Assembly (NCBI GenBank): GCA_947372865.1
Contig: CANBVJ010000004.1
Location: forward strand, 1-64,000
Direction of reading: 5' to 3'
Source: Comamonadaceae bacterium
Lineage (GTDB): Bacteria > Pseudomonadota > Gammaproteobacteria > Burkholderiales > Burkholderiaceae_C
Length of the DNA: 64,000 bases
Numbering within the stretch: the first letter of the stretch is position 1; each line of letters starts with the position of its first letter. Positions 1 through 64,000 of the stretch are shown here, one piece after another. Under the pieces are notes generated by a model, which was given only the letters and a program-made list of their open reading frames with translations, did not search any database and had not been told where the DNA came from. The translations under genes and the position numbers were made by a program.

Positions 1-2
1 GC

Positions 3-314
3 GCCTCCACCACCGCACTGCCCACCACCGGCGTGGGACAGGCCACCATCTCCGCCTCTGCCGGATCCCTGGCCTCCTCCAACTACAGCTTTGGCACCCT
101 GGTCGATGCCTCCCTCTCCATCACCAAGGCACAAGCTGGAGCCATAGCAGTAGAGCCAATATTGCCTATCGTAGTTACAAATCAAACTCTTATGCAACAG
201 CAAAAGAACGTGACATCAGCGGTTACTTCATTGATATCCAGTGTTAACCAAAGGTCACTGCAAATTGATGAACAAAAAAATGTGGATCCGAACTTGGATC
301 TTGCCAATCAGTAA
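3..314 (+). CDS. C-terminal end of a large two-partner-secretion exoprotein (TpsA, MBG-domain type), partial
   Basis: The reading frame is open from base 3 of the window to a TAA at 312-314, so the gene starts upstream. The first part (Thr/Ser/Ala-rich, with a short NYSFGTLVDASLSITKA-like stretch) resembles the end of an MBG-type repeat found in filamentous-haemagglutinin-like adhesins. The last 50 residues are a Gln/Asn-rich tail without recognisable domain. A TpsB transporter gene follows 46 bp downstream, which supports a secreted TpsA. Base composition falls from GC-rich to AT-rich within this fragment. Most of the protein, including the secretion domain, is outside the window, so size and function cannot be read here. 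Confidence 0.7.
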   Translation, partial: ASTTALPTTGVGQATISASAGSLASSNYSFGTLVDASLSITKAQAGAIAVEPILPIVVTNQTLMQQQKNVTSAVTSLISSVNQRSLQIDEQKNVDPNLDLANQ

Positions 315-360
315 TATGAGTAATGCACGCTCCCACCCAAATATAAGAAAGAATTAATTC

Positions 361-2085
361 GTGAAACAACCTCGAGCCGCTTTGTGTGAAATAAAAATAC
401 TGGTAATTGCGCTGGTATTCGGGGTTACTTTATTCGCAGCGCCTTCAGTTCGGGCGGCGGCACTTGGCCTGCCTGACGCAGGAACATTGCTTCAACAGAT
501 TCAATCCACAATGACAACTAGGCCCTCGCCCGATGCGACGAACTTAACTATCGAGCAGCCTAACCCTAAGAGTGGCAGCGTGCCCCAAAGCGATGCTTTC
601 TTGGTCCAACGCATTCGCATTACCCGTAACACCATGTTCGACACGGCGCTGCTGCATGGCCTGGTTGTGGACGGTGAAGGGCAAAGCCTAACTTTGCAAC
701 AATTAGGGGACCTGGCTGCACGCATCACTATTTACTACCAGGGCCATGGCTACCCGCTCGCAAGGGCCATCATCCCAGCGCAAAGCGTTTTGGAAGGAGT
801 TGTGGTGATAGAGGTAATTGAACCGCACTACGGCCAAATTTTGCTCGACAACCACAGCCAGGTACCCGACACATTGCTGAAGATGACGCTTCAGGGCCTA
901 GAACCTGGATTCGTCATCGAACAAGTCCAACTAGACCAGGTATTGCTATTGCTATCTGATATTCCGGGCACTGTGGTGAATGCCAGTTTTAAGGCGAGTA
1001 GCGTCAATGCAAGCAGTGATCTTTCGGTGGATGTACTGCCCAGCGAATCTGCCATTGGCAACATTACACTGGATAACCATGGCGGCGCATTCACCGGCAT
1101 CGAGCAACTAGGTACAAACCTCACACTGAACAACCCCTTGCATCAGGGCGACTCGCTGACATTAGACCTGCTCACATCCGGAGCAGGACTTCAGTATGGA
1201 CGGCTGGAATATGAATTTTTATTAAATGGTATTGGCACACGCCTTGGAAGTACTTATTCAAGTTTGCACTGCACCGTGGGTGGCGCGCTGGTAGATGCAA
1301 AAGCAGAATGCAATGCAGACACACTCAGCCTATGGGTCAAGCATCCAATAATAAGAAGTCGAAGTATCAACCTGCGCAGTCATATTCAATTCGACCAGCT
1401 ATTACTAAAGGACCATATCAACTCCGAATTACTACCTACACAAACGGATCGTCACCTTGATAATTGGACTGCTAATTTGTACGGCGATGTGCAAAATTTC
1501 TTGGGTGAAGGTAGTATAAATAGCTGGAGCGTGGGACTGACAATGGGTCAAGTAAGCTTTGATAATTTATCCGCGCAGGAGCATGACGCAGACACTGCAC
1601 AAACTCTGGGCAACTTCATTAAGTGGAGTGCCGACCTGAATCTCCAACAAAGCCTGGGGCCATCTTTAGACGTGATCATCGCGATCAAGGCGCAGAGGGC
1701 AAACAAAAACTTGGATGCCTCACAAAAAATCAGCGTCGGTGGTCCGCATGCTGTACGCGCGTATGACACCAGCGCGCTAAGTGGTGACGAAGGCTACTTG
1801 ATGAAAATCGACTTCAGGCAGTTGCTAGGATCTGCATGGGGTGGACGGTGGCACGGGGTCGCATTCATCGACGCCGCCAGCGTCACCGTGAACCAAAAGC
1901 CGTGGCCTACTTCAAGTGGTGACAACATCAACCACATCATAGGAGCTGGCTTGGGCCTATCTTTCACAAGACCCAAACAATGGCAAGCCACGGCGTCTGT
2001 GGCCGCTCCACTTGGGAATAAGCCAACACGGATTGGCTCCGGCGAGCCACCTAGAGCATGGCTAAATATTGCACGGTATTTTTGA
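361..2085 (+). CDS. TpsB outer-membrane transporter, ShlB/FhaC/HecB family
   Basis: A 574-residue outer-membrane pore of a type Vb (two-partner) system, expected to export the exoprotein encoded just upstream. Residues 1-33 form a signal peptide (hydrophobic core, then APSVRAA). About 77-155 is the POTRA region (DAFLVQRIRITRNTMFD... then YYQGHGYPLARA), and roughly 220-574 a beta-barrel ending in the terminal Phe (IARYF) typical of outer-membrane proteins. The start is GTG. Length fits the family (about 550-590). The gene is more AT-rich than the genes after 2.4 kb, which hints at horizontal origin of the pair. TpsA-before-TpsB order is less common than TpsB-first. Confidence 0.88.
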   Translation: MKQPRAALCEIKILVIALVFGVTLFAAPSVRAAALGLPDAGTLLQQIQSTMTTRPSPDATNLTIEQPNPKSGSVPQSDAFLVQRIRITRNTMFDTALLHGLVVDGEGQSLTLQQLGDLAARITIYYQGHGYPLARAIIPAQSVLEGVVVIEVIEPHYGQILLDNHSQVPDTLLKMTLQGLEPGFVIEQVQLDQVLLLLSDIPGTVVNASFKASSVNASSDLSVDVLPSESAIGNITLDNHGGAFTGIEQLGTNLTLNNPLHQGDSLTLDLLTSGAGLQYGRLEYEFLLNGIGTRLGSTYSSLHCTVGGALVDAKAECNADTLSLWVKHPIIRSRSINLRSHIQFDQLLLKDHINSELLPTQTDRHLDNWTANLYGDVQNFLGEGSINSWSVGLTMGQVSFDNLSAQEHDADTAQTLGNFIKWSADLNLQQSLGPSLDVIIAIKAQRANKNLDASQKISVGGPHAVRAYDTSALSGDEGYLMKIDFRQLLGSAWGGRWHGVAFIDAASVTVNQKPWPTSSGDNINHIIGAGLGLSFTRPKQWQATASVAAPLGNKPTRIGSGEPPRAWLNIARYF

Positions 2086-2394
2086 ACCTCTTCGGTAATC
2101 CCCCCAATTTTCAATCTACCTAAAAGTAGAACAGTTGTGCAGACTTGGACAAATACGTGGGACTGCTTTTGAGAAATCGTCAAAGCTCTTTAGGTATGCA
2201 GGAACGGGAGCAACCGCTGCATCACCGCCACCGAGGGCGGCGCGTCAACCATCCGCAATGGGTCGCAACCTGCCCTTGATCGCCAAGCCGCACCGCTGAA
2301 CAGTAGACCCAAAGGCAAAACCGGTCGAGTATCCGATGCAAGGCATTAGACTCCCGCCGGTACAAATTCCCATTGGCTGAAAGACACCTTGCAC
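2086..2394. other. Intergenic region after tpsB, no gene seen
   Basis: About 310 bases without a convincing reading frame on either strand. It contains the compositional step from the AT-rich tps genes to the GC-rich remainder. A weak GC inverted repeat near 2233-2250 has no T tract, so I do not call a terminator. A promoter for the small exported protein at 2395 is probably here but not obvious. Confidence 0.5.
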
Positions 2395-2766
2395 ATGAAG
2401 AAATTTCTTCTCGCAGCGCTTATCTTGCTCGCCAGCAGCGCGCACGCTGACTGGGTCAAGATGGGAGACACCGATGAGGGCAGCTTCTATATTGACCCCG
2501 CCTCCGTATTGCGGGACGGGCATGTGCGCCAGGTATGGGAATTGACCGATTTGAAGCAGCGCGATGAAGGCGGCGAGTTGTCGCGGCGCACCCGGGTGCA
2601 ATACGACTGCCAACGAGGCAGCACCCAGGTGCTTTCGATAAGCACCCATTGGGAGCCCATGGCTGCGGGTAAAGCATTGCTGTCGATCGCCCGTGAAGGT
2701 TTGTGGAAAGAAGTGCCGCCCGAGACGCCGTATGCAAAGGCCTTCCATTTGCTCTGTGCGCAATAG
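2395..2766 (+). CDS. Small exported protein, surface-adhesin E-like domain
   Basis: A 123-residue protein with a clear signal peptide (MKKFLLAALILLASSAHA, cleavage before DWVKMG). The mature part (about 105 residues) has the layout W-x-K..., a YIDP turn, a basic/aromatic strand (VWELTDLK) and two cysteines (YDCQRG near 75-80 and LLCAQ at the end) that could form a disulphide. This matches from memory the small SAPEp/adhesin-E-like domain common in Burkholderiales, of unknown role. I chose ATG 2395 over a TTG two codons upstream because MKKFLL is a normal signal-peptide start. It stands alone between tpsB and a GST gene. Confidence 0.7.
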   Translation: MKKFLLAALILLASSAHADWVKMGDTDEGSFYIDPASVLRDGHVRQVWELTDLKQRDEGGELSRRTRVQYDCQRGSTQVLSISTHWEPMAAGKALLSIAREGLWKEVPPETPYAKAFHLLCAQ

Positions 2767-2811
2767 GCACAGCGACTTGCGTGCGCACAATGCCTTTGGC
2801 CTGAAACTCAA

Positions 2812-3489
2812 ATGACGACTGATAAAGTACATCCGTCAACTCCCCTGCCCGTCCTGTATTCCTTTCGGCGCTGCCCCTACGCCATGCGTGCGCGCCTGGC
2901 CTTGCGGGTGGCCGCTCAGGCGGTGGAGCACCGCGAAATCGAACTCAAACACAAGCCCGCCGCCATGCTGCAAGTCTCGCCCAAAGGCACAGTGCCGGTG
3001 CTGGTACTGGCGGGCGGCGGCGTGCTGGAGCAAAGCCTGGACATCATGCGCTGGGCCTTGGAGCGCCACGACCCCGAGGCTTGGCTGCCCACAGATGCGG
3101 CGCGCCACCAAGACGCCTGGGCGCTGATTGCGCAAAACGATGGCGAATTCAAATTTCATCTGGATCGCTACAAGTACCCGCACCGCTACGACCTTTCCGA
3201 CGGCGTGGCGCACCGTGCCCAAGCTTCTGTATTTCTGGAGGCTTTGGCGCTGCGCCTTATGGCAAACGCATATCTGAGCGGCCCGCGCTTTGGCATCGCC
3301 GACGCCGCCATCCTGCCTTTTGTGCGGCAGTTCGCGCATACCGACAAAGCCTGGTTTGCGCAACAAGACTGGCCCGCACTGGCGCAGTGGCTGGCCGCTT
3401 TTGAAGCGTCTGCGGCTTTTGCGCAGTTGATGGAAAAACACCCGGTCTGGCCAGGTGTTACTGAGGGCTTGGCGCCTGGGGCGCTTTAG
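2812..3489 (+). CDS. Glutathione S-transferase family protein
   Basis: 225 residues with a thioredoxin-fold N-terminal domain. The CPYA motif (FRRCPYAMRARLAL, about 20-33) gives a glutaredoxin-like catalytic Cys, as in omega/beta-type GSTs. KGTVPVLVL supplies the cis-Pro and LEQSLDIMRW the glutathione gamma-Glu contact. An all-helical C-terminal domain follows, with FGIADAAILPF as the usual N-capping motif. Likely cytoplasmic and glutathione-dependent (thiol transfer or dehydroascorbate-type chemistry rather than classical conjugation, because the catalytic residue is Cys). It converges on the nitronate monooxygenase gene with only 18 bases between them and no visible terminator. The substrate is unknown. 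Confidence 0.85.
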   Translation: MTTDKVHPSTPLPVLYSFRRCPYAMRARLALRVAAQAVEHREIELKHKPAAMLQVSPKGTVPVLVLAGGGVLEQSLDIMRWALERHDPEAWLPTDAARHQDAWALIAQNDGEFKFHLDRYKYPHRYDLSDGVAHRAQASVFLEALALRLMANAYLSGPRFGIADAAILPFVRQFAHTDKAWFAQQDWPALAQWLAAFEASAAFAQLMEKHPVWPGVTEGLAPGAL

Positions 3490-3507
3490 CTTTCGGTTAG
3501 CCGCCGT

Positions 3508-4458
3508 TCAGGCGATCCGTTCCTTGGCGTCCGCGTACTGGCGTTTGAGCTGGGCTACAAAGTCGGCGGTCGATTGCACCTCGTGGATGGCGCCAATGCC
3601 CTGACCGCAACCCCAAATGTCTTTCCAGGCTTTGGTTTTGTCGCCGCCAAAGTTCATCTTGCTGGGGTCGCTCTCGGGCAAGTTGGCCGGGTCCATGCCA
3701 GCGTTGCGGATGCTGGGCGCCAGGTAGTTGCCGTGCACGCCGGTGAACAAATTGCTGTACACGATGTCATCCGAGTCGCTGTCCACAATGCTTTGCTTGT
3801 AGGCCTCGGCGGCACGCGCCTCGTCGGTGGCAATAAAGGCCGATCCGATGTAGGCAAAGTCTGCGCCCATGGCCTGGGCCGCCAGCACCGCGTCACCCGT
3901 GGCGATAGAGCCACTCAAGGCCAAGGGGCCGTCAAACCACTGGCGAATTTCCTGGATCAGGGCAAACGGGCTTTTCAGGCCGGCGTGGCCACCGGCGCCT
4001 GCAGCCACGGCGATCAGGCCGTCGGCGCCTTTTTCAATCGCCTTGTGCGCGTGCTTGTTGTTGATCACGTCGTGCAGCACCACACCGCCGTACGAGTGCG
4101 CTGCGGCGTTGATGTCTTCGCGCGCGCCCAGGCTGGTGATGATGATGGGCACCTTGTACTTGACGCACATGGCCATGTCGTGGTCCAGGCGGTCGTTGCT
4201 CTTGTGCACGATCTGGTTGATGGCATAGGGCGCTGCTGGCGCATCGGGGTGGGCCAGGTTGTAGGCGGCCAGCGTCTCGGTGATTTCGATCAGCCATTCT
4301 TCGAGTTGCTCGGCCGGGCGGGCGTTGAGCGCGGGCATAGAGCCCACCACGCCAGCAATGCACTGGGCAATCACCAGTTTGGGCGTGCTGATGATGAACA
4401 GCGGCGAGCCGATCACCGGGAAAGGCAGGTTTGCCAGGGCGGCAGGAAGTTTGGACAT
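3508..4458 (-). CDS. Nitronate monooxygenase (2-nitropropane dioxygenase family)
   Basis: 316-residue FMN-dependent TIM-barrel enzyme. The visible family marks are the N-terminal PVIGSPLFIISTPKLVIA segment, the Gly-rich stretch AAGAGGHAGLKSP (about 150-163) with its catalytic-region His, and the phosphate-binding LSGSIATGDAV / MGADFAYIGSAF loops. The family oxidises alkyl nitronates; some members have unrelated roles. It is the last gene of a leftward run etfB-etfA-acyl-CoA dehydrogenase-NMO, 24 bases after the dehydrogenase, so it is probably co-transcribed with it. The link to fatty-acid oxidation is by position only. ATG start, normal length. Confidence 0.88.
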   Translation of the reverse strand: MSKLPAALANLPFPVIGSPLFIISTPKLVIAQCIAGVVGSMPALNARPAEQLEEWLIEITETLAAYNLAHPDAPAAPYAINQIVHKSNDRLDHDMAMCVKYKVPIIITSLGAREDINAAAHSYGGVVLHDVINNKHAHKAIEKGADGLIAVAAGAGGHAGLKSPFALIQEIRQWFDGPLALSGSIATGDAVLAAQAMGADFAYIGSAFIATDEARAAEAYKQSIVDSDSDDIVYSNLFTGVHGNYLAPSIRNAGMDPANLPESDPSKMNFGGDKTKAWKDIWGCGQGIGAIHEVQSTADFVAQLKRQYADAKERIA

Positions 4459-4482
4459 AGGCTGCTAATTAAAAAGGTGAAA

Positions 4483-6273
4483 TTAAAACGCTTCGAGCGC
4501 CAGCGCGGTGACGCTGTCTGCGCCTTCGACAATGCTGTCGCGCAGGCCCTGGGCCTTGGTCAGGATGTGGTCGGCGTAAAAACGCGCGGTCACCACCTTG
4601 GCCTGCATGAAGGCAGCTTCTTTGCCCTCGGCCAGCGCCTTTTGTGCCACCAGCAAGGCGCGCCCCATTTGCCAGCCAGCCATCACATTGCCGGCAAGCA
4701 TCAGGTAGGGCACGCTGCCCGAAAACACGGCGTTGGGGCTGGCCTTGGTGTTACCGGCCACAAAGTCAATCACTTCCACCAGCGCGGCACGGGCCGCGTC
4801 CAGGCGCTGGGCCACGGCCAGGGCGTCAGGCGAGCCGCTGGCGCGCAGCTCAGCCACGGTCACAGAAATTTGCGCAGTAATCGCCTTGGCCGCCTGGCCG
4901 CCGTCGCGCGAGGTTTTGCGCCCCACCAGGTCATTGGCCTGGATGGCGGTCGTGCCTTCGTAAATCGTCAAAATCTTGGCGTCGCGGTAGTACTGGGCCA
5001 CGCCGGTTTCCTCGATAAAGCCCATGCCGCCGTGCACTTGCACCGCCATGGAGGTGACTTCCAGGCTCATCTCGGTGCTAAAGCCCTTGATCAGCGGCAC
5101 CATGAATTCATAAAAGGTTTGGTGCTCTTTGCGGGCCTGGGCGTCTGGGTGGTGGTGGGCCACGTCAAAGGCGGATGCGGCCACGCTGGCAAGCGCGCGG
5201 CAGCCCTGCACATAAGCGCGCATGGTCATGAGCATGCGGCGCACGTCGGGGTGGTGGATGATGGGCGCGCTGGTGTTCATGGAACCATCGACCGGGCGGC
5301 TTTGCACTCGGTCGCGCGCAAAGCTGGCTGCCTTTTGGTAGGCGCGCTCGGCAATCGCAATGCCCTGCACGCCCACGCCATAGCGGGCGGCGTTCATCAT
5401 GATGAACATGTATTCCAGGCCGCGGTTTTCCTGGCCCACCAAATAGCCCACCGCACCACCGTGGTCGCCGTACTGCAAAACAGCCGTGGCGCTGGCCTTG
5501 ATGCCCATCTTGTGTTCGATGCTCACGCAATGCACGTCGTTGCGCGCACCCAGCGAACCGTCGGCCTTGACCATGAACTTGGGCACCACAAACAGGCTGA
5601 TGCCCTTGACGCCCTCAGGCGCGCCTTGCACCCGGGCCAGCACCAGATGGACGATGTTGTCGGCCATGTCGTGCTCACCCCAGGTGATGTAAATCTTGGT
5701 GCCAAACACCTTGTAGGTGCCGTCGGGCTGGGGCTCGGCGCGGGTGCGCACCATGGCCAGGTCGCTGCCGGCCTGGGGCTCGGTCAGGTTCATGGTGCCG
5801 GTCCATTCGCCACTAATGAGCTTTTCCAGGTAGGTGGCTTTGAGCTCGTCCGAGCCTGCGGTCAAGAGCGCCTCAATCGCGCCGTCGCTGAGCAAGGGGC
5901 ACAGCGCAAAGCTCATGTTGGCAGAGTTTTGCATTTCGCCACACACCGAACCGATGGTCTTGGGCAGGCCCTGGCCGCCGAAGGCTACCGGGTGTTGCAG
6001 GCCTTGCCAGCCGCCTTCGGCAAACTGCTTGAACGCGTCCTTGAAGCCCGGCGTGGCGGTCACCACGCCGTCTTTCCAGCTCGTGGGATTGATGTCGCCC
6101 GCCCAGTTCAGGGGTGAGAGCACGCCCTCGTTGAACTTGGCCGCCTCTTCGAGCACCGCCTGCGCCGTGTCCAAGTCGGCATCCTCAAAACCGGGCAATT
6201 GGGCAATCTGGTCGATGCGGGCCAGGTGCTCGATGTTGAACAGCATGTCTTTGACGGGTGCGATGTAGCTCAT
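4483..6273 (-). CDS. Acyl-CoA dehydrogenase, long form with C-terminal extension (DmdC-like family)
   Basis: 596 residues, longer than the usual 380-400 because of an N-terminal extension (MSYIAPVKDMLFN...) and a C-terminal extra domain, the layout of the 590-600-residue subfamily that includes DmdC-type methylmercaptopropionyl-CoA dehydrogenases. Visible marks: MNLTEPQAGSDL (flavin/substrate loop), ITWGEHDMADNIVHL, and MAVQVHGGMGFIEETGVAQYYRDAKILTIYEGTT, the classic C-terminal FAD-binding signature. It should oxidise an acyl-CoA and pass electrons to EtfAB, encoded directly upstream. SD GGAAG lies 8 bases before the ATG. A terminator separates it from etfA, so it probably has partly independent expression. 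Substrate length cannot be read. Confidence 0.9.
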   Translation of the reverse strand: MSYIAPVKDMLFNIEHLARIDQIAQLPGFEDADLDTAQAVLEEAAKFNEGVLSPLNWAGDINPTSWKDGVVTATPGFKDAFKQFAEGGWQGLQHPVAFGGQGLPKTIGSVCGEMQNSANMSFALCPLLSDGAIEALLTAGSDELKATYLEKLISGEWTGTMNLTEPQAGSDLAMVRTRAEPQPDGTYKVFGTKIYITWGEHDMADNIVHLVLARVQGAPEGVKGISLFVVPKFMVKADGSLGARNDVHCVSIEHKMGIKASATAVLQYGDHGGAVGYLVGQENRGLEYMFIMMNAARYGVGVQGIAIAERAYQKAASFARDRVQSRPVDGSMNTSAPIIHHPDVRRMLMTMRAYVQGCRALASVAASAFDVAHHHPDAQARKEHQTFYEFMVPLIKGFSTEMSLEVTSMAVQVHGGMGFIEETGVAQYYRDAKILTIYEGTTAIQANDLVGRKTSRDGGQAAKAITAQISVTVAELRASGSPDALAVAQRLDAARAALVEVIDFVAGNTKASPNAVFSGSVPYLMLAGNVMAGWQMGRALLVAQKALAEGKEAAFMQAKVVTARFYADHILTKAQGLRDSIVEGADSVTALALEAF

Positions 6274-6334
6274 GGCGGACTTCCAAAAAGAGACGAAAAA
6301 AAGAGGGTTGAACCCAACAAGCCAAATGCAGGCG

Positions 6335-6360
6335 AAAAAAAAGGCACCGCGCGCGGTGCC
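6335..6360 (-). terminator. Rho-independent terminator after etfA
   Basis: Reading the minus strand, GGCACCGCGCGCGGTGCC (6360 to 6343) is a perfect 18-base palindrome, followed directly by eight T residues (6342-6335). It begins 14 bases after the etfA stop and lies upstream of the acyl-CoA dehydrogenase start. It should end or attenuate the etfBA transcript. Confidence 0.88.
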
Positions 6361-6373
6361 TCGGCCTGCCAGA

Positions 6374-7306
6374 TTACAGGGCGGCTACAAGCTCGGGCAC
6401 GGCCACGAACAAGTCCGCTTCGAGGCCGTAGTCGGCCACGCTGAAAATCGGGGCTTCGCCGTCTTTGTTGATGGCGACGATGACCTTGCTGTCCTTCATG
6501 CCGGCCAAATGCTGGATGGCGCCGCTGATGCCGCAGGCCACGTACAACTGGGGCGCCACAATCTTGCCGGTTTGGCCGACCTGCCAGTCATTGGGCGCGT
6601 AGCCCGCGTCCACCGCAGCGCGGCTCGCACCCATGGCCGCACCGAGCTTGTCGGCCAGCGGGGTCATGATTTCCATGAACTTTTCGCTCGAACCCAGGGC
6701 GCGTCCACCAGAGACGATGATCTTGGCGGCGGTCAACTCGGGGCGGTCGTTGCGGGCAATCTCCGAACCCAAAAAGTGCACGTCGGCGCTGGCGCCAGCG
6801 GCCGCTGGCGTGTCCACGCTGGCGCTGCCGCCGGTGCTGGGCGCGGCGTCAAAGCCGGTGGTGCGCACGGTGATGACCTTGATCGCGTCGGTGCTTTGCA
6901 CAGTGGCAATGGCGTTACCTGCGTAGATGGGGCGCTCAAAGGTGTCGGGGCTGTCCACCTTGGTGATGTCGGAGACTTGCGCCACGTCGAGCTTGGCGGC
7001 CACGCGCGGAGCAATGTTCTTGCCAAAGGCGGTGGCGGGGAACAACAGGTGGCTGTAGGCGCTGGCCATGGCCACCACCTGGGCGCCCACGTTTTCGGCC
7101 AGTCCGTGGGCAAGACCTTCGCCCTCCACGTGGATGACCTTGGCTACGCCTGCGATCTGGGCGGCAGCCGCAGCAGCGGCACCGGCGTTGTGGCCGGCCA
7201 CCAGCACGTGCACATCTCCGCCACATTGGATGGCTGCGGTGATGGTGTTCAGGGTCGAGGGCTTGATGCTGCTGTTGTCGTGTTCAGCGATGACGAGAGA
7301 ACTCAT
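6374..7306 (-). CDS. etfA: Electron transfer flavoprotein alpha subunit
   Basis: 310 residues. With EtfB it forms the soluble FAD/AMP heterodimer that carries electrons from acyl-CoA dehydrogenases to ETF:ubiquinone oxidoreductase. The C-terminal FAD domain is clear: [50 protein letters not shown] and a final [19 protein letters not shown], all hallmarks of EtfA. It lies 47 bases after etfB and is followed by a strong terminator. ATG start, typical length, no anomalies. Confidence 0.96.
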
Positions 7307-7353
7307 GGAAATGTCCTTTGAATCAAGAGAGGGACGGCAATGCGTCGCGGTAT

Positions 7354-8103
7354 TTAGATGACCTTGGCTTCGTTGCGCAGCTTGTCCACCAGTGTGGCTA
7401 CGTCAGCCACCTTGATGCCGGCGCTGCGGGCGGCGGGCTCCACCACTTTGAGGGTCTTGATGCGCGGGGCAATGTCCACGCCCAGGTCGGCGGGGCTGAA
7501 GGTGTCGAGCTGCTTTTTCTTGGCCTTCATGATGTTGGGCAAGGTCACATAGCGGGGCTCGTTCAGGCGCAAATCGGTGGTGATGATGGCGGGCAGGCTC
7601 AGGCTCAGGGTCTCGGATCCGCCGTCCACTTCGCGCGTGACCTGGACCTTGCCGTCAGCCACTTCCACTTTGCTGGCGAAGGTGGCTTGGGGGCGGTCGC
7701 TCAGGGCGGCGAGCATCTGGCCGGTCTGGTTGCAATCGTCGTCAATGGCTTGTTTGCCCAAAATCACCAGGCCGGGTTGCTCTTTGTCCATCAGGGCTTT
7801 GAGCAGCTTGGCCACAGCCAGGGGCTGGAGTTCTTCGCTGGTTTCCACCAGGATGGCGCGGTCTGCGCCAATGGCCATGGCCGTGCGCAGGGTCTCGGAA
7901 CACTGGGCCACGCCGCAAGACACTGCGATCACCTCGGTGACCACGCCTTTTTCGCGCAGGCGCACTGCCTCTTCGATGGCGATTTCGTCAAACGGGTTCA
8001 TGCTCATCTTGACGTTGGCAATATCGACGCCGCTGCCGTCAGACTTGACGCGCACTTTGACGTTGTAATCAACCACGCGCTTGACCGGTACCAAAACTTT
8101 CAT
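7354..8103 (-). CDS. etfB: Electron transfer flavoprotein beta subunit
   Basis: 249 residues beginning [17 protein letters not shown], the family start. The AMP-binding region is visible as [14 protein letters not shown], and the ETF-beta signature as [14 protein letters not shown] near 190-205. I chose ATG 8103 rather than the GTG three codons upstream because GGAG lies 8 bases before the ATG but only one base before the GTG. First gene of the leftward etfBA pair. It partners EtfA and probably the long acyl-CoA dehydrogenase further downstream. Confidence 0.96.
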
Positions 8104-8326
8104 ATCTACCACTCCAGAGAATAAAAAAAGGGCACTTCAACGCCGCAGGGGACCTTACGTGCACGTCAACTGGCGATTCTATGCGCCCACTTGCGTGCCC
8201 TAGCTTACAGGCCTTGCAGCACAAAAAAGAACGACCGTGCTTTTTTGATTGTAGCCGGGCGCACTGGGTAGCGCTAACCCTTCGGCGACCGGCCTTGTAG
8301 CGCGGGCGACAGGCGCCGCGCAGCCT

Positions 8327-9805
8327 CTAGCGCGGGCTAGCCAAAAACTGCAGCACACCGTCGTCCAGGCGGCCAAAACGCAGGTCCAGCAAGTCGCGCA
8401 CATAGTTCTGGTTCAGGCGCCAAGGGGTGCTGCTGCCCTGTACCGGAAACTGGTGGAGCGAGCGTTGGATATAGCCCGAACTGAAATCCACCCAGGGCTG
8501 CGGCTGCACCTCCGCGCCCGGCATGGCGGGCACGCACACCACCGCGCCGCTGCGCTGCATCTGGCGCAGCACGCGGCAGACAAAGGCGCCGGTCAGGTCG
8601 CTCTTGAGCGTCCAGGACGCGTTGGTGTAGCCCACCACATAGGCGAGGTTGGGCACGCCAGCGAGCATCATGCCTTTGTAGCTCATGGTTTTGCCTATTT
8701 CCACCGGCTTGCCATCCACGCTCAAAGCCATGCCGCCAAAGCCCAGCAAGTCCAGGCCCGTGGCGGTGACCACCACGTCTGCCGCCAGCAAGGCGCCCGA
8801 ACCCAGGCGGATGCCTTGGGGCTCAAACGCGGCCACGGTATCGGTCACCACGTCGGCTTTGCCGCTGCGGATGGCGGCAAACAAATCGCCGCCAGGCACC
8901 AGGCACACGCGCTGGTCCCAGGGCTTGTAGCGCGGGCTGAAGTGGGTTTGGGTGTCAAAGCTGGCGGGCAAGGCAGCGGCCGCCGCTTGCACGATGCGGG
9001 TCTTGGCCAGGTCTGGCCGGCGCTTGGCCAGTGCGTAGAAAAACAGGCCCAGGCCCACGTTCTTCCAGCGGGTAAGCGCATAAGCCATGCGCTCGGGCAA
9101 GACGCGGCGCAGTGTGTCGGCCAGCGCATCCGCGCGCGGGCGCGCCACCACGTAGGTGGGCGAACGCTGCAACATGGTCACCTGCGCCGCTTGCTTGGTC
9201 AAGGCCGGCACCAGCGTCATGGCGGTGGCGCCACTGCCAATCACCACCACGCGCTTATTCCGCACGTCCAGATCGGCCGGCCAGTCTTGCGGGTGCACCA
9301 CGCGCCCGGCAAATTGGTCCTGGCCCGCAAAGGCTGGCGTGTAGCCGTGGGCGTAGTTGTAGTAGCCGCTGCACACCAGCAAAAAGCGGCAGCGCATGTG
9401 CACTGGCGCCTGGTCTGCGCCCCGCTCCACCGTCAGCAGCCAGCGCGCCTGCGCGCCCGACCAGGCCGCAGCCGTCACCCGGTGGCCCAGGCGGATGTGG
9501 GGCAACAGCCCATGTTCTGCGGCGGTGTCTTGGATGTATTGCAGGATGGACGGGCCGTCGGCAATGGCCTGCGCGCCGGTCCAGGGCTTAAACGCATAGC
9601 CCAGGGTGTGCATGTCCGAGTCCGAACGCACGCCGGGGTAGCGAAACAAATCCCAGGTGCCGCCCAGGCGCGCGCGCCCTTCCAAAATGGCAAAGCTCTG
9701 GTCCGGGCAACGCTGGCGCAGGTGCACCGCGCTGCCAATGCCCGAGAGGCCCGCGCCCACGATCAGGGTGTCAAAGTCCTCGGTATCCAAAGATTCTGTG
9801 TTCAT
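8327..9805 (-). CDS. Flavin-containing monooxygenase, Baeyer-Villiger/AlmA-like
   Basis: 492 residues. Two Rossmann motifs are present: FAD-binding GAGLSG at 17-22 and NADPH-binding GSGATA near 190-195. The sequence FAGRVVHPQDWP (165-176) matches the class B monooxygenase fingerprint FxGxxxHxxxW(P/D) exactly. The start region (GTWDLFRYPGVRSDSDMHTLGY) resembles AlmA-type long-chain alkane and EthA-type monooxygenases from memory. Start ATG 9805 overlaps the upstream gene's TGA by 4 bases (ATGA), so translation is probably coupled. Last gene of the sulfatase-propeller-FMO operon. An oxygenation step on a hydrophobic ketone, sterol or alkyl chain is plausible; the substrate is unknown. Confidence 0.88.
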   Translation of the reverse strand: MNTESLDTEDFDTLIVGAGLSGIGSAVHLRQRCPDQSFAILEGRARLGGTWDLFRYPGVRSDSDMHTLGYAFKPWTGAQAIADGPSILQYIQDTAAEHGLLPHIRLGHRVTAAAWSGAQARWLLTVERGADQAPVHMRCRFLLVCSGYYNYAHGYTPAFAGQDQFAGRVVHPQDWPADLDVRNKRVVVIGSGATAMTLVPALTKQAAQVTMLQRSPTYVVARPRADALADTLRRVLPERMAYALTRWKNVGLGLFFYALAKRRPDLAKTRIVQAAAAALPASFDTQTHFSPRYKPWDQRVCLVPGGDLFAAIRSGKADVVTDTVAAFEPQGIRLGSGALLAADVVVTATGLDLLGFGGMALSVDGKPVEIGKTMSYKGMMLAGVPNLAYVVGYTNASWTLKSDLTGAFVCRVLRQMQRSGAVVCVPAMPGAEVQPQPWVDFSSGYIQRSLHQFPVQGSSTPWRLNQNYVRDLLDLRFGRLDDGVLQFLASPR

Positions 9806-11049
9806 GCGACAAAAATCCGCGCCAGGCGGCCCATGGACGACCAATACAAATCACGCTCCCAGCCCACGCTGGGAAACACCACGCCCTGCGTCAAACCGCC
9901 ACTGCGTACCCGGGCGCGCTCTTGGCCCGTCTCGATATCCAGCAGCACCACCTCTTCGCCCAGGCGGCGGTAGTCGTTGACCACCAGTTCGCCCGTTTGC
10001 GGGTACAGCAGCAGGTGGCTGGCCACGCCAAAGTTGGGCTTGTGCCACAGCGGCGCCAGGCTTTGATCGTCGTGCAGGCGCCAGGCCCGCAATACCTTGT
10101 TGGCCGAATCAAAACCCACCACGATGCGCCGCTGCACATCGACCAGCGGCGGGTTGGTGATGCTGCCCCCGCGCAAGCCGCTCACGTCTGTGGCGGCGTG
10201 GTCTTGCGCGTCGTGCAGCGACACGCGCAGCAAACGGTTGGGCGTCTGGCGCACGCCCGCGCCCAGCATATTGATGCGGTAACGGTGCAGGCCGTTGTCC
10301 ATGAACCAGGCGTTGTGGCCGTCAATCACCACGTCCCAGCCGTAGGTCTGGGCGGTGGCGCCCACATAGTCCCAGGTCCAATCGGGGTCGCGTTGCAGGG
10401 TCTGCGCCGCGTCGCTCCAGTGGTAGCGAAAGATGCTGCGCACGCCCACCACATAGACCGTATTGCCCACGGCGCTCAGGCGCGCAATGGACGCCTCGGG
10501 GCAGGCCACATCGGCAAAGGCAGGGCGCAAGGTCTCGGCGTTTAGCACCGTGAGGACGGCGGGGTGTGCGTCGGAGAGGTTTTTGGTAACGATGTGCCCA
10601 TTGTCCAACATGACAAAGGAGTTGTAGGCCTGGGCCATGGGCAGCTCGAAGGTGGCTTTAAGCCCGCAATCCCGGTCCAACCGGTGCGCGTAGCGGCCAT
10701 AGACCACGTAGATATCGCCATTGCGGTGAATCGCCATGCCACCGGGCCACATGGGGCCGCCGGGCAGGCGCGGCGAGCGTTGGCGGGTTTGCAGCGTGTG
10801 CGGGTCAATGCGCTCTACGCACGAGGTGGTGGCCAACCCGAGGTGCGCGCGCAGCGCAGAGTGGGTGAGCAGATACACCTCACCCGGGTCGCCCAGCACG
10901 GTCATGGTGGAAAGCACGGTGTTGCGGGTCACGCATTGCAGGCGCTCGCCGGCTTGCAGCGCCAGGGCCGCGCCACTGCGCGCCGCTTGCAGGCGCGCCG
11001 GACCACCGTCTTCGCCGGGCCAGGGGCTGGCGAAGTAGCCGCTGCTCAT
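9802..11049 (-). CDS. Unrecognised protein, probable beta-propeller
   Basis: 415 residues from ATG 11049, which overlaps the sulfatase stop by 4 bases (ATGA). No catalytic motif is recognised. The chain is a run of short beta-rich segments (GDIYVVYGRYAHRLDR, NGHIVTKNLSD, GNTVYVVGVRSIFRY, QRRIVVGFDSANKVLRAW, TGELVVNDYRR), as in six- or seven-bladed propellers of the SMP-30/arylsulfotransferase-like kind. No signal peptide is evident (MSSGYFASPWPGEDG), so it is probably cytoplasmic, unlike its sulfatase partner. Tight coupling on both sides means it must serve the same pathway as the sulfatase and the flavin monooxygenase. It could be a lactonase-like hydrolase (which would suit a Baeyer-Villiger product), but this is a guess. 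Confidence 0.6.
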   Translation of the reverse strand: MSSGYFASPWPGEDGGPARLQAARSGAALALQAGERLQCVTRNTVLSTMTVLGDPGEVYLLTHSALRAHLGLATTSCVERIDPHTLQTRQRSPRLPGGPMWPGGMAIHRNGDIYVVYGRYAHRLDRDCGLKATFELPMAQAYNSFVMLDNGHIVTKNLSDAHPAVLTVLNAETLRPAFADVACPEASIARLSAVGNTVYVVGVRSIFRYHWSDAAQTLQRDPDWTWDYVGATAQTYGWDVVIDGHNAWFMDNGLHRYRINMLGAGVRQTPNRLLRVSLHDAQDHAATDVSGLRGGSITNPPLVDVQRRIVVGFDSANKVLRAWRLHDDQSLAPLWHKPNFGVASHLLLYPQTGELVVNDYRRLGEEVVLLDIETGQERARVRSGGLTQGVVFPSVGWERDLYWSSMGRLARIFVA

Positions 11050-12827
11050 GCGCGGCGCCGACGCAGGCGCCACCAGACCAGCAAGGCGACCACAGCGAGT
11101 AGCACCCCAAGCACCTGTTTGCCAAACACGGGTAGCCAGTAACGCGACACGCTGTTGATAAACACCTGGCGTTGCGGGGTATAGCCCGAAGGCATTTCCA
11201 ACACCTGGTTGGCTTTTTCATAGGCGGCGTAATCGGCCTGCATGGCCGCAAATTCTTGCGGGAAACGGGCGCTGATGTCCTGGGTTTCACCGGGATCCTG
11301 GCTCAGGTCGTACAAATGCCACAGACCGTCGCCCAGCGAGGGCATATTGCGCACCAGCTTCAAATTGCCCTTAAATAGCGCAGCGTTGCCGGAGAGTTCA
11401 TAGCCCAGCGGCTGGTCGGGCTTGCGCACCGTGCTGGCGCTTCCCTGCAACAAGGGCAACAGGCTCATGCCGGTCATAGGCTCGACCGCGGCACCCTGGT
11501 AGCTGGCGCCCGGTGCCTTCACTTGTGCCAGGTCCAGGAGGGTGGGCGTGATGTCGGTCACATGGGTCAGCGCACCCTCAATATGGTTTGCCTGGCGCAC
11601 CGGCGGGCCCGATATCAGCATGGGCGTGCGGATGCCGCCCTCACCGGACCAGAATTTGTAGGTATACAAAGGTGATGCCGAAGCGCTGGCCCAGCCGGGT
11701 CCTGGAATGCCGATCGTGCCTTTGGCCCCCAGCGTTTCGGTGTCCTGCTTGTAATGAAACACCAGCCAGGGTTGGGCCTCGTGGTAGTCCGAACCTTCGG
11801 GGCCGTTGTCGGACAAAAACACAAACACGGTGTTGTCGTACTGGCCAGTTTTCTTGAGGTGGTCCACCAAGCGCCCCACGTGCGCGTCCATGGCCTCGGC
11901 CATGGCGGCGTAGACCTCCATCTGGCGCTCCATGTGCAGGCGGTCTTTTTCAGACAGCGCGTTCCAGTCGCCGGTGGTGGACATGGTGGTCAGGCGGGTG
12001 CCTGCCGGCACCAGGCCCAGTTCAATCGCTTTTGCCAGGCGGCGCTCGCGCAGCACGGTCCAACCTTCGTGGTATTTGCCCTTGTACTTGTCGATATAGG
12101 CCTTGGGCGCTTGCACCGGCACGTGGTTGGCCTGAAACCCGACATAGGCAAAAAACGGCTGCTGCTTGCGCGGGTCCGCGTCGATGTAGCCGATGGTGCG
12201 ATCGACAAAATATTCCGACGAATAAAAGTCGCTGGGCATGGTGGCAGTTTTGCCGTCCTCAAACCAGTACACCTGGGGCAGATGCGGCAGGTACTGCTTG
12301 GCCGGCTCCCAGTTGTCCGAGCCCGTGTCGCCCTGCACGATGGACTTGTCAAAGCCGCGGCGGTTGGGCAGGTTGAAAGGCTCGGAGCCCACGTTCCACT
12401 TGCCCGCGATATAGGTGCGGTAGCCGCTGTCTTGCAGCAGCGAGGCCACGGTCACGACATTGCTCGCCAGAGAGCCCTGGTAGCCGGGCTTGCCCAAATG
12501 TTCGGTGGGCATAGCTTCGCGCAGATTGCCCACGCCATTGCGGTGGTTGTCCACGCCAGTCAGCAGCATGGAGCGCGTGGGTGAACACGAGGCCGCCACG
12601 TGGAAGTTGGAAAAACGCATGCCGCGTTTGGCCAGCGCGTCTAGGTGCGGCGTGGCGATTTCGCCGCCAAACGCGCCCAGGTCGGAAAAACCCCAATCGT
12701 CGGCGACCAGCACCACGATATTGGGACGCGAGGCCGCACCCGGCGTCGCACCCATTGCCACGCCCTGGGCCGCTAACACCCCCGCCAAGGCCAGCGTGTA
12801 AGCCACGCGGATCGCCGTTTTTTTCAT
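11046..12827 (-). CDS. Arylsulfatase-family sulfatase, exported, with C-terminal membrane anchor
   Basis: 593 residues. Signal peptide 1-27 (TLALAGVLAAQGVAMGA). The alkaline-phosphatase-fold sulfatase domain starts at RPNIVVLVADDWG, with metal-binding DD at 43-44. The active-site motif CSPTR at 81-85 supplies the Cys converted to formylglycine, followed by SMLLTG. The metal pair VFLSDNGPEG and the usual C-terminal HLYDLSQDPGE are present. The last about 30 residues hold a hydrophobic segment (VLGVLLAVVALLVWW) then RRRR, a likely C-terminal inner-membrane anchor. Start ATG 12827 has GAAGG 8 bases upstream. It leads a three-gene coupled operon and has a palindromic operator about 50 bases upstream. 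Substrate unknown. Confidence 0.9.
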   Translation of the reverse strand: MKKTAIRVAYTLALAGVLAAQGVAMGATPGAASRPNIVVLVADDWGFSDLGAFGGEIATPHLDALAKRGMRFSNFHVAASCSPTRSMLLTGVDNHRNGVGNLREAMPTEHLGKPGYQGSLASNVVTVASLLQDSGYRTYIAGKWNVGSEPFNLPNRRGFDKSIVQGDTGSDNWEPAKQYLPHLPQVYWFEDGKTATMPSDFYSSEYFVDRTIGYIDADPRKQQPFFAYVGFQANHVPVQAPKAYIDKYKGKYHEGWTVLRERRLAKAIELGLVPAGTRLTTMSTTGDWNALSEKDRLHMERQMEVYAAMAEAMDAHVGRLVDHLKKTGQYDNTVFVFLSDNGPEGSDYHEAQPWLVFHYKQDTETLGAKGTIGIPGPGWASASASPLYTYKFWSGEGGIRTPMLISGPPVRQANHIEGALTHVTDITPTLLDLAQVKAPGASYQGAAVEPMTGMSLLPLLQGSASTVRKPDQPLGYELSGNAALFKGNLKLVRNMPSLGDGLWHLYDLSQDPGETQDISARFPQEFAAMQADYAAYEKANQVLEMPSGYTPQRQVFINSVSRYWLPVFGKQVLGVLLAVVALLVWWRLRRRRA

Positions 12828-12877
12828 TGCAAAACCTTCAATAAAAGGGGGCACTGGTCTTCAGCGCAGATAAACCC

Positions 12878-12891
12878 ATACACTAGTGTAT
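12878..12891. promoter_or_regulatory. Palindromic operator ATACACTAGTGTAT between sulfatase and tetR
   Basis: A perfect 14-base palindrome in the 158-base divergent gap between the leftward sulfatase operon and the rightward TetR gene. A near-identical site lies at 19666-19679 upstream of the acyl-CoA ligase operon. Size, symmetry and position are as expected for a TetR-family operator, probably autoregulatory. Confidence 0.8.
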
Positions 12892-12985
12892 CTTTTACGC
12901 AATTTAGCACGCAGTCCTTCCGCGTCACGATTGCGGCTATCGTTTGCGCGACAATCTTCACACTACTGACACAACACCGATCCAA

Positions 12986-13612
12986 ATGGTACCCGCCCCT
13001 GTTCCACCCCAAACGCCGCCCCCGCCGCCGCGTGTTGCCGCAGTCCGACTGAACCGCGACGACTGGCTGGACGCCGCCTTCAACGCCGCAGTAGAGCATG
13101 GCTTTGATGGCGTGCGGGTGCTGGTGCTGGCCGACACCCTGGGCGTGACGCGTGGCAGCTTTTACTGGCATTTCAAAGACCACGCCGATTTGATCGCAGC
13201 GCTGCTGGAGCGCTGGCGCGCCGGAGAAGCCGCAACCAACCAGCGCATGCAACAACCCAGCAGCGACGACCCGGTGAAAGACCTAGAACAGCTGCTGGAC
13301 GCCGCCTTGGCCCACGGGGGCACCGATCTGAGCAATATGCGCTTTGAACTCGCCTTACGCGGTCTGGGCCGGCGCGACGCCGCAGTGGCCGCCATGCTGC
13401 TGGAGGTGGACCAGGCGCGCATGGCCTTGTTTGCGGGCAAATTTGCGCGCATCACGCCCGACGCCAAAACCGCCATCGACCTGGCGGCCCTCTTTTACCT
13501 GACGATTGTGGGCAGCTTCCAGGCCCTGAGCAGGCCACAAGCCGCCCACCCGACCAAGCAGTACCTAACCGACATCATTGGCCGCTACCTGGTCAAGTCG
13601 CAGGTCCGTTAA
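12986..13612 (+). CDS. TetR/AcrR-family transcriptional regulator
   Basis: 208 residues from ATG 12986. After a Pro-rich leader (PPPPP) comes the TetR DNA-binding domain: WLDAAFNAAVEHGFDGVRVLVLADTLGVTRGSFYWHF is the standard helix-turn-helix. The C-terminal ligand domain is helical (about 75-208, e.g. LEQLLDAALAHG, AIDLAALFYLTIVGSFQAL). It faces away from the sulfatase operon across the 12878-12891 palindrome. No good SD precedes the start, and an in-frame TTG lies 14 codons upstream, so the start is not certain. It probably represses both leftward operons of the island. The inducer is unknown but may be an acyl-CoA or a hydrophobic substrate. Confidence 0.88.
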   Translation: MVPAPVPPQTPPPPPRVAAVRLNRDDWLDAAFNAAVEHGFDGVRVLVLADTLGVTRGSFYWHFKDHADLIAALLERWRAGEAATNQRMQQPSSDDPVKDLEQLLDAALAHGGTDLSNMRFELALRGLGRRDAAVAAMLLEVDQARMALFAGKFARITPDAKTAIDLAALFYLTIVGSFQALSRPQAAHPTKQYLTDIIGRYLVKSQVR

Positions 13613-13626
13613 GCGGGCACCGCCGT

Positions 13627-14694
13627 TCAAGGCCCTGGCGCCACCAAAACCGTGCGAAAGCCCAGGTGGCTGACCGCCAGATCGTCGTCCTGCGCCTGGC
13701 GCGCGCCTGCACGGTAGCGCATGCAGTAGTTGGGCGCACACAAAAACGAACCGCCCTTGATGACGCGCTGGCCCATGGCCGCTGCGCCTGCAGGACGCAC
13801 ACTGCCCGGGCCCGGATCGGCGCCATCGTCTGCGGCAAGCACCGCGTGGCTAGGCGTGTAGGCGTCGCGCGTGAGTTCCCAGGCGTTGCCAATCATGTCA
13901 AACAGGCCCAGCGCGTTGGGCGCAAAGCAGCCTACGGGCGCCAGTCCCACAAAGCCGTCGGCAGCAGAATTGGCCACCGGAAACAGGCCTTGCCAGGTGT
14001 TGGCCTGGGCGGGTTGCTCGTGCGCAGGTAGCGCCGCACTTTGCGCGGCACGCGCGGCCCATTCCCACTGCGCCTCCGACGGAATGAACGTGCCCTTCCA
14101 GTGCGCATAGGCTTGGGCGTCTTCAATGGTGACGTTGACCACGGCAAAGGCGCCGCGCCCGTCAATGCGGGTACCGGGACCACCGGGGTGGCGCCAGTCG
14201 GCGCCTGCCAGATAACGCCACCATTGCGTGGGGCGGCCCTGGCCGGACAGGTTGGTCGGGCTGATGAATACCACCGCGCCGGGCAGGCGCATCTCCGGGG
14301 GCAATTCAGGGTGCTGTTTGGCGTCCACCGCACGCTCGGCCACGGTGCGGTAGCCGGTGGCCTGCACAAAAGCGGCGAACTGGTCGTTGGTCACTTCGGT
14401 GCGGTCCATCCAGAAGCCCGCCACGGGCAGCGGTCGCACGGGCATTTCTTCCGGGTAAACCGTGTCGCCCAAGGACAAGGTGCCACCCGGCACCCAGACC
14501 ATGCCCGGATGCGGTGCGCCAGCGGGCTGCTGCGGCAGCGCACAAACCAGGCGTTCCTGGTGGCTTAAGCGCTCGCTGCGTTGCGCGGACCACCACAGCC
14601 AGGAGGCCAGCGCCAGCAGCGCGAGGACGATCAGCGCCAGCCAGCGCCGCAGTCGGGAAGCGAAAAAAGTCAAGGGCATAGGCCGGATTTTCAC
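13627..14694 (-). CDS. Formylglycine-generating enzyme (sulfatase-modifying factor), membrane-anchored
   Basis: 355 residues. The FGE-sulfatase domain runs from GMVWVPGGTLSLGD (about 64) to the end (SHLGFRTVLV). The active-site Cys pair is visible as GGSFLCAPNYCMRYR, Cys319 and Cys324 with CxxxxC spacing, as in oxygen-dependent copper FGEs; this separates it from the many SUMF1-like proteins lacking the pair. Residues 17-36 are a hydrophobic segment (LALIVLALLALASWLWW) after a basic stretch, so the enzyme appears anchored with its domain outside the cytoplasm. Last gene of the five-gene operon, 38 bases after a sulfatase. GTG 14694 or ATG 14679 may be the start. It should activate the sulfatases of this island. 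Confidence 0.9.
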   Translation of the reverse strand: MKIRPMPLTFFASRLRRWLALIVLALLALASWLWWSAQRSERLSHQERLVCALPQQPAGAPHPGMVWVPGGTLSLGDTVYPEEMPVRPLPVAGFWMDRTEVTNDQFAAFVQATGYRTVAERAVDAKQHPELPPEMRLPGAVVFISPTNLSGQGRPTQWWRYLAGADWRHPGGPGTRIDGRGAFAVVNVTIEDAQAYAHWKGTFIPSEAQWEWAARAAQSAALPAHEQPAQANTWQGLFPVANSAADGFVGLAPVGCFAPNALGLFDMIGNAWELTRDAYTPSHAVLAADDGADPGPGSVRPAGAAAMGQRVIKGGSFLCAPNYCMRYRAGARQAQDDDLAVSHLGFRTVLVAPGP

Positions 14695-14732
14695 CGCAGG
14701 GCGACCGGGCTTGGTGCCCCGGCGGCCATGGG

Positions 14733-16397
14733 CTAGTTGCTCCAGTAGGTGTATTCGTCGCCCGGGGCGTCGGGCTGGTCCAGCGTTTTGTCGATGTTGA
14801 TCGGCATCTGGAGGAACGAGGCCCAGCGCGACGGCGGCATATGGGCGTGGTGCGCCGCCAGTTCGGCCTTGAGTTCGGCCAGCTTGTGCGGCTCAGTGGC
14901 CGCGAGGTTGAGCTTTTCGGTCGGGTCGGTGGCCAGGTTGAACAGCCAGTCTTTGGCCGGCAGGTCGGCTGAGATCAGCTTCCACTGCTGGTGGCGCAGG
15001 GCGCGGTAGGGGCCGTCGCGCCAAAACAGGGTTCGCGACACTTGGGTCTGGGGCTTGGCACCCAAGAAGGGCAACAAATTCACGCCGTCAATGGGGCGGT
15101 CTGTCGGCATTTTTCCGCCTGCGGCCGCCACCACCGTGGGCATCATGTCGATGTTGGTGATGGGCTGCGGATACTGGGTGCCCGCAGCGATATGGCCGGG
15201 CCATTTGGCCACGTAGGGCACGCGCAGACCGCCTTCAAAAAAGGTGAGCTTCCAGCCGCGGTAAGGGCGGTTGACGTCGGGGATGCCGATGTAGCCGGGC
15301 GCGCCGTTGTCGCTGGCAAATATCACCAAGGTGTTTTTGTCCAACCCCTCGTCTTTCAGGGTTTGCAGCACGCGCCCCACGCTGCGGTCCACCGAGCGCA
15401 CCATGGCCGCATAGACGCGGCGGCGGTGGTCGGGGATATTCGAGAGCGCGTCGTAATCTTCCTTGCTGGCCTGCAGCGGCGTGTGCACGCCCCAGTGCGC
15501 CAGGTACAAAAAGAAAGGTTGGTTTTTGTTGCGCTGGATGGCGGTGACGGCCTGGTCGGTGAAGTAGTCGGTCAGGTATTTATTGGGTTCAAACCAGTGG
15601 CCGGCGTTGTAGCTCACGCCAAAGCGCATGTTCGGCCAGAGGAACTTGTCGATAGGGTCAAAGTCTTGCTTGGAATTGACTACGCGGGCGTCGTTTTGCG
15701 GCAGGTACAGGCCGCTTTCCATGAACAGGCTTTCGTCAAAGCCCTGGTTGCCCGGGCGCATTTCGGGCGTGCTGCCCAAGTGCCACTTGCCGATGTGCAT
15801 GGTGTGGTAACCACGGTCTTTGAGGGCTTCGGCCATGGTGATTTCTGAGGGCGGCATGCCCAAATCGTTGAAATCTTTGGCCTCTTTGGCCGCCGCCTTG
15901 TCGATCAAGACCTTGCGGATGCGGTTGGGGTCTGAATACAGTTCGCCCGCCACCCGCGCCATGGCGCCGGGCGTGGGCGTGTATTCCACACCAAAGCGCC
16001 AGGGGTAGCGCCCGGTCAGCAGCGCGGCGCGCGACACGGTGCACACGGCGCTGCCGGCATAGCCCTGGTCAAAACGCACGCCCTCACGGGCGATGGCGTC
16101 AATATTGGGGGTAGGCACGCCTTCGGCCGTCAGGCCGCCGCCGTGGGTGGACACGTCGTTGATGCCCATGTCATCGGCCAGGATCACGATGATGTTGGGC
16201 GGGCGCTGCGCCAGTGGCGCGTTTGCCATCTGCGGTCCCTGCACCCAGGGCGTCTCCTGATAGGCGTCGCGCGGATAGCGGATGTCGGTGTACCAACCCA
16301 GCGAATACTGCAGCAGATGAATGCGGTTGGCATAGGCCAAGGCGCTCAGGGCTATCAAGACTGCGGCGCCAAGTCCGAGCTTGTGGTGGGTTTTCAT
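14733..16397 (-). CDS. Arylsulfatase-family sulfatase with unusual active-site motif CTVSR
   Basis: 554 residues with an N-terminal hydrophobic segment (AAVLIALSALAYA), a signal peptide or anchor. The sulfatase domain starts at RPPNIIVILADDMG with metal-binding DD at 75-76. Substrate-site and metal residues are seen in MHIGKWHLGS, FLYLAHWGVHTPL and VIFASDNGAPG. The formylglycine motif reads C119-T-V-S-R123 then AALLTGRYPW. The canonical form is C-x-P-x-R (C-x-A-x-R tolerated), so Val at the third place is non-standard; I checked the bases (TGC ACC GTG TCG CGC on the minus strand). The FGE gene follows 38 bases downstream. Either the partner FGE accepts this motif or the protein is modified poorly. 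Confidence 0.88.
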   Translation of the reverse strand: MKTHHKLGLGAAVLIALSALAYANRIHLLQYSLGWYTDIRYPRDAYQETPWVQGPQMANAPLAQRPPNIIVILADDMGINDVSTHGGGLTAEGVPTPNIDAIAREGVRFDQGYAGSAVCTVSRAALLTGRYPWRFGVEYTPTPGAMARVAGELYSDPNRIRKVLIDKAAAKEAKDFNDLGMPPSEITMAEALKDRGYHTMHIGKWHLGSTPEMRPGNQGFDESLFMESGLYLPQNDARVVNSKQDFDPIDKFLWPNMRFGVSYNAGHWFEPNKYLTDYFTDQAVTAIQRNKNQPFFLYLAHWGVHTPLQASKEDYDALSNIPDHRRRVYAAMVRSVDRSVGRVLQTLKDEGLDKNTLVIFASDNGAPGYIGIPDVNRPYRGWKLTFFEGGLRVPYVAKWPGHIAAGTQYPQPITNIDMMPTVVAAAGGKMPTDRPIDGVNLLPFLGAKPQTQVSRTLFWRDGPYRALRHQQWKLISADLPAKDWLFNLATDPTEKLNLAATEPHKLAELKAELAAHHAHMPPSRWASFLQMPINIDKTLDQPDAPGDEYTYWSN

Positions 16398-16474
16398 GGG
16401 GAGTCTCCAACGCTGCGAGAGCGCATTTTTTTACCAATAAGGGCCGCAGCGTGGAAAGCAGCGCGCGCGTCAGG

Positions 16475-17089
16475 TCAGGTCAAGGCCCACACGGCCGCCG
16501 TCAGCAGCGCCAGCAAAGCCGCCACCGACAGGCGCACCGCAATCAGGTTGACCAGCGGCTTGACCGGGAAAATCACGGTTTGTTCAATCGCCGCCCATTT
16601 GTGCACATCGTCGCCGGCGGCGCCAATGGCCAGGGCAAAGTGGAAAAAATCGCGCTGGCTGCGGTAGCGCACCATGGCCACGTAATGCCAATCGGGTACG
16701 CCTTCGCAGTCTATAAAGCGCCCGCTGCGCCGGGCAATAAATACCGGCAGGCAGGCGCGTCGCAGCAGGTGCGGAATGATGGCTTTGCCGTAGCGCTTGT
16801 CGGCCTCGCGCGGGTCGTCGCTGTAGTGGTAGCCCGGCGGGTACAAGGCTTTGGCGCGGTAGCGCACGCAGTTGTGCATTACAAACTCTTTGCCGTCGTC
16901 GCTGGCCATGAGCTGGCGCGCCTCGTCAACAAAGGATTCACCCGGCGTGCCCTGCAGGCGCTGGCGCAGCGTCTCCAACAACTGCGCTTTTTCGGCGGCG
17001 CCCATGGGCGCGCCGTTGCCGCCGTACCACCAGACAAAGAGCGCCAACAGCGCCACGGCCACTGCGACCAAGATTGCGTGATAAGCCAT
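16475..17089 (-). CDS. Unrecognised membrane-associated protein
   Basis: 204 residues. An N-terminal membrane segment (5-21, AILVAVAVALLALFVWWYG) and a C-terminal one (about 185-203, LSVAALLALLTAAVWAL) flank a soluble core with several Arg/Tyr/His-rich stretches (HNCVRYRAKALYPPGYHYSDD, VPDWHYVAMVRYRSQRDFFHF). The core around DWHYVAMVRYRS looks like an antiparallel alpha/beta barrel of the EthD/DUF1330 kind, but I would not assign it. It sits 15 bases after the ferritin-like hydrolase gene and 77 before the sulfatase, inside the five-gene operon, so it is likely part of the same pathway. Confidence 0.65.
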   Translation of the reverse strand: MAYHAILVAVAVALLALFVWWYGGNGAPMGAAEKAQLLETLRQRLQGTPGESFVDEARQLMASDDGKEFVMHNCVRYRAKALYPPGYHYSDDPREADKRYGKAIIPHLLRRACLPVFIARRSGRFIDCEGVPDWHYVAMVRYRSQRDFFHFALAIGAAGDDVHKWAAIEQTVIFPVKPLVNLIAVRLSVAALLALLTAAVWALT

Positions 17090-17104
17090 ACGGACCGTCC
17101 CGGA

Positions 17105-17935
17105 TCAGGCCGCAGCCGGGCTGGACACGGGGGTGAAATACCGCGTGTTGTCGCGCAACCAGGCTTGCGAGCGGCTGGCGTCGTGCTGCTCGGGGTGGAA
17201 GTCTTCGCGCAGGTAGTCGCGCCACTGCGCCACGTTGCCGCGCATCATGCCGTCCTTGGAAAACAACAGTTTGGCGCAACTGCGCCAAGTGCTCAGTTTG
17301 AACAAGGCGCCGTCGTGCCACAGGTTGCGCACGGTCTGGCGCAACAAGTCAAACATGAAGATAAAACTCACATAGCGAAACACCCGCACCCGCCACACAT
17401 GGCTTCCACCCATGGCCTGGTAGATGTCAAAGGCAGTGCTGCGGTGTTCGGACTCTTCGGCGCTGTGCCACAGCCACAGGGTTTGCAGGCGCTCCTCAGC
17501 GCCTTCGAGCGCCTCGGGGTGGCGCAGCATCCAATCGGCAAACAAGGCGGTGAAGTGTTCGGTGGCGGCGGTGCCAGCCACGTGCATGCGCGGGTCCAGG
17601 TGCGCCTGCTTTTTGATGCGTGCGGTGGCGCGCTCGGCAATGGTATTGGCATAGCCCATGCGTTCGAGGTGGCCGTTGAACAGCGCGTGGATGCGCCGGT
17701 GCGTGGCTTCCTGGCCGACAAAACCCTGCACTTCTTTGGCAAAGCGCGCGCGTTGGTCGTCGGGCAAGGTTTTGAAGCCAGCGCGCACCGAGTCCATGAA
17801 AAACTGCTCGCCCACCGGAAAGCTCATCGACAAGGCGCTGAAAAAGGCCGAACGAAAGGCGTCCCCCCCGTTCCAGCGCGCCGCAAACGGCGTATTCAAG
17901 TCCACCAACAGTTTTCGTACTACCAAATCAGTCAT
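17105..17935 (-). CDS. Predicted metal-dependent hydrolase, ferritin-like (PF10118 family)
   Basis: 276 residues from ATG 17935, chosen because GGGAG lies just upstream and the extra N-terminal codons overlap the previous gene. The helical core carries ligand-like residues spaced as in a di-iron four-helix bundle: E43 (VGEQFF), E76xxH79 (GQEATHRRIH), E126-H127 (TEHF) and E160/E163-H164 (EESEHRS). This is the pattern of the 'predicted metal-dependent hydrolase' family, often encoded beside acyl-CoA ligases and flavin monooxygenases. No export signal. It follows the acyl-CoA ligase by 17 bases. The true reaction is unknown; an oxygenase or desaturase-type role is as likely as hydrolysis. Confidence 0.82.
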   Translation of the reverse strand: MTDLVVRKLLVDLNTPFAARWNGGDAFRSAFFSALSMSFPVGEQFFMDSVRAGFKTLPDDQRARFAKEVQGFVGQEATHRRIHALFNGHLERMGYANTIAERATARIKKQAHLDPRMHVAGTAATEHFTALFADWMLRHPEALEGAEERLQTLWLWHSAEESEHRSTAFDIYQAMGGSHVWRVRVFRYVSFIFMFDLLRQTVRNLWHDGALFKLSTWRSCAKLLFSKDGMMRGNVAQWRDYLREDFHPEQHDASRSQAWLRDNTRYFTPVSSPAAA

Positions 17936-17952
17936 GGCAACTCCCTTTTTAT

Positions 17953-19623
17953 TTAAACGCGGTCGCGCAGCTCGCGCCGCAAAATCTTGCCCACATTGCT
18001 TTTGGGCAAGGCGTTCAAAAACTCGATCTGCCGGGGCACCTTGTAAGCCGTCAGGCTTTCGCGGCAATGGTTGAGCAGCATCTGCTCGGTCAGCGCCGGT
18101 GAGCGTTTGACCACAAACAGCTTGACCGCCTCGCCCGTGGCCTCGCTGGTCTGGCCGACCGCGGCCACCTCCAGCACGCCGGGGTGCAGCATGGCCACAT
18201 CCTCAATTTCATTCGGGTAGACATTAAAGCCCGACACCAGAATCAGGTCCTTGAGGCGATCCACAATTTTCAAAAAGCCCTGCGCGTCCATCACCGCCAC
18301 GTCACCAGTACGCAAAAACCCGTCTGCCGTCATGACAGCGGCGGTGTCTGCCGGGCGCTGCCAGTAGCCCTGCATCACCTGCGGGCCGCGCACGCACAGT
18401 TCTCCGGCGGAGCCGATGGGCAGCTCCATCCCGTGGGCGTCGCGGATCGACACCTCGGTGGACGGCAGCGGCAGGCCGATGCTGCCGTTGTACTCCAGCA
18501 GGTCAAAGGGGTTGACCGCGACCGTGGGCGAACACTCGGTCAGGCCATAGCCCTCGATCAGCGGCGCTTTGGTCAGCGCTTGCCAGCGCTCGGCCACGGC
18601 GCGCTGCACGGCAGCGCCTCCACCCACGGCCAGACGCAACTGGCTGAAATCCAGTTTGGCAAAGTCCGGGTGGTTGAGCAGGCTGTTGAACAAGGTGTTG
18701 ACCGCAGGCAGCGACACGAAGCGGTATTTAGCGAGCACCTTGATAAAGCCGGACATATCGCGCGGGTCGGCCACCAGCACATTGGTGCCGCCCATGCCCA
18801 AAAAGCTCAGGCACGAGCCCAGCGCGAAGATGTGGTACAGCGGAATGGCCGTGATGCTGATGAGTTCCTGGCTGGCGTCCACAAAGGGCGCGCTCCAGAC
18901 CTGCACTTGTTTGACATTGGCCAGCACGTTGCGGTGCGTGAGCATGGCGCCCTTGGACACGCCGGTGGTGCCACCCGTGTATTGCAAAAAGGCCAGATCG
19001 CCTGGCTGGAGCGCGACCGGGCTGAAATCGGTCTTGGCGCCCTGCGCCAGCACGTCGCGCAAGCTGACGCTGCCTGGCAGCGCATAGGCTGGCACCAGTT
19101 TTCTCAGGCGGTGGATCACAAAATTGGCGGCGGCGCGCTTGAGCACCGGCATCATGTCCGCCAGCCCGGTAACCACCACGTGGCGCACGGAGGTTTTGGC
19201 CAGCACCTGCTCCACGGTGTGCGCAAACAGGTCCACCACGATGATGGCTTCAGCACCCGCGTCGTCGAGCTGGTGCTCCAGCTCGCGCGCGGTGTACTGG
19301 GGGTTGACGTTAACCACCACATAGCCCGCCCGCAGCAGTCCAAAAAGGCACACCGGGTATTGCAGCAAGTTGGGCATCATCAGCGCCACGCGGCTGCCTT
19401 TGGGCAACTTCAACACGCCCTGGAAATAAGCCGCCACCTGGCGCGTCAGCGTATCGAGCTCACTAAACAGCAACCGGGTACCCGTGGAGCCGCTGACAAA
19501 GGCAGGCCGATCGGCATACAGGTGCACCGCGTCGTCCAGGTAGTCGGCAATCGTGCCAAGGGCATCGGCGTCAATATGCGCCGGCACGCCGGGTGGGTAA
19601 CGTTTGATCCAGATCGGGTCCAT
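17953..19623 (-). CDS. AMP-forming acyl-CoA ligase (FadD-like)
   Basis: 556 residues of the ANL superfamily. The P-loop is YTGGTTGVSKGAMLTHRN (about 215-232); YGLTECSP and TGDVAVMDAQGFLKIVDRLKDLI are the A5/A8 adenylate-forming motifs, and KSNVGKILRRELR carries the catalytic Lys of the C-terminal domain. It activates a carboxylic acid, probably a medium- or long-chain or ring-derived acid, to its CoA ester. First gene of the five-gene leftward operon; a promoter with the ATACACTAATGTAT palindrome between its -35 and -10 lies 40-60 bases upstream. This puts acid activation under the same regulator as the sulfatases. Confidence 0.92.
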   Translation of the reverse strand: MDPIWIKRYPPGVPAHIDADALGTIADYLDDAVHLYADRPAFVSGSTGTRLLFSELDTLTRQVAAYFQGVLKLPKGSRVALMMPNLLQYPVCLFGLLRAGYVVVNVNPQYTARELEHQLDDAGAEAIIVVDLFAHTVEQVLAKTSVRHVVVTGLADMMPVLKRAAANFVIHRLRKLVPAYALPGSVSLRDVLAQGAKTDFSPVALQPGDLAFLQYTGGTTGVSKGAMLTHRNVLANVKQVQVWSAPFVDASQELISITAIPLYHIFALGSCLSFLGMGGTNVLVADPRDMSGFIKVLAKYRFVSLPAVNTLFNSLLNHPDFAKLDFSQLRLAVGGGAAVQRAVAERWQALTKAPLIEGYGLTECSPTVAVNPFDLLEYNGSIGLPLPSTEVSIRDAHGMELPIGSAGELCVRGPQVMQGYWQRPADTAAVMTADGFLRTGDVAVMDAQGFLKIVDRLKDLILVSGFNVYPNEIEDVAMLHPGVLEVAAVGQTSEATGEAVKLFVVKRSPALTEQMLLNHCRESLTAYKVPRQIEFLNALPKSNVGKILRRELRDRV

Positions 19624-19656
19624 GGGAGAGAGATGCCTTGCGGGTAATGGAAAACA

Positions 19657-19685
19657 ATTCTAACAATACACTAATGTATTGACGA
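19657..19685 (-). promoter_or_regulatory. Promoter of the acyl-CoA ligase operon with embedded TetR-type operator
   Basis: On the minus strand a -35-like TCGTCA (19685-19680) and a -10-like TAGAAT (19662-19657) are 17 bases apart. The spacer holds ATACATTAGTGTAT (19679-19666), the complement of ATACACTAATGTAT, matching the 12878-12891 palindrome at 13 of 14 bases. A repressor bound here would block polymerase directly. Confidence 0.7.
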
Positions 19686-19712
19686 TGTCGCCCACCCGCC
19701 AGCGTAGGGGTA

Positions 19713-21029
19713 TCAGACCGTAAACGGCGGGTTGCTGCTGGTCGGGGCCGGGGCCGCGCGCGCCTGAGTCGAAGCTGGGGACGGAATCGCAACGCCATGG
19801 GCGCGCAGGGCCTGCAAGACCGCCAGATTGACGTCCGAGCGCAAATTACCCTGGCCGTTGTGCAGATCATTGATCCAGTAAACCAGCGTAAATTCCAGCC
19901 CGTCCGCAGCAAACTGCGACAGTTGCACCGAGGGCGCCGGGTCTTGCAACACGCGGGGCTGCGCCAACGCGGCGGCCTTGAGCAAGTCCATCACTTGCTG
20001 CGCGTCGCTTTCAAAGGCCACCAGCACCTGCGTGCTTTGCGCCACCACGGCGTCGGCCAAGGACAGGTTTTCTACCCGGGTGCTGATCAGCATCTCATTA
20101 GGGACGATGGATTCGCGCCCGGTTTGACCGCGCACCACGGTGTAGCGGGCGTTGATTTCGGTGATCACGCCCTCAAAGTTTTCGACCTTCACAAAGTCGC
20201 CAATGCGCAGATTGCGCTCGGTCAGAATGACAAAGCCGCTCACATAATTGGCCGCCAACTTTTGTAAGCCCAGGCCAATACCCACGCCCAACGCGCCGCC
20301 CAGCACCGACAAGGCCGTCAGGTCAATGCCCACCGCCGACAGGGCCACCATCAAGCCCACAAACAGCAGCAAGGCGCGGGTGGCGTTGCTCAGCGCCTTG
20401 CGCAATGACAGCTCGCCCCCAGTGGCCGAACGCAGCAAGCGCGCCTCAATGCCAGCCGACATCCACAGCGTAATGATCAGCACCACGCTGGCGGTCAGCA
20501 ACCCTTCAATGATGTTGCGCACCGACAGGTGGGCGTTGCCCACTTTCCAGCCAATCTGGTCCAGCGCATTGAGCAGCGCCGGCAGCACGCCGCTGACCCA
20601 CAGCACCATGGCCAGCCAAGCCAGCCAGGAAATGGTTTGCTCCAGCGCCCGCACCCAGCGCGCCTGCGAAAAAGCAATCTGCAGCACCTTGACGCCGGTG
20701 CGTATGGCCACCAGCGCCAGCAGCACCGGCACGGCCAAATCAAGCACCGCGATATTGATGTAGCGGTCCAGCACCGCGCGCGCGGCAAAGCCCAGGCACA
20801 AGAGCAGCAGCGGAAACAGCACGCCGTCAACGTCCTTGCGACCAAACCAGACGGAGCGTTCGTCGCGCCCCAGGGCCTGACGCAGCGCACGCACCACCAC
20901 CCAAGCCAGCAAGACGCAGCCCACCAGGGTTGCCAACTCCAGCGCCACCGTGGGCTGCGAAAACGCCGCCAGCCAGCCCTCAAAGTCATCAATGGGTTGG
21001 GGCACGGGGTTATGCAGGCTGCTGCTCAT
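19713..21029 (-). CDS. MscS-family mechanosensitive ion channel
   Basis: 438 residues. Six or so hydrophobic segments occupy about 30-260. The pore-lining helix and beta domain are clear: LTALSVLGGALGVGIGLGLQKLAANYVSGFVIL is the TM3 Gly/Ala zipper and gate. The MscS beta domain follows: NLRIGDFVKVENFEGVITEINARYTVVRGQTGRESIVPNEMLIS. The C-terminus ends in an Ala/Pro/Ser-rich tail. It should release solutes on hypo-osmotic shock at the inner membrane. Divided from the ligase operon by the promoter at 19657-19685; it lies 27 bases downstream of the HDAC-like gene in the same direction. Confidence 0.92.
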   Translation of the reverse strand: MSSSLHNPVPQPIDDFEGWLAAFSQPTVALELATLVGCVLLAWVVVRALRQALGRDERSVWFGRKDVDGVLFPLLLLCLGFAARAVLDRYINIAVLDLAVPVLLALVAIRTGVKVLQIAFSQARWVRALEQTISWLAWLAMVLWVSGVLPALLNALDQIGWKVGNAHLSVRNIIEGLLTASVVLIITLWMSAGIEARLLRSATGGELSLRKALSNATRALLLFVGLMVALSAVGIDLTALSVLGGALGVGIGLGLQKLAANYVSGFVILTERNLRIGDFVKVENFEGVITEINARYTVVRGQTGRESIVPNEMLISTRVENLSLADAVVAQSTQVLVAFESDAQQVMDLLKAAALAQPRVLQDPAPSVQLSQFAADGLEFTLVYWINDLHNGQGNLRSDVNLAVLQALRAHGVAIPSPASTQARAAPAPTSSNPPFTV

Positions 21030-21056
21030 GGAATGGGCCTTTAAAAAAACAGCGCG

Positions 21057-22010
21057 CTACACACCGGCGAGCACCCGCACATGGGCCTCTACGCTGCGCG
21101 CCAGCGCGTCGAGCTGGTAGCCGCCTTCCAAGCAAGAAACGATGCGCCCCTGGGCGTGGCGCTGCGCCACGGCCTTGATCTGGCGGGTGATCCAGGCGTA
21201 ATCCGCCTCCACCAGGCCCATTTGACCCAGATCGTCTTCGCGGTGGGCATCAAAGCCGGCGCTGATAAAAATCATCTGCGGCGCAAAAGCGTCCAGGCGT
21301 GGCAGCCAGTGGTCTTGCACCACCGCACGCACCGCGTCGCCCTTGGAATAGGCCGGCAGCGGCACGTTGACCAGGTTGTCCGCGTCCGACTGCGCGCCAC
21401 CGTAGGGGTAAAACGGGTGCTGAAAAAAGCTCGCCATCAGGATGCGCGCGTCGCCGCTGACGATGTTTTCGGTGCCGTTGCCGTGGTGCACGTCAAAGTC
21501 AATGATGGCTACGCGCTCCAGTCCGTGGCGCTCTAGCGCATAGCGCGCGGCAATCGCCACGTTGTTAAAGAAGCAAAAGCCCATGGCTTGGTCGCGGCAG
21601 GCATGGTGGCCGGGCGGGCGCACCGAACAGAAGGCGTTTTCCAGCTCGCCGGCCATCACCGCGTCGGTGGCGGCCAGTGCGGCGCCTGCGGCGTACAGGG
21701 CGGCATCCCAGGTGTGGACGTTGAGGTTGGTGTCGGGGTCAATCTGCGCGTGGGTGGGGCCACCGGCCTCAATCTCTTCGCGCAGTCCGTCGGTCAGGCC
21801 GCGCAAGGCCGCAATGTGCATGCGCCCGTGGGCCAGCTCCAGGTCGGCAATCGGCGCGGCCGGGGCCTCGTGTTGTTCCAGCGCATCCAACACGCCAGTG
21901 GCCAAAAGCCAGTCGTTGATGGCGTCGAGCCGCTCGGGGCATTCGGGATGGCCCGCGCCCATTTCATGTTTGCGGCAGGCGGGGTGGGAGAAGAAACCGG
22001 TTTTGTGCAT
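21057..22010 (-). CDS. Histone-deacetylase-family protein (acetylpolyamine/amidohydrolase-like)
   Basis: 317 residues with the complete zinc-deacetylase core: RPPGHHACRDQAMGFCFFNNVAIAA (tandem His), IDFDVHHGNGTE (Asp/His zinc ligands), ISAGFDAHREDDLG (third zinc Asp) and CLEGGYQ near the end. Bacterial relatives remove acetyl groups from polyamines or other amides. Cytoplasmic, no extra domains, ATG start. It may share a transcript with the MscS gene. The physiological substrate cannot be deduced. Confidence 0.92.
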   Translation of the reverse strand: MHKTGFFSHPACRKHEMGAGHPECPERLDAINDWLLATGVLDALEQHEAPAAPIADLELAHGRMHIAALRGLTDGLREEIEAGGPTHAQIDPDTNLNVHTWDAALYAAGAALAATDAVMAGELENAFCSVRPPGHHACRDQAMGFCFFNNVAIAARYALERHGLERVAIIDFDVHHGNGTENIVSGDARILMASFFQHPFYPYGGAQSDADNLVNVPLPAYSKGDAVRAVVQDHWLPRLDAFAPQMIFISAGFDAHREDDLGQMGLVEADYAWITRQIKAVAQRHAQGRIVSCLEGGYQLDALARSVEAHVRVLAGV

Positions 22011-22191
22011 AGGCGGGGGCGCTTGCGCGCGAGGTGCGCTGGTTTTCAGGTATGGTCGACAGCGGCCCCGACCCCGGCTGCCAGAGGCGCGCTGTTGATG
22101 CGATTTAGCTTACCACGCCCCTGGGCAGCCGAAAATGCGCGCCACCGCTCCCGCGCGGGTTTTATTGTCCTATTCCAAGCTGAGTTGATCT

Positions 22192-23277
22192 TTGACCTCC
22201 CCATTTGCCTGCCTTGCCGTTCTGTTGTGCTTGCTGCTGCCCGCCAGCCAGGCCGCGGCTGCCAAGCGCCCTCGCCCGGACGCCTCCACCACCTACCGCA
22301 GCAACCCAGCGGCCATGGAGGCGGCCACCGCCATGGCCGAGCGCTTGCAGGTGCGCCCGGCCTGGGTGCGTGGCGTGATCGGCAAGGCGCGGCGCCTGCC
22401 CGCCGTGGTGAAGGCAGTCACGCCGGGACAGGCAACTGCGGCGCGCGACTGGACGCTGTACCGCAGCCGGGTGGTGGAACCCACGCGCATCCAGGCCGGC
22501 GTGCGCTTTTGGCAGCACAACGCCGACACTCTGGCGCGCGCCGAAAGCCAGACGGGCGTGGCGGCCAGCGCCATCGTCGGCATTCTGGGGGTGGAAACCA
22601 TTTACGGCCAGCGCATGGGCGGCTACCGCACGCTGGATGCGCTCAGCACCCTGGCCTTCGACTTTCCTGCCGCCCACCCCAAGGCAGCGCAGCGTGCCGC
22701 CTATTTTTTGCAAGAGCTCGAAGAGTTTTTGCGCCTGTGCAAGGCACAGAACCTGGACCCGCTCACGGTACGCGGCAGCTACGCCGGGGCCTTGGGCATG
22801 GCGCAGTTCATGCCTTCGAGCTGGCGCCACTATGCGGTGGACTTTGACGGCGACGGCCGCATTGACCTGTTTGGCAGCCGCGCTGACGCCATTGGCTCAG
22901 TGGCCAACTACCTGGCGGCGTTTCACTGGAAGGCGGGCATGCCCACGCACTACGCGGTGCAACTCGACACCCAAAAACTGGACTTGCCCGCCCTGCTGCA
23001 AAACGACATCGTTCCCAGCCTGAGCCCGGCGGCGATGCTGGAAAAAGGCGTGGCGCTGGGCGACAAAGGCGCGCGCCACCCCGGCCTGCTGGCGCTGATC
23101 GAGCTGCCCAATGGAACTGCGCCCACCCAGTACGTGGCGGGCACTGACAATTTCTATACCGTGACCCGCTACAACTGGAGCAGCTTTTACGCCATGGCCG
23201 TGATCGAGTTAGGCCAGGAAGTGCAAGCCGCCTACGAGCGTGAAGCGGCTTTGCGCCAAAGCCTGGCGCGGCCCTAA
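22192..23277 (+). CDS. Membrane-bound lytic murein transglycosylase B family
   Basis: 361 residues. A TTG start is the only candidate because a TGA lies two codons upstream; it gives a good signal peptide (ACLAVLLCLLLPASQAAAA). The MltB/SLT-like domain is complete: ILGVETIYGQRMGGYRTLDAL carries the catalytic Glu, then GSYAGALGMAQFMPSSWRHYAVDFDGDGRIDL, and the C-terminal YNWSSFYAMAVIELG. It cleaves peptidoglycan glycan strands in the periplasm with formation of 1,6-anhydromuramic acid. No lipobox Cys is seen after the signal peptide, so it may be soluble rather than lipid-anchored. Divergent from the HDAC-like gene. Confidence 0.9.
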   Translation: MTSPFACLAVLLCLLLPASQAAAAKRPRPDASTTYRSNPAAMEAATAMAERLQVRPAWVRGVIGKARRLPAVVKAVTPGQATAARDWTLYRSRVVEPTRIQAGVRFWQHNADTLARAESQTGVAASAIVGILGVETIYGQRMGGYRTLDALSTLAFDFPAAHPKAAQRAAYFLQELEEFLRLCKAQNLDPLTVRGSYAGALGMAQFMPSSWRHYAVDFDGDGRIDLFGSRADAIGSVANYLAAFHWKAGMPTHYAVQLDTQKLDLPALLQNDIVPSLSPAAMLEKGVALGDKGARHPGLLALIELPNGTAPTQYVAGTDNFYTVTRYNWSSFYAMAVIELGQEVQAAYEREAALRQSLARP

Positions 23278-23300
23278 GCCTGCGCGGGCCGCCGCACCAA

Positions 23301-24257
23301 TCAGGTTACCGGCACCAAAAACTCGCGGCTCACGTGCACGCCCAGGTCGTTGACGCGGTCTAGGAACTGCGTCAAAAACGCGTGCAAGCCGGTGGCCAAA
23401 ATCTCGTCAATGCGGCCGTACTGCAACTGGGCGCGCAGCTTGCCCGCGCGGCGCAGGGTTTCGCTCTCGGGGTCGCTGGTCACGCGCTCCAGGTTGTTGA
23501 GCACTTCCACCAATGAGGCGTGCAGCGAACGCGGCATATCGGCTTTCAGAATCAGCAGCTCGGCCACGCGCTCGGGGCGGATCACGTCGCGGTAGACCTT
23601 GCGGTAAATCTCAAAAGCCGAGACGCTGCGCAAGACCGCGCTCCAGTGGTAGAAATCGCCCTCCTGGTCTTTGGCGGTGCTGGCGTCCATGAAGTCGGTG
23701 GCGCCCCCGTGGAACTTGACGTCTACCAGGCGCGCCGTGTTGTCGGCCCGCTCCAAAAAAGTCCCCAATCGCATGAAATGCAGCGACTCGTCCATCAGCA
23801 TGGTGCCCACGGTCACGCCGCGCGACAGGTGCGAGCGAAACTTGACCCACTCAAAAAACTGCGATGGGTCGCGCTCAAAGCTGTCGCTCGACACCAGGCG
23901 TTTGACCTCCAACCAGGTCTGGTTTTGCGTTTCCCACACCTCGGTGGTCAGCGTCCCGCGCACCGCACGGGCGTTTTCACGCGCCGCGCCCAGGCAGGAA
24001 AGAATACTCGACGGGTTGCTTTCGTCCTTGACCATGAAGTCCATCACCTCGCGCGCACGCACCGCCTTGTGGCGCTGGGTGTAGGCGGGCAGCAGCTCGC
24101 TGATGCTCAAGAGACCGCGCCAACTGCGTTCTTCTGCGGCCTCGGTCTGGCCCAAAAGCGCGGTCTGGTAGTTGACATCGAGCATGCGGGCGGTGTTTTC
24201 GGCGCGCTCGGTGTAGCGCGACATCCAGTACAAGTGGTCGGCAGTGCGGCTGAGCAT
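23301..24257 (-). CDS. Alpha-E domain protein (DUF403)
   Basis: 318 residues, almost entirely helical, with the family start MLSRTADHLYWMSRYTERAENTARMLDV and internal RREV/RAD-type helices (LGTFLERADNTARLVDVKFH). The function is not established. The gene is always found next to a circularly permuted ATP-grasp gene, and here it begins 2 bases before that gene's stop region (stop at 24260, start 24257), so the two are translated together. Such pairs often occur with transglutaminase-like and proteasome-like genes and are thought to build or modify a peptide; those partners are not in this window. Confidence 0.88.
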   Translation of the reverse strand: MLSRTADHLYWMSRYTERAENTARMLDVNYQTALLGQTEAAEERSWRGLLSISELLPAYTQRHKAVRAREVMDFMVKDESNPSSILSCLGAARENARAVRGTLTTEVWETQNQTWLEVKRLVSSDSFERDPSQFFEWVKFRSHLSRGVTVGTMLMDESLHFMRLGTFLERADNTARLVDVKFHGGATDFMDASTAKDQEGDFYHWSAVLRSVSAFEIYRKVYRDVIRPERVAELLILKADMPRSLHASLVEVLNNLERVTSDPESETLRRAGKLRAQLQYGRIDEILATGLHAFLTQFLDRVNDLGVHVSREFLVPVT

Positions 24258-24259
24258 GG

Positions 24260-25717
24260 TTATTCCTCCAGAATCCAGGTGTCTTTGGTACCGCCGCCTT
24301 GGCTGCTGTTGACCACCAGCGAACCTTCTTGCAAGGCCACGCGTGTCAGGCCGCCGGGCACCATCTGCACGGTTTTGCCACTCAGCACATAGGGGCGCAG
24401 GTCAATATGGCGCGGCGCAATGCCACTGTCCACATAGGTGGGGCAAGTGGACAGGCTCAGCGTGGGCTGAGCGATGTAGCCGCTGGGGTTGGCCAGCAAG
24501 GCCTGGCGGAAGTTCTCGATCTCGGCGCTGCTCGCAGCGGGCCCGACCAGCATGCCGTAGCCGCCGGCGCCGTGCACTTCCTTGACCACCAGGTCTTTGA
24601 GGTGCGCCAGCGTGTAGGCCAGGTCGTCGGGCTTGCGGCACTGGAACGTGGGCACATTGTTCAAAATGGGCTTTTCGCCCAGGTAGAACTCGATCATCTG
24701 CGGCACATAGGGGTAGATCGACTTGTCGTCGGCAATGCCGGTGCCTACGGCGTTGCAAATCGTCACATTGCCCGCGCGGTAGGCGTTGAGCAAACCGGCG
24801 CAGCCCAGCGTGGAGCCGTGGCGAAACACCGTGGGGTCGAGAAAGTCATCGTCCACCCGGCGGTAAATCACGTCCACCCGGCGTGGCCCGCGCGTGGTGC
24901 GCATGTAGACAAAGTTGTCCTTGACCATCAAATCCTGGCCTTCGACCAGTTCCACACCCATTTGTTGGGCCAAAAAGGCGTGCTCAAAATAGGCGCTGTT
25001 GTACATGCCGGGCGTGAGCACCACGACCGTGGGCTCGGCGGTGCTGGCCGGGCAACTGGCGCGCAGTGTCTCGAGCAGCAAGTCGGGGTAATGCGCGATG
25101 GGTGCGACCCGGTGGCTGTTGAACAACGCAGGGAACAGGCGCATCATCATCTTGCGGTCTTCAAGCATGTAGCTCACGCCGCTGGGCACGCGCAGGTTGT
25201 CCTCTAGGACGTAGTACTCGCCCTGCCCTTGCGCGTTGGGGGCGCGCACGATGTCAATGCCCGAGATGTGCGAATAGATCTGGTGCGGCACGGCCACGCC
25301 CACCATTTCCTTGCGGAACTGGGCGTTGTGCTCGATCTGTTCGCGCGGCACGATGCCCGCGCGGATGATGTCTTGCTCGTGGTAGACGTCGTGGATAAAG
25401 CGGTTCAGGGCGGTAACGCGTTGCACCAGGCCTTTTTCCATGGATTTCCACTCGTGCGCCGGAATGATGCGCGGAATCAGGTCAAACGGAATCAGGCGCT
25501 CGGTGCCCGAGCCGTCTTCGTCCTTTTCGCCATACACGGCAAAGGTGATGCCCACCCGGCGAAAAATCATCTCCGCCTCTTCACGCCGGTGTGCCATGGT
25601 TTCGGTGCTTTGGCCGGCCAGCCACTGGGCATAGGCCTGGTAATGCTCGCGCACCTGGCCGCTCTTCGCCAGATCGCCATAAGGCAACTTCGCCACCATT
25701 TCGTCAAATGTATGCAT
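24260..25717 (-). CDS. Circularly permuted ATP-grasp protein (DUF404/407 type)
   Basis: 485 residues. Family marks are the N-terminal FRRVGITFAVYGEKDEDGSGTERLIPFD, the central VLTPGMYNSAYFEHAFLAQQMGVELVEGQDL, and KEVHGAGGYGMLVGP, the nucleotide-binding region. The C-terminus IDLRPYVLSGKTVQMVPGGLTRVAL and SSQGGGTKDTW is also typical. It is expected to form an amide bond using ATP, partnered with the downstream alpha-E protein. Substrate unknown. ATG start near 25717 with a 48-base gap to comEC. Confidence 0.88.
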   Translation of the reverse strand: MHTFDEMVAKLPYGDLAKSGQVREHYQAYAQWLAGQSTETMAHRREEAEMIFRRVGITFAVYGEKDEDGSGTERLIPFDLIPRIIPAHEWKSMEKGLVQRVTALNRFIHDVYHEQDIIRAGIVPREQIEHNAQFRKEMVGVAVPHQIYSHISGIDIVRAPNAQGQGEYYVLEDNLRVPSGVSYMLEDRKMMMRLFPALFNSHRVAPIAHYPDLLLETLRASCPASTAEPTVVVLTPGMYNSAYFEHAFLAQQMGVELVEGQDLMVKDNFVYMRTTRGPRRVDVIYRRVDDDFLDPTVFRHGSTLGCAGLLNAYRAGNVTICNAVGTGIADDKSIYPYVPQMIEFYLGEKPILNNVPTFQCRKPDDLAYTLAHLKDLVVKEVHGAGGYGMLVGPAASSAEIENFRQALLANPSGYIAQPTLSLSTCPTYVDSGIAPRHIDLRPYVLSGKTVQMVPGGLTRVALQEGSLVVNSSQGGGTKDTWILEE

Positions 25718-25765
25718 AGGTACGGACCTTCTGTTTTTTAGCTTATACGCAAGACTTGGGCCAAT

Positions 25766-28360
25766 TTAGCCGCCCTGCGGCACCCGGTGGTGCCAGTAGC
25801 GCTGCCCCAGCGCCCGTGCGCATACGCCATTGTGGGGCACGCCGGAGCGCCAGGTAAATGCACCACAATGGGGCGAATCGACAATTTCCAGGATTTGCGT
25901 TTGGCCATCAGCCGCGCCCAGCGCCTGGTAGCGCGCCATCACTTCCGGGGCCGGGTGGCCGTAGCGGTTGCGGTAGCCCGCCTGCACCAACACCACGGCG
26001 GGCTGCACGGCGGCCAAAAATTCGGCGCTGCTGGAGGTTTTGCTGCCGTGGTGCGGCGCCAGCAGCACGGTGGAGCGCAGGCCGTTGGCGCCATCAGCCT
26101 GCCCCAGCCTTGCCAGTAGCGCAGCCTCTTGCGCGCGCTCAATGTCTCCCACCAGCAAGGCGCTGCTGGCCCCGCCAGAGATGCGCAGCACGCAAGACAA
26201 GGCGTTGGGCTTGGGCGGGGGCTGGGATTCGTAGTCTTGGGCGCGCGGGTGCAGCACCTCAAAACGCACACCGTCCCAGGTCCAGGCCTGGCCGGCCTCG
26301 CAGCGCTGGGAAGTGCGCCCGGCCAGTAAAGGGTGATCGGCAGTCAGCGAGGTCAGCATGTCGGCCTGCGGCTGCGTGGCCAGCACGGCGGCGGCACCAC
26401 CCACATGGTCGGTGTCGCGGTGGCTGAGCACCAGGCGGTCGAGCCGGGTTTGCGTGGCTTGCAAAAGCGGCACCAGCACCCGGTGGCCGGCGTCGCTCTG
26501 CAAGCTGTAGCGCGGCCCAGCGTCGTACAGTAATGCGTGCTGCGCGGTGCGCACCAGCACCGCGTTGCCCTGGCCCACGTCGGCGGCCAGCAGCTCGAAT
26601 TCACCCAGCGCGGGCGCGGGCACTTGCCACAGTGGCACCGCCAGCAGCAGAGGCAAGCCCAAAAGCCGCAGACTCCAGGGGCCGGGCAGCACCAGCAACA
26701 GGCCGCCCAGGGAGGCCAACGCGGCCAGCCACAGCGGCGGCACCGCCAGCGTCAGCACCGCGCCCGGCCAGGCCGCCAGGGTTTGCAGAACCGCCATCAG
26801 AGCGTCCACTGCCAGCGCAGCGAGCCCCCACACCGGCGCAAACAACACGCCCACCATGGCCAGCGGCGTAAGCACCAGTGTGACCCAGGGCACGGCCAGC
26901 AGATTGGCCAACAGGCCCACCACTGACATCTGGCCAAACAGCATCACGGTCAGTGGCGCCAGCGCCAGGGTGATGGTCCACTGTTCGCCTGCCAGCGTGC
27001 GCAGGGCTTGTGCGCTTGCCCCTAAGCAGCGCTGCCCAAGCGACCGGGCCTTGTCGTCGGGCACTGGCGGCACGGCCAGGGTGTCCAGGTTGTCGCGCGG
27101 ATCGGTGTCCAAAGCGGGCAAGGTGCGTGCGTGGGTTGCCTGCGCTGGCCGCTGGCGCCCCGGGTGACTGGCAAACAAGACGCCCACCGCCACAAAGCTG
27201 AGCCAAAACCCGGCCTGCAACAGCGCCCACGGATCGCTGGCCACCACCACGCAAAACGCCAGCAGCCACACCTGCGGCCAGGGCCAGCGCAGGCCCAAAA
27301 TACGCAAACCGGCGAACGTGGCAAGCATGACGCAGGTGCGCTGCGCGGGCACGCCCCAGCCCGAAAAGAGCGCATAAGCCAGCGCCAGCAGCACGCCACC
27401 CACCAGCGCGGCCGTGGGCGCGGGCAGCCAAAGGCACAGGCGCTGCGAACGCCGCCACAGCCAGCCCACCGCAGCCATGGCGCCCCAGGCAAACATGGTG
27501 ATGTGCAAACCCGAAATGCTGACCAGATGCGCCACGCCGGTGGCGCGAAACACATCCCAGTCGGCGCGTTCGATGGCCGCCTGGTCGCCCACCACCAGCG
27601 CGGCGATCAGGCCTGCAGCCTGCGGATCGGCCACGTGCGCCAGGATGCGCGCACGCACCTGCTGGCGCACAGCGGCCACTGGATACGCCCAGGTTTCGCC
27701 CAACAACACGGGTGCGGCGTCACGCGCCCCGGCGCGCACATAGCCGGTGGCTTGCAACCCCTGGGTCCAGAGCCACAACTCGTAGTCAAAGCCCTGCGGA
27801 TTGCGGCTGCCATGCGGCGCCTTGACGCGCAGGGTGAACTGCCAGCGCTGCCCCGGGCGCAGGTCTTGCGGCTGGCGCTGCAGCTCCCAGTCGGCCAGCT
27901 CGGCGCCCGCACCCCTAGGCGCCAAGCCGCTGTACCAGCCCACATCCATGCGCGGCGGCAGTTGCACCGCCTGGGCGCCCCGCTGCGCCGATTCCACCTG
28001 CAGGCGAAAGCGCAGGCCGGTGGCATTGCTCTGCGTCAGGTCGCCGACCACACCCACCACCTGCAGGTCTTGCCCCTCCAGCGCCGGGTCCAGGCGCTGG
28101 GCGTCAAAGTGACTGGCGCGCAGGCCAACCAGGGCGAAGGCTGCTCCCGCACACGCCAGCAGCAGGATCGCGTGCCGCAGGGCGGCCCACCTGCGCAGCG
28201 CCAACGCAGCGGCCATGCAAACCGCAAGCAGCGCGCAATAGTCCGCCACCGCCCACAACTCCCCCTGCTGCAACTGTGCCGCAACCCCGCCAAGCGCCGC
28301 CAGAGCCCGCCACCCCAGGGCAGGCGAGCGGGAATTAACAACAGAATTGGCAAGCGTCAT
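25766..28360 (-). CDS. comEC: DNA internalisation competence protein ComEC/Rec2
   Basis: 864 residues. The N-terminal third has membrane helices and a DUF4131-like OB region (about 60-230). The central competence domain begins around RADWDVFRATGVAHLVSISGLHITMFAWG and has many hydrophobic segments. The C-terminal metallo-beta-lactamase domain carries LSHRDTDHVGGAAAVL and LLAPHHGSKTSSS, the HxDxDH metal motif intact. It forms the inner-membrane channel for single-stranded DNA uptake and is full length, so natural transformation capacity is plausible. That would fit the acquisition of the accessory cassettes at 30-34 kb, though this is only suggestive. Confidence 0.93.
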   Translation of the reverse strand: MTLANSVVNSRSPALGWRALAALGGVAAQLQQGELWAVADYCALLAVCMAAALALRRWAALRHAILLLACAGAAFALVGLRASHFDAQRLDPALEGQDLQVVGVVGDLTQSNATGLRFRLQVESAQRGAQAVQLPPRMDVGWYSGLAPRGAGAELADWELQRQPQDLRPGQRWQFTLRVKAPHGSRNPQGFDYELWLWTQGLQATGYVRAGARDAAPVLLGETWAYPVAAVRQQVRARILAHVADPQAAGLIAALVVGDQAAIERADWDVFRATGVAHLVSISGLHITMFAWGAMAAVGWLWRRSQRLCLWLPAPTAALVGGVLLALAYALFSGWGVPAQRTCVMLATFAGLRILGLRWPWPQVWLLAFCVVVASDPWALLQAGFWLSFVAVGVLFASHPGRQRPAQATHARTLPALDTDPRDNLDTLAVPPVPDDKARSLGQRCLGASAQALRTLAGEQWTITLALAPLTVMLFGQMSVVGLLANLLAVPWVTLVLTPLAMVGVLFAPVWGLAALAVDALMAVLQTLAAWPGAVLTLAVPPLWLAALASLGGLLLVLPGPWSLRLLGLPLLLAVPLWQVPAPALGEFELLAADVGQGNAVLVRTAQHALLYDAGPRYSLQSDAGHRVLVPLLQATQTRLDRLVLSHRDTDHVGGAAAVLATQPQADMLTSLTADHPLLAGRTSQRCEAGQAWTWDGVRFEVLHPRAQDYESQPPPKPNALSCVLRISGGASSALLVGDIERAQEAALLARLGQADGANGLRSTVLLAPHHGSKTSSSAEFLAAVQPAVVLVQAGYRNRYGHPAPEVMARYQALGAADGQTQILEIVDSPHCGAFTWRSGVPHNGVCARALGQRYWHHRVPQGG

Positions 28361-28481
28361 GGGCCGATCTTATCGACCGGGTTTGGCAGCACCTGGGCGA
28401 CAATGCGGGGTGCGCGGCACACAGTGCGGCGCCGGTTTGATTTACCCGTTTTTTATCCTTTTTTGCCCGGACCCGATTGCC

Positions 28482-28940
28482 ATGAACATTTACGACACCC
28501 TCGCCGCCCTGAACATCACCCTGCCCCCGGTGGCTACGCCCGCTGCGGCCTATGTGCCTTTTGTGCAGACCGGCAACCTGGTTTTCCTGAGCGGCCACAT
28601 TGCCAAAAAAGACGGCCAAGTCTGGTCCGGCCAGTTGGGCGCCACCATGGAAACCGCCGAAGGCAAGCTCGCCGCCCGCGCCATTGCCATTGACCTCCTG
28701 GGCACGCTGCACGCCGCCGTGGGCGACCTGAACCGCGTCACACGCATCGTCAAACTCATGTCCCTGGTCAACTCCACCGGCAGCTTTACCGAGCAGCACC
28801 TGGTGACCAATGGCGCCAGCGAACTGATTGGCGAGATCTTTGGTGCCAAGGGCGCCCACGCCCGCAGCGCTTTTGGCGTGGCCCAAATCCCCATGGGCGC
28901 GTGCGTGGAAATTGAGATGATTGCCGAGGTCGCGGCCTAA
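28482..28940 (+). CDS. RidA/YjgF-family deaminase-like protein
   Basis: 152 residues from ATG 28482 (MNIYDTLAALNITLPP). RidA fold marks are VQTGNLVFLSGHIAKKDG, LNRVTRIVKLMSLVNST and HARSAFGVAQIPMGACVEIEMIAEV, which contains the conserved Arg and the C-terminal Glu. Members hydrolyse reactive imine/enamine intermediates; this longer (about 150-residue) class differs from the 128-residue archetype and its substrate is less clear. Single gene, divergent from comEC. Confidence 0.9.
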   Translation: MNIYDTLAALNITLPPVATPAAAYVPFVQTGNLVFLSGHIAKKDGQVWSGQLGATMETAEGKLAARAIAIDLLGTLHAAVGDLNRVTRIVKLMSLVNSTGSFTEQHLVTNGASELIGEIFGAKGAHARSAFGVAQIPMGACVEIEMIAEVAA

Positions 28941-28951
28941 GGCCTGCGCAG

Positions 28952-29722
28952 CTACAAAAGCGCGGGCCGTCCCAAGTCCCGCAGCCGCCCATGCGCGGCG
29001 CCGTGGGCATCAAACGGCAGCTGCTGCTTGGCCTGCAAATAGTGGTGGGTGTAGACATCCAGATACGCCTCCAGCGTCTGCGCCGCCAGGGGCTCGCCCG
29101 CGAGCTCCAGGCACAAGGCAGCCACTTCGCTGGTGCAAAAGTGGTCGTCGCGGCGCGAGCGGCGCAACTGGTAGCGTGAAATTTGCGCCGGCGCCAAACT
29201 GAGCACCGGCAGCGCGTCCAGGTACGGACTTTTGCGAAACATCTTGCGCGCCTCGGCCCAGGTGGCGTCCAGCAGAATGAATAGCGGGCGCTTGGTGCCT
29301 TGGCTATGCGCATCCGGCACCACGGCATGCACCACGCGCTCAGGCGCCACAAACTCCCCCGGAAACACCACATAGGGCTGCCACTGCGGATCGGCCAGCA
29401 GCGCCAAGAGCGCGGGATCGGTCTCGGTGCGCGCCCAGCCAAAGGCAAAGGTGTCCGGCACTACATCGGCAATCAACCAGCCGGTGTTGCTGGGTTTGAG
29501 TGGCTCAATGTCGGCCATCAGCAGGCAAACCCCGGCGCGCGTGGGCACCGAGGGGCGCAGCGCACACATGCAATGGCTGGGCACCAGCCGACAGCCAGGA
29601 CAACGCTCGCCCTTGATACCGCCGCGCGCTAAAAAGGGTTTGGAGCTGCGCGCCAGACGGGCGGCGCGTAGCCGGGATACGGCGTGGGGTGAAGGCAGAG
29701 AAACGGGCGAGTTGTCGGGCAT
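28952..29722 (-). CDS. DTW-domain tRNA-uridine aminocarboxypropyltransferase
   Basis: 256 residues from ATG 29722. The Cys cluster CPGCRLVPSHCMC near 40-52 is a zinc knuckle. The DTW-domain signature appears as LLDATWAEARKMF (D-x-T-W) near 160-170 and YQLRRSRRDDHFCTSEVAAL. TapT-type enzymes transfer the 3-amino-3-carboxypropyl group of SAM to U47 (acp3U) of tRNA. An earlier TTG start would add 14 Arg-rich residues and is less likely. It converges on ridA with 11 bases between stops. Confidence 0.85.
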   Translation of the reverse strand: MPDNSPVSLPSPHAVSRLRAARLARSSKPFLARGGIKGERCPGCRLVPSHCMCALRPSVPTRAGVCLLMADIEPLKPSNTGWLIADVVPDTFAFGWARTETDPALLALLADPQWQPYVVFPGEFVAPERVVHAVVPDAHSQGTKRPLFILLDATWAEARKMFRKSPYLDALPVLSLAPAQISRYQLRRSRRDDHFCTSEVAALCLELAGEPLAAQTLEAYLDVYTHHYLQAKQQLPFDAHGAAHGRLRDLGRPALL

Positions 29723-29780
29723 GGGTGCCAAGCGTACACGCCGCGCCCGGCGTTCAGCGTTCAACGTTCAGCGCCCGACC

Positions 29781-30602
29781 TTAAGAAGACGCGCCTTCGG
29801 GCCAGCGCACGCTGCCCCGGTAGGCGTGCCAGGTGGCGTGGCCGAGCCAGGGGCCCACCACCAGCAGGCCCGCGCCCCACGGCAAAAGCGCGAGCAGCAC
29901 CAGCGCCGTCAGCAACGCGCCCCACAACACCATGACGCCCAGGTTGGTAAACACCACCTGCAAGCTGGTAATGGCCGCCGAAATAGCGTCGGTATCGCGG
30001 TCCAAAATCATGGGGATGGAAACCGCCGCAGTGGCAAACACCAGGCCGGCAAAACCACTGCCCACGATCAGGTAGACGACCAGAAACTCCCAGTTATCGA
30101 TATTGAACACCGCCTCAATCACGCCCGTGGTGGACGGCATGCCGGTGTTAAAGAACACGGCAAACACCACCAGGGACGCGCGGCCCCAGAGCAATTCCAG
30201 CACGATCAGCACCAAAACCAGCAAGCCCATGCTGCGCAGATTGGCGCGCCAGCAGGTCAGCGACTGCCCCAACTGCGGTGCGCGCCCGGCCTCATGGCTG
30301 CGGCTCACATCGTACAAACCCATGGCCAAAAAGGGCCCGACCAACAGGCAGCCCGAAGCCATAGAAATGACATATTCCGGCGAATGGCGGAACACCGCAC
30401 CCAGCAGCACCGCCATGGCCCAAAAACACAGGCCATAAAAAAGCGCGATGCCTTTGGCGCGGCGCACGTCGTGCCACCCGCGCGCCAGCCACACCAGGGG
30501 GTCGCGCCACTGCAGCACGGCAATCTCGTTGCCCAGCGTGTAGGGCGGCGGCGGCTCGTAGGGCGCTGGGGCGCTGTCTATCGGTTCGGGTTGGGCGTTC
30601 AT
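29781..30602 (-). CDS. DUF2189 multi-pass membrane protein
   Basis: 273 residues from ATG 30602. After a Pro-rich start (PAPYEPPPPYTLGNEI) there are about six membrane segments: GIALFYGLCFWAMAVLLGAV, VISMASGCLLVGPFLAMGLY, LLVLVLIVLELLW, FLVVYLIVGSGFAGLVFATA, LGVMVLWGALLTALVLLALL and GAGLLVVGPWLGHATWHAY. This is the COG5473/DUF2189 family, conserved in proteobacteria and of unknown function. It marks the left edge of the accessory region, 65 bases from the first MocR-derived repeat. Confidence 0.85.
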   Translation of the reverse strand: MNAQPEPIDSAPAPYEPPPPYTLGNEIAVLQWRDPLVWLARGWHDVRRAKGIALFYGLCFWAMAVLLGAVFRHSPEYVISMASGCLLVGPFLAMGLYDVSRSHEAGRAPQLGQSLTCWRANLRSMGLLVLVLIVLELLWGRASLVVFAVFFNTGMPSTTGVIEAVFNIDNWEFLVVYLIVGSGFAGLVFATAAVSIPMILDRDTDAISAAITSLQVVFTNLGVMVLWGALLTALVLLALLPWGAGLLVVGPWLGHATWHAYRGSVRWPEGASS

Positions 30603-30666
30603 TGCGACCAGCTTAGGTGCCAATACCCCTGCTTGCAATGCGGGAAATCACCGAGAGGGGTGCTAG

Positions 30667-30695
30667 TTACGGGCCCATCGCCGCCGACGGCGGGT
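30667..30695 (-). repeat. 29-bp copy of the MocR gene 3' end (left boundary repeat)
   Basis: 27 of 29 bases match 34584-34612, the stop codon and last nine codons of the intact MocR gene, in the same orientation. On the minus strand it still reads PPSAAMGP and a TAA stop. Similarity ends abruptly on both sides. The last 21 bases (30675-30695) are identical to 34592-34612. It lies just upstream of the prlF promoter. Confidence 0.85.
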
Positions 30696-30705
30696 CGTTC
30701 ACTCG

Positions 30706-30734
30706 TCGACCCGCTGGCTACCGAGCTTTATAAT
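30706..30734 (+). promoter_or_regulatory. Sigma70-type promoter of prlF-yhaV
   Basis: A perfect -10 TATAAT (30729-30734) is preceded at 17 bases by TCGACC (30706-30711), 4/6 to the -35 consensus. The -10 is 28 bases before the prlF ATG. PrlF-type antitoxins usually autoregulate, so an operator is expected here, but I see no clear palindrome. Confidence 0.72.
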
Positions 30735-30761
30735 GTGATCTCATTTGTACTTACGGAGTCA

Positions 30762-31091
30762 ATGATGAACCACCAAACGTTTAGCGGCAAGAGCACCTCC
30801 ATTGGCAACTCCAACGGTTTTCGGTTTGATGCAGCGCTATTCAAGGCCAACCCTGAGTTTTTTGGCGAGGTGCGCGGCACCGTGCTGGCGCCAGGGCAGA
30901 TGCTGGTGTCGGTCGTGCCCACGGGCGAGCAACAGCCGGAGCTGCAGGACGAAGAGGCCAACCCCGTCATGCTGGCGTTCTTGAGTTTTCTGGAGGGCCA
31001 GATGGCCGCGCACCCTGAGCTGATTGAGCCAGTAACGGAGGCCCAGATGGCCCACATCGCCGCCTTGGTGGAAGGTGTGGAGCCTGATTGA
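30762..31091 (+). CDS. prlF: Type II antitoxin, PrlF/SohA family
   Basis: 109 residues, acidic C-terminal half. The N-terminal part (GFRFDAALFKANPEFFGEVRGTVLAPGQMLVSV) has the short strand-rich layout of the AbrB-like PrlF fold. The rest (EEANPVMLAFLSFLEGQMAAHPELI) is the conserved toxin-facing helix region of this family. GGAG precedes the ATG by 6 bases. Its stop overlaps the toxin start (TGATG), the usual toxin-antitoxin arrangement. It neutralises YhaV and should repress the operon. Confidence 0.85.
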   Translation: MMNHQTFSGKSTSIGNSNGFRFDAALFKANPEFFGEVRGTVLAPGQMLVSVVPTGEQQPELQDEEANPVMLAFLSFLEGQMAAHPELIEPVTEAQMAHIAALVEGVEPD

Positions 31092-31549
31092 TGCAAAAAA
31101 ACGGATGGAATCTGTTTCAGTTCAAACCGTTTGCGCTGCGGCTGCAGGCGCTAACGCTAGACGTGGCGCGCCTGGCCCAGGCTGACCCCACGGGGTACAA
31201 GCAGCACCCCAAAACCAAACTGCTGGCGTCCGTTTACCAGTCGATGACCGTCAATGTGCCCACCAACCCTGCAGATCCGGCGTTTCGGCTGGGCCACACC
31301 CTTGGCAAGAGCCATGGAAACTGGCGGCGCGTCAAAAAAGGGCTGCCGCAGCGCTACCGGCTGTTCTTTATGTTCGCCTCCCACCCTTTGGCCGTGGTCA
31401 TTTATGCCTGGCTGAACGATGAAGACACGCTGCGCAAAGAGGGCAGCCGGACCGATGTGTATGAAGTGTTCAAGCGCATGCTGGAGCGCGGCGATGTGCC
31501 TTCTTCGATAGAAGAATTGATCCAGGGAAGCATGGACCCACAGACCTGA
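31091..31549 (+). CDS. yhaV: Type II toxin, YhaV family ribonuclease
   Basis: 152 residues, with the family features NGWNLFQFKPFALRLQAL at the start, PTGYKQHPKTKLLASV, and KSHGNWRRVKKGLPQRYRLFFMF, a RelE-like basic core. YhaV toxins cut RNA and arrest growth unless bound by PrlF. ATG 31091 shares its A with the antitoxin stop codon; a TTG one codon upstream is less likely. Intact length and frame suggest the pair is functional. It sits in the accessory hotspot between MocR-derived repeats, where a toxin-antitoxin pair could stabilise the segment. Confidence 0.88.
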   Translation: MQKNGWNLFQFKPFALRLQALTLDVARLAQADPTGYKQHPKTKLLASVYQSMTVNVPTNPADPAFRLGHTLGKSHGNWRRVKKGLPQRYRLFFMFASHPLAVVIYAWLNDEDTLRKEGSRTDVYEVFKRMLERGDVPSSIEELIQGSMDPQT

Positions 31550-31747
31550 AAAACTGGGCGAGCAGATGGGGCAAAAGCTTAAGCGCGCATGCTGGTGGAG
31601 GCCGAGACAAAAGTCGGTGGCCAGGGGGCGGCAGGTTGAGCGGAAAACCGAAACCGCAGGCACCAGCGACGAGCGAACCAACGAATACAAGCGCAAAGGC
31701 GGCGCGCAGACCAATGGCGTTGTTGACCTGCCCCTCACAATGAGCAC
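31550..31747. other. Degenerate non-coding stretch between yhaV and the SDR remnant
   Basis: No convincing intact gene. Short open frames on both strands have no recognisable motif. The 3' part (from about 31712) may be further decayed SDR sequence, since a frame leading into the remnant at 31748 reads a Pro-x-x-x-His-Val-Asn-Ala pattern. Confidence 0.4.
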
Positions 31748-31970
31748 GTGAACGCCATCGCACAAAATTTTGTGGACAAACCCACCGACTTCCCGCCCGA
31801 GGTACAGGCCACTCCACGCTTCTAGGAAAGCCTGCAGCGCGAGGTGCCGCTCGGGCGTTTGGTCGGCGCCCGCGAAGGCGCTGAATTTGCCGCCGATCTA
31901 GCGAGCGACGCGGCCTATTGCTTTGTCGGCTCAGGGGCTCCCTGTCTGCTGCGGCTGCGTGGGCCGCTAA
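31748..31970 (+). pseudogene. Broken 3' end of a short-chain dehydrogenase (SDR) gene
   Basis: The frame from 31748 reads VNAIAQNFVDKPTDFPPEVQ, then TPRF, a TAG stop at 31823-31825, and continues ESLQREVPLGRLVGAREGAE...FVG. This is the C-terminal third of an SDR (VNAIAQNF after the active site; REVPLGRL before the last helix). The TAG sits where a Gln (CAG) would be expected. Near 31931 a one-base shift restores a good ending, QGLPVCCGCVGR, with TAA at 31968-31970. So there is one nonsense and one frameshift mutation, and the N-terminal part is missing. The NP-x-x-FP segment recalls halohydrin-dehalogenase-like SDRs, a tentative link. Its stop overlaps the stop of the oppositely oriented MocR remnant. 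Confidence 0.8.
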
Positions 31971-32080
31971 GGATCCCTAGCCGCCGAGGGCGGGTTGTCG
32001 ATCAGCGGTTTGAGGATATGCGAGTCAGCCTCTAGCTGCGCTGCCGAGGCCGGGGTGTTCGGGCTGATACGAATGGCGTG
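31967..32080 (-). pseudogene. Truncated second copy of the MocR gene 3' end
   Basis: Aligns without gaps to 34584-34697 of the intact MocR gene, 90 of 114 bases identical by my hand count. On the minus strand it reads HAIRISPNTPASAAQLEADS and ends LIDNPPSAARDP plus TAG; 29 of 37 residues match. Just upstream (higher coordinates) the frame meets a stop and similarity ends, so only the last 37 codons remain. It is more diverged than the 29-bp copy at 30667, so the two fragments have different ages or sources. Confidence 0.85.
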
Positions 32081-32346
32081 TCCATTGGGCTAACGCGATC
32101 TTTGAGCATGGCTAACAGGCTTCCACTCCGCCACGCCTATGTAGCGCGGGTGCCGCATACCGCCTGGCTAACTAGCGCTCCAGCGAAGGAGAAATAAAAA
32201 GCCAAATTGATAAGCTTTATCCGTATTCGGGCTATAGTGCTTGTACTGAACACGTTCGCAAACTTGGTCCAGTAGACGCGTTGAGGCCAACGCAGGTTTG
32301 CCGACTTTGTGAGATTTTTATATTTGTAATTTGCTACACCTCAATG
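32081..32346. other. Intergenic, AT-richer, possible promoter for the cassette array
   Basis: No gene seen. It holds TTGATA (32207-32212) and TATAGT (32233-32238) but with a 20-base spacer, so only a weak promoter candidate; the -35 overlaps GATAA-gct-TTATC, a small palindrome. The drop in GC marks the left edge of the cassette segment. Confidence 0.4.
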
Positions 32347-32450
32347 GGCTAAGCTTTTGATGCAAAAGAGTTTTTTCAATTTTTGCAGGCTTGTTATCCA
32401 GTGGTGCACCAGAGTTATCCGGTGGTTTGCGGGCTACATCAAAGTTAGAC
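32347..32450 (+). repeat. Candidate degenerate attC (or attI-like) site left of cassette 1
   Basis: The right end is GTTAGAC (32444-32450), a fit to the integron core GTTRRRY, 22 bases before the first cassette gene. CATCAAAGTTAG (32437-32448) can pair with CTAAGCTTTTGATG (32349-32362) with a small bulge. The left core GGCTAAG departs from RYYYAAC, and the inner part has a direct (GTTATCC-x-GTGGT twice) rather than inverted repeat, so it is either a decayed attC or an insertion point. Confidence 0.5.
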
Positions 32451-32472
32451 GTCACAGGGAGATACTGAACGA

Positions 32473-33342
32473 ATGCGACTATCAAAATCCCTTTGTGCTG
32501 TGGTTGGTGACGTGCTCTCAACAACCGGATCGCATGCGTCGCTAGATGAGCTGTTTATTTCGGCGGGCGCCCCAGGCGAACCTCCAGCGCTATCTCATGG
32601 TTCGAAGTGGAAGACATGGCTATTCCGTGCTGGGCAAGACCCCAACTTAGACAGTCTTGCAATACTTGGGAATCTTCTCGAAGAATTTATGGATCTGCCA
32701 CCAGCTGATCCCGAGGCTGTGCAGAAGTGGAAGACGAACCGGAGTCGTATTGAGGCCGTGTTGGAACAGAATGGGCTCCGCTACTTTCGCTTTGGACGAG
32801 TTCTACCGCAGGGGATCAGCAACATTGATGAACCACCCATCGCAAGTGCGCAAGTCCGTCAAGCACCTACCAAGCCGACAAAGGTCGAGGAACTTCTTGA
32901 GACTACTGTGCGTGGACTGCGCCGAGCGATGCATCCCTTGACGCACCGAAGGAAGGGTGTGCAACCTCTGTCCTTCGGCAATGAATATGACGTTCAGGAT
33001 CTTTTGCATGCACTACTTCGCCCTTGGATCGGCGACATCCGACCGGAGGAGTTCACGCCGAGCTATGCGGGCGCGAGTACGCGAATGGACTTCTTGTTGC
33101 CAGCTCACGAACTGGTCGTCGAGACCAAGATTGTTCGGGACCGGTCCCATGCGAAGCGGATTGGCGATGAACTGATAATTGACATTGAGCACTACCGCAG
33201 GCACCCGAACTGCGCGACATTGTGGTGCGTCGTCTATGACCCAGACCAATTGATAACGAATATGCAAGGGATGAAGGATGACCTCGACGGAATCCGCAAG
33301 TCAAAAGATGGTGAGGTCACCGTCAAGACTTTCATCCTCTGA
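32473..33342 (+). CDS. Cassette-encoded PD-(D/E)XK nuclease, DpnII/MboI-like C-terminal domain
   Basis: 289 residues in two parts. Residues 1-about 135 are an unrecognised helical region. Residues about 135-289 match the DpnII/MboI-type restriction-endonuclease-like domain: FGNEYDVQDLLHALLRPW, EEFTPSYAGASTRMDFLLP with D206, then VVETKIV with E217-x-K219 completing D...ExK, and GDELIIDIEHYRRHPNCATLWCVVYDPD. No methyltransferase gene is next to it, so it is not an ordinary restriction pair. ATG with GGGAG 12-16 bases upstream. The stop is 10 bases before a complete attC, so the gene is the cargo of an integron cassette. A defence role is plausible. Codon use is less GC-biased than its neighbours. 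Confidence 0.82.
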   Translation: MRLSKSLCAVVGDVLSTTGSHASLDELFISAGAPGEPPALSHGSKWKTWLFRAGQDPNLDSLAILGNLLEEFMDLPPADPEAVQKWKTNRSRIEAVLEQNGLRYFRFGRVLPQGISNIDEPPIASAQVRQAPTKPTKVEELLETTVRGLRRAMHPLTHRRKGVQPLSFGNEYDVQDLLHALLRPWIGDIRPEEFTPSYAGASTRMDFLLPAHELVVETKIVRDRSHAKRIGDELIIDIEHYRRHPNCATLWCVVYDPDQLITNMQGMKDDLDGIRKSKDGEVTVKTFIL

Positions 33343-33352
33343 GCGTGATGAC

Positions 33353-33466
33353 GTTTAACCATTCGTTCAACCGGAAGCAGTGGGGCATGCCGCCGTTTTG
33401 GGCTCCATGTCATTCTGCCCCAAACGTCGTCATGCCCCACTGCTCCGGTTAACTCGGACGTTAGGC
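33353..33466 (+). repeat. Integron attC recombination site (114 bp)
   Basis: Outer cores are GTTTAAC (33353-33359, RYYYAAC) and GTTAGGC (33460-33466, GTTRRRY). Long imperfect arms pair 33369-33389 with 33431-33450, perfect except for one extra A near 33375-33376, the extrahelical base typical of attC. A second inner pair, CGTTTTGGGC with GCCCCAAACG, has one mismatch. The TTCGTTCAA and TTAACTCGGACG inner cores are those of classical 59-base elements. Recombination would cut between G33460 and T33461. Confidence 0.92.
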
Positions 33467-33471
33467 GTCAG

Positions 33472-34299
33472 ATGAACCGATTCACGGTGCTCGCAGACAT
33501 AGCCAGTCGGACGATGCTTGCTACAGCGGGAAGTCCGAGGACGGTTGCCGGTGCGGTCGCACTCGATACCGTGAAGCTCGAGGGTGTACGGAGGGAAGTT
33601 GGCTCACTGCCCAAGTGGGGAGCCTGTGGCTTCGATGAAGCAGCGTTCGTCGTGGACTTGATCGCCTCCCAAGCCACGGCAATGTCCATCGTCAGCATAA
33701 ACAGAGATACCGACGCCTGGAGACAGTTCCTCGTCGATGCCGAGGTACTCCACAACGCAATCATCCTCACGTCGCGAAAAGTAGCTGGTTGGGCAAAGCC
33801 TGCGAATCTCTTGAAGTTCATACTTCTTGGTTCCGCCTGTGCTGCAGCTACCGGACATGCGCTCGGGTCAGATCGGCGCGCACGCATCGTCGGAGCCACA
33901 GGTCGCCAGATCATCGAATGCGCCACAGTCTGCGACAAAGAGGTCGAAGGCAGAGAAAACTTGGAGGTCTTCGAATCGTTCTGGAGCATGCAGCGCATCC
34001 CCACCTCCAAGCTCGCGAAGGCCGGTTTCGAACTGATCTCCAATGAGGTCACCGTAACGACAGAGCAATTGGAGCCAGGGCTGATGCTGGCTGACTATGT
34101 GGCTGGCCTCGGACTCGCGGCAGCGACCGAAGATCCGGGAACAATGCCGCTACCTCTGGATCAGGCTACAGCCGCTCAGCTTTTGGCACCGCTTCGGAAC
34201 CAAGGCAAGCTTGTGGTCGTCGAAGAGGACTTTGACTATTCCTACAGCGAGATATTCAAAGACGTAATGAACAAGGCACGTGAGCTCGCTGACGCCTAA
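33472..34299 (+). CDS. Cassette-encoded protein of unknown function, possible RNase H/DUF3800-like
   Basis: 275 residues, no firm family. The start (VLADIASRTM...AGSPRTVAGAVAL) places an Asp (D9) on a first strand followed by a loop and a hydrophobic strand. The middle has IVGATGRQIIECATVCD and the end LEPGLMLADYVAGLG. A first-strand Asp plus a late LADxxAG is the pattern of DUF3800-like RNase H-fold proteins, but the usual DESG is missing, so this is tentative. ATG is only 6 bases after the attC core and has no SD. The stop TAA lies inside GCCTAAC (34294-34300), an RYYYAAC core, so the gene is the cargo of a second cassette. No signal peptide or membrane segment. Confidence 0.7.
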   Translation: MNRFTVLADIASRTMLATAGSPRTVAGAVALDTVKLEGVRREVGSLPKWGACGFDEAAFVVDLIASQATAMSIVSINRDTDAWRQFLVDAEVLHNAIILTSRKVAGWAKPANLLKFILLGSACAAATGHALGSDRRARIVGATGRQIIECATVCDKEVEGRENLEVFESFWSMQRIPTSKLAKAGFELISNEVTVTTEQLEPGLMLADYVAGLGLAAATEDPGTMPLPLDQATAAQLLAPLRNQGKLVVVEEDFDYSYSEIFKDVMNKARELADA

Positions 34300-34583
34300 C
34301 CCCTTACAGGGACTTCTCACGTAGTCAAGCATCGCAGGCGTGAGTTATTCGTTTTTAACGGCTTTCTTGCATTGGCGTGACGGGGATGGTGCGATAAAAC
34401 GGGAACAGACTGCACATCTACAGACGCCCTTATTCCGCCCTGGTGGGCGCGGAACCAGATACGAACCGCTAGCCTGGGCTCCATTGCTTTCCCGTGGTCA
34501 TTGCCAATCGAATGCCACAAGGGATTAGTCGGGTTTGCCCGCCGCAGGTCTGACCTGTTCGAAATCACCCATGCGACCGTACC
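34300..34583. other. Truncated end of cassette 2 and junction to the MocR gene
   Basis: Begins with the left attC core GCCTAAC (34294-34300), but no matching GTTRRRY partner or complementary arm follows before the MocR stop at 34584. A small inverted repeat CTCACG/CGTGAG (34315-34345) is all that folds. Short open frames have no recognisable product. The right half of the second attC was apparently lost. Confidence 0.5.
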
Positions 34584-35975
34584 TTACGGATCCATCGCCG
34601 CCGACGGCGGGTTGTCGATCAGTGCTTTGAGGATGTGCAAGCCCGCCTCCAACTGCTCCACCGACGCGGGCGCATTCAGGCTGATGCGAATAGCGTGGGG
34701 CGCGGGCGAGCGACCTACGGCAAAGTGGTCGGCGGTGCGCACCAGCACGCCGGCCTGGCGCAGTGCGGCGGCAAACTGGCCGGCGCGCCAGGGCTCGGGC
34801 AGGGGCAGCCAGATCAGCGGGAACTCGGCGTCGGTTTTGAATTCCAGGCCTTGCAGTACGGCGCGCGCGCATTCCAGGCGCTGGGCGGTCATCTGGCGCT
34901 GCTGGGCGATCAATCCCTCCATGGCGCCGCTTTCCAGCCAGCGGGTGGCGATCTCGGGCAGCAGGGGCGCGACCATCCAGCTATCGGCCCGCATGCTGGC
35001 GGCAAATTTGCTGAGCCAAGCCGGGGCGGCTTCCACATAGCCCACGCGCAGGCCGGGTGCGAGCACCTTGGAAAAGCTGCTCAGCAAAAACGACTGCTCG
35101 GGCAGCCAAGTGGACAAGGCGGGCAAGGGCTTGGCCTGCATGGCGGCGTGCACGCAGTCTTCGATGATGAACAGGCCGTGCGTGCGCATCACGGCGGCCA
35201 CCGCCTCGCGCCGCTCCATGGACATGGTCGCACCCGTAGGGTTGTGCAGCGTGGGCGCGCAGTAGACAAACTTGGTGTCAAAGGTTTTGGCCGCGCGCTC
35301 CAGCGCCTGGGGCACCATGCCCTGCTCGTCGGTCTCAATGCCAATAAGTTGCAAGCGCATGGAGCGCGCCAGCGCCTGCAAGCCGGGGTAGCTGAGCGAC
35401 TCGGTCAGCACCGCGTCGCCCGGGCGCGCCACGGTGCGCAGCACACAGGCCAGCCCGTGCTGGGCGCCGTGGGTCACCATCACGCGGTTCCACTGGCCGC
35501 TGGTGCCAAAGCGGCGCAGCCACTGGGCGCCGGCCTCGCGGTGGCGGCGCATGCCGGTCTCGCTTTGGTAGCTAAGCACCTGGCGCATGAGTTCGGCGTC
35601 CAGCGCCAGGCTTTGAAAGGCCTCATGCAGAGCGCTGGATTCGTCTCCCACCATGGCCACGTTGTGCGCCAGGTCGATGGGCTGCTGGTGGTCGGACTCG
35701 CCGCTCTCGGGCACGTGTTCGGCCGAGCGCACATAGGTGCCGTCGCCCACGCGGGCGGTGGCCAGGCCCTGGCGCTCCAAAATGGCATAGGCGCGGCTGA
35801 TGGTGCCGGTGGTCACGCCCAGGCGGTGCGCCAGGTTGCGCTGGGGCGGCAGCTTTTCGCCCATGGGCACTTGGCCGTTCAAAATGGCCTGGGCCAGGTC
35901 TTCGGCGATGGACTGGTATTTGGGCTTGCTGCCATCGCCCAGGCTGGCGGTGGAAATCAGTTGTTCAAAGGACAT
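34584..35975 (-). CDS. MocR-type regulator (GntR HTH fused to aminotransferase-like domain)
   Basis: 463 residues from ATG 35975. Residues about 1-80 form a GntR-type winged helix (YQSIAEDLAQAILNGQVPMGEKLPPQRNLAHRLGVTTGTISRAY). From about 110 comes a class I aminotransferase-like domain with THGAQHGLA, PTLHNPTGATMS, a PLP-binding Lys in SSFSKVLAPGLRVGY, and the C-terminal HAIRISLNAP. MocR proteins are PLP-responsive regulators, usually of a neighbouring gene. It diverges from the GMC oxidoreductase operon and is the obvious candidate regulator. Its 3' end (34584-34697) is the sequence duplicated at 31967-32080 and, for 29 bases, at 30667-30695. In-frame ATGs upstream (36053, 36017) would add a short extension. 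Confidence 0.88.
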   Translation of the reverse strand: MSFEQLISTASLGDGSKPKYQSIAEDLAQAILNGQVPMGEKLPPQRNLAHRLGVTTGTISRAYAILERQGLATARVGDGTYVRSAEHVPESGESDHQQPIDLAHNVAMVGDESSALHEAFQSLALDAELMRQVLSYQSETGMRRHREAGAQWLRRFGTSGQWNRVMVTHGAQHGLACVLRTVARPGDAVLTESLSYPGLQALARSMRLQLIGIETDEQGMVPQALERAAKTFDTKFVYCAPTLHNPTGATMSMERREAVAAVMRTHGLFIIEDCVHAAMQAKPLPALSTWLPEQSFLLSSFSKVLAPGLRVGYVEAAPAWLSKFAASMRADSWMVAPLLPEIATRWLESGAMEGLIAQQRQMTAQRLECARAVLQGLEFKTDAEFPLIWLPLPEPWRAGQFAAALRQAGVLVRTADHFAVGRSPAPHAIRISLNAPASVEQLEAGLHILKALIDNPPSAAMDP

Positions 35976-36024
35976 AAGGGCTGCATTTGGTGGGGCAATT
36001 ACTTTATTTGAACGCATTGATGGC

Positions 36025-36053
36025 ATCCAATCCATTGCATAGTATCCATGCAC
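36025..36053. promoter_or_regulatory. Candidate MocR binding region with direct repeats
   Basis: In the MocR/GMC divergent gap, ATCCATTGCA (36030-36039) and ATCCATGCAC (36044-36053) form an imperfect direct repeat about 14 bases apart, preceded by another ATCCA at 36025. MocR regulators commonly bind direct repeats in divergent gaps. Confidence 0.4.
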
Positions 36054-36122
36054 AGGCTATTTAGTGTGGCCGCCGCCCCGCCACCCCCTACCCAAACCCA
36101 CCCCGCGCCATACTCGCAGCCC

Positions 36123-37748
36123 ATGAACGAATACGACTACATCATCGTTGGCGCCGGATCGGCTGGCTGCGTGCTGGCCAACCGCCTGAGCGCCAGTGGC
36201 AAAGACCGGGTGCTGCTTTTGGAGGCCGGAGGCTCGGACCGCAGCCCGCTGATCCAGGTGCCCCTGGGCTACGGCCTGACGTTTTCTGATCCCAAATACA
36301 ACTGGATGTACACCACCGAGCCCGACGCGGCTTTGGGCGGGCGCACCTCGTTTTGGCCGCGCGGCAAGGTGCTCGGCGGCAGCAGCTCGCTCAACGCCAT
36401 GGTCTATATGCGCGGCCAGCACGCCGACTACGACGAATGGCGCGACGCCGGCAACCCCGGCTGGGGCTGGAGCGATGTGCTGCCCTACTTCAAAAAGTCG
36501 GAAGACCATGTGTGGGGCGCGTCCGAACACCACGGCGCAGGCGGCGAACTCACAGTCAGCGACTTTGCCGACCAGGTGCATCCGCTGTGCGAGCGATTCC
36601 TGCAGGCCGGTGAGGCGCTGGGCTATGGGCGCACTGCCGACTTCAACGGCGCGCGCAAAGAAGGCTTTGGCCTGTGGCAGATGACGATTCGCAAGGGCGT
36701 GCGCGCCTCCACATCCAACGCTTTTTTGCGCCCAGCCATGGGGCGCAGCAATTTGACGGTGCTCACCCATGCCTTGGTCCAGCGCGTGCTGCTGCAAGGG
36801 CGCGGGGCCGTGGGCGTGGAATGCGTGGTGGACGGCGTTAAGCAGCAATTCAAAAGCCGCAAAGAAGTAATTTTGTGCGGCGGCGCCATCAACTCGCCCC
36901 AGCTTTTGCAGCTCTCGGGCGTGGGCGACGCCGCGTTGCTGGCCGCCAAGGGCGTGCCCCTGGCGCACCACTTGCCCGCCGTAGGCCAGGGCCTGCAAGA
37001 CCATTTGTGCGTGTCTTACTTCTTCAAATCCAAGGTGCCCACGCTCAACAACACGCTGGGGCCCTGGTATGGCAAGGTTTGGGCTGGCATCCGCTATGCG
37101 CTGGACCGCAAGGGCCCGCTGGGCATGAGCGTGAACCAGGCCGGTGCCTTTGTGCGCAGCCGCCCTGGCCTGGCGCAGCCCAATTTGCACCTGTATTTCA
37201 ACCCGATTAGCTACACCGCCAACACGGCGCCGGTGGGCAAGCGCTTCCAGTTGCAAAACCCCGATCCGTTTGCGGCATTCTTGATCTCGTTCAACACCTG
37301 CCGCCCCACCAGCCGGGGCAGCGTGCAAGTCCAGTCGGCCAACGCGCAAGACAAGCCGCTGATCACCACCAACTTCCTGACCACCGAACACGATCGCCAG
37401 GACATTGTGGAAGGCGCGCGCATGGTGCGCAGCATTGCCGCTACCGCGCCGCTGGCCGATGTTGTGCAAAGCGAACACCTGCCCGGGGCAGATGTGCAAA
37501 GCGAAGCAGCCATCTTTGCCGACTTTGCCAAGCGCGGCGGCTCGGTCTACCACGCGTCTTGCACCTGCGCCATGGGGCCGGATGCGGCAACTTCGGTGGT
37601 GGACGCACGCCTGCGGGTGCACGGCATGCGCCGACTGCGGGTGATTGACGCATCCGTGTTTCCGGCCGTGACCTCGGGCAACACCAATGCGCCCGTCATC
37701 ATGGTGGCCGAAAAAGGCGCGGACATGGTGCTGGCGGACAACGCCTGA
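36123..37748 (+). CDS. GMC-family FAD alcohol dehydrogenase (choline-dehydrogenase-like)
   Basis: 541 residues from ATG 36123. The FAD-binding GAGSAG is at 10-15 ([19 protein letters not shown]), the GMC signature is [18 protein letters not shown] near 83-100, and [16 protein letters not shown] is the second signature. The active-site base is H477 ([12 protein letters not shown]), with Asn520/522 in [10 protein letters not shown]. It oxidises an alcohol to an aldehyde; no signal peptide is seen, so probably cytoplasmic or membrane-associated. It begins a rightward run with an enoyl-reductase-like gene, a 3-hydroxyacid dehydrogenase, two aldehyde dehydrogenases and an enolase-superfamily enzyme. 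Alcohol to aldehyde to acid steps are therefore encoded together. Substrate unknown. Confidence 0.9.
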
Positions 37749-37799
37749 CGCAGCCTTTGGCGTTTAATTGAGCCCTCTTTTTTTATTTTTGAAGTCGCC

Positions 37800-38789
37800 A
37801 TGAACACCACATTCCAAGCCCTTGTTGTTGATCAGGTCGAGGGCAAACCGGTGCCTCAGCTCAAGCACATCACTGTGGCCGACCTGCCCGCAGGCGAGGT
37901 GCTGGTAGCCATTGACTATTCCAGCATCAACTACAAAGACGCCATGGCGCTCACGGGCACCGGCAAGATCATCCGCAGCTTTCCCATGGTGCCAGGCATC
38001 GACTTTGCGGGCATGGTGGTCGAGTCCAGCAGCGCCGACTACAAGCCGGGCGACAAGGTGGTGCTCACCGGCTGGAGCGTGGGCGAGCGCTTTTGGGGCG
38101 GCTACAGCCAGATGCAGCGCGTTAAGGCCGAGTGGCTGGTGCCCCTGCCCGCCGCCTTGAGCAGCCAAAGCGCCATGGCCATTGGCACCGCGGGCCTCAC
38201 CGCCATGTTGTGCGTGATGGCGCTGGAGGACGCAGGCGTGCACAGCGGCGAGATTTTGGTCACCGGCGCCAACGGCGGCGTGGGCAGCGTGGCCATCAGC
38301 CTGTTGGCGGGCCTGGGTTATGAAGTGACGGCCCTGAGCCAGCGTCCCGACGAGAACCGCGACTACCTGATGGGCCTGGGCGCCAAAGACGTGATTGGTG
38401 GCGCCGAGTGGAAAGAAAAGCCCGCGCCCCTGGGCAGCCAGCGCTGGCAAGGCGCGGTGGACGTGGTGGGCGGCACGGTGCTGGCCCGGGTGCTGAGCGA
38501 GATGGACTACGGCGGCGCAGTGGCCGCCTGTGGACTGGCCGGTGGCTTTGGGCTTGAGACCACGGTGATGCCTTTTATTTTGCGCGGCGTGCGGCTCTTG
38601 GGCGTGGATTCGGTGATGTGCCCCAAGGCGCGGCGCATGGCCGCCTGGCAGCGTCTGGCTACCGAATTTGCCGCCCCGGCGCAAGCGCAGATGCAGCGCG
38701 TGGTGGGCCTGGGCGAGGTCATGGCCCTGGCCAAAGACTTTATGGCAGGCACCTCGCGCGGGCGCGTGGTGGTGGACGTCAACCGTTAA
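37800..38789 (+). CDS. AcuI/YhdH-type NADPH-dependent acrylyl-CoA reductase family (MDR)
   Basis: 329 residues, zinc-free medium-chain reductase. Marks of the YhdH/AcuI subgroup: [47 protein letters not shown], the Rossmann motif [22 protein letters not shown], and [14 protein letters not shown] near the end. AcuI reduces acryloyl-CoA to propionyl-CoA. It is 51 bases after the GMC gene and in the same direction, so the operon may handle a three-carbon or acrylate-type intermediate. Some members have other enone substrates. Confidence 0.88.
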
Positions 38790-38834
38790 AACTTCTTCTC
38801 TTTTTTCTACTCTTTAAAAATACAAGGACCCAGC

Positions 38835-39764
38835 ATGAGCGCACAACAACTTCGCATCGGATTTATCGGCCTGGGCGCTTTGGGCGAAGGCCTGTGCAAC
38901 AACCTGATCAAGGCGGGCTTTCCCGTCACCGTCAATGACCTCAACAAAGACCTGGCCAAGCGCCTGCTCGACGGTGGCGCCCAATGGTCGGACGATGTGG
39001 CCGGCACCTGCCGCGACGCCGATGTGGTGATCACCGTACTGCCGTCCCCCTCGGTCTCGCGCAAAGTGGTCGAAGGCGCAGGCGGCGTGTTTGAGAACCT
39101 GAAAAGCGGCGGCACCTGGATCGAGATGAGCACCACCGACATGGAAGACCTGCTGCGCCTGGCCGAAGTGGCTGCCAGCAAAGGCATTACCGTGCTGGAA
39201 TGCCCGGTGACCGGCGGCGTGCACCTGGCCAATTCGGGCGAGATCACCGTGCTGGTGGGTGGCGAGGAAAGCACCTTCAAGCGGGTGGAGGCCATTTTGT
39301 CGGCCATGGGCGGCGAGATCATTTACATGGGCAAGATGGGCAATGCCTCGGTCGTCAAGGTCGTGACCAATATGCTGGCCTTCATCCACCTGATTGCCGC
39401 GGGTGAGGCCATGATGCTGCCCGCCAAATACGGCGTTGACCCAGACGCCACCTACCGCGCCATTCGCGCCAGCTCGGGCAACAGCTTTGTGCACGAAACC
39501 GAATCCAAGCTGGTGCTCTCAGGCAGCTACAACGTCAAGTTCAATATGGACCTGGCTTGCAAAGACCTCGGCCTGGTCAACGGCATTGCCGAGAAAATCG
39601 GCGTGCCTTTGGAGCTGGGTTCCATGGCGCAGCAAATTTTCCGCCGCGCGCGCGGCCTGTACGGCAGCCAAGCCCAGTCGCCCGAAGTGGTGCGCATGAT
39701 CGAAGCCGCCTGTGGCCTGGAACTGCGCGCCCCCGGCTACCCCACCGAACTGGTTGCTGAATAA
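38835..39764 (+). CDS. 3-hydroxyisobutyrate-dehydrogenase-family oxidoreductase
   Basis: 309 residues, beta-hydroxyacid dehydrogenase family. The Rossmann dinucleotide site is IGFIGLGALGEGLCNNLIKAG, the substrate motif ECPVTGGVHLANSGE corresponds to the conserved DAPVSGG region, and the catalytic Lys is in GNASVVKVVTNMLAF. The C-terminal helical domain ends with RARGLYGSQAQSPEVVRMIE. It would reduce or oxidise a 3-hydroxyacid/semialdehyde pair with NAD(P). AGGA lies upstream of the ATG. Next to AcuI-like and aldehyde dehydrogenase genes it fits a hydroxyacid branch of the same pathway. Confidence 0.9.
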   Translation: MSAQQLRIGFIGLGALGEGLCNNLIKAGFPVTVNDLNKDLAKRLLDGGAQWSDDVAGTCRDADVVITVLPSPSVSRKVVEGAGGVFENLKSGGTWIEMSTTDMEDLLRLAEVAASKGITVLECPVTGGVHLANSGEITVLVGGEESTFKRVEAILSAMGGEIIYMGKMGNASVVKVVTNMLAFIHLIAAGEAMMLPAKYGVDPDATYRAIRASSGNSFVHETESKLVLSGSYNVKFNMDLACKDLGLVNGIAEKIGVPLELGSMAQQIFRRARGLYGSQAQSPEVVRMIEAACGLELRAPGYPTELVAE

Positions 39765-39773
39765 GGCCCCACC

Positions 39774-41276
39774 ATGAGCACCGCCCTGACCCACCAAGAC
39801 TGGCAAGACCGCGCCGCGCGGCTCGACATTGCCACCGGTCTGTTTATTGACGGCCAATACGTGGCGGCGCTGGACGGCGAGACCTTTGACTGCCTCAACC
39901 CCGCCACCGGCGCGCTGCTGGCGCGCATGGCACGCGGCCAGGCGGCGGACGTGGACCGCGCGGTGGCCTCAGGCCTTGCCGCCTGGCGCGATGGCCGCTG
40001 GGCCAAGCAGGCGCCGCGTGCGCGTGCCGATGTGCTCTTGAAATGGGCCGATCTGGTCGAGGCGCACAGCGAAGAGCTGGCGCTGTTGGAGACCCTGGAC
40101 ATGGGCAAGCCGATCTCGGACATGTTCAACATCGACCTGCCCGAGGTGCTCAAGACCATTCGCTACTTTGCCGAATGCATTGACAAGATCGAAGGCGCGG
40201 TTACCCACACCGACCCCAGCGCCCTGCACACCATCACACACGAGCCGCTGGGCGTGGTGGGCGCCATTACGCCGTGGAACTACCCCATGCTGATGGCGGT
40301 CTGGAAACTCGCACCCATCTTGGCAGCGGGCAACTGTGTCGCCCTCAAACCGGCGGAGCAAGCACCGCTGACTTGCTCCCGCCTGGCGCAGTTGTTTGTG
40401 GACGCGGGCGGCCCGGCTGGCGTCTTCAACGTGGTCAATGGCATGGGCGCCGAGGCTGGCAAGGCGCTGGCCTTGCACATGGATGTGGACAAGATCACCT
40501 TTACCGGGTCGACTGCCGTGGGCAAGTTGTTGCTGGGCTATGCAGGCCAGAGCAACATGAAGCGCGTGGCGCTCGAGACTGGCGGTAAAAGCCCGCAAAT
40601 CTTCATGCCTGACCTGTATGACTTTGACGCTGCGGTAGACCGCGCCGTGGGCGGCATTTTGGACAACGCGGGCCAGGTTTGCAACGCGGGCTCGCGACTG
40701 CTGGTGCACCGCTCGATTCACGACCGTTTTGTGGCGCGCTTTGTCGAGCGCGCAGCCGCCCTGTACCAGCCGGGCGACCCGCTGGACCCGGCCACCACCA
40801 TGGGCCCGCTGGCGAGCCAAACCCAGCGCGCCAATGTGCAGGCCCGCATCACCCGCGCGCTGGAGCAAGGCGCAACCCAGGTGCTGCCCGCGCTACCCGC
40901 TGGCCTGAACGCAGCGGGTGCTTATGTGGCGCCCACCTTGTTCACCCACGTGCGCCAAGACATGGCCATAGCCCAAGAAGAAACCTTTGGCCCGGTGGCG
41001 TCCGTGCAGGCCTTTGACACCGAGGCCGAGGCCATTGCCCTGGCCAACGACTCGGTTTATGGCCTGGCCGCCAGCGTGTGGACGGCGGACCTCAAAACCG
41101 CACACCGCATGAGCGCGGCCTTGCAAGCCGGCGTGGTCTGGGTTAACTGCTTTGGCGACGGCGACATGACGCAGCCCTTTGGCGGCTACAAGCAAAGCGG
41201 CAATTCGCGCGACAAACACAAAGACAGCCTGCTGTCTTACCTGCAAACCAAGTCCACCTGGATCAGCCTGGCCTGA
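39774..41276 (+). CDS. NAD(P)-dependent aldehyde dehydrogenase
   Basis: 500 residues with all ALDH marks: VGAITPWNYPMLMAVWKLAPILAAGN, FTGSTAVGKLL, LETGGKSPQIF (general-base Glu), NAGQVCNAGSRLLV (nucleophile Cys) and EETFGPVASV, ending FGGYKQSGNSRDK. Closest in appearance to the gamma-glutamylaminobutyraldehyde/PuuC-type group, but this is not certain. 9 bases after the hydroxyacid dehydrogenase stop, so co-translated with it. Confidence 0.93.
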   Translation: MSTALTHQDWQDRAARLDIATGLFIDGQYVAALDGETFDCLNPATGALLARMARGQAADVDRAVASGLAAWRDGRWAKQAPRARADVLLKWADLVEAHSEELALLETLDMGKPISDMFNIDLPEVLKTIRYFAECIDKIEGAVTHTDPSALHTITHEPLGVVGAITPWNYPMLMAVWKLAPILAAGNCVALKPAEQAPLTCSRLAQLFVDAGGPAGVFNVVNGMGAEAGKALALHMDVDKITFTGSTAVGKLLLGYAGQSNMKRVALETGGKSPQIFMPDLYDFDAAVDRAVGGILDNAGQVCNAGSRLLVHRSIHDRFVARFVERAAALYQPGDPLDPATTMGPLASQTQRANVQARITRALEQGATQVLPALPAGLNAAGAYVAPTLFTHVRQDMAIAQEETFGPVASVQAFDTEAEAIALANDSVYGLAASVWTADLKTAHRMSAALQAGVVWVNCFGDGDMTQPFGGYKQSGNSRDKHKDSLLSYLQTKSTWISLA

Positions 41277-41309
41277 GCGCTGCACACACTATTTATTGGG
41301 AGAGAAAAA

Positions 41310-42743
41310 ATGACCATGACACATTGCAACTTCTACATTGACGGCGCCTGGGTTGAACCGCTGGGCGCGCACACGGTGCATCCGGTGGTCAGCCCTGGCG
41401 ACGAATCGGTGGTGGGCGAGGTGATAATGGGCAGCGCCGACGACGCCAAGCGCGCCGTGGCCGCCGCGCGCCGCGCCTTCGACGGCTTTAGCCAAACCAC
41501 GCTGGCACACCGCACCGAGCTGCTGCAAAAGCTGCAAGCCGCCTTTGAGCGCCGCTACACCGAAATGGCCCAAGCCCTGAGCACCGAGATGGGCGCGCCC
41601 TGGGATTGGGCTCATGACGCCCAGGCCGAATGCGGCCCCGGCCACATCAAGGCCACCCTCGAAGCGGCCAAAGACTACCCCTGGGAGTCCCGCAGCGGCG
41701 CCAATGGCGAGCTGGTGTGCGAGCCCATTGGCGTGTGCGTGCTAATCACACCCTGGAACTGGCCGCTCAACCAAATCGTCTCCAAGCTCGCACCCGCGCT
41801 CCTGGCGGGCTGCACCGTGGTGCTCAAGCCCAGCGAATACGCGCCCCTGTCGGCCAAACTCGTAGCCGAGTTTGTGCACGAGGCGGGTTACCCCCCCGGC
41901 GTGTTCAACCTGATTTACGGCGACGGCCCGCTGATTGGCCCGGTGCTCAGCGGCCATCCTGATGTTGATTTGGTGTCGTTTACCGGCTCTACCGCTGCGG
42001 GCATTTCGGTGGCCAAGCACGCTGCAGACACGGTCAAGCGCGTGGTGCAAGAGCTGGGCGGCAAGTCTCCCAACATCATCTTTGCCGACTCCAAGGTTGA
42101 TAAAGCGGTGCGCTGGAGCGTGAACAAATGCATGAGCAACACCGGCCAAAGCTGCAACGCGCCCACGCGCTTGCTGGTCGAGCGCTCGGTCTACGCGCAG
42201 GCGGTGGAATTTGCGGCGCAAGCCGGTGCCGCCGTCAAGGTGATCCACCCGGCAGACAAGGGCAACGGCATTGGCCCCTTGGCGTCCAAGCGGCAGTTTG
42301 ACACCGTGCAGCGCTACATCCAGATCGGCATTGATGAGGGCGCGCGCCTGCTGTGCGGCGGCCTGGGCCGGCCCGAAGGGTTTGACAAGGGCTTTTACGC
42401 CCGCCCCACCGTGTTTGCCGACGTCAACAACCAAATGCGCATTGCCCGCGAAGAAGTTTTTGGCCCGGTGCTGGTGATGATTCCCTTTGACACCGAAGAA
42501 GAAGCCATCGCCATTGCCAACGACACGCCCTATGGCCTGGCCGCCTACATCCAGTGCGCGGACGTGGCACGCGCCAAGCGCGTGGCGCGGCGCGTGCGCG
42601 CGGGCACCGTGTCCATCAACGGCACGGGCCAGGACTATTGCTCGCCTTTTGGCGGCTTCAAGCAAAGCGGCAACGGGCGCGAATGGGGCCGCTTTGGCCT
42701 GCAGGACTACCTGGAATACAAAGTCATCAACAGCGCGGCCTGA
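41310..42743 (+). CDS. NAD(P)-dependent aldehyde dehydrogenase, second copy in operon
   Basis: 477 residues. LITPWNWPLNQIVSKLAPALLAGCTVVLKPSE, FTGSTAAGISV, QELGGKSPNIIF, NTGQSCNAPTRLLV (nucleophile Cys) and EEVFGPVLVMIPF are intact. It is clearly a different subgroup from the preceding gene (little identity outside motifs), not a recent duplication. GGGAG lies about 8 bases before ATG 41310. Two aldehyde dehydrogenases in one operon suggest two different aldehydes or two successive oxidations. Confidence 0.93.
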   Translation: MTMTHCNFYIDGAWVEPLGAHTVHPVVSPGDESVVGEVIMGSADDAKRAVAAARRAFDGFSQTTLAHRTELLQKLQAAFERRYTEMAQALSTEMGAPWDWAHDAQAECGPGHIKATLEAAKDYPWESRSGANGELVCEPIGVCVLITPWNWPLNQIVSKLAPALLAGCTVVLKPSEYAPLSAKLVAEFVHEAGYPPGVFNLIYGDGPLIGPVLSGHPDVDLVSFTGSTAAGISVAKHAADTVKRVVQELGGKSPNIIFADSKVDKAVRWSVNKCMSNTGQSCNAPTRLLVERSVYAQAVEFAAQAGAAVKVIHPADKGNGIGPLASKRQFDTVQRYIQIGIDEGARLLCGGLGRPEGFDKGFYARPTVFADVNNQMRIAREEVFGPVLVMIPFDTEEEAIAIANDTPYGLAAYIQCADVARAKRVARRVRAGTVSINGTGQDYCSPFGGFKQSGNGREWGRFGLQDYLEYKVINSAA

Positions 42744-42774
42744 GCGTCGGTCCACACAATAACGAGGAGACAGC

Positions 42775-43965
42775 ATGAAAATCACCGACGTAAAAACCTT
42801 TGTCGTAGGCAACCCACCGCCCGGTTTTGGCGGGCGCTACTTTGTCTTTTTGAAGATCATCACCGACGAAGGCATCGAAGGCCTGGGCGAGGTGTACAGC
42901 CTGCCTTTTCACCCCAGCGTGGTCGAGCAGATGATCAAAGACGTGGTGGAACGCTGCGTGATTGGCCACGACCCCTATGACACCGAACGCATCTGGCGCA
43001 GCGTCTACGGCAGCGGCTTTATCCAGCGGCCCGATATTTCGATGATGGGCATTCTGAGCGGCATCGAGATGGCCTGCTGGGACATTGTGGGCAAGGACGT
43101 CAACAAACCCGTCTACAAGCTGCTGGGCGGCCAGGTGCACGAAAAACTGCGCAGCTACACCTACATCTACCCCAAAGAAGGCGACAAGACCAACGTCTAC
43201 GCCGACCCGGTGCTGGCCGCCGAGCGCGCCGCCGAGTATTTGAAGATGGGCTTTACCGCCCTGAAGTTCGACCCGGCCGGCCCGTATTCGATTTACGACG
43301 GTCGCCAGTTATCTCTCACCGAACTGGACCGGTCTGAAACTTTCTGCCGCATGCTGCGCGAAGCCGTGGGCACCCAGGCCGACCTGCTGTTTGGCACGCA
43401 CGGGCAAATGAGCGCGGCGGGCGCCATCCGGCTGGCGCGCCGCCTGGAAAAATACGACCCGCTGTGGTTTGAAGAGCCCATTCCGCCAGACAACCAGCGC
43501 GAAATGGGCAAGGTCGCGCGCGGCACCACCATTCCGGTGGCCTGCGGCGAACGCCTGACCACCAAGTGGGAGTTTGTGCGCGTGCTCGAAGAAGGCGCGG
43601 CCGCCATTTTGCAAATGAACCTGGGCCGCGTGGGTGGCATTCTGGAAGGCAAAAAGATCGCCTCCATGGCCGAGGCCTACCATGTGCAAATCGCGCCGCA
43701 CCTGTACTGCGGCCCGGTGGTGGGTGCTGCCAACATCCAGCTCGCAGCCTGCAGCCCCAACTTCCTGATCCAGGAAAGCATTCTGGACTGGAAGGGTTTC
43801 CACAGCCAGATTCTGAAAAAGCCCATCGAGTGGCAAGACGGCTACATCATCCCGCCCACCGCTCCGGGTCTGGGCGTGGAGCTCGACGAAGACGTGGCCC
43901 GCGCGCACCCCTACACCGGCACAGCGCTGCACTTGGACATGACGCACCACCCTATCCTGCCGTAA
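42775..43965 (+). CDS. Enolase-superfamily (mandelate racemase/muconate lactonising) protein, probable sugar-acid dehydratase
   Basis: 396 residues. The N-terminal capping domain (about 1-120) is followed by a TIM barrel with LKFDPAG (K164), the metal-site strands WFEEP (E233/E234) and ACGERL (E259), and H309 in IAPHLYCGP. At the first metal-ligand strand, where most members show an Asp followed by x-H/N-G, this protein reads LLFGTHGQ (207-211), with Gly in place of Asp. A subgroup of galactonate-dehydratase-like proteins may share this. AGGAG precedes the ATG closely. Last gene of the operon; the product should be a 2-keto-3-deoxy acid if it is a dehydratase. Confidence 0.85.
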   Translation: MKITDVKTFVVGNPPPGFGGRYFVFLKIITDEGIEGLGEVYSLPFHPSVVEQMIKDVVERCVIGHDPYDTERIWRSVYGSGFIQRPDISMMGILSGIEMACWDIVGKDVNKPVYKLLGGQVHEKLRSYTYIYPKEGDKTNVYADPVLAAERAAEYLKMGFTALKFDPAGPYSIYDGRQLSLTELDRSETFCRMLREAVGTQADLLFGTHGQMSAAGAIRLARRLEKYDPLWFEEPIPPDNQREMGKVARGTTIPVACGERLTTKWEFVRVLEEGAAAILQMNLGRVGGILEGKKIASMAEAYHVQIAPHLYCGPVVGAANIQLAACSPNFLIQESILDWKGFHSQILKKPIEWQDGYIIPPTAPGLGVELDEDVARAHPYTGTALHLDMTHHPILP

Positions 43966-44056
43966 AAAAAGCCGGCGCGGACCAGCGAACTGTCACCCTG
44001 CGGCCCGCAGGCGTCCATCGGCGCTGGCTGCATGGGGATCCCTGATCCCCGCCCAG

Positions 44057-44524
44057 TTATTCGGTGCGCTGGACCACTTGGTCTTCTACAGCGGCCAATG
44101 CCTGGGCGCTGACAAGCTGCGGCGCAATCTGCGCCAAGGGCAGCAACACAAAGGCGCGCTGCTGCATGCGCGGATGCGGAATGGTCAGGGTGGGGCTGTC
44201 CATGCGCGCATCGCCATAAAGCAATACATCCAGGTCCAGCGTGCGCGGGGCGTTGCGGTAGGGGCGCTCGCGCCCGGCAGAGGCTTCTATCGTTTGAAGT
44301 TGCGCCAGCAGTGCCGGGGCGCTCAGGGTGGTGCGGACTTGCACCACCGCGTTTACGTAGTCGGGCCCGCTGGAGTCCACCGGCGCGCTGCGGTACAGGG
44401 ACGAGGTACGCAACAAGTGCGTCTGCTCCAGCGCGGCGATGGCGGCTAGTGCCGCCCGCACCGTGGCCGGAGCGTCTCCCAGGTTGGCGCCCAGGCCGAT
44501 GGTGGCGACAACGCTTGCGCGCAT
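44057..44524 (-). CDS. folK: 2-amino-4-hydroxy-6-hydroxymethyldihydropteridine pyrophosphokinase
   Basis: 155 residues from ATG 44524. IGLGANLGDAP is the pterin-binding start and RTSSLYRSAPVD follows. The HPPK signature is ERPYRNAPRTLDLDVLLYGD, with the metal Asp pair, then IPHPRMQQRAFVLLPLAQIAP. It transfers pyrophosphate from ATP to the pterin in folate synthesis. 25 bases downstream of pcnB, the normal order in Burkholderiales. Standard length (about 160). Confidence 0.95.
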   Translation of the reverse strand: MRASVVATIGLGANLGDAPATVRAALAAIAALEQTHLLRTSSLYRSAPVDSSGPDYVNAVVQVRTTLSAPALLAQLQTIEASAGRERPYRNAPRTLDLDVLLYGDARMDSPTLTIPHPRMQQRAFVLLPLAQIAPQLVSAQALAAVEDQVVQRTE

Positions 44525-44549
44525 GGCCGGGTCTGGCTGAATCTTCCGC

Positions 44550-46160
44550 TTATTCAGCGGCGTGGTCGCCACGCGGGGCGCTGGCGCCCTCGCCGCCTTC
44601 ACCTGCGCCGCTGCCACCGGTACGGCGACGGCGACGGCGTTTGGGCCGGGGTGCTTCGTCGCTGAACTCGGCGCTCGCGGGGGCGTTGCCCGTCGCGGCT
44701 TGGCGTTCGGCGGGTGCCGCGCGGCTGTTCGATTCGCCCTCGGGCGCCGGGGCGCGCTGCATTTTGGGGGCGCGGGCGCGTTTTTGGGTTTCCTGGCGCA
44801 CCTGGTCCACCAGGTCTTCACGGAACAAATCGTCGCCGGTGCTGAACTCTTGCCACCAGTCGGCCAGCGCTTCGTCCACCTCGCCAATGTCGGCGCGCAG
44901 ACGCATGAAGTCAAAGGCCGCGCGAAAGCGCTCTTGCTGCACCAGGCCAAAGGGCGCGCTGCCCACGCGCTTCTCAAAGCGGGGCTGCATCATCCAGATC
45001 TCGCGCATGTCGCCCGCGAGCTTGCCCCGGCCCGACACGTCGCCGATGCGGGCGTTGAACACGTCGTCAATCGCGTCTTGCAGCGCGGGGTGCGAGTGCT
45101 GGCGCTGGTTCAGGCGCGCAGCCCAGCCGTCGCGCACATCGGCCCACAGCACGCAGGCCAGCAAAAAGCTGGGCGCCACGGGCTTGCCTTCGCCCACGCG
45201 GCGGTCGGTGTCTTGCAGGGCGGCGTTCACAAAAGGCGAATCGGCACGCTCCACCACCACGTCGAGCAGCGGGTAAATGCCGCGCGCCAGACCCAGCTTG
45301 CGCAACTGCGCAATCGACGCCAGCGCATGCCCGGTTTGCAGCAGCTTGAGCATTTCGTCAAACAGGCGGCTTTGCGGCACATCGGCCAAAAGCGGCAGGC
45401 ATTTGGCAATGGGCGCGGCGGTTTTGGGGTCGAGCTTGAAGCCCAGCGCGCTGAGCTTGGCGCCAAAACGCACGGCGCGGATGATGCGCACCGGGTCTTC
45501 CCTGTAGCGCACTGCGGCGTCGCCAATCATGCGCAGGGTGTGGTTTTTGGCGTCTTTGAGACCCTGGTGGTAATCGACCACGATTTGCGTGGCCGGGTCG
45601 TAGTACATGGCGTTGATGGTGAAGTCGCGGCGAATGGCGTCTTCTTCTTGCGGGCCCCAGACGTTGTCGCGCAGCACGCGGCCTGTTGAATCGACGGCGT
45701 GTTTCATGCCCGCCAGCTCGCTTTTGCTGGTTTTCTCATTGCCCGCCACCTGTTCGGCAGCCGCGTTGTCTAGATAAGCGCGAAAGGTGGAGACTTCAAT
45801 CACCTCGTGCTCGCGGCCACGGCCATAGACCACGTGCACGATGCGAAAGCGCCGCCCGATGATGAAGGCGCGGCGAAACAGGCCTTTAACTTGCTCGGGC
45901 GTGGCGTCGGTGGCCACGTCAAAGTCTTTGGGGCGCAAACCGAGCAGCAGGTCACGCACGGCGCCGCCCACAATGTAGGCCACAAAACCGGCCTCTTGCA
46001 GGGTGCGCACCACGTTGACGGCGCGGTCATCGACCAAGCTCACATCGATACCGTGGCTGCTGACGGGCACTTCGACCCGCTTGCCAAAATTGGGTTTGCC
46101 TGCGCCTGTGGCGCTGCTGCCGGGCAAGCCGAGCAGTTTGCTGATGAATTTTTTGATCAT
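44550..46160 (-). CDS. pcnB: Poly(A) polymerase
   Basis: 536 residues. ATG 46160 with AAGGAA 6 bases upstream is preferred over an in-frame start 13 codons earlier. The class II nucleotidyltransferase core is AYIVGGAVRDLLLGLRPKDFDVATD, with EDAIRRDFTINAMYYDP and REDPVRIIRAVRFGAKLSALGF as the tRNA/poly(A) polymerase marks. The C-terminal 80 residues are low complexity, ending in a basic tract (PRPKRRRRRRTGG) probably for RNA binding. It adds 3' poly(A) tails that speed RNA decay. Part of a leftward cluster hda-HAD-pcnB-folK. Confidence 0.95.
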   Translation of the reverse strand: MIKKFISKLLGLPGSSATGAGKPNFGKRVEVPVSSHGIDVSLVDDRAVNVVRTLQEAGFVAYIVGGAVRDLLLGLRPKDFDVATDATPEQVKGLFRRAFIIGRRFRIVHVVYGRGREHEVIEVSTFRAYLDNAAAEQVAGNEKTSKSELAGMKHAVDSTGRVLRDNVWGPQEEDAIRRDFTINAMYYDPATQIVVDYHQGLKDAKNHTLRMIGDAAVRYREDPVRIIRAVRFGAKLSALGFKLDPKTAAPIAKCLPLLADVPQSRLFDEMLKLLQTGHALASIAQLRKLGLARGIYPLLDVVVERADSPFVNAALQDTDRRVGEGKPVAPSFLLACVLWADVRDGWAARLNQRQHSHPALQDAIDDVFNARIGDVSGRGKLAGDMREIWMMQPRFEKRVGSAPFGLVQQERFRAAFDFMRLRADIGEVDEALADWWQEFSTGDDLFREDLVDQVRQETQKRARAPKMQRAPAPEGESNSRAAPAERQAATGNAPASAEFSDEAPRPKRRRRRRTGGSGAGEGGEGASAPRGDHAAE

Positions 46161-46224
46161 ATTTCCTTGTGGCGCATGCGCTGCGTTGGCAGCGTGCAAG
46201 CCCGGCGGAGCCAGGGGCTGGCGC

Positions 46225-46911
46225 CTAGTTGAAGAGTTCGAGTATGCGCCATCCGCGCGCTTGGGCGATTGCGCGCAGCGGGTCGTCGGGGTTGGTGGCT
46301 ACCGGCACATTGGCTTTTTCCAGGAGCGGCAGGTCGTTGATGGAGTCGGAGTAAAAGGTGCTGTGCACATCGCCCCAGCCCAAGCCGCGCGCGGCCAGCC
46401 AGGCTTCGACGCGCAGCACCTTGCCCTCGCGAAAGCTCGGAATGCCCCGCACCTCGCCAGTAAACCAGCCGCTGCCACCGGGCGTGCTGTCGCGTTCCAG
46501 GTCCACGGCCATGAGCTCGTCAGCGCCCAGGGCCTGGGCAATCGGGCGGGTCACAAACTCGTTGGTGGCGGTAATGATGATCACGGTAGCACCCGCGTCC
46601 TTGTGCTGCTGCACCAGTTGCATGGCTTGCGGTTTGAGTGCGGGCTGCACCACGGTGCGCATGTAGTCGGCGTGGGCGGCCACGCTCTGGGCCTCGCCCT
46701 GGCGCACAAACGCGGCCGTGGCAAAGCGGGCGTATTCAAAAATATCGAGGGTGCCGGCCTTGTACTGGGTATAAAAGGCGTCGTTCTGGCGGGTAAATTC
46801 CACCGGGTCGGTCCAGCCCCGGGCGGCCGTGAACTGGCCCCAGGAATAGTCAGAATCGATCGGCAACAGGGTGTGGTCCAAGTCAAACAGGGCCAATTTC
46901 GGCAAGCTCAT
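46225..46911 (-). CDS. HAD-superfamily phosphatase, SerB-like (HAD-IB)
   Basis: 228 residues. The nucleophile motif is LALFDLDHTLLPIDSD (DxDxT) at the start, motif II is VIIITATNEFVTRPIA, and the terminal metal motif is FYSDSINDLPLLEKAN (GDSxxD-like). The C1 cap resembles SerB/PSPase, and this gene is a constant neighbour of hda and pcnB in betaproteobacteria. It dephosphorylates a small phosphomonoester; the natural substrate is not known. Its start overlaps the hda stop by 4 bases (ATGA). Confidence 0.9.
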   Translation of the reverse strand: MSLPKLALFDLDHTLLPIDSDYSWGQFTAARGWTDPVEFTRQNDAFYTQYKAGTLDIFEYARFATAAFVRQGEAQSVAAHADYMRTVVQPALKPQAMQLVQQHKDAGATVIIITATNEFVTRPIAQALGADELMAVDLERDSTPGGSGWFTGEVRGIPSFREGKVLRVEAWLAARGLGWGDVHSTFYSDSINDLPLLEKANVPVATNPDDPLRAIAQARGWRILELFN

Positions 46912-47639
46912 GCGTTCTCCAGCATAGATTTCACAAGGGGAATGGTAAGGGCGCGCTGGGTTTGCAGGGCGTAGCGGTCCAGGCCGTCCAGCAGTTGCAT
47001 CAGGCTACCTAGGTCGCGGCTAAAGCGGCGCAGGGTGAAATCCATCACCTCGTCACTGAGCACCAGCCCGCGCGCGTCTGCCGCCTGGCGCAGCACGGCG
47101 CGGCTTTGCGCCTCGTCCAGCAATTGCAGTCCCAACACGTGGCCCCAGCCCAGGCGGGTGCGCAGGTCTTCGCGCAGCGCCAGGTCCACCGGCGCCAAGC
47201 GGCCCGCGGCCAGCACCGGGCGCTGCAGGGCATGGGCCTGCACAAACCAGCTAAAGGCGGTGTGTTGCAGAGCGTCGCCATACAAATGCACATCGTCCAT
47301 CACCACGGCGGCCCAGGATTCGTCAAAGGCGGCGGGCTCTTGGGTCTCGGCGTCCAGGTAGCCCACGCTGTGGCCCTGGGCGCGCAAGCCTGCCACGGCG
47401 GCTTGCAGCAAATGGGTTTTGCCGCTTCCCTCCGGACCCCAGACATAGGTGGGCGCACCGTCCAAGCGCCAGACATCGGAGGGCGCGCCTTGAGGGCGAC
47501 TTATTTCTGAAGGCGCGCCTTGATGGCGCGCGGGCAACCACTGCTGCAGGTGCGCCAGCGCGGCGGCGTTGGGCCCAGGAAAATAATTGTCCAGCGTGGG
47601 CGGAGTGCGCAGGCCGATGTCCAGGGCGATTTGCTGCAT
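46908..47639 (-). CDS. hda: DnaA regulatory inactivator Hda, with an N-terminal repeat insertion
   Basis: 243 residues from ATG 47639 ([20 protein letters not shown], including the family's short clamp-binding start QQIALDIGL). The AAA+ core has Walker [10 protein letters not shown] (68-76), Walker [14 protein letters not shown] and [17 protein letters not shown] (arginine-finger region). With the beta clamp it promotes DnaA-ATP hydrolysis and prevents over-initiation. Oddly, residues 41-70 are three consecutive decapeptides starting GAP, the last being the native strand before the P-loop; two appear to be extra (see repeat). It overlaps the HAD gene by ATGA and starts 8 bases after the AI-2E family gene. 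Confidence 0.92.
47430..47519 (-). repeat. Three tandem 30-bp units inside hda
   Basis: The units encode [20 protein letters not shown] and [10 protein letters not shown] (residues 41-70). Each starts with the same GGCGC(G/A)CC-type codons. Unit 3 is the normal strand leading into the Walker A, so units 1 and 2 look like in-frame duplications that later diverged. Length is a multiple of three, so the frame is kept. Confidence 0.75.
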
Positions 47640-47646
47640 GGCGGCG

Positions 47647-48744
47647 TCAGGAGCCCCGGCGCGGGCCGCGGCCCTGGTACAAACCGCTGGCCAAATAGCC
47701 GGAACGCACCCGGCGCACCGCCACCAGCAGCACGGCGCTGACTGGCAAGGCCACCAAAATACCGACAAAGCCAAACAACTGGCCAAAAGCCAGCAAGGCA
47801 AAAATCACCGCCAGCGGGTGCAGGCCAATGCGCTCGCCCACCAGGCGTGGCGTCAGGAAAAAACTCTCCACCAACTGCCCCAGGCCATAAACCACGGCCA
47901 CCATCAGCACCGCCTGCGTGGCGCCGCCCGCGCCCGAAAACTCCAGCAAGCCCGCCAGCAGCGCCAGCACCAGGCCCAGGCCATAGCCCAAATAAGGCAC
48001 AAACACCGCCAAACCGGTAAAAGTGCCAATGGGCAGCGCCAGATCGAGCCCGAACAGCGACAAGCCCAGGCTGTAATAAACGGCGAGCACACCCATCACC
48101 ATCAACTGGCCACGCAGGTATTCGCCCAGCACCTGGTCAGATTCGGCCAAGAAACTGTCGGTGGCAGCACGCAGGCGTGGCGGAATGAGCTCGCGCAGCG
48201 TGTGCATAAAGCGCTCCCAGTCCATCAGCAGGTAAAACAGCGCCACAGGAATCAGCACCACGTTGCCCAGCACCGCCATGGCGGCGCTGCCACCGAGCTT
48301 GACCGAGGCCATCACCGAGCCCAGCGTGTCCTCAAAATTGGCGTTCAGGTAGGTCATGACAAAGGACTTGATGCTGGGCAAGTCCAGGCTGAGCTTGATA
48401 CCCATCTTGCGCAACATGGGTTGCAGGGCGGTGTTGAGTTTGTCCAGAAACACCGGCAACTGGTCGCGCATCAGGGGCAGTTCTTTGACCAAAATCGGCA
48501 CAATCAGCAGCACCAGTCCAATCGCCAGCATCACAAACAACAGCTCCACCACCACCACCGCCAGCACCCGGGGCACGCGGCCTTGGGCGGCGGCGTCCAG
48601 CCAATCCACCAGCGGCGTGAGCGCGTAGGCCAGCACGCAGGCCACGATAAACGGCGCCATCACCGGGGCCAAAAACCACAACATCAGCAGGAAAATACCG
48701 GCAATGGCGGCCCAAGCGGCAACACTTTTCTGCGAATCTGTCAT
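47647..48744 (-). CDS. AI-2E/PerM-family membrane transporter
   Basis: 365 residues, seven or eight membrane segments. N-terminal helices include [35 protein letters not shown] central amphipathic region follows ([28 protein letters not shown]), then the family's conserved later half: [43 protein letters not shown] and [41 protein letters not shown]. Family members export autoinducer-2 or act as Na+/H+ antiporters; the role here is not set. Divergent from purM. Confidence 0.9.
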
Positions 48745-48873
48745 GGAGCCTCCGTGGTGCTTCGGGGTGACCCCGTAAAATCTGCCTTGATTCTATCGAG
48801 CCGGTCTTGCACAGCAGCCCGGCGCCCCCCTTTTTCCAAGCCCGACCCGCTGCGCCTGCGCGCCCCCATTTCC

Positions 48874-49947
48874 ATGACCTCTTCCCTGCCCCCTTCTTCC
48901 ACTCCCTTGTCGTACAAAGCCGCCGGCGTGGACATTGACGCCGGCGACGCGCTGGTCGAACGCATCAAACCCCTGGCCAAAAAGACCATGCGCGAGGGCG
49001 TGCTGGCAGGAATCGGCGGCTTTGGCGCCCTGTTTGAAGTACCCAAGCGCTACAAAGAGCCGGTGCTGGTCAGTGGTACCGACGGCGTGGGCACCAAGCT
49101 CAAGCTGGCGTTTGAATGGAATATGCACGACACCGTGGGCATTGACCTGGTGGCCATGAGCGTGAACGACGTGCTGGTGCAAGGCGCCGAACCGCTGTTC
49201 TTTTTGGACTACTTTGCCTGCGGCAAGCTGGACGTGGACACGGCTGCGGCCGTGATTGGCGGCATTGCCAAGGGTTGCGAGCTGTCTGGCTGCGCCCTGA
49301 TTGGCGGCGAAACGGCGGAGATGCCCGGCATGTACCCCGCAGGCGAATACGACCTGGCCGGTTTTGCCGTGGGTGCGGTGGAAAAATCCAAAATTTTGAC
49401 CGGCGCTGATGTCAAGCCCGGCGACGTGGTGCTGGGCCTGGCCTCGCACGGCGTGCATTCCAACGGTTTTAGCCTGGTGCGCAAATGCATTGAGCGCGCT
49501 GGCAGCGCGCTGCCTGCCACGCTGGACGGCAAGCTCTTCAAGCAAGCGCTGATGGAGCCCACGCGCCTGTACGTCAAAAACGTGCTCGCCGCCCTGGCCG
49601 CGCACCCGCACAGTGATGCGGCAGGTGGCATCAAGGCCCTGGCCCACATCACCGGCGGCGGACTGCTGGAAAACATTCCCCGCGTGCTGCCCGAAGGCTG
49701 CGCCGCCGTGCTGACCAAAGGCAGCTGGCCGCAAACCGAGCTGTTCGCCTGGCTGCAAGCCACCGCCGGCATTGACGACATCGAGATGAACCGCACCTTT
49801 AACAACGGCATCGGCATGGTGGTGGTGGTAGAGGCCGCTGCCGCTGCCGCCTGCGCCGCCACCCTGCGCGCCAGCGGCGAACAGGTGTTTGAGATTGGCG
49901 TGATCGCCGCGCAGGGCGACGGTGCGGCGGTGCGGGTGGTGGGCTGA
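48874..49947 (+). CDS. purM: Phosphoribosylformylglycinamidine cyclo-ligase (AIR synthetase)
   Basis: 357 residues from ATG 48874. [22 protein letters not shown] is the family start. [15 protein letters not shown] and [27 protein letters not shown] are the ATP/substrate regions, and [24 protein letters not shown] and [15 protein letters not shown] are the PurM signatures. It closes the imidazole ring to AIR in the fifth step of purine synthesis. Normal length and frame. ccdAB follows 66 bases downstream with its own operator. Confidence 0.96.
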
Positions 49948-49972
49948 GGGCCCTGCGCGACGTCCATCACCT

Positions 49973-50001
49973 GATGTATGCGCATAAAATGCGCATACAT
50001 C
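49973..50001. promoter_or_regulatory. Perfect inverted repeat upstream of ccdAB (operator)
   Basis: GATGTATGCGCAT and ATGCGCATACATC are perfect 13-base arms around AAA. It lies between the purM stop and the ccdA SD (GAGGAG), 12 bases before the ATG at its right end. It is the expected binding site for the CcdA/CcdB autoregulatory complex. Confidence 0.85.
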
Positions 50002-50013
50002 CGAGGAGCCCGC

Positions 50014-50274
50014 ATGTCGCACCTATCCGATCAAACCGCTACCCTTTCCCGCAAACGCCCGGTCAACCTGACCTTGAGCGAAAACCTGATCGCTGAGCTC
50101 AAGGGCTACACCAGCAATTTGTCTGCCACTGCCGAGCTGCTGTTGACCGCCTATGTGGTGGAGCAAAAGCAGGCTCGGGCACTGCGCCAAGAACAGGCCA
50201 CCCAAACGGTAAAAGGCTGGAACGCCCTGCACGACGCGCAAGGTTCTTTTGCCGACGAACATTCAACGCTCTGA
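50014..50274 (+). CDS. ccdA: CcdA-family antitoxin
   Basis: 86 residues. The N-terminal ribbon-helix-helix reads KRPVNLTLSENLIAELKGYTSNLSATAELLL, and the C-terminal tail (QTVKGWNALHDAQGSFADEHSTL) is the disordered toxin-binding part, with the conserved W/N and F-x-D-E positions. ATG 50014 with GAGGAG at 8 bases. The stop codon shares a base with the toxin start (TGATG). It neutralises CcdB and represses the operon through the palindrome at 49973-50001. Confidence 0.9.
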   Translation: MSHLSDQTATLSRKRPVNLTLSENLIAELKGYTSNLSATAELLLTAYVVEQKQARALRQEQATQTVKGWNALHDAQGSFADEHSTL

Positions 50275-50597
50275 TGGCCCAGTTTGACCTGCACCGCAAC
50301 AAAGGACCGCGCAAGGACACCATTCCTTTCGTCGTGACCGTCCAGTCCGCGCTGTTTGATGGCTACCGCCGCCGCCTGGTGGTCCCCCTGGTTCGAAGCA
50401 GCGCACTCAGCCCAAAAATGTCCGGCACGCGGCTGAACCCCCGCTTTACTGTAGGCGGCGCGTTGCTGGTTTTGCATCCGCTGGACATGGTGTCGGTGGC
50501 GCTGGACCAGTTGGGTGAGCACGTCGGCTCGCTGGCCGAACACGGTCAAGCCATTACCGATGCGCTGGACGAGGTGTTTACGCGGGCCTGGAATTAG
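50274..50597 (+). CDS. ccdB: CcdB-family gyrase-poisoning toxin
   Basis: 107 residues. AQFDLHRNKGPRKDTIPFVVTVQSALFD is the family start, RLVVPLVRSS the central strand, and LDEVFTRAWN the C-terminal helix where the plasmid F toxin has the essential W-G-I end; here the ending is Trp-Asn, so the classical Trp-Gly-Ile gyrase contact is altered by a one- or two-residue shortening. The fold appears complete. Chromosomal CcdB proteins vary in gyrase activity, so toxicity cannot be assumed. Confidence 0.88.
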   Translation: MAQFDLHRNKGPRKDTIPFVVTVQSALFDGYRRRLVVPLVRSSALSPKMSGTRLNPRFTVGGALLVLHPLDMVSVALDQLGEHVGSLAEHGQAITDALDEVFTRAWN

Positions 50598-50646
50598 GCT
50601 AGCCCAGCGTTACCATTACCCGCACAAAAAAACCCAGGAGCCCTGC

Positions 50647-50958
50647 ATGGACAGCGAAGAACGCTTTGGCAGCTTTGCCGACTTTTATCCTTTTTATTTG
50701 GGCGAGCACGCCAACCGCGCATCAAGGCGGCTGCACTTTGTGGGCACCACGATTGCGTCGCTGTTGCTGACGCTGGCGCTCACGGCGCAAATGCCGTGGC
50801 TGGTGCTGCTGGCGCTGGTGCAGGGTTATGCGTTTGCCTGGGTGGGGCATTTCTTTTTTGAGCACAACAAGCCAGCCACGTTCAAATACCCACGCTACAG
50901 CCTGATGGGCGACTGGCGCATGTGGTACGAGATGTTGACGGGCAAGATCAAGTTTTAA
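50647..50958 (+). CDS. DUF962/Mpo1-like small membrane protein
   Basis: 103 residues from ATG 50647, with AGGAG just upstream. FADFYPFYLGEHANRASRRLHFVGT is the family start with conserved His residues. Two membrane segments follow (TIASLLLTLALTAQMPWLVLLAL, GYAFAWVGHFFFEH), and it ends RYSLMGDWRMWYEMLTGKI. Yeast Mpo1 is an iron-dependent 2-hydroxy-fatty-acid dioxygenase with the same His pattern (H-x3-R/H, G-H-x3-E-H), so a fatty-acid alpha-oxidation role is possible. Single gene, convergent with the cytochrome gene. Confidence 0.85.
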   Translation: MDSEERFGSFADFYPFYLGEHANRASRRLHFVGTTIASLLLTLALTAQMPWLVLLALVQGYAFAWVGHFFFEHNKPATFKYPRYSLMGDWRMWYEMLTGKIKF

Positions 50959-50988
50959 CCCGCGCGTTTGTGGCGCAGCGGCTGCGCC

Positions 50989-51456
50989 CTATTCGAAGCG
51001 AAACTTCTTGTGGCAGGACTTGCAGCTATTGGTCACGTCCACCACGGCAGGCTTGATTTTTTCCAGGTCACCCGCTTGGGCGGCTTGGGCGAGCAGGGCG
51101 ACCACTGCTTGGTATTGCTGTTGCGCCGCCTCAAACTCTGCCGGCGCGGACCACACCGCGGGCTTAGCGCGGGTGGGCGGGTAGTTGCCATCCGCCGGAA
51201 AATAGACCCAGGGCTTGCCGGAGAGTTTTTGCAGCTCATCTACGTAGCCCGCAAACTCTTGGCGCTTGTACGCGTTGCGCTCGTTGGCCACCAAGCCGAT
51301 GGGTTCCAGGGCGCGGTTCATTTGCTTGAACAGGGCTTTGCGCTTGGTCAGCACCTGGTCGGGGTGGGTGTCTTTGACTGCGCGCACACAGCCCGGCAGC
51401 GCACACGCCAGCACCAGGCCCAAGGCCAACCACCTGAGGCGCCGTGCCGGTTTCAT
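50989..51456 (-). CDS. Cytochrome c'-like haem lipoprotein
   Basis: 155 residues. Signal peptide with lipobox ALPGC (Cys22-23 region), so probably lipid-anchored in the periplasm. The haem-binding CKSCH is at 145-149, very close to the C-terminus (CHKKFRFE end), the standard position in cytochromes c'. The helical body includes LFKQMNRALEPIGL, where a four-helix-bundle class II cytochrome would carry its N-terminal ligand region. Likely role in electron transfer or NO binding. Overlaps the upstream gene by 4 bases (ATGA). Confidence 0.85.
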   Translation of the reverse strand: MKPARRLRWLALGLVLACALPGCVRAVKDTHPDQVLTKRKALFKQMNRALEPIGLVANERNAYKRQEFAGYVDELQKLSGKPWVYFPADGNYPPTRAKPAVWSAPAEFEAAQQQYQAVVALLAQAAQAGDLEKIKPAVVDVTNSCKSCHKKFRFE

Positions 51457-51938
51457 GGCGCCTGCTTTGCTGGCGCGGCAACTCGGGTGCAGCGTATGGC
51501 GTCGGCGCCTGGCGCGCGCAGGGTCAGGGTTTGCGTGTCTTCAAAACGAATATCGCTCGGGGGCACGAAGCCGAGCTGACTGGCGTCGCTACCGAAGCTG
51601 CCCCAGTCGAACTGGTTGTTGTGCAAGGTGCCTTCCAGCACGCCGCTGGCCGAACTGATCTTGACCCGCTCGGTGCCGTGCAAATACAACAAGGCAAAAG
51701 GCGCTGCGGCGCCGCTGCAGTCATAGCGCGCCGGCGTGTGGGGCGGCGGAATCAGACTTTTGTTTTTGACGACGTCGGCCACGATGGAGCCCACCACGCC
51801 GACAAATGCCAGCGCTACGGCACCATAAAACAAGACCAACACCAGGCGCCAGCCCGTAAAAGAAGCGCGAGACCCGTCAGGAGGTGTTGCTGAAGTAGTG
51901 CGCTCAGCGCTGTCGTGGGCTGCGGTGGATTGGGTCAT
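51453..51938 (-). CDS. Unrecognised single-pass membrane protein
   Basis: 161 residues. One membrane segment at about 29-52 (GWRLVLVLFYGAVALAFVGVVGSIVADVV) and a C-terminal domain with ARYDCSGA and AIRCTRVA, two cysteines that could form a disulphide outside the membrane. The order of strands (FALLYLHGTERVKISSASGVLEGTLHNNQFDWG) recalls MliC-type lysozyme-inhibitor folds, but this is weak. It is translationally coupled to the cytochrome c' lipoprotein, so a shared periplasmic role is likely. Confidence 0.65.
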   Translation of the reverse strand: MTQSTAAHDSAERTTSATPPDGSRASFTGWRLVLVLFYGAVALAFVGVVGSIVADVVKNKSLIPPPHTPARYDCSGAAAPFALLYLHGTERVKISSASGVLEGTLHNNQFDWGSFGSDASQLGFVPPSDIRFEDTQTLTLRAPGADAIRCTRVAAPAKQAP

Positions 51939-52015
51939 GCGGCATTATGGTTGCCGCTGTCGCCTGGCGGCCCCAGACACCCGTAAATTTCCGTAAAGCC
52001 CGCGCAGGCCAGGCG

Positions 52016-52525
52016 CTACAAAAAGCGGTCCATGATCTTTTTGCTGTGCGCGTCCAGCGCCAATTGGTCGGGCACCAGGTACTGGATGCCGTGGGCGTCG
52101 GCAATCAACAGGGTGTTGTCGGCGCCCACGCGGCGGATGTCTTCGTCGCCGCGCAGCACAAATTCACAGTCGCCCCGGTCGGTAGCCACCGTCCAGGTGC
52201 AGGGCGTGGAAAAGCTGCTCACCGACACGATGCGCGCAATCACCGGCATGAACTCGCGCCGGGCGAGTTCCTGGCGCAGCAGGTCTTGCGCGGGTTGCGG
52301 GCATCGGCCCAGGTGCGGCACCCAGGCCACCTCGTGGCCGTCGGTGTCGAGCACCGAGACGCCCTCGTCGGGCGCCTGGATGGGAAAGGCGCGTACGGGC
52401 GCCACGCCTTCAAAACGCTGGCCTTGGGCGTTGGTCAGCACCAGCTTGCCAAAGGGATTGAGTTCCAGGCTGAACGCCTGGGCGTCCGCCGTCACAGCAA
52501 GGTTTGTCACCAGTGCGTTGTTCAT
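52016..52525 (-). CDS. DUF1854 protein associated with cyanophycin metabolism
   Basis: 169 residues. LELNPFGKLVLTNAQGQRFEGVAPVRAFPI and VSVLDTDGHEVAWVPHLGRCPQPAQDLLRQELARREFMPVI are the family core, and FSTPCTWTVATDRGDCEFVLRGDEDIRR and YLVPDQLALDAHSKKIMDRFL the end. No catalytic motif is seen. Its start overlaps the ABC transporter stop by ATGA, and the cyanophycin synthetases are divergent 2.4 kb away, the standard cluster in betaproteobacteria. Function unknown; perhaps granule or transporter accessory. Confidence 0.85.
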   Translation of the reverse strand: MNNALVTNLAVTADAQAFSLELNPFGKLVLTNAQGQRFEGVAPVRAFPIQAPDEGVSVLDTDGHEVAWVPHLGRCPQPAQDLLRQELARREFMPVIARIVSVSSFSTPCTWTVATDRGDCEFVLRGDEDIRRVGADNTLLIADAHGIQYLVPDQLALDAHSKKIMDRFL

Positions 52526-54792
52526 GATTCGCTGCCTTCTGAGGCCAAGACCGGCTCGGCGTTGCGCGCCTGGGCTTGGTAGAGCTTGAAATACGCGCCT
52601 TGCGCGGCCATGAGTGCGTCGTGCGTGCCCTCTTCCACCACACTGCCCCGGTCCAGCACCACCAGGCGGTCGGCACGGTGCAAGGTGGACAGACGGTGGG
52701 CGATGGCGATGGTGGTGCGGCCTTGCACCAGGTTTTCCAGGGCTTTTTGGATTTCTTTCTCGGTTTCGGAATCGACCGAGCTGGTGGCTTCATCCAAGAT
52801 CAAGATGCGCGGATCGATCAGGAGTGCCCGCGCAATCGAGATGCGCTGGCGCTCGCCGCCCGAGAGACCCTGGCCGCGCTCGCCCACCATAGAGTCGTAG
52901 CCCTGGGGCAGGCGCAAGATGAATTCGTGCGCGTGCGCGGCGCGGGCAGCCGCCACAATTTCGCTGCGCGTGGCCTCGGGCTTGCCGTAGGCAATGTTCT
53001 CGGCAATCGTGCCAAAGAACAAAAACGGCTCTTGCAGCACCAGTCCGATATTGCGCCGAAAGTCGGCAATCGCATACTGTCGAATATCCACGCCATCGAC
53101 CAATATGGCGCCCTCGGACACGTCGTAAAAGCGGCAAATCAGGTTGACCAGCGTGCTCTTGCCCGAGCCGCTGTGGCCGACCAGGCCAATCATCTCGCCC
53201 GGTGCGATTTTGAGATTGATGCCCCGGTTCACCGCCCGGTTGCCGTAGCGAAAGCCCACTTCGCGCAGCTCAATGCGCCCTTGCACCCGGTCCACATGCA
53301 CCGGGTTTTGCGGCTCGGGCACGCTCGACACATGGTCCAGGATGTCAAAAATCCGCTTGGCCGCCGAGGCCGACTTCTGCGTCACCGAAACGATGCGGCT
53401 CATGGAATCGAGCCGACCGTAAAAGCGCCCGATATAGGCAATGGCCGCCAGCAACATACCCACGGTGATCTCGCCCTTGGACACCTGCCAAATGCCAAAG
53501 CCCCAGACTACCAGCAGGCCCATCTCGGTGAGCAGTGAGACGCTGGGCGAAAACAGCGACCAGATCTTGTTGATGCGGTCGTTGACCAGCAGGTTGTGGC
53601 GGTTGGCCTCGCGAAAGCGTTTGGCCTCGCGCTGCTCCTGCGCAAAAGCCTTGACCACGCGGATACCCGGAATGGTGTCGGCCAGCACATTGGTCACTTC
53701 GCCCCAGACGCGGTCAATCTTCTCAAAACCGGTGCGCAGACGGTAGCGCACGAAGTGGATCATCCAGCCAATGAACGGCAGCGGCACCAGGGTGATGAGC
53801 GCCAGGTAGGGATTCATCGAGAACAAAATCACGGCGGTCATGACGATCATCACCACGTCGCTGGCAAAGTCGGTCAGGTGCAGTGACAGATACACCGCAA
53901 TGCGGTCGCTCTCGCTGCCCACGCGTGAGAGCAGGTCGCCCGTGCGCTTGCCGCCAAAGTATTCGAGCGAGAGGCGCAGCAGATGCTCGTAGGTGGTGGT
54001 GCGCAGGTCGGCGGCAATGCGCTCGGACGCTAGCGCCAATATATAGGTCTTGGCCCAGCTCAGACCCCAGGCCAGCAGGCCCGAGCCCAGCAAGCCCGAC
54101 AAGTACCAAGCCACGGTGCTCATCGGAATCTGCTGGCCGTTCTGGTAAGGAATCAGCACCTTGTCCACCAGCGGAATGGTCAGGTAGGGCGGCACCTGGC
54201 TGGCGGCAGTGCCCAGCAGCATGAGCACAAAGCCCAGCAGCAACTGGCCCCGGTAGGGCTGGGCAAACTGCCACAGGCGCAGCAGCGTCCAGGTGGACGG
54301 TGGCGTGTGGACCACTTTGGTGCACACCGGGCATTCTTCCTGGTCCGGTTCGAGGGGCGCCTTGCAGCTTGGGCACACCGCCTGAGCGGCGGGCGCCACG
54401 GGGTGGCCACTGACCGAGCTGTTTTGCTGGGCCATGAACTGGTCCACCAGCCGCAGCGCCTGCAGGTTCTGGCCCAGGGTGAAGCGCCAGCGCTGCAGCA
54501 GGCCCTGGGCATCAAGCAGTTCAAGGTGGCCCACGCCCGCATGGTCGTGGTGGCTGAGCGCCAGGTCGGCGCGGTAGGGCCAGTCTTGGGCTGCGCCGCC
54601 TTGTTCTAGGCTGATCAGGCGCTGGTTGGTGGCCAAAACCACCGAGGGCGCAAAGTGCAGGCGCTCGTCAAGGTCAACCTCCAGGCAGGCACACACGTTC
54701 TCTTGGGTGTGCAGGTGCGATTGGATCGCCTGGCGCCACGCGGCTGGAACTTCTCCAGCAGGCGATGGCACCACAGATACGTCAAAGGTCAT
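52522..54792 (-). CDS. Cyanophycin-associated ABC exporter (fused membrane and ATPase domains)
   Basis: 756 residues in three parts. The first about 165 form an unusual N-terminal domain ending in a zinc-ribbon-like CPSC(x11)CPVC. About 180-470 is a six-helix ABC exporter domain ([53 protein letters not shown]). From about 500 comes the ATPase: Walker [11 protein letters not shown]-loop LVLQEPFLF, signature [16 protein letters not shown], Walker [13 protein letters not shown] and AHRLSTL. As a half-transporter it should dimerise. The link to cyanophycin is by genome context; what it exports is unknown. Divergent from cphA'. Confidence 0.9.
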
Positions 54793-54977
54793 GTAATTGA
54801 GTCACTATTTATTGAGAACCGACCCGCTCCAGGCGGCACATCGGCAGGGCGCGCAAGCCGCGCAAAACCCCCACTATGCCTGAGACGGCTGCCACGCAAT
54901 GCCAAGGCACGCCCTTGAGCGAGAATACACAACGCACCATGAACCCCAACGGTGGACCCACCAAAGCGCCCCATTCC

Positions 54978-57152
54978 ATGACGAGCCAGAAAAAAATCGA
55001 CATTTTGCGGGTCAATTACCTGCGCGGACCCAATATCTGGACGTACCGACCAGTCATTGAGGCCTGGGTAGACATTGGGGAGCTGGAGGATTTTCCGTCC
55101 AACACCCTGCCCGGCTTTGTGGAGCGGCTCACCGCTTGGCTGCCCAGCTTGATCGAGCACGAATGCAGCCCGGGCGTGCGTGGCGGCTTTCTGGAGCGCC
55201 TGCACGAAGGCACTTGGGCGGCGCACATTCTGGAACACGTCTGCCTGGAGTTGCAAAACCTCTCGGGCATGCGCACGGGCTTTGGCAAAGCGCGCCAGAC
55301 GTCCAAGCGCGGCGTCTACAAGGTGGCTTTTCGCACCCGCCAAGAGCAAGTGGGCCGCGCAGCACTGCAGACCGGGCGCGATTTGCTGCTGGCCGCCATC
55401 AACGACACCGCGTTTGACCTGGGCGCCGCCATTACTGAACTGAGCGACATGGTCGATTCGCTCTGCCTGGGCCCGAGCACCGCGCATATCGTGGACGCGG
55501 CCACCGCGCGCGGCATTCCGCACATCCGCCTGACCGAAGGCAACCTGGTGCAACTGGGCTACGGCATGGCGCAACGCCGCATCTGGACCGCCGAGACCGA
55601 CCAAACCAGCGCGATTGCAGAAGAAATCGCCAGCGACAAAGACCTGACCAAATCCCTGCTGCAAGCCTGCGGCGTGCCCGTGCCCGAGGGCGAACTGGTG
55701 CGAAGCGCCGAAGCCGCCTGGGAGGCCGCCCAAAGCGTGGGCCTGCCGGTGGTGGTGAAACCCTACGACGGCAACCACGGGCGCGGCGTCTCACTCAACC
55801 TGACGCAACAAGCCGAGGTGGAAGCCGCCTACCAATTGGCGCACCGCAAGGGCGGGGGCAGCGTGATTGTTGAAAAATTCATCCCCGGCGACGAACACCG
55901 CCTGCTGGTGGTGGGCAAAAAAGTGGTGGCCGCTGCGCGTGGTGACGTGCTTTATGTGCAGGGCGACGGCGTGTCCACCATCGACCAACTGGCCGAACTG
56001 CAAATCAACTGCGACCCGCGCCGGGGCCGGGGCGAAGACTTTCCGCTCAATGTAGTCACCCCCAGCGAAAGCGCCGAAGTCATTTTGGAGCTGGAGCGCG
56101 TGGGCCTGAACGCCCAATCGGTACCGGCCAAAGACCAGCGCGTGTTGATCCAGCGCAACGGCAACGTGGCCCTGGACGTCACCGCGCTGGTGCACCCCAC
56201 GGTGGCCGCCGCCGCCGCTTTGGCCGCGCGCGTGGTGGGCCTGGACATTGCCGGGGTGGACATGGTGCTGCAAGACTGCGCCCTGCCGCTGGGCAGCCAG
56301 CGGGCCTGCGTGATTGAAGTCAACGCCAGCCCCGGCCTGCTCTCGCACATCAAACCTGCCAACGGCGAAGGCCAGCCGGTGGGCACGGCCATCATGGCGC
56401 ACTTGTTTGCGCCCAAGGTGGACGGGCGCATCCCCATCGTGGGCGTGACTGGCACGCAAAACACGGGGCGCATTGCGCGTTTGGTGGCGTGGCTGGTGCA
56501 CATCAGCGGCAAGCACGTGGGCCTGGCCTGCAGCGAAGGCCTGTACCTCGACGGGCGCAGGGTGGACGCGCGCGACAGCACGCACTGGGACGCCGGACAG
56601 CGCATCCTGATCAACCGCTCGGTGCAAGCCGCCGTGTTCGAAAACCCGAGCGCCACCATCCTGGGCCAGGGCCTGGCCTATGACAAGTGCGATGTGGGCG
56701 TAGTCACTGACGTGAGTTGGCAACCCGGCCTGAGTGAGTTTGACATTCTGGACGCCGAGCAGACCTACAAGGTAGCGCGTACCCAGGTGGACGTGGTGCT
56801 GCCCAGCGGCACAGCGGTGCTCAACGCTGCCGACGCGCAGGCGCTGGAATTGGCCGAGCTGTGCGACGGCAAGGTGATTTTTTATGGCCTGTCGGCCGAG
56901 CACCCGACCCTGGTGCAGCAGCGCAATGTAGGCGAACGCGCGGTGTTTTTGCGCGACGGCGCGATTGTGCTGGCGCAAGGCGCGCATGAGATTTCCTTGC
57001 TGCCGCTGGCCAGCCTCAAACCCACCAAGGCCGCCCAGCCCGAAATGGTGATGGCCGCCGTGGGCGCCGCCTGGGCGCTGAACATTCCGCCCGAACTCAT
57101 TGGGGCGGGACTGCGCACATTCGAGTCCAATCCGCACAAAACTCCCTATTGA
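54978..57152 (+). CDS. Cyanophycin synthetase-like protein CphA', lacking a functional Mur-ligase P-loop
   Basis: 724 residues from ATG 54978 (MTSQKKIDILRVNYLRGPNIW); ATG 54939 would add 13 residues. N-terminal domain about 1-160, then ATP-grasp (GVPVPEGELV, VVVKPYDGNHGRGVSLN, VEKFIPGDEHRLLVV, VIEVNASPGL). The Mur-ligase-like domain begins IVGVTGTQNTGR (492-498), where active members read GTNGKTT. The Lys is absent and the C-terminal lid domain of about 140 residues is missing, so only the ATP-grasp site should work, as in CphA2-type enzymes. Betaproteobacteria often carry cphA' and cphA in tandem. It lies 32 bases before the complete cphA. Confidence 0.88.
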   Translation: MTSQKKIDILRVNYLRGPNIWTYRPVIEAWVDIGELEDFPSNTLPGFVERLTAWLPSLIEHECSPGVRGGFLERLHEGTWAAHILEHVCLELQNLSGMRTGFGKARQTSKRGVYKVAFRTRQEQVGRAALQTGRDLLLAAINDTAFDLGAAITELSDMVDSLCLGPSTAHIVDAATARGIPHIRLTEGNLVQLGYGMAQRRIWTAETDQTSAIAEEIASDKDLTKSLLQACGVPVPEGELVRSAEAAWEAAQSVGLPVVVKPYDGNHGRGVSLNLTQQAEVEAAYQLAHRKGGGSVIVEKFIPGDEHRLLVVGKKVVAAARGDVLYVQGDGVSTIDQLAELQINCDPRRGRGEDFPLNVVTPSESAEVILELERVGLNAQSVPAKDQRVLIQRNGNVALDVTALVHPTVAAAAALAARVVGLDIAGVDMVLQDCALPLGSQRACVIEVNASPGLLSHIKPANGEGQPVGTAIMAHLFAPKVDGRIPIVGVTGTQNTGRIARLVAWLVHISGKHVGLACSEGLYLDGRRVDARDSTHWDAGQRILINRSVQAAVFENPSATILGQGLAYDKCDVGVVTDVSWQPGLSEFDILDAEQTYKVARTQVDVVLPSGTAVLNAADAQALELAELCDGKVIFYGLSAEHPTLVQQRNVGERAVFLRDGAIVLAQGAHEISLLPLASLKPTKAAQPEMVMAAVGAAWALNIPPELIGAGLRTFESNPHKTPY

Positions 57153-57184
57153 CACGCCCCCCGAGCACCCACACCGAATACGCC

Positions 57185-59767
57185 ATGGAAGTAACCCGCC
57201 TTCGCGCCCTGCGCGGCCCCAATCTTTGGAGCCACCACACCGCCATCCAAGCCGTCGTCTCGTGCAGCCCGCAGGAATGCGACGTGGGGCAACTGCCGGG
57301 GTTTGAAGCACGGCTGCGTGCCCGCTTTCCCGAAGTAAGCCCGTTTCAGACCATTGGCAGCGAGGACACCGTGCCCATGGCCCGCGTGCTGGAACTCGCC
57401 GCCCTGGGGCTGCAAGCCCAAGCCGGCTGTCCGGTCACCTTTAGTTGCACCAAGCCGACGCTGGATGTCGGCGTCTACCAGGTGGTGGTGGAATACAGCG
57501 AAGAAGACGTGGGCCGCCTGGCGTTTGAATTGGCGCAGGCCTTGTGCACCGCCGCGCTCGAAGACACCCCCTTTGACCTGGCAGACGCATTGCACCAACT
57601 CAGCGAACTTGACGAAGACGTGCGCCTGGGCCCCAGCACTGGCTCCGTGGTGAACGCCGCGCTGGCACGCAATATTCCCTACAGCCGCATGACGACAGGC
57701 AGCATGGTGCGCTTTGGCTGGGGCAGCAAGCAGCGCCGCATCCAGGCCGCCGAAATTGACGCTACCAGCGCCATTGCCGAAGCCATTGCGCAAGACAAAG
57801 AACTCACCAAAAAACTGCTGCACGCCGCAGGCGTGCCGGTGCCCATGGGCCGCGCCGTGGCGGATGCCGACGACGCCTGGCAAGCCGCGCTGGAAATTGG
57901 CCTGCCGGTGGTGGTCAAGCCGCTGGACGGCAACCAGGGCAAGGGCGTGACGGTGAACATCACCGAAGAGGCCCAACTGCGCGCCGCCTACGCAGTGGCC
58001 ACCGAGTTTCGCGACCGCATCTTGGTGGAACGCTACATGCCGGGCAACGACTTTCGCTTGCTGGTGGTGGGCGACAAGCTGGTGGCTGCGGCCCGGCGCG
58101 ACCCGCCCAAGGTGGTGGGCGATGGCGTGCACACCGTGGCGCAACTGGTCGATCTGGTAAACTTGGACCCCAAGCGCGGCAGCGGCCACGCCACGTCGCT
58201 GACCAAGATCCGTTTTGACGAAATTGCCCACGCCTGCCTGGCCGGCCAGGGCTTTAGCGCCGAGACCATTCCCGCCAAAGGCCAGCGCGTCAATTTGCGC
58301 AACAACGCCAACCTGTCCACCGGCGGCTCGGCCACCGACGTGACCGACGACGTGCACCCCGACGTGGCCGCGCGTGCCGTGGCGGCTGCGCACATGGTGG
58401 GCCTGCATATTTGCGGTGTGGACATGGTGTGTGACAGCATTCTTCGCCCGATTGAGGAGCAAGGCGGTGGCGTGGTCGAAGTCAACGCCGCCCCCGGCTT
58501 GCGCATGCACCTGAGCCCCTCATTTGGCAAAGGCCGCCCGGTGGGCGAGGCCATCATTTCGCAGCTTTTTAAGAGCGGACAAGACGGGCGCATTCCCATC
58601 ATCGCCGTCACCGGCACCAACGGCAAAACTACGACCGTGCGCCTGATCTCGCACCTGCTGGCGCACCAGGGCTGGTGCGTGGGCATGACCAACACCGACG
58701 GCGTCTATGTGGGCGGCCAGTGCATTGACACCGGCGACTGCAGCGGCCCCAAGAGCGCCAAAAGCGTACTCCACCACCCCGACGTGGACGCCGCCGTCCT
58801 AGAAACCGCGCGCGGTGGCGTGCTGCGCGAAGGCCTGGCCTTTGACTACTGCGACGTGGCCGTGGTCACCAACGTGGGCAGCGGCGACCACCTGGGCCTG
58901 AACTACATCACCACGGTGGATGAGCTGGCGGTGCTCAAGCGCGTGATCGTGCAAAACGTGTCGCCCAAAGGTACGGCGGTGCTCAACGCCGCAGACCCGG
59001 TGGTGGCCAAAATGGCCGCCAAGTGCAAAGGCGCAGTCACGTTTTTTGCGCTGGACCAGTTCAACCCGGTCATGGCCACGCACCGCGCTCAGGGCCACGC
59101 CGTGGTCTATGTGGACAACCAGCAACTGGTGGCGGCCAAGGGGGCGGTCAAGCATTACATCAGCCTGGCGGACATTCCGGTCACGCTGGGCGGCAGCATC
59201 GGCTTTCAGGTGGAAAACGTGATGGCCAGCGTGGCGGCGGTCTGGGCCCTGGGTCTGGACTGGGACACGATCCGCAGCGGGCTGGCCGATTTTTCAACCG
59301 ATGACGACAACGCGGCCGGACGCTTTAACGTGTTCCAGTACCGGGGCGCTACGGTGATTGCCGACTACGGCCACAACCCGGACGCGATGCTGGCCCTAGT
59401 TAACGCGGTCAACACCATGCCGGCCACCCGGCGCTCGGTGGTGATCAGCGGCCCGGGCGACCGGCGCGACCAGGACATCCGCGAGATCACCGAAATTTTG
59501 GGCGACACTTTTGAAGAAGTGGTGATGTTCGAAGACCAGTGCCAGCGCGGCCGCCAGGATGGCGAAGTGATGGCGCTCTTGCGCGAAGGCCTGGCCGGCG
59601 CCAAAAAAGCCAGCCAACGCTCCGAAATCTACGGCGAGTTTTTGGCCATCGACAAGGCCATGGACGCGCTGCAGCCCGGCGAGCTGTGCCTGATTTTGGT
59701 AGACCAGGTGGAAGAGGCCATGGCCTATATCGCCGCCAAGATCGCGCAAGACGCCTCGGTCGCTTAG
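57185..59767 (+). CDS. cphA: Cyanophycin synthetase
   Basis: 860 residues. ATG 57185 gives the family start MEVTRLRALRGPNLW; an upstream ATT is not credible. N-domain about 1-160, ATP-grasp domain (VVVKPLDGNQGKGVTVN, VERYMPGNDFRLLVVG, VVEVNAAPGLRMHLSP), then Mur-ligase domain with intact P-loop AVTGTNGKTTTVRLIS, ETARGGVLREGLAFDYCDVAVVTNV, and lid domain FNVFQYRGATVIADYGHNPDAM and ISGPGDRRDQD. It makes multi-L-arginyl-poly-L-aspartate using ATP: the ATP-grasp site adds Asp and the Mur site Arg. The polymer is a nitrogen/carbon store. Cyanophycinase is not in the window. Confidence 0.95.
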   Translation: MEVTRLRALRGPNLWSHHTAIQAVVSCSPQECDVGQLPGFEARLRARFPEVSPFQTIGSEDTVPMARVLELAALGLQAQAGCPVTFSCTKPTLDVGVYQVVVEYSEEDVGRLAFELAQALCTAALEDTPFDLADALHQLSELDEDVRLGPSTGSVVNAALARNIPYSRMTTGSMVRFGWGSKQRRIQAAEIDATSAIAEAIAQDKELTKKLLHAAGVPVPMGRAVADADDAWQAALEIGLPVVVKPLDGNQGKGVTVNITEEAQLRAAYAVATEFRDRILVERYMPGNDFRLLVVGDKLVAAARRDPPKVVGDGVHTVAQLVDLVNLDPKRGSGHATSLTKIRFDEIAHACLAGQGFSAETIPAKGQRVNLRNNANLSTGGSATDVTDDVHPDVAARAVAAAHMVGLHICGVDMVCDSILRPIEEQGGGVVEVNAAPGLRMHLSPSFGKGRPVGEAIISQLFKSGQDGRIPIIAVTGTNGKTTTVRLISHLLAHQGWCVGMTNTDGVYVGGQCIDTGDCSGPKSAKSVLHHPDVDAAVLETARGGVLREGLAFDYCDVAVVTNVGSGDHLGLNYITTVDELAVLKRVIVQNVSPKGTAVLNAADPVVAKMAAKCKGAVTFFALDQFNPVMATHRAQGHAVVYVDNQQLVAAKGAVKHYISLADIPVTLGGSIGFQVENVMASVAAVWALGLDWDTIRSGLADFSTDDDNAAGRFNVFQYRGATVIADYGHNPDAMLALVNAVNTMPATRRSVVISGPGDRRDQDIREITEILGDTFEEVVMFEDQCQRGRQDGEVMALLREGLAGAKKASQRSEIYGEFLAIDKAMDALQPGELCLILVDQVEEAMAYIAAKIAQDASVA

Positions 59768-59793
59768 GCGCTCACCCTTTTTGAAAGCAAGAC

Positions 59794-60672
59794 ATGTCTG
59801 ACACCACCGATTACGTCCCTCCAAAAATTTGGACCTGGAACAAGGCCAACGGCGGGCGTTTTGCCAATATCAACCGCCCGGTGGCCGGTGCTACCCACGA
59901 GCAAGCGCTGCCGCGCGGCAAGCACCCGCTGCAACTCTATTCACTGGGCACGCCCAACGGCGTCAAGGTCACGGTGATGCTTGAAGAGCTGCTGGCACTG
60001 GGCCACAGCGGCGCCGAATACGACGCCTGGCTGATCCGCATTAACGAAGGCCAGCAGTTTGGCAGCGGCTTTGTGGCGGCCAACCCCAACTCCAAAATTC
60101 CGGCCTTGCTGGACTACAGCAATGGCGACTCGCCGGTGCGGGTGTTTGAGTCGGGCGCGATTTTGCTGCACTTGGCCGAAAAGTTTGGCACCCTGGTACC
60201 CACTGAGCCTGCGCTGCGCGCCGAATGCATGTCCTGGCTGTTCTGGCAGATGGGCAGCGCGCCTTATCTGGGCGGCGGCTTTGGGCATTTTTACGCCTAT
60301 GCGCCTTTCAAGATCGAGTACGCGATTGACCGCTTTGCCATGGAAGTCAAACGCGAACTTGACGTGCTCAACCGCCGCCTGGCCGAGAGCCGCTTTATTG
60401 CCGGGGACGACTACACCATCGCCGACATCGCCATCTGGCCCTGGTACGGCGGCATGGCCAAGGGCCAGTTGTACGAAGGCGGCGAGTTTTTGCAAGTGCA
60501 GGAATACACCCACGTCATCCGCTGGGCCGACGAAATTGCCAAACGCCCGGCCGTGCGCCGGGGCCGCATGGTCAACCGCGTAATGGGCCCGCTGGAAACC
60601 CAGTTGCACGAACGCCACGACGCCAGCGACTTTGACACCCAAACCCAGGACAAGCTGCAGGCCAAGGCCTGA
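59794..60672 (+). CDS. yghU: YghU-type glutathione-dependent disulfide-bond oxidoreductase
   Basis: 292 residues. The long N-terminal extension (PPKIWTWNKANGGRFANINRPVAGATHEQALPRGKHPLQLYSLGTPNG) is diagnostic of YghU/Ure2p-like GSTs. The GST fold follows, with TPNGVKVTVMLEELL, NPNSKIPALLDY, VFESGAILLHLAEKFG, and the C-terminal ESRFIAGDDYTIADIAIWPWYGG. The enzyme reduces disulfides with two bound glutathiones and lacks the usual Ser/Cys nucleophile. 26 bases after cphA, in the same direction; co-transcription is possible but a functional link is not evident. Confidence 0.93.
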   Translation: MSDTTDYVPPKIWTWNKANGGRFANINRPVAGATHEQALPRGKHPLQLYSLGTPNGVKVTVMLEELLALGHSGAEYDAWLIRINEGQQFGSGFVAANPNSKIPALLDYSNGDSPVRVFESGAILLHLAEKFGTLVPTEPALRAECMSWLFWQMGSAPYLGGGFGHFYAYAPFKIEYAIDRFAMEVKRELDVLNRRLAESRFIAGDDYTIADIAIWPWYGGMAKGQLYEGGEFLQVQEYTHVIRWADEIAKRPAVRRGRMVNRVMGPLETQLHERHDASDFDTQTQDKLQAKA

Positions 60673-60692
60673 AGAACGCTTGCGCCAGTGCC

Positions 60693-61874
60693 CTAAGCGC
60701 TGGCCTGCACGGCGCTGCAGGCCTGCTGCAGGGCCGCAATATCGGGCGTCACGCCAATGCCAGGCGTCTCGTCCAGCGTGATGCAGCCGTCCACCACTTG
60801 CGCAAAAGGCGGGGCCAGCAGGCTGCGCAGCAGGTTGTCGTTGGCGTCCACCTCCAGCATGCCGTCGCCCCCGGCTGCGGCCAGCACATGGGCTGAAGCC
60901 ATCAGGCCAACGCCCGCGCCGAGGTAGTGCGGACAAAAGCGCGCACCACTTTCACGAATGGCTTGGATTACCGGCCAGCAACCCGAAATACCGCCCCACT
61001 TGGCAATGTCAGGCTGCAGCACGCCAAAAGCCTGGCTTTTCAGGGCTTGCGTAAAGCGGTCCGCGCCGATGAGGTTTTCACCGGCGGCCAGGGGAATACC
61101 GGATTGCGACTGCAATTGCGGCCAATCGGCCAGGCTGCTGTCGGTGCGCAGGGGTTCTTCCAGCCAACCCAGACCATAGGCGCCAAGCTGCGGCAGCATG
61201 GCCAGCGCGTGGGGCAGGTCCCAAGCCTGGTTGACGTCGGCCATCAGCGCCGCCTCGGGGCCCAGCCAACCGCGCAGCGCTGCCAGATTAGACAGGTCTT
61301 GCGCATCGTCAAAACCGATCTTGAGCTTGAAGGCGCGGTAGCCCTGGGCGTATTTGCGCTGCACCACAGCAAGCGCACCCTCGGGGTTGATGCCGCTGGC
61401 GTACACCGGCACGCGCGCCTGCTGGCCACCCAACAGGCGGAACAGCGGCAGCGCGGCGCGGCGGCCGCACAAGTCCCACAGCGCCAGGTCCACGCCCGAG
61501 ATCACTTGCGCCATCGGGCCGGGTTCGCCGCTTTGCAGCGCCAGCACTTCGGTCTTGCGGGTGGCGTGGGCGTAGGCGTGGGCGGGGTCGGTAAAGTCGT
61601 GGTGTAGCAGCAGGGGCGCGACCACGGTAGCTAGCAGGCGCGCGCGGTGTTCGGCGCCACAGGCCGGAAAGTTGCACCAAATCTCGCCCCAGCCCACAGC
61701 GCCGTCGGCACTTTGGGCGCGCACAAAGACCGCCGGGCGGTCATGCATGGTGCCAAAAGAGGTGCGCACCGGCACCGGGCTGGGGCAACGCAGCACAAAA
61801 GCCTGCAGGCTGACCAGACGCAGCGACAGCGGGCCGGAGGCGGACTGGGACGATGGCAATGGGACGAGTTTCAT
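60693..61874 (-). CDS. Enolase-superfamily (mandelate racemase/MLE) protein
   Basis: 393 residues from ATG 61874. Capping domain (about 20-130), then the barrel: FKLKIGFD (Lys-x-Lys base pair), LMADVNQAW (Asp metal ligand), LGWLEEPL (Glu) and LAAGENL (Glu), with FGVLQPDIAKWGG and a final His region FCPHYLGAGVG. The metal triad D/E/E is complete, unlike the enzyme at 42775. The K-x-K motif indicates a racemase, dehydratase or cycloisomerase of the MLE/MR type. Divergent from a GMC oxidoreductase with an aldehyde dehydrogenase behind it. Substrate unknown. Confidence 0.88.
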   Translation of the reverse strand: MKLVPLPSSQSASGPLSLRLVSLQAFVLRCPSPVPVRTSFGTMHDRPAVFVRAQSADGAVGWGEIWCNFPACGAEHRARLLATVVAPLLLHHDFTDPAHAYAHATRKTEVLALQSGEPGPMAQVISGVDLALWDLCGRRAALPLFRLLGGQQARVPVYASGINPEGALAVVQRKYAQGYRAFKLKIGFDDAQDLSNLAALRGWLGPEAALMADVNQAWDLPHALAMLPQLGAYGLGWLEEPLRTDSSLADWPQLQSQSGIPLAAGENLIGADRFTQALKSQAFGVLQPDIAKWGGISGCWPVIQAIRESGARFCPHYLGAGVGLMASAHVLAAAGGDGMLEVDANDNLLRSLLAPPFAQVVDGCITLDETPGIGVTPDIAALQQACSAVQASA

Positions 61875-61881
61875 GGCAAAT

Positions 61882-61904
61882 AGTATAAACGTATGGCATA
61901 TAAT
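61882..61904. promoter_or_regulatory. Divergent promoter region with TATGGCATA palindrome
   Basis: TATAAT (61899-61904) is a good -10 for the rightward GMC gene. TATACT on the minus strand (61887-61882) is a -10-like box only about 8 bases before the leftward ATG, which would give an almost leaderless transcript. TATGGCATA (61892-61900) is a short palindrome overlapping the first box and flanked by GTATA/ATAC, a possible operator. No -35 boxes stand out. Confidence 0.45.
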
Positions 61905-61979
61905 ACCTTTCGTCTGCGCAGCGTTTGGCAACCTATCGACTTTGACCCGCTGCGCCACGCGCCACCCTGCCCGCACACC

Positions 61980-63599
61980 ATGAACACATCACCGTTAAAC
62001 CAGGGTTTTGACCACATCATCGTCGGCGCCGGTTCCGCCGGTTGCGTGTTGGCCAACCGCCTGAGCGCCGACCCGGCTTGCCGCGTCTTGCTGCTGGAAG
62101 CCGGTGGGCCATCGCAGGGGTTTTGGTTGCGCTTGCCGGTGGGCTACTTTCGCACCATCAACGACAAGCGCTTTTCCTGGCAATTCCCTGTCGAAGCACA
62201 GGCCGAAACCGGTCACCGTGCCATGGTCTGGCCGCGCGGCAAGGTGCTGGGCGGCTCCAGCGCCATTAACGGCCTGCTCTACATTCGCGGCCAGCGTGCC
62301 GACTACGACGACTGGGCCGCACTGGGCGCCACAGGCTGGAGCTACCGCGATGTGCTGCCCTACTTCAAACGCTCGGAACGCTATGGCGGCGGCGCTAACG
62401 AATTCCATGGCGGCGTTGGCGAATTGGGTGTGTCCGACCTGCGCAATGAGCACCCCTATTGCGAAGCCTGGCTGGACGCCGCAGCCCAAGCCGGCCACCC
62501 ACGCACGCCCGACTTCAATGGCGCCCAGACCGATGGCATGGGGCGCTACCAGCTCACCCTGCGCGGCCACTGGCGCTGCGACGCGGCCACGGCTTTTCTG
62601 ACCCCGGCACGCCAACGCGCCAACCTGACCATCGTCACGGGTGCGCAAGTCAGCCAGGTTTTGCAAGCCAAAGGCCGCGCCGTGGGCGTGGAATGGATCC
62701 AGGGTGGAACCCGACATTCGGCGCGCGCTGATGGCGAGGTAATTTTGGCCGCCGGGGCCTTGCAGTCACCGCAGCTCTTGCAGCTCTCGGGCATTGGCCC
62801 GGTGCAGCTGTTGCGCCAGCACGGCATTGCGGTGAACGTGGATGCGCCCGAAGTGGGCGAAAACCTGCAAGACCATTACCAAGCGCGGGTCATCGTCAAG
62901 CTGCGCGAGAAAAAGTCACTTAACGATGACATCCGCAACCCCTTGCGTCTGGCGCAAATGGGTGCGCAGTGGCTGTTCCAGCAACGCGGCCCCCTGACCG
63001 TGGGCGCCGGTCAGGTAGGAGGCTTGGCCTGCACCGAATACGCCGAGGGCGGACGCGCTGATGTGCTGTTCAACGTGATGCCTTTGTCGGTGGACAAGCC
63101 GGGCGATGCCTTGCACCGCTTCTCGGGTTTTTCTGCGTCAGCCACGCAGTGCCGACCGCTTTCGCGTGGCAGCGTGCACTTGCGCTCGGGCGACCCGTTG
63201 GCCGCGCCGCGCATAGTGTCCAACTACTTGCAGCACCCGCACGACGCGCGCGTGCTGGTGGCCGGGCTGCGCCAGTTGCGCGAGATTTATGCGCAACCCG
63301 CCTTCAAGCACCTGGTCACCGGCGAAGAGCATTTCCCGGGCGCGGGCGTGACCAGCACCGAAGCGCTGGAAGTCTTTGCCCGGCAAAAAGGTGGCACCGT
63401 TTACCACCCGGTGGGCACCTGCCGCATGGGCGGCGACGCGGCTTCGGTGGTGGACGAACGGTTGCGGGTGCGTGGCGTAGCTGGCCTGCGCGTGATTGAC
63501 GCATCCGTCATGCCGCGCATGGTGTCCACCAACACCAACGCCGCCGCCATCATGATTGGCGAAAAAGGCGCAGCCATGGTGCTCGAAGACGCCGCCTAA
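61980..63599 (+). CDS. GMC-family FAD alcohol dehydrogenase, second copy
   Basis: 539 residues from ATG 61980. The FAD site is [19 protein letters not shown], with [18 protein letters not shown] and [15 protein letters not shown] as the GMC signatures. Active-site H476 is in GTVYHPVGTCRMGG, and STNTNAAAIMIGEKGA supplies the partner Asn. Domain order and length match the gene at 36123, but the two differ clearly, so this is not a recent duplicate. It is followed 66 bases later by an aldehyde dehydrogenase. Confidence 0.9.
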   Translation: MNTSPLNQGFDHIIVGAGSAGCVLANRLSADPACRVLLLEAGGPSQGFWLRLPVGYFRTINDKRFSWQFPVEAQAETGHRAMVWPRGKVLGGSSAINGLLYIRGQRADYDDWAALGATGWSYRDVLPYFKRSERYGGGANEFHGGVGELGVSDLRNEHPYCEAWLDAAAQAGHPRTPDFNGAQTDGMGRYQLTLRGHWRCDAATAFLTPARQRANLTIVTGAQVSQVLQAKGRAVGVEWIQGGTRHSARADGEVILAAGALQSPQLLQLSGIGPVQLLRQHGIAVNVDAPEVGENLQDHYQARVIVKLREKKSLNDDIRNPLRLAQMGAQWLFQQRGPLTVGAGQVGGLACTEYAEGGRADVLFNVMPLSVDKPGDALHRFSGFSASATQCRPLSRGSVHLRSGDPLAAPRIVSNYLQHPHDARVLVAGLRQLREIYAQPAFKHLVTGEEHFPGAGVTSTEALEVFARQKGGTVYHPVGTCRMGGDAASVVDERLRVRGVAGLRVIDASVMPRMVSTNTNAAAIMIGEKGAAMVLEDAA

Positions 63600-63665
63600 G
63601 CCGGGCTACGATCGCCCTGCTCTCGCTTCTTGTTTCTGTGTTTTTCGATTTACCAAAGTACCCCC

Positions 63666-64000
63666 ATGAACGACTACCCCACCATCCAGCTTTACATCGA
63701 CGGCCACTGGCGCCAAGGCGCTGGCGCGCGCAGCCTGCCCGTGCACAACCCCGCCACCGGCACCGTGATGGGCCAGGTGGCCTGCGCCGAGACGTTGGAC
63801 CTGGAAGAAGTGGCAGCCGCCGCCGAACGTGGCTTTGCGGTGTGGAAGCGCATCAGCGCGTTTGAGCGCTACAAGACCATGCGCAAAGCCGCGCAGTTGC
63901 TGCGCGAGCGCGTGGAGCACGTGGCCCGCCTGCTGACGCTTGAACAAGGCAAACCCTTGGCTGAGGCACGCATCGAAATTCTGGCGGGCGCCGACACCAT
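63666..64000 (+). CDS. Aldehyde dehydrogenase (semialdehyde-type), N-terminal part, cut by window end
   Basis: Starts ATG 63666 and remains open to the last base, giving about 111 residues. QLYIDGHWRQGAGARSLPVHNPATGTVMGQVACA and LLTLEQGKPLAEARIEI are the first parts of the NAD(P) aldehyde dehydrogenase fold, closest in look to succinate-semialdehyde dehydrogenases. The catalytic Cys and Glu lie beyond the window. Together with the GMC gene it would oxidise an alcohol through to the acid. Confidence 0.85.
   Translation, partial: MNDYPTIQLYIDGHWRQGAGARSLPVHNPATGTVMGQVACAETLDLEEVAAAAERGFAVWKRISAFERYKTMRKAAQLLRERVEHVARLLTLEQGKPLAEARIEILAGADT

Follow-up and report, generated by a model that had tools for sequence, protein, structure and literature searches.

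At positions 33353-33466 of the window (the whole 64-kb stretch of DNA that was analysed) lies an attC site with an ORF on either side (Table 1). The first-pass annotation had placed an attC site between two gene cassettes here, and sequence inspection agreed with its coordinates and outer cores; as had also been noted, the first gene stops 10 bases before the site and the second starts 6 positions past its last base. The borders of both cassettes, which were no part of that annotation, fit the attC register. The same annotation had proposed a cassette cluster without an integrase. A complete intI gene is indeed missing, but the cluster is not isolated: approximately 0.9 kb upstream of the attC site, in the order and orientation of an integron, are an attI site and the decayed 5′ stub of an intI gene, and downstream the second attC site is cut by one end of an insertion sequence.

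Table 1. Features of the integron locus and its borders in the window
Feature	Position	Strand	Evidence or remarks
Left edge of the 3.9-kb insert, a short copy of the aminotransferase-gene 3′-end motif	30667-30698		In insert-free relatives 30698 joins 34584
Decayed 3′ end of a gene taken to be short-chain-dehydrogenase-like	31730-31967	+	As beside the aminotransferase gene in G100 and G085 (L095, L096)
Decayed 113-bp copy of the aminotransferase 3′ end	31968-32080	-	Direct repeat of 34585-34697, 79.6%
intI stub, approximately the first 77 of 337 codons	32098-32331	-	DNA alignment, tblastn
Relic of a presumed LexA-like box	32324-32339		6/16 bases changed relative to CTGTACATTCATACAG of three intI-bearing loci
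attI site	32332-32444	+	Core 32419-32444; cassette cut after G32444
Gene cassette 1	32445-33460	+	TTAGAC to the cut in R′ of its own attC
Cassette 1 gene, 289 aa, C-terminal DpnII-MboI-type nuclease domain	32473-33342	+	PF18742, E 1.7e-46
attC site of cassette 1	33353-33466	+	Cores, hairpin fold, covariance model
Gene cassette 2, attC cut after R″	33461-34300	+	Core matching, IS-end alignment
Cassette 2 gene, 275 aa, no family found	33472-34299	+	ORF and database searches
IS1111-type element end, transposase and other end missing	34301-34563		Subterminal repeat AGGGACTTCTC at 34308-34318
Flanking GntR/aminotransferase (MocR-like) regulator gene, right insert border	34584-36053	-	Profile matches, locus comparison

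The outer cores of the attC site, R″ GTTTAAC (33353-33359) and R′ GTTAGGC (33460-33466), fit the consensus RYYYAAC...GTTRRRY, and the inner cores are L″ GTTCAACCGGA, from 33365, and L′ TCCGGTTAAC (33444-33453). Hairpin arms of 28 nt (33376-33403 and 33417-33444) are 89% complementary. The bottom strand folded at -39.1 kcal/mol, compared with a mean of -15.8 (sd 2.5) for shuffled sequences (z = -9.45), and 0/200 shuffles folded as well. Two bases remain unpaired, both on the R″-L″ side with 7 pairs between them: a T, corresponding to the single extra A (33375/33376) recognized in the first-pass annotation, and a G, corresponding to an extra C (33368) that it had missed. We take this to be the pattern of the bases in attC sites that IntI recognizes.

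Scoring relied on a covariance model, R1, trained on 12 attC sites from six other genomes, with the window excluded; it contains 23 pairs, 13 of them with both sides changed. With this model, the site at 33353-33466 scored 85 bits (E 2.1e-19). The next match in the window reached 14.4 bits, with no others up to E 10, and an Rfam search of the window returned nothing above gathering scores. The training set comprised 12 of the 21 sites of an earlier alignment, three of them re-cut by 12 bases; we chose to omit the other nine (near-duplicates, and rows that were short or poorly aligned) before scoring the window. The 21-site alignment itself was dropped, as four of its rows started at L″ rather than R″ and some were misaligned. 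Our first home-made attC finder was too strict because gapless stems are broken by bulged bases, and was replaced by fold-based searches and then by the covariance model. We conclude that 33353-33466 is a genuine attC site joining two gene cassettes, predicted from its sequence to be recombined by IntI as a single strand.

At least one cassette, consisting of an ORF plus attC, is present at the attI site, namely cassette 1. It starts after G32444 in GTTAGAC, the reverse complement of which, GTCTAAC, matches R″ of its own attC at 6/7 positions. Cassette 2 starts in GTTAGGC (33460), and its own R″, GCCTAAC at 34294-34300, is the exact reverse complement and overlaps the stop codon of the cassette gene. 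The cassette 1 protein shares its nuclease domain (PF18742) with EcbAgaN and other DpnII-MboI-type nucleases, and the domain is related to Argonaute-associated nucleases (PADLOC, 3.9e-30; PDB 23wq, EcbAgaN, E 9.8e-6), which suggests a role in defence. The PADLOC and PDB matches reach only the C-terminal half of the protein, and the cassette contains no Argonaute gene. Full-length relatives were found on two plasmids (62-64%; 318 plasmid records had any match), on three viral contigs (64-70%) and in two genomes of the order (73-79%; any match in 9/398 other genomes). We make no claim that the nuclease gene is a travelling cassette: near the 79% relative, in G216, the only attC-like match is weak (15.5 bits, E 0.11; fold -10.8 kcal/mol), and the attC model found no match at five loci of nuclease relatives (plasmid H1, the three viral contigs and G285). 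At L045, a remoter relative of residues 7-111 is found amid three attC-like sites, of which two belong to the training set of the model. The cassette 2 gene is an orphan ORF. Its protein had no match in plasmids, genome contigs, viral contigs or the 398 other genomes of the order, and weak matches in 3/102 other genomes of the genus, the best with 30% over 129 residues; an AlphaFold2 model from the single sequence (mean pLDDT 37) was not used.

The attI site was predicted from sequence. Its core is identical at 26/26 positions to that of a complete integron of the same genus (G064 C181), and the cut point falls between CAAAG and TTAGAC. The attI sites of G064 C181 and of the second complete integron, G087 C52, end in ...GGTTTGCGGGCTACATCAAAGTTAGGC, and the same letters precede GTTAGAC (32444-32450) in the window. 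By blastn, 32209-32455 was 77.5% identical to the start of the G064 intI gene plus attI, and this intI is complete (432.9 bits, cut-off 265). A tblastn search with IntI aligned 32317-32135 (62% over aa 6-65, E 3e-16) and reached residue 65-68, and DNA alignment traced intI homology back to approximately 32098, codon 77 of 337. The stub has lost its start codon, carries a 1-base deletion near codon 6 that shifts the frame and lacks the remainder of the gene; a functional divergent intI in cis is thus absent from the locus. Relative to G064, the window shows no change in the 26 positions of the attI core, 27/80 in the rest of attI, 19/95 in the stub and 6/16 in the box, which we take to be LexA-like from its consensus. 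No consensus sigma-70 site for a cassette promoter was found in 32000-32500. Because an attI site with its cut point and an intI stub lie upstream of the cassettes, the locus reads as an integron with its integrase deleted, in which 32445-33460 is the first cassette.

At the other end of the array, what reads as one end of an IS1111-type, attC-targeting element interrupts the attC of cassette 2 behind its first core. The sequence at 34296-34563 matches, with 73% identity, one end of a complete IS adjoining an integron in G106 (L031); there the element has an attC R″ (GTCTAAC) on one side and the remaining part of an attC on the other. The full element has 11-bp perfect subterminal inverted repeats at both ends (AGGGACTTCCC/GGGAAGTCCCT), a transposase with DEDD_Tnp_IS110 (9.5e-15) and Transposase_20 (7.1e-23) domains, and a non-coding region downstream of the transposase gene. 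The DEDD transposase is absent from the window remnant, which retains one end only, with AGGGACTTCTC after GCCTAAC; related non-coding ends occur in 15/102 other genomes of the genus, some of them partial. IS1111 family elements such as ISKpn4 and ISPst6 are described as targeting one attC end and encoding a guide RNA (seekRNA) in their non-coding region (PMC11187229). The full relative resembles the elements portrayed there in its DEDD transposase, subterminal repeats, long downstream non-coding region and insertion at an attC end, whereas only the non-coding end remains in the window.

We compared the locus at the flanking gene in 12 genomes of the same genus. The insert is absent in seven of them: in G046 the equivalents of 30698 and 34584 abut, G035, G024, G094, G004 and G075 are alike, and in G086 95 bp lie between the flanks. 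At locus L090, both sides of the insert meet at 11511-11542. Four genomes (G089, G100, G085 and G082) have other sequence beside the flanking gene. In the twelfth, G087, contig C18 carries at the same place an intI stub and attI, then a first cassette whose gene has 187 aa, an attC site, a second cassette with a RelA/SpoT-domain gene (PF04607, 3.4e-15) and an IS end behind R″ GTCTAAC, followed approximately 3 kb away by the same flanking gene (protein 94% identical). Fixation of the same DNA in all relatives without a link to integrons, which had been raised as a possible objection to the attC assignment, is contradicted by this distribution. The attC site between the G087 C18 cassettes was named from its cores and fold; the model gave it only 15.3 bits (E 0.34). 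These cassettes have no DNA match to those of the window; the two IS ends, which may stem from a single old insertion, are 88.6% identical, with different cut points and different cassettes ahead of them. We rejected the pair as proof of cassette exchange after loss of intI, since the stub junctions and lesions differ. A further attC-like site of G087 (L088 13714-13800; 28.3 bits, E 1.7e-4) lies past the IS end, near the aminotransferase gene.

The absence of a complete integrase extends to the whole genome. A TIGR02249 search returned four matches, none over the cut-off, to three proteins, namely XerD (which passes its own cut-off with 343.6 bits), a XerC-like protein (310 bits against a cut-off of 335) and a tyrosine recombinase of 202 aa. 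Sub-threshold matches of this kind also occurred in the 14 control genomes. The assembly is 95.6% complete in 84 contigs, so an intI gene may lie in the missing piece. The attC model detected three further sites, C16:11732-11860 (69.8 bits), C16:13308-13436 (42.8 bits) and C45:23559-23701 (64.9 bits), with no attI or IS end found around them. The 19 kb surrounding the C16 sites held no intI or attI match either; C45 has a weak 26-residue intI-like match (E 0.002 in 74 kb) 0.6 kb from its attC site. On C57, no intI or attI match was found beside the acyl-CoA dehydrogenase gene. The C16 sites belong to a second cassette cluster (L131 7376-11141), with ORFs before, between and after the two attC sites; we take one ORF to be AlbA-like and another to be HNH plus exonuclease-like, and there is one more ORF besides.

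Our search of relatives covered 198 genomes (genus, family and order, the window genome included), of which 66 had an intI over the cut-off. The attI query found 14 places in 11/103 genomes of the genus, and 13 were counted, G027 C95 being a 28-bp match with 11/26 core mismatches; since attI was part of the query, loci without attI could not be found. A complete intI stands in cis at two of the 13 sites, G064 and G087 C52, and at G078 C71 there is an intI with gaps, over the cut-off only when its pieces are summed. The other ten (the window, G087 C18, C69 and C2, G082, G016, G086, G057, G089 and G032 C67) have no intI in cis, or a stub at most; G032 has a 266-position intI on another contig than its attI. 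By tblastn, a stub was detected at eight loci, and in all eight it includes N-terminal residues next to attI (L088 and L102 being weak, E 0.04-0.34); G087 C69 also retains a C-terminal intI piece. All three intI-bearing loci, of which two are near-identical, have the LexA-like box unchanged; the other ten all differ from it at 3-14 of its 16 positions. The attI core has 0-2 changes in 26 positions in nine of the ten intI-less loci and five in G089; bases are lost at the cut point in G089 and G087 C2. The intI-bearing G078 has 1/26 changes in the core and 23/80 in the rest of attI. Within G087 alone there are four attI sites of the same type (C18, C52, C69 and C2), with one complete intI adjoining any of them.

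Two sister genomes are the most informative for what happens at such sites. In G082 (C24) and G016 (C169), the integron lies behind an acyl-CoA dehydrogenase gene, where G064 and G087 C52 have complete ones. Both retain the same 324-bp remainder between that gene and attI, 91.4% identical, with most of intI missing from the same place. Identity between the two is 0.88-0.96 in 12 bins over the 1452 bp up to the cut point, and 0.47 when alignment is forced beyond it. The model recognizes two attC sites in each array (55.9 and 48.0 bits; 41.7 and 47.6 bits), and the cassette ORFs are different, with no DNA match between the genomes. Sequence of 91% identity resumes farther on, and the stretch from the last attC to the right flank differs except for short patches. 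Both genomes (99% and 75% complete) lack an intI over the cut-off. A single-base deletion near codon 6, adjoining a run of T, is common to the window, G082 and G016, and may be due to chance. In both sisters an open frame, ...DIRWFA(G/D)YIKVR, runs across the attI core (L100 8459-8501, L102 3998-4040) into the first cassette, in the direction of the array. The attI1 site has a short ORF, and by analogy the frame could encode a leader peptide.

Taken together, these observations make it very probable that the window contains a chromosomal integron that has lost its integrase and kept attI and two cassettes. We infer the order of events and the former activity of this integron as follows. At least two incoming cassettes would have been captured, IntI joining the folded bottom strand of their attC sites to attI behind G32444. 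Later, most of intI would have been deleted and the rest would have decayed; approximately 77 of its codons would remain, together with the former promoter region, the attI core and two cassettes. Insertion of an IS1111-type element past the first core of the last attC would have left a remnant that fixes the end of the array. The cassettes would now be immobile unless an integrase came from elsewhere. The lack of a complete intI in window and genome, and the presence of attC sites on C16 and C45 of the same genome, the former with no intI or attI match in the surrounding 19 kb, would also fit a plain CALIN, in which attC sites and cassettes were dropped into the chromosome and never stood beside intI or attI. 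With an attI site and its cut point, and an intI stub directly upstream in the right order and orientation, we consider such an origin highly improbable.

A different question is whether the integron is still in use, with IntI from another integron, a plasmid or a phage serving attI in trans, which would add to the loss of the integrase rather than replace it. The unequal decay relative to G064, in which the attI core alone is unchanged, points in this direction, as do the different cassettes of G087 at the same locus and those of G082 and G016 behind the same intI deletion. G087 also has a complete intI on C52, with an attI core one base off its C18 site, and CALINs are stated to be mobilizable in trans (PMC12444791). 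For the window itself, we nevertheless regard continued use as unlikely: its genome has no intI over the cut-off, and the IS end keeps the last cassette from being exchanged. The stubs of the window and G087 C18 share no junction or clear lesion, and therefore their cassette difference may predate the loss of intI. Conservation of the core may likewise date from constraint before the loss, and in the intI-bearing G078 the core is conserved to a similar degree beside a diverged remainder of attI. For G082 and G016, the simplest reading, from this one pair, is insertion or removal of cassettes at attI by IntI acting in trans, later than the intI loss that both share. The main rival is replacement by homologous recombination, whole arrays with their flanks being swapped among relatives without any integrase. 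Conserved flanks common to relatives provide substrates for it, and the difference between the last attC and the right flank would not arise from recombination at attI alone. Against this, identity stays high up to the cut point and drops immediately thereafter, and a swap that preserved the intI deletion would need one crossover in the short interval from the deletion to the cut point, unless the donor had the same deletion; we judge it improbable as the source of the array differences. The wider proposal, that attI sites of the genus without their own integrase still receive and exchange cassettes via IntI in trans, attI and the promoter region being the unit kept after intI loss, is possible, and we advance it tentatively while leaning slightly against it.

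The window integron is a further case of the known integrons with inactivated intI. In one survey, almost one in three intI genes was inactivated or truncated (PMC2426708), and a Xanthomonas study reports such genes in the majority of isolates (PMC12444791). The Xanthomonas ilvD-locus integrons (PMC12444791) and the 'pseudo-integrons' (PMC2426708) have, as here, attI beside a decayed or truncated intI, a fixed chromosomal place and repeated inactivation across species. Here, in contrast, most of intI is gone and the attI subtype occurs at several chromosomal places. One sister pair has different cassettes behind a common intI deletion, whereas the Xanthomonas arrays are characterized as dynamic before inactivation (PMC12444791). 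The IntegronFinder 2 paper holds CALINs to be degraded integrons and defines them by attC sites and cassettes without intI nearby, as in the window, and gives two attC sites as the default requirement (PMC9024848). The window differs from a CALIN in its attI and intI stub, with one whole attC and one cut attC; having only one complete attC, it would probably not be reported at default settings. The nearest complete counterpart, G064 C181, shares the attI core and has five same-strand attC sites by the same model (one of them a training site), but its intI is complete, its LexA-like box is unchanged and it lies behind an acyl-CoA dehydrogenase gene rather than an aminotransferase gene.

Integrons without an integrase are usually taken as frozen. 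In the papers listed for attI sites whose integrase is a pseudogene, is absent or serves them in trans, no title or abstract opening announced cassette exchange behind a common intI deletion. If intI-less attI sites do exchange cassettes, there would be more active chromosomal capture sites than a search for intI reveals, and loss of intI need not end the benefit of an integron. The intI gene is costly and linked to the SOS response. The G082/G016 pair makes the reading of exchange in trans testable, and the window offers a fossil with unequal decay: an unchanged attI core, a decayed stub and LexA-like box, and one cassette end locked by an IS.

The surroundings of the array bear several further marks of insertion. 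Three direct copies of the aminotransferase 3′ end (motif around GGATCCATCGCCGCCGACGGCGGG) edge inserted segments, at 30667-30698, 31968-32080 and 34584-34697, and a similar partial copy in G087 (L088 13059-13133) lies ahead of a presumably BrnT/BrnA-like pair; the 3′ end looks like a repeated landing place. Left of the integron, the insert carries at 30930-31549 a PrlF-like antitoxin gene (30.4 bits, cut-off 32) and a YhaV toxin gene (PF11663, 1.5e-41), and the stretch 31245-31854 recurs with 91% identity at a contig end in G089. The G+C content is 54% in the 2-kb bin at 32000-34000, compared with 61-70% in the bins of 26-32 kb and 62-65% in those of 34-42 kb. Finally, on G086 C111 (L094 3809-4038 and 5240-6367) a second copy of the acyl-CoA dehydrogenase 3′ end (87%) lies past the attI remnant, mirroring the aminotransferase duplication around the integron of the window.
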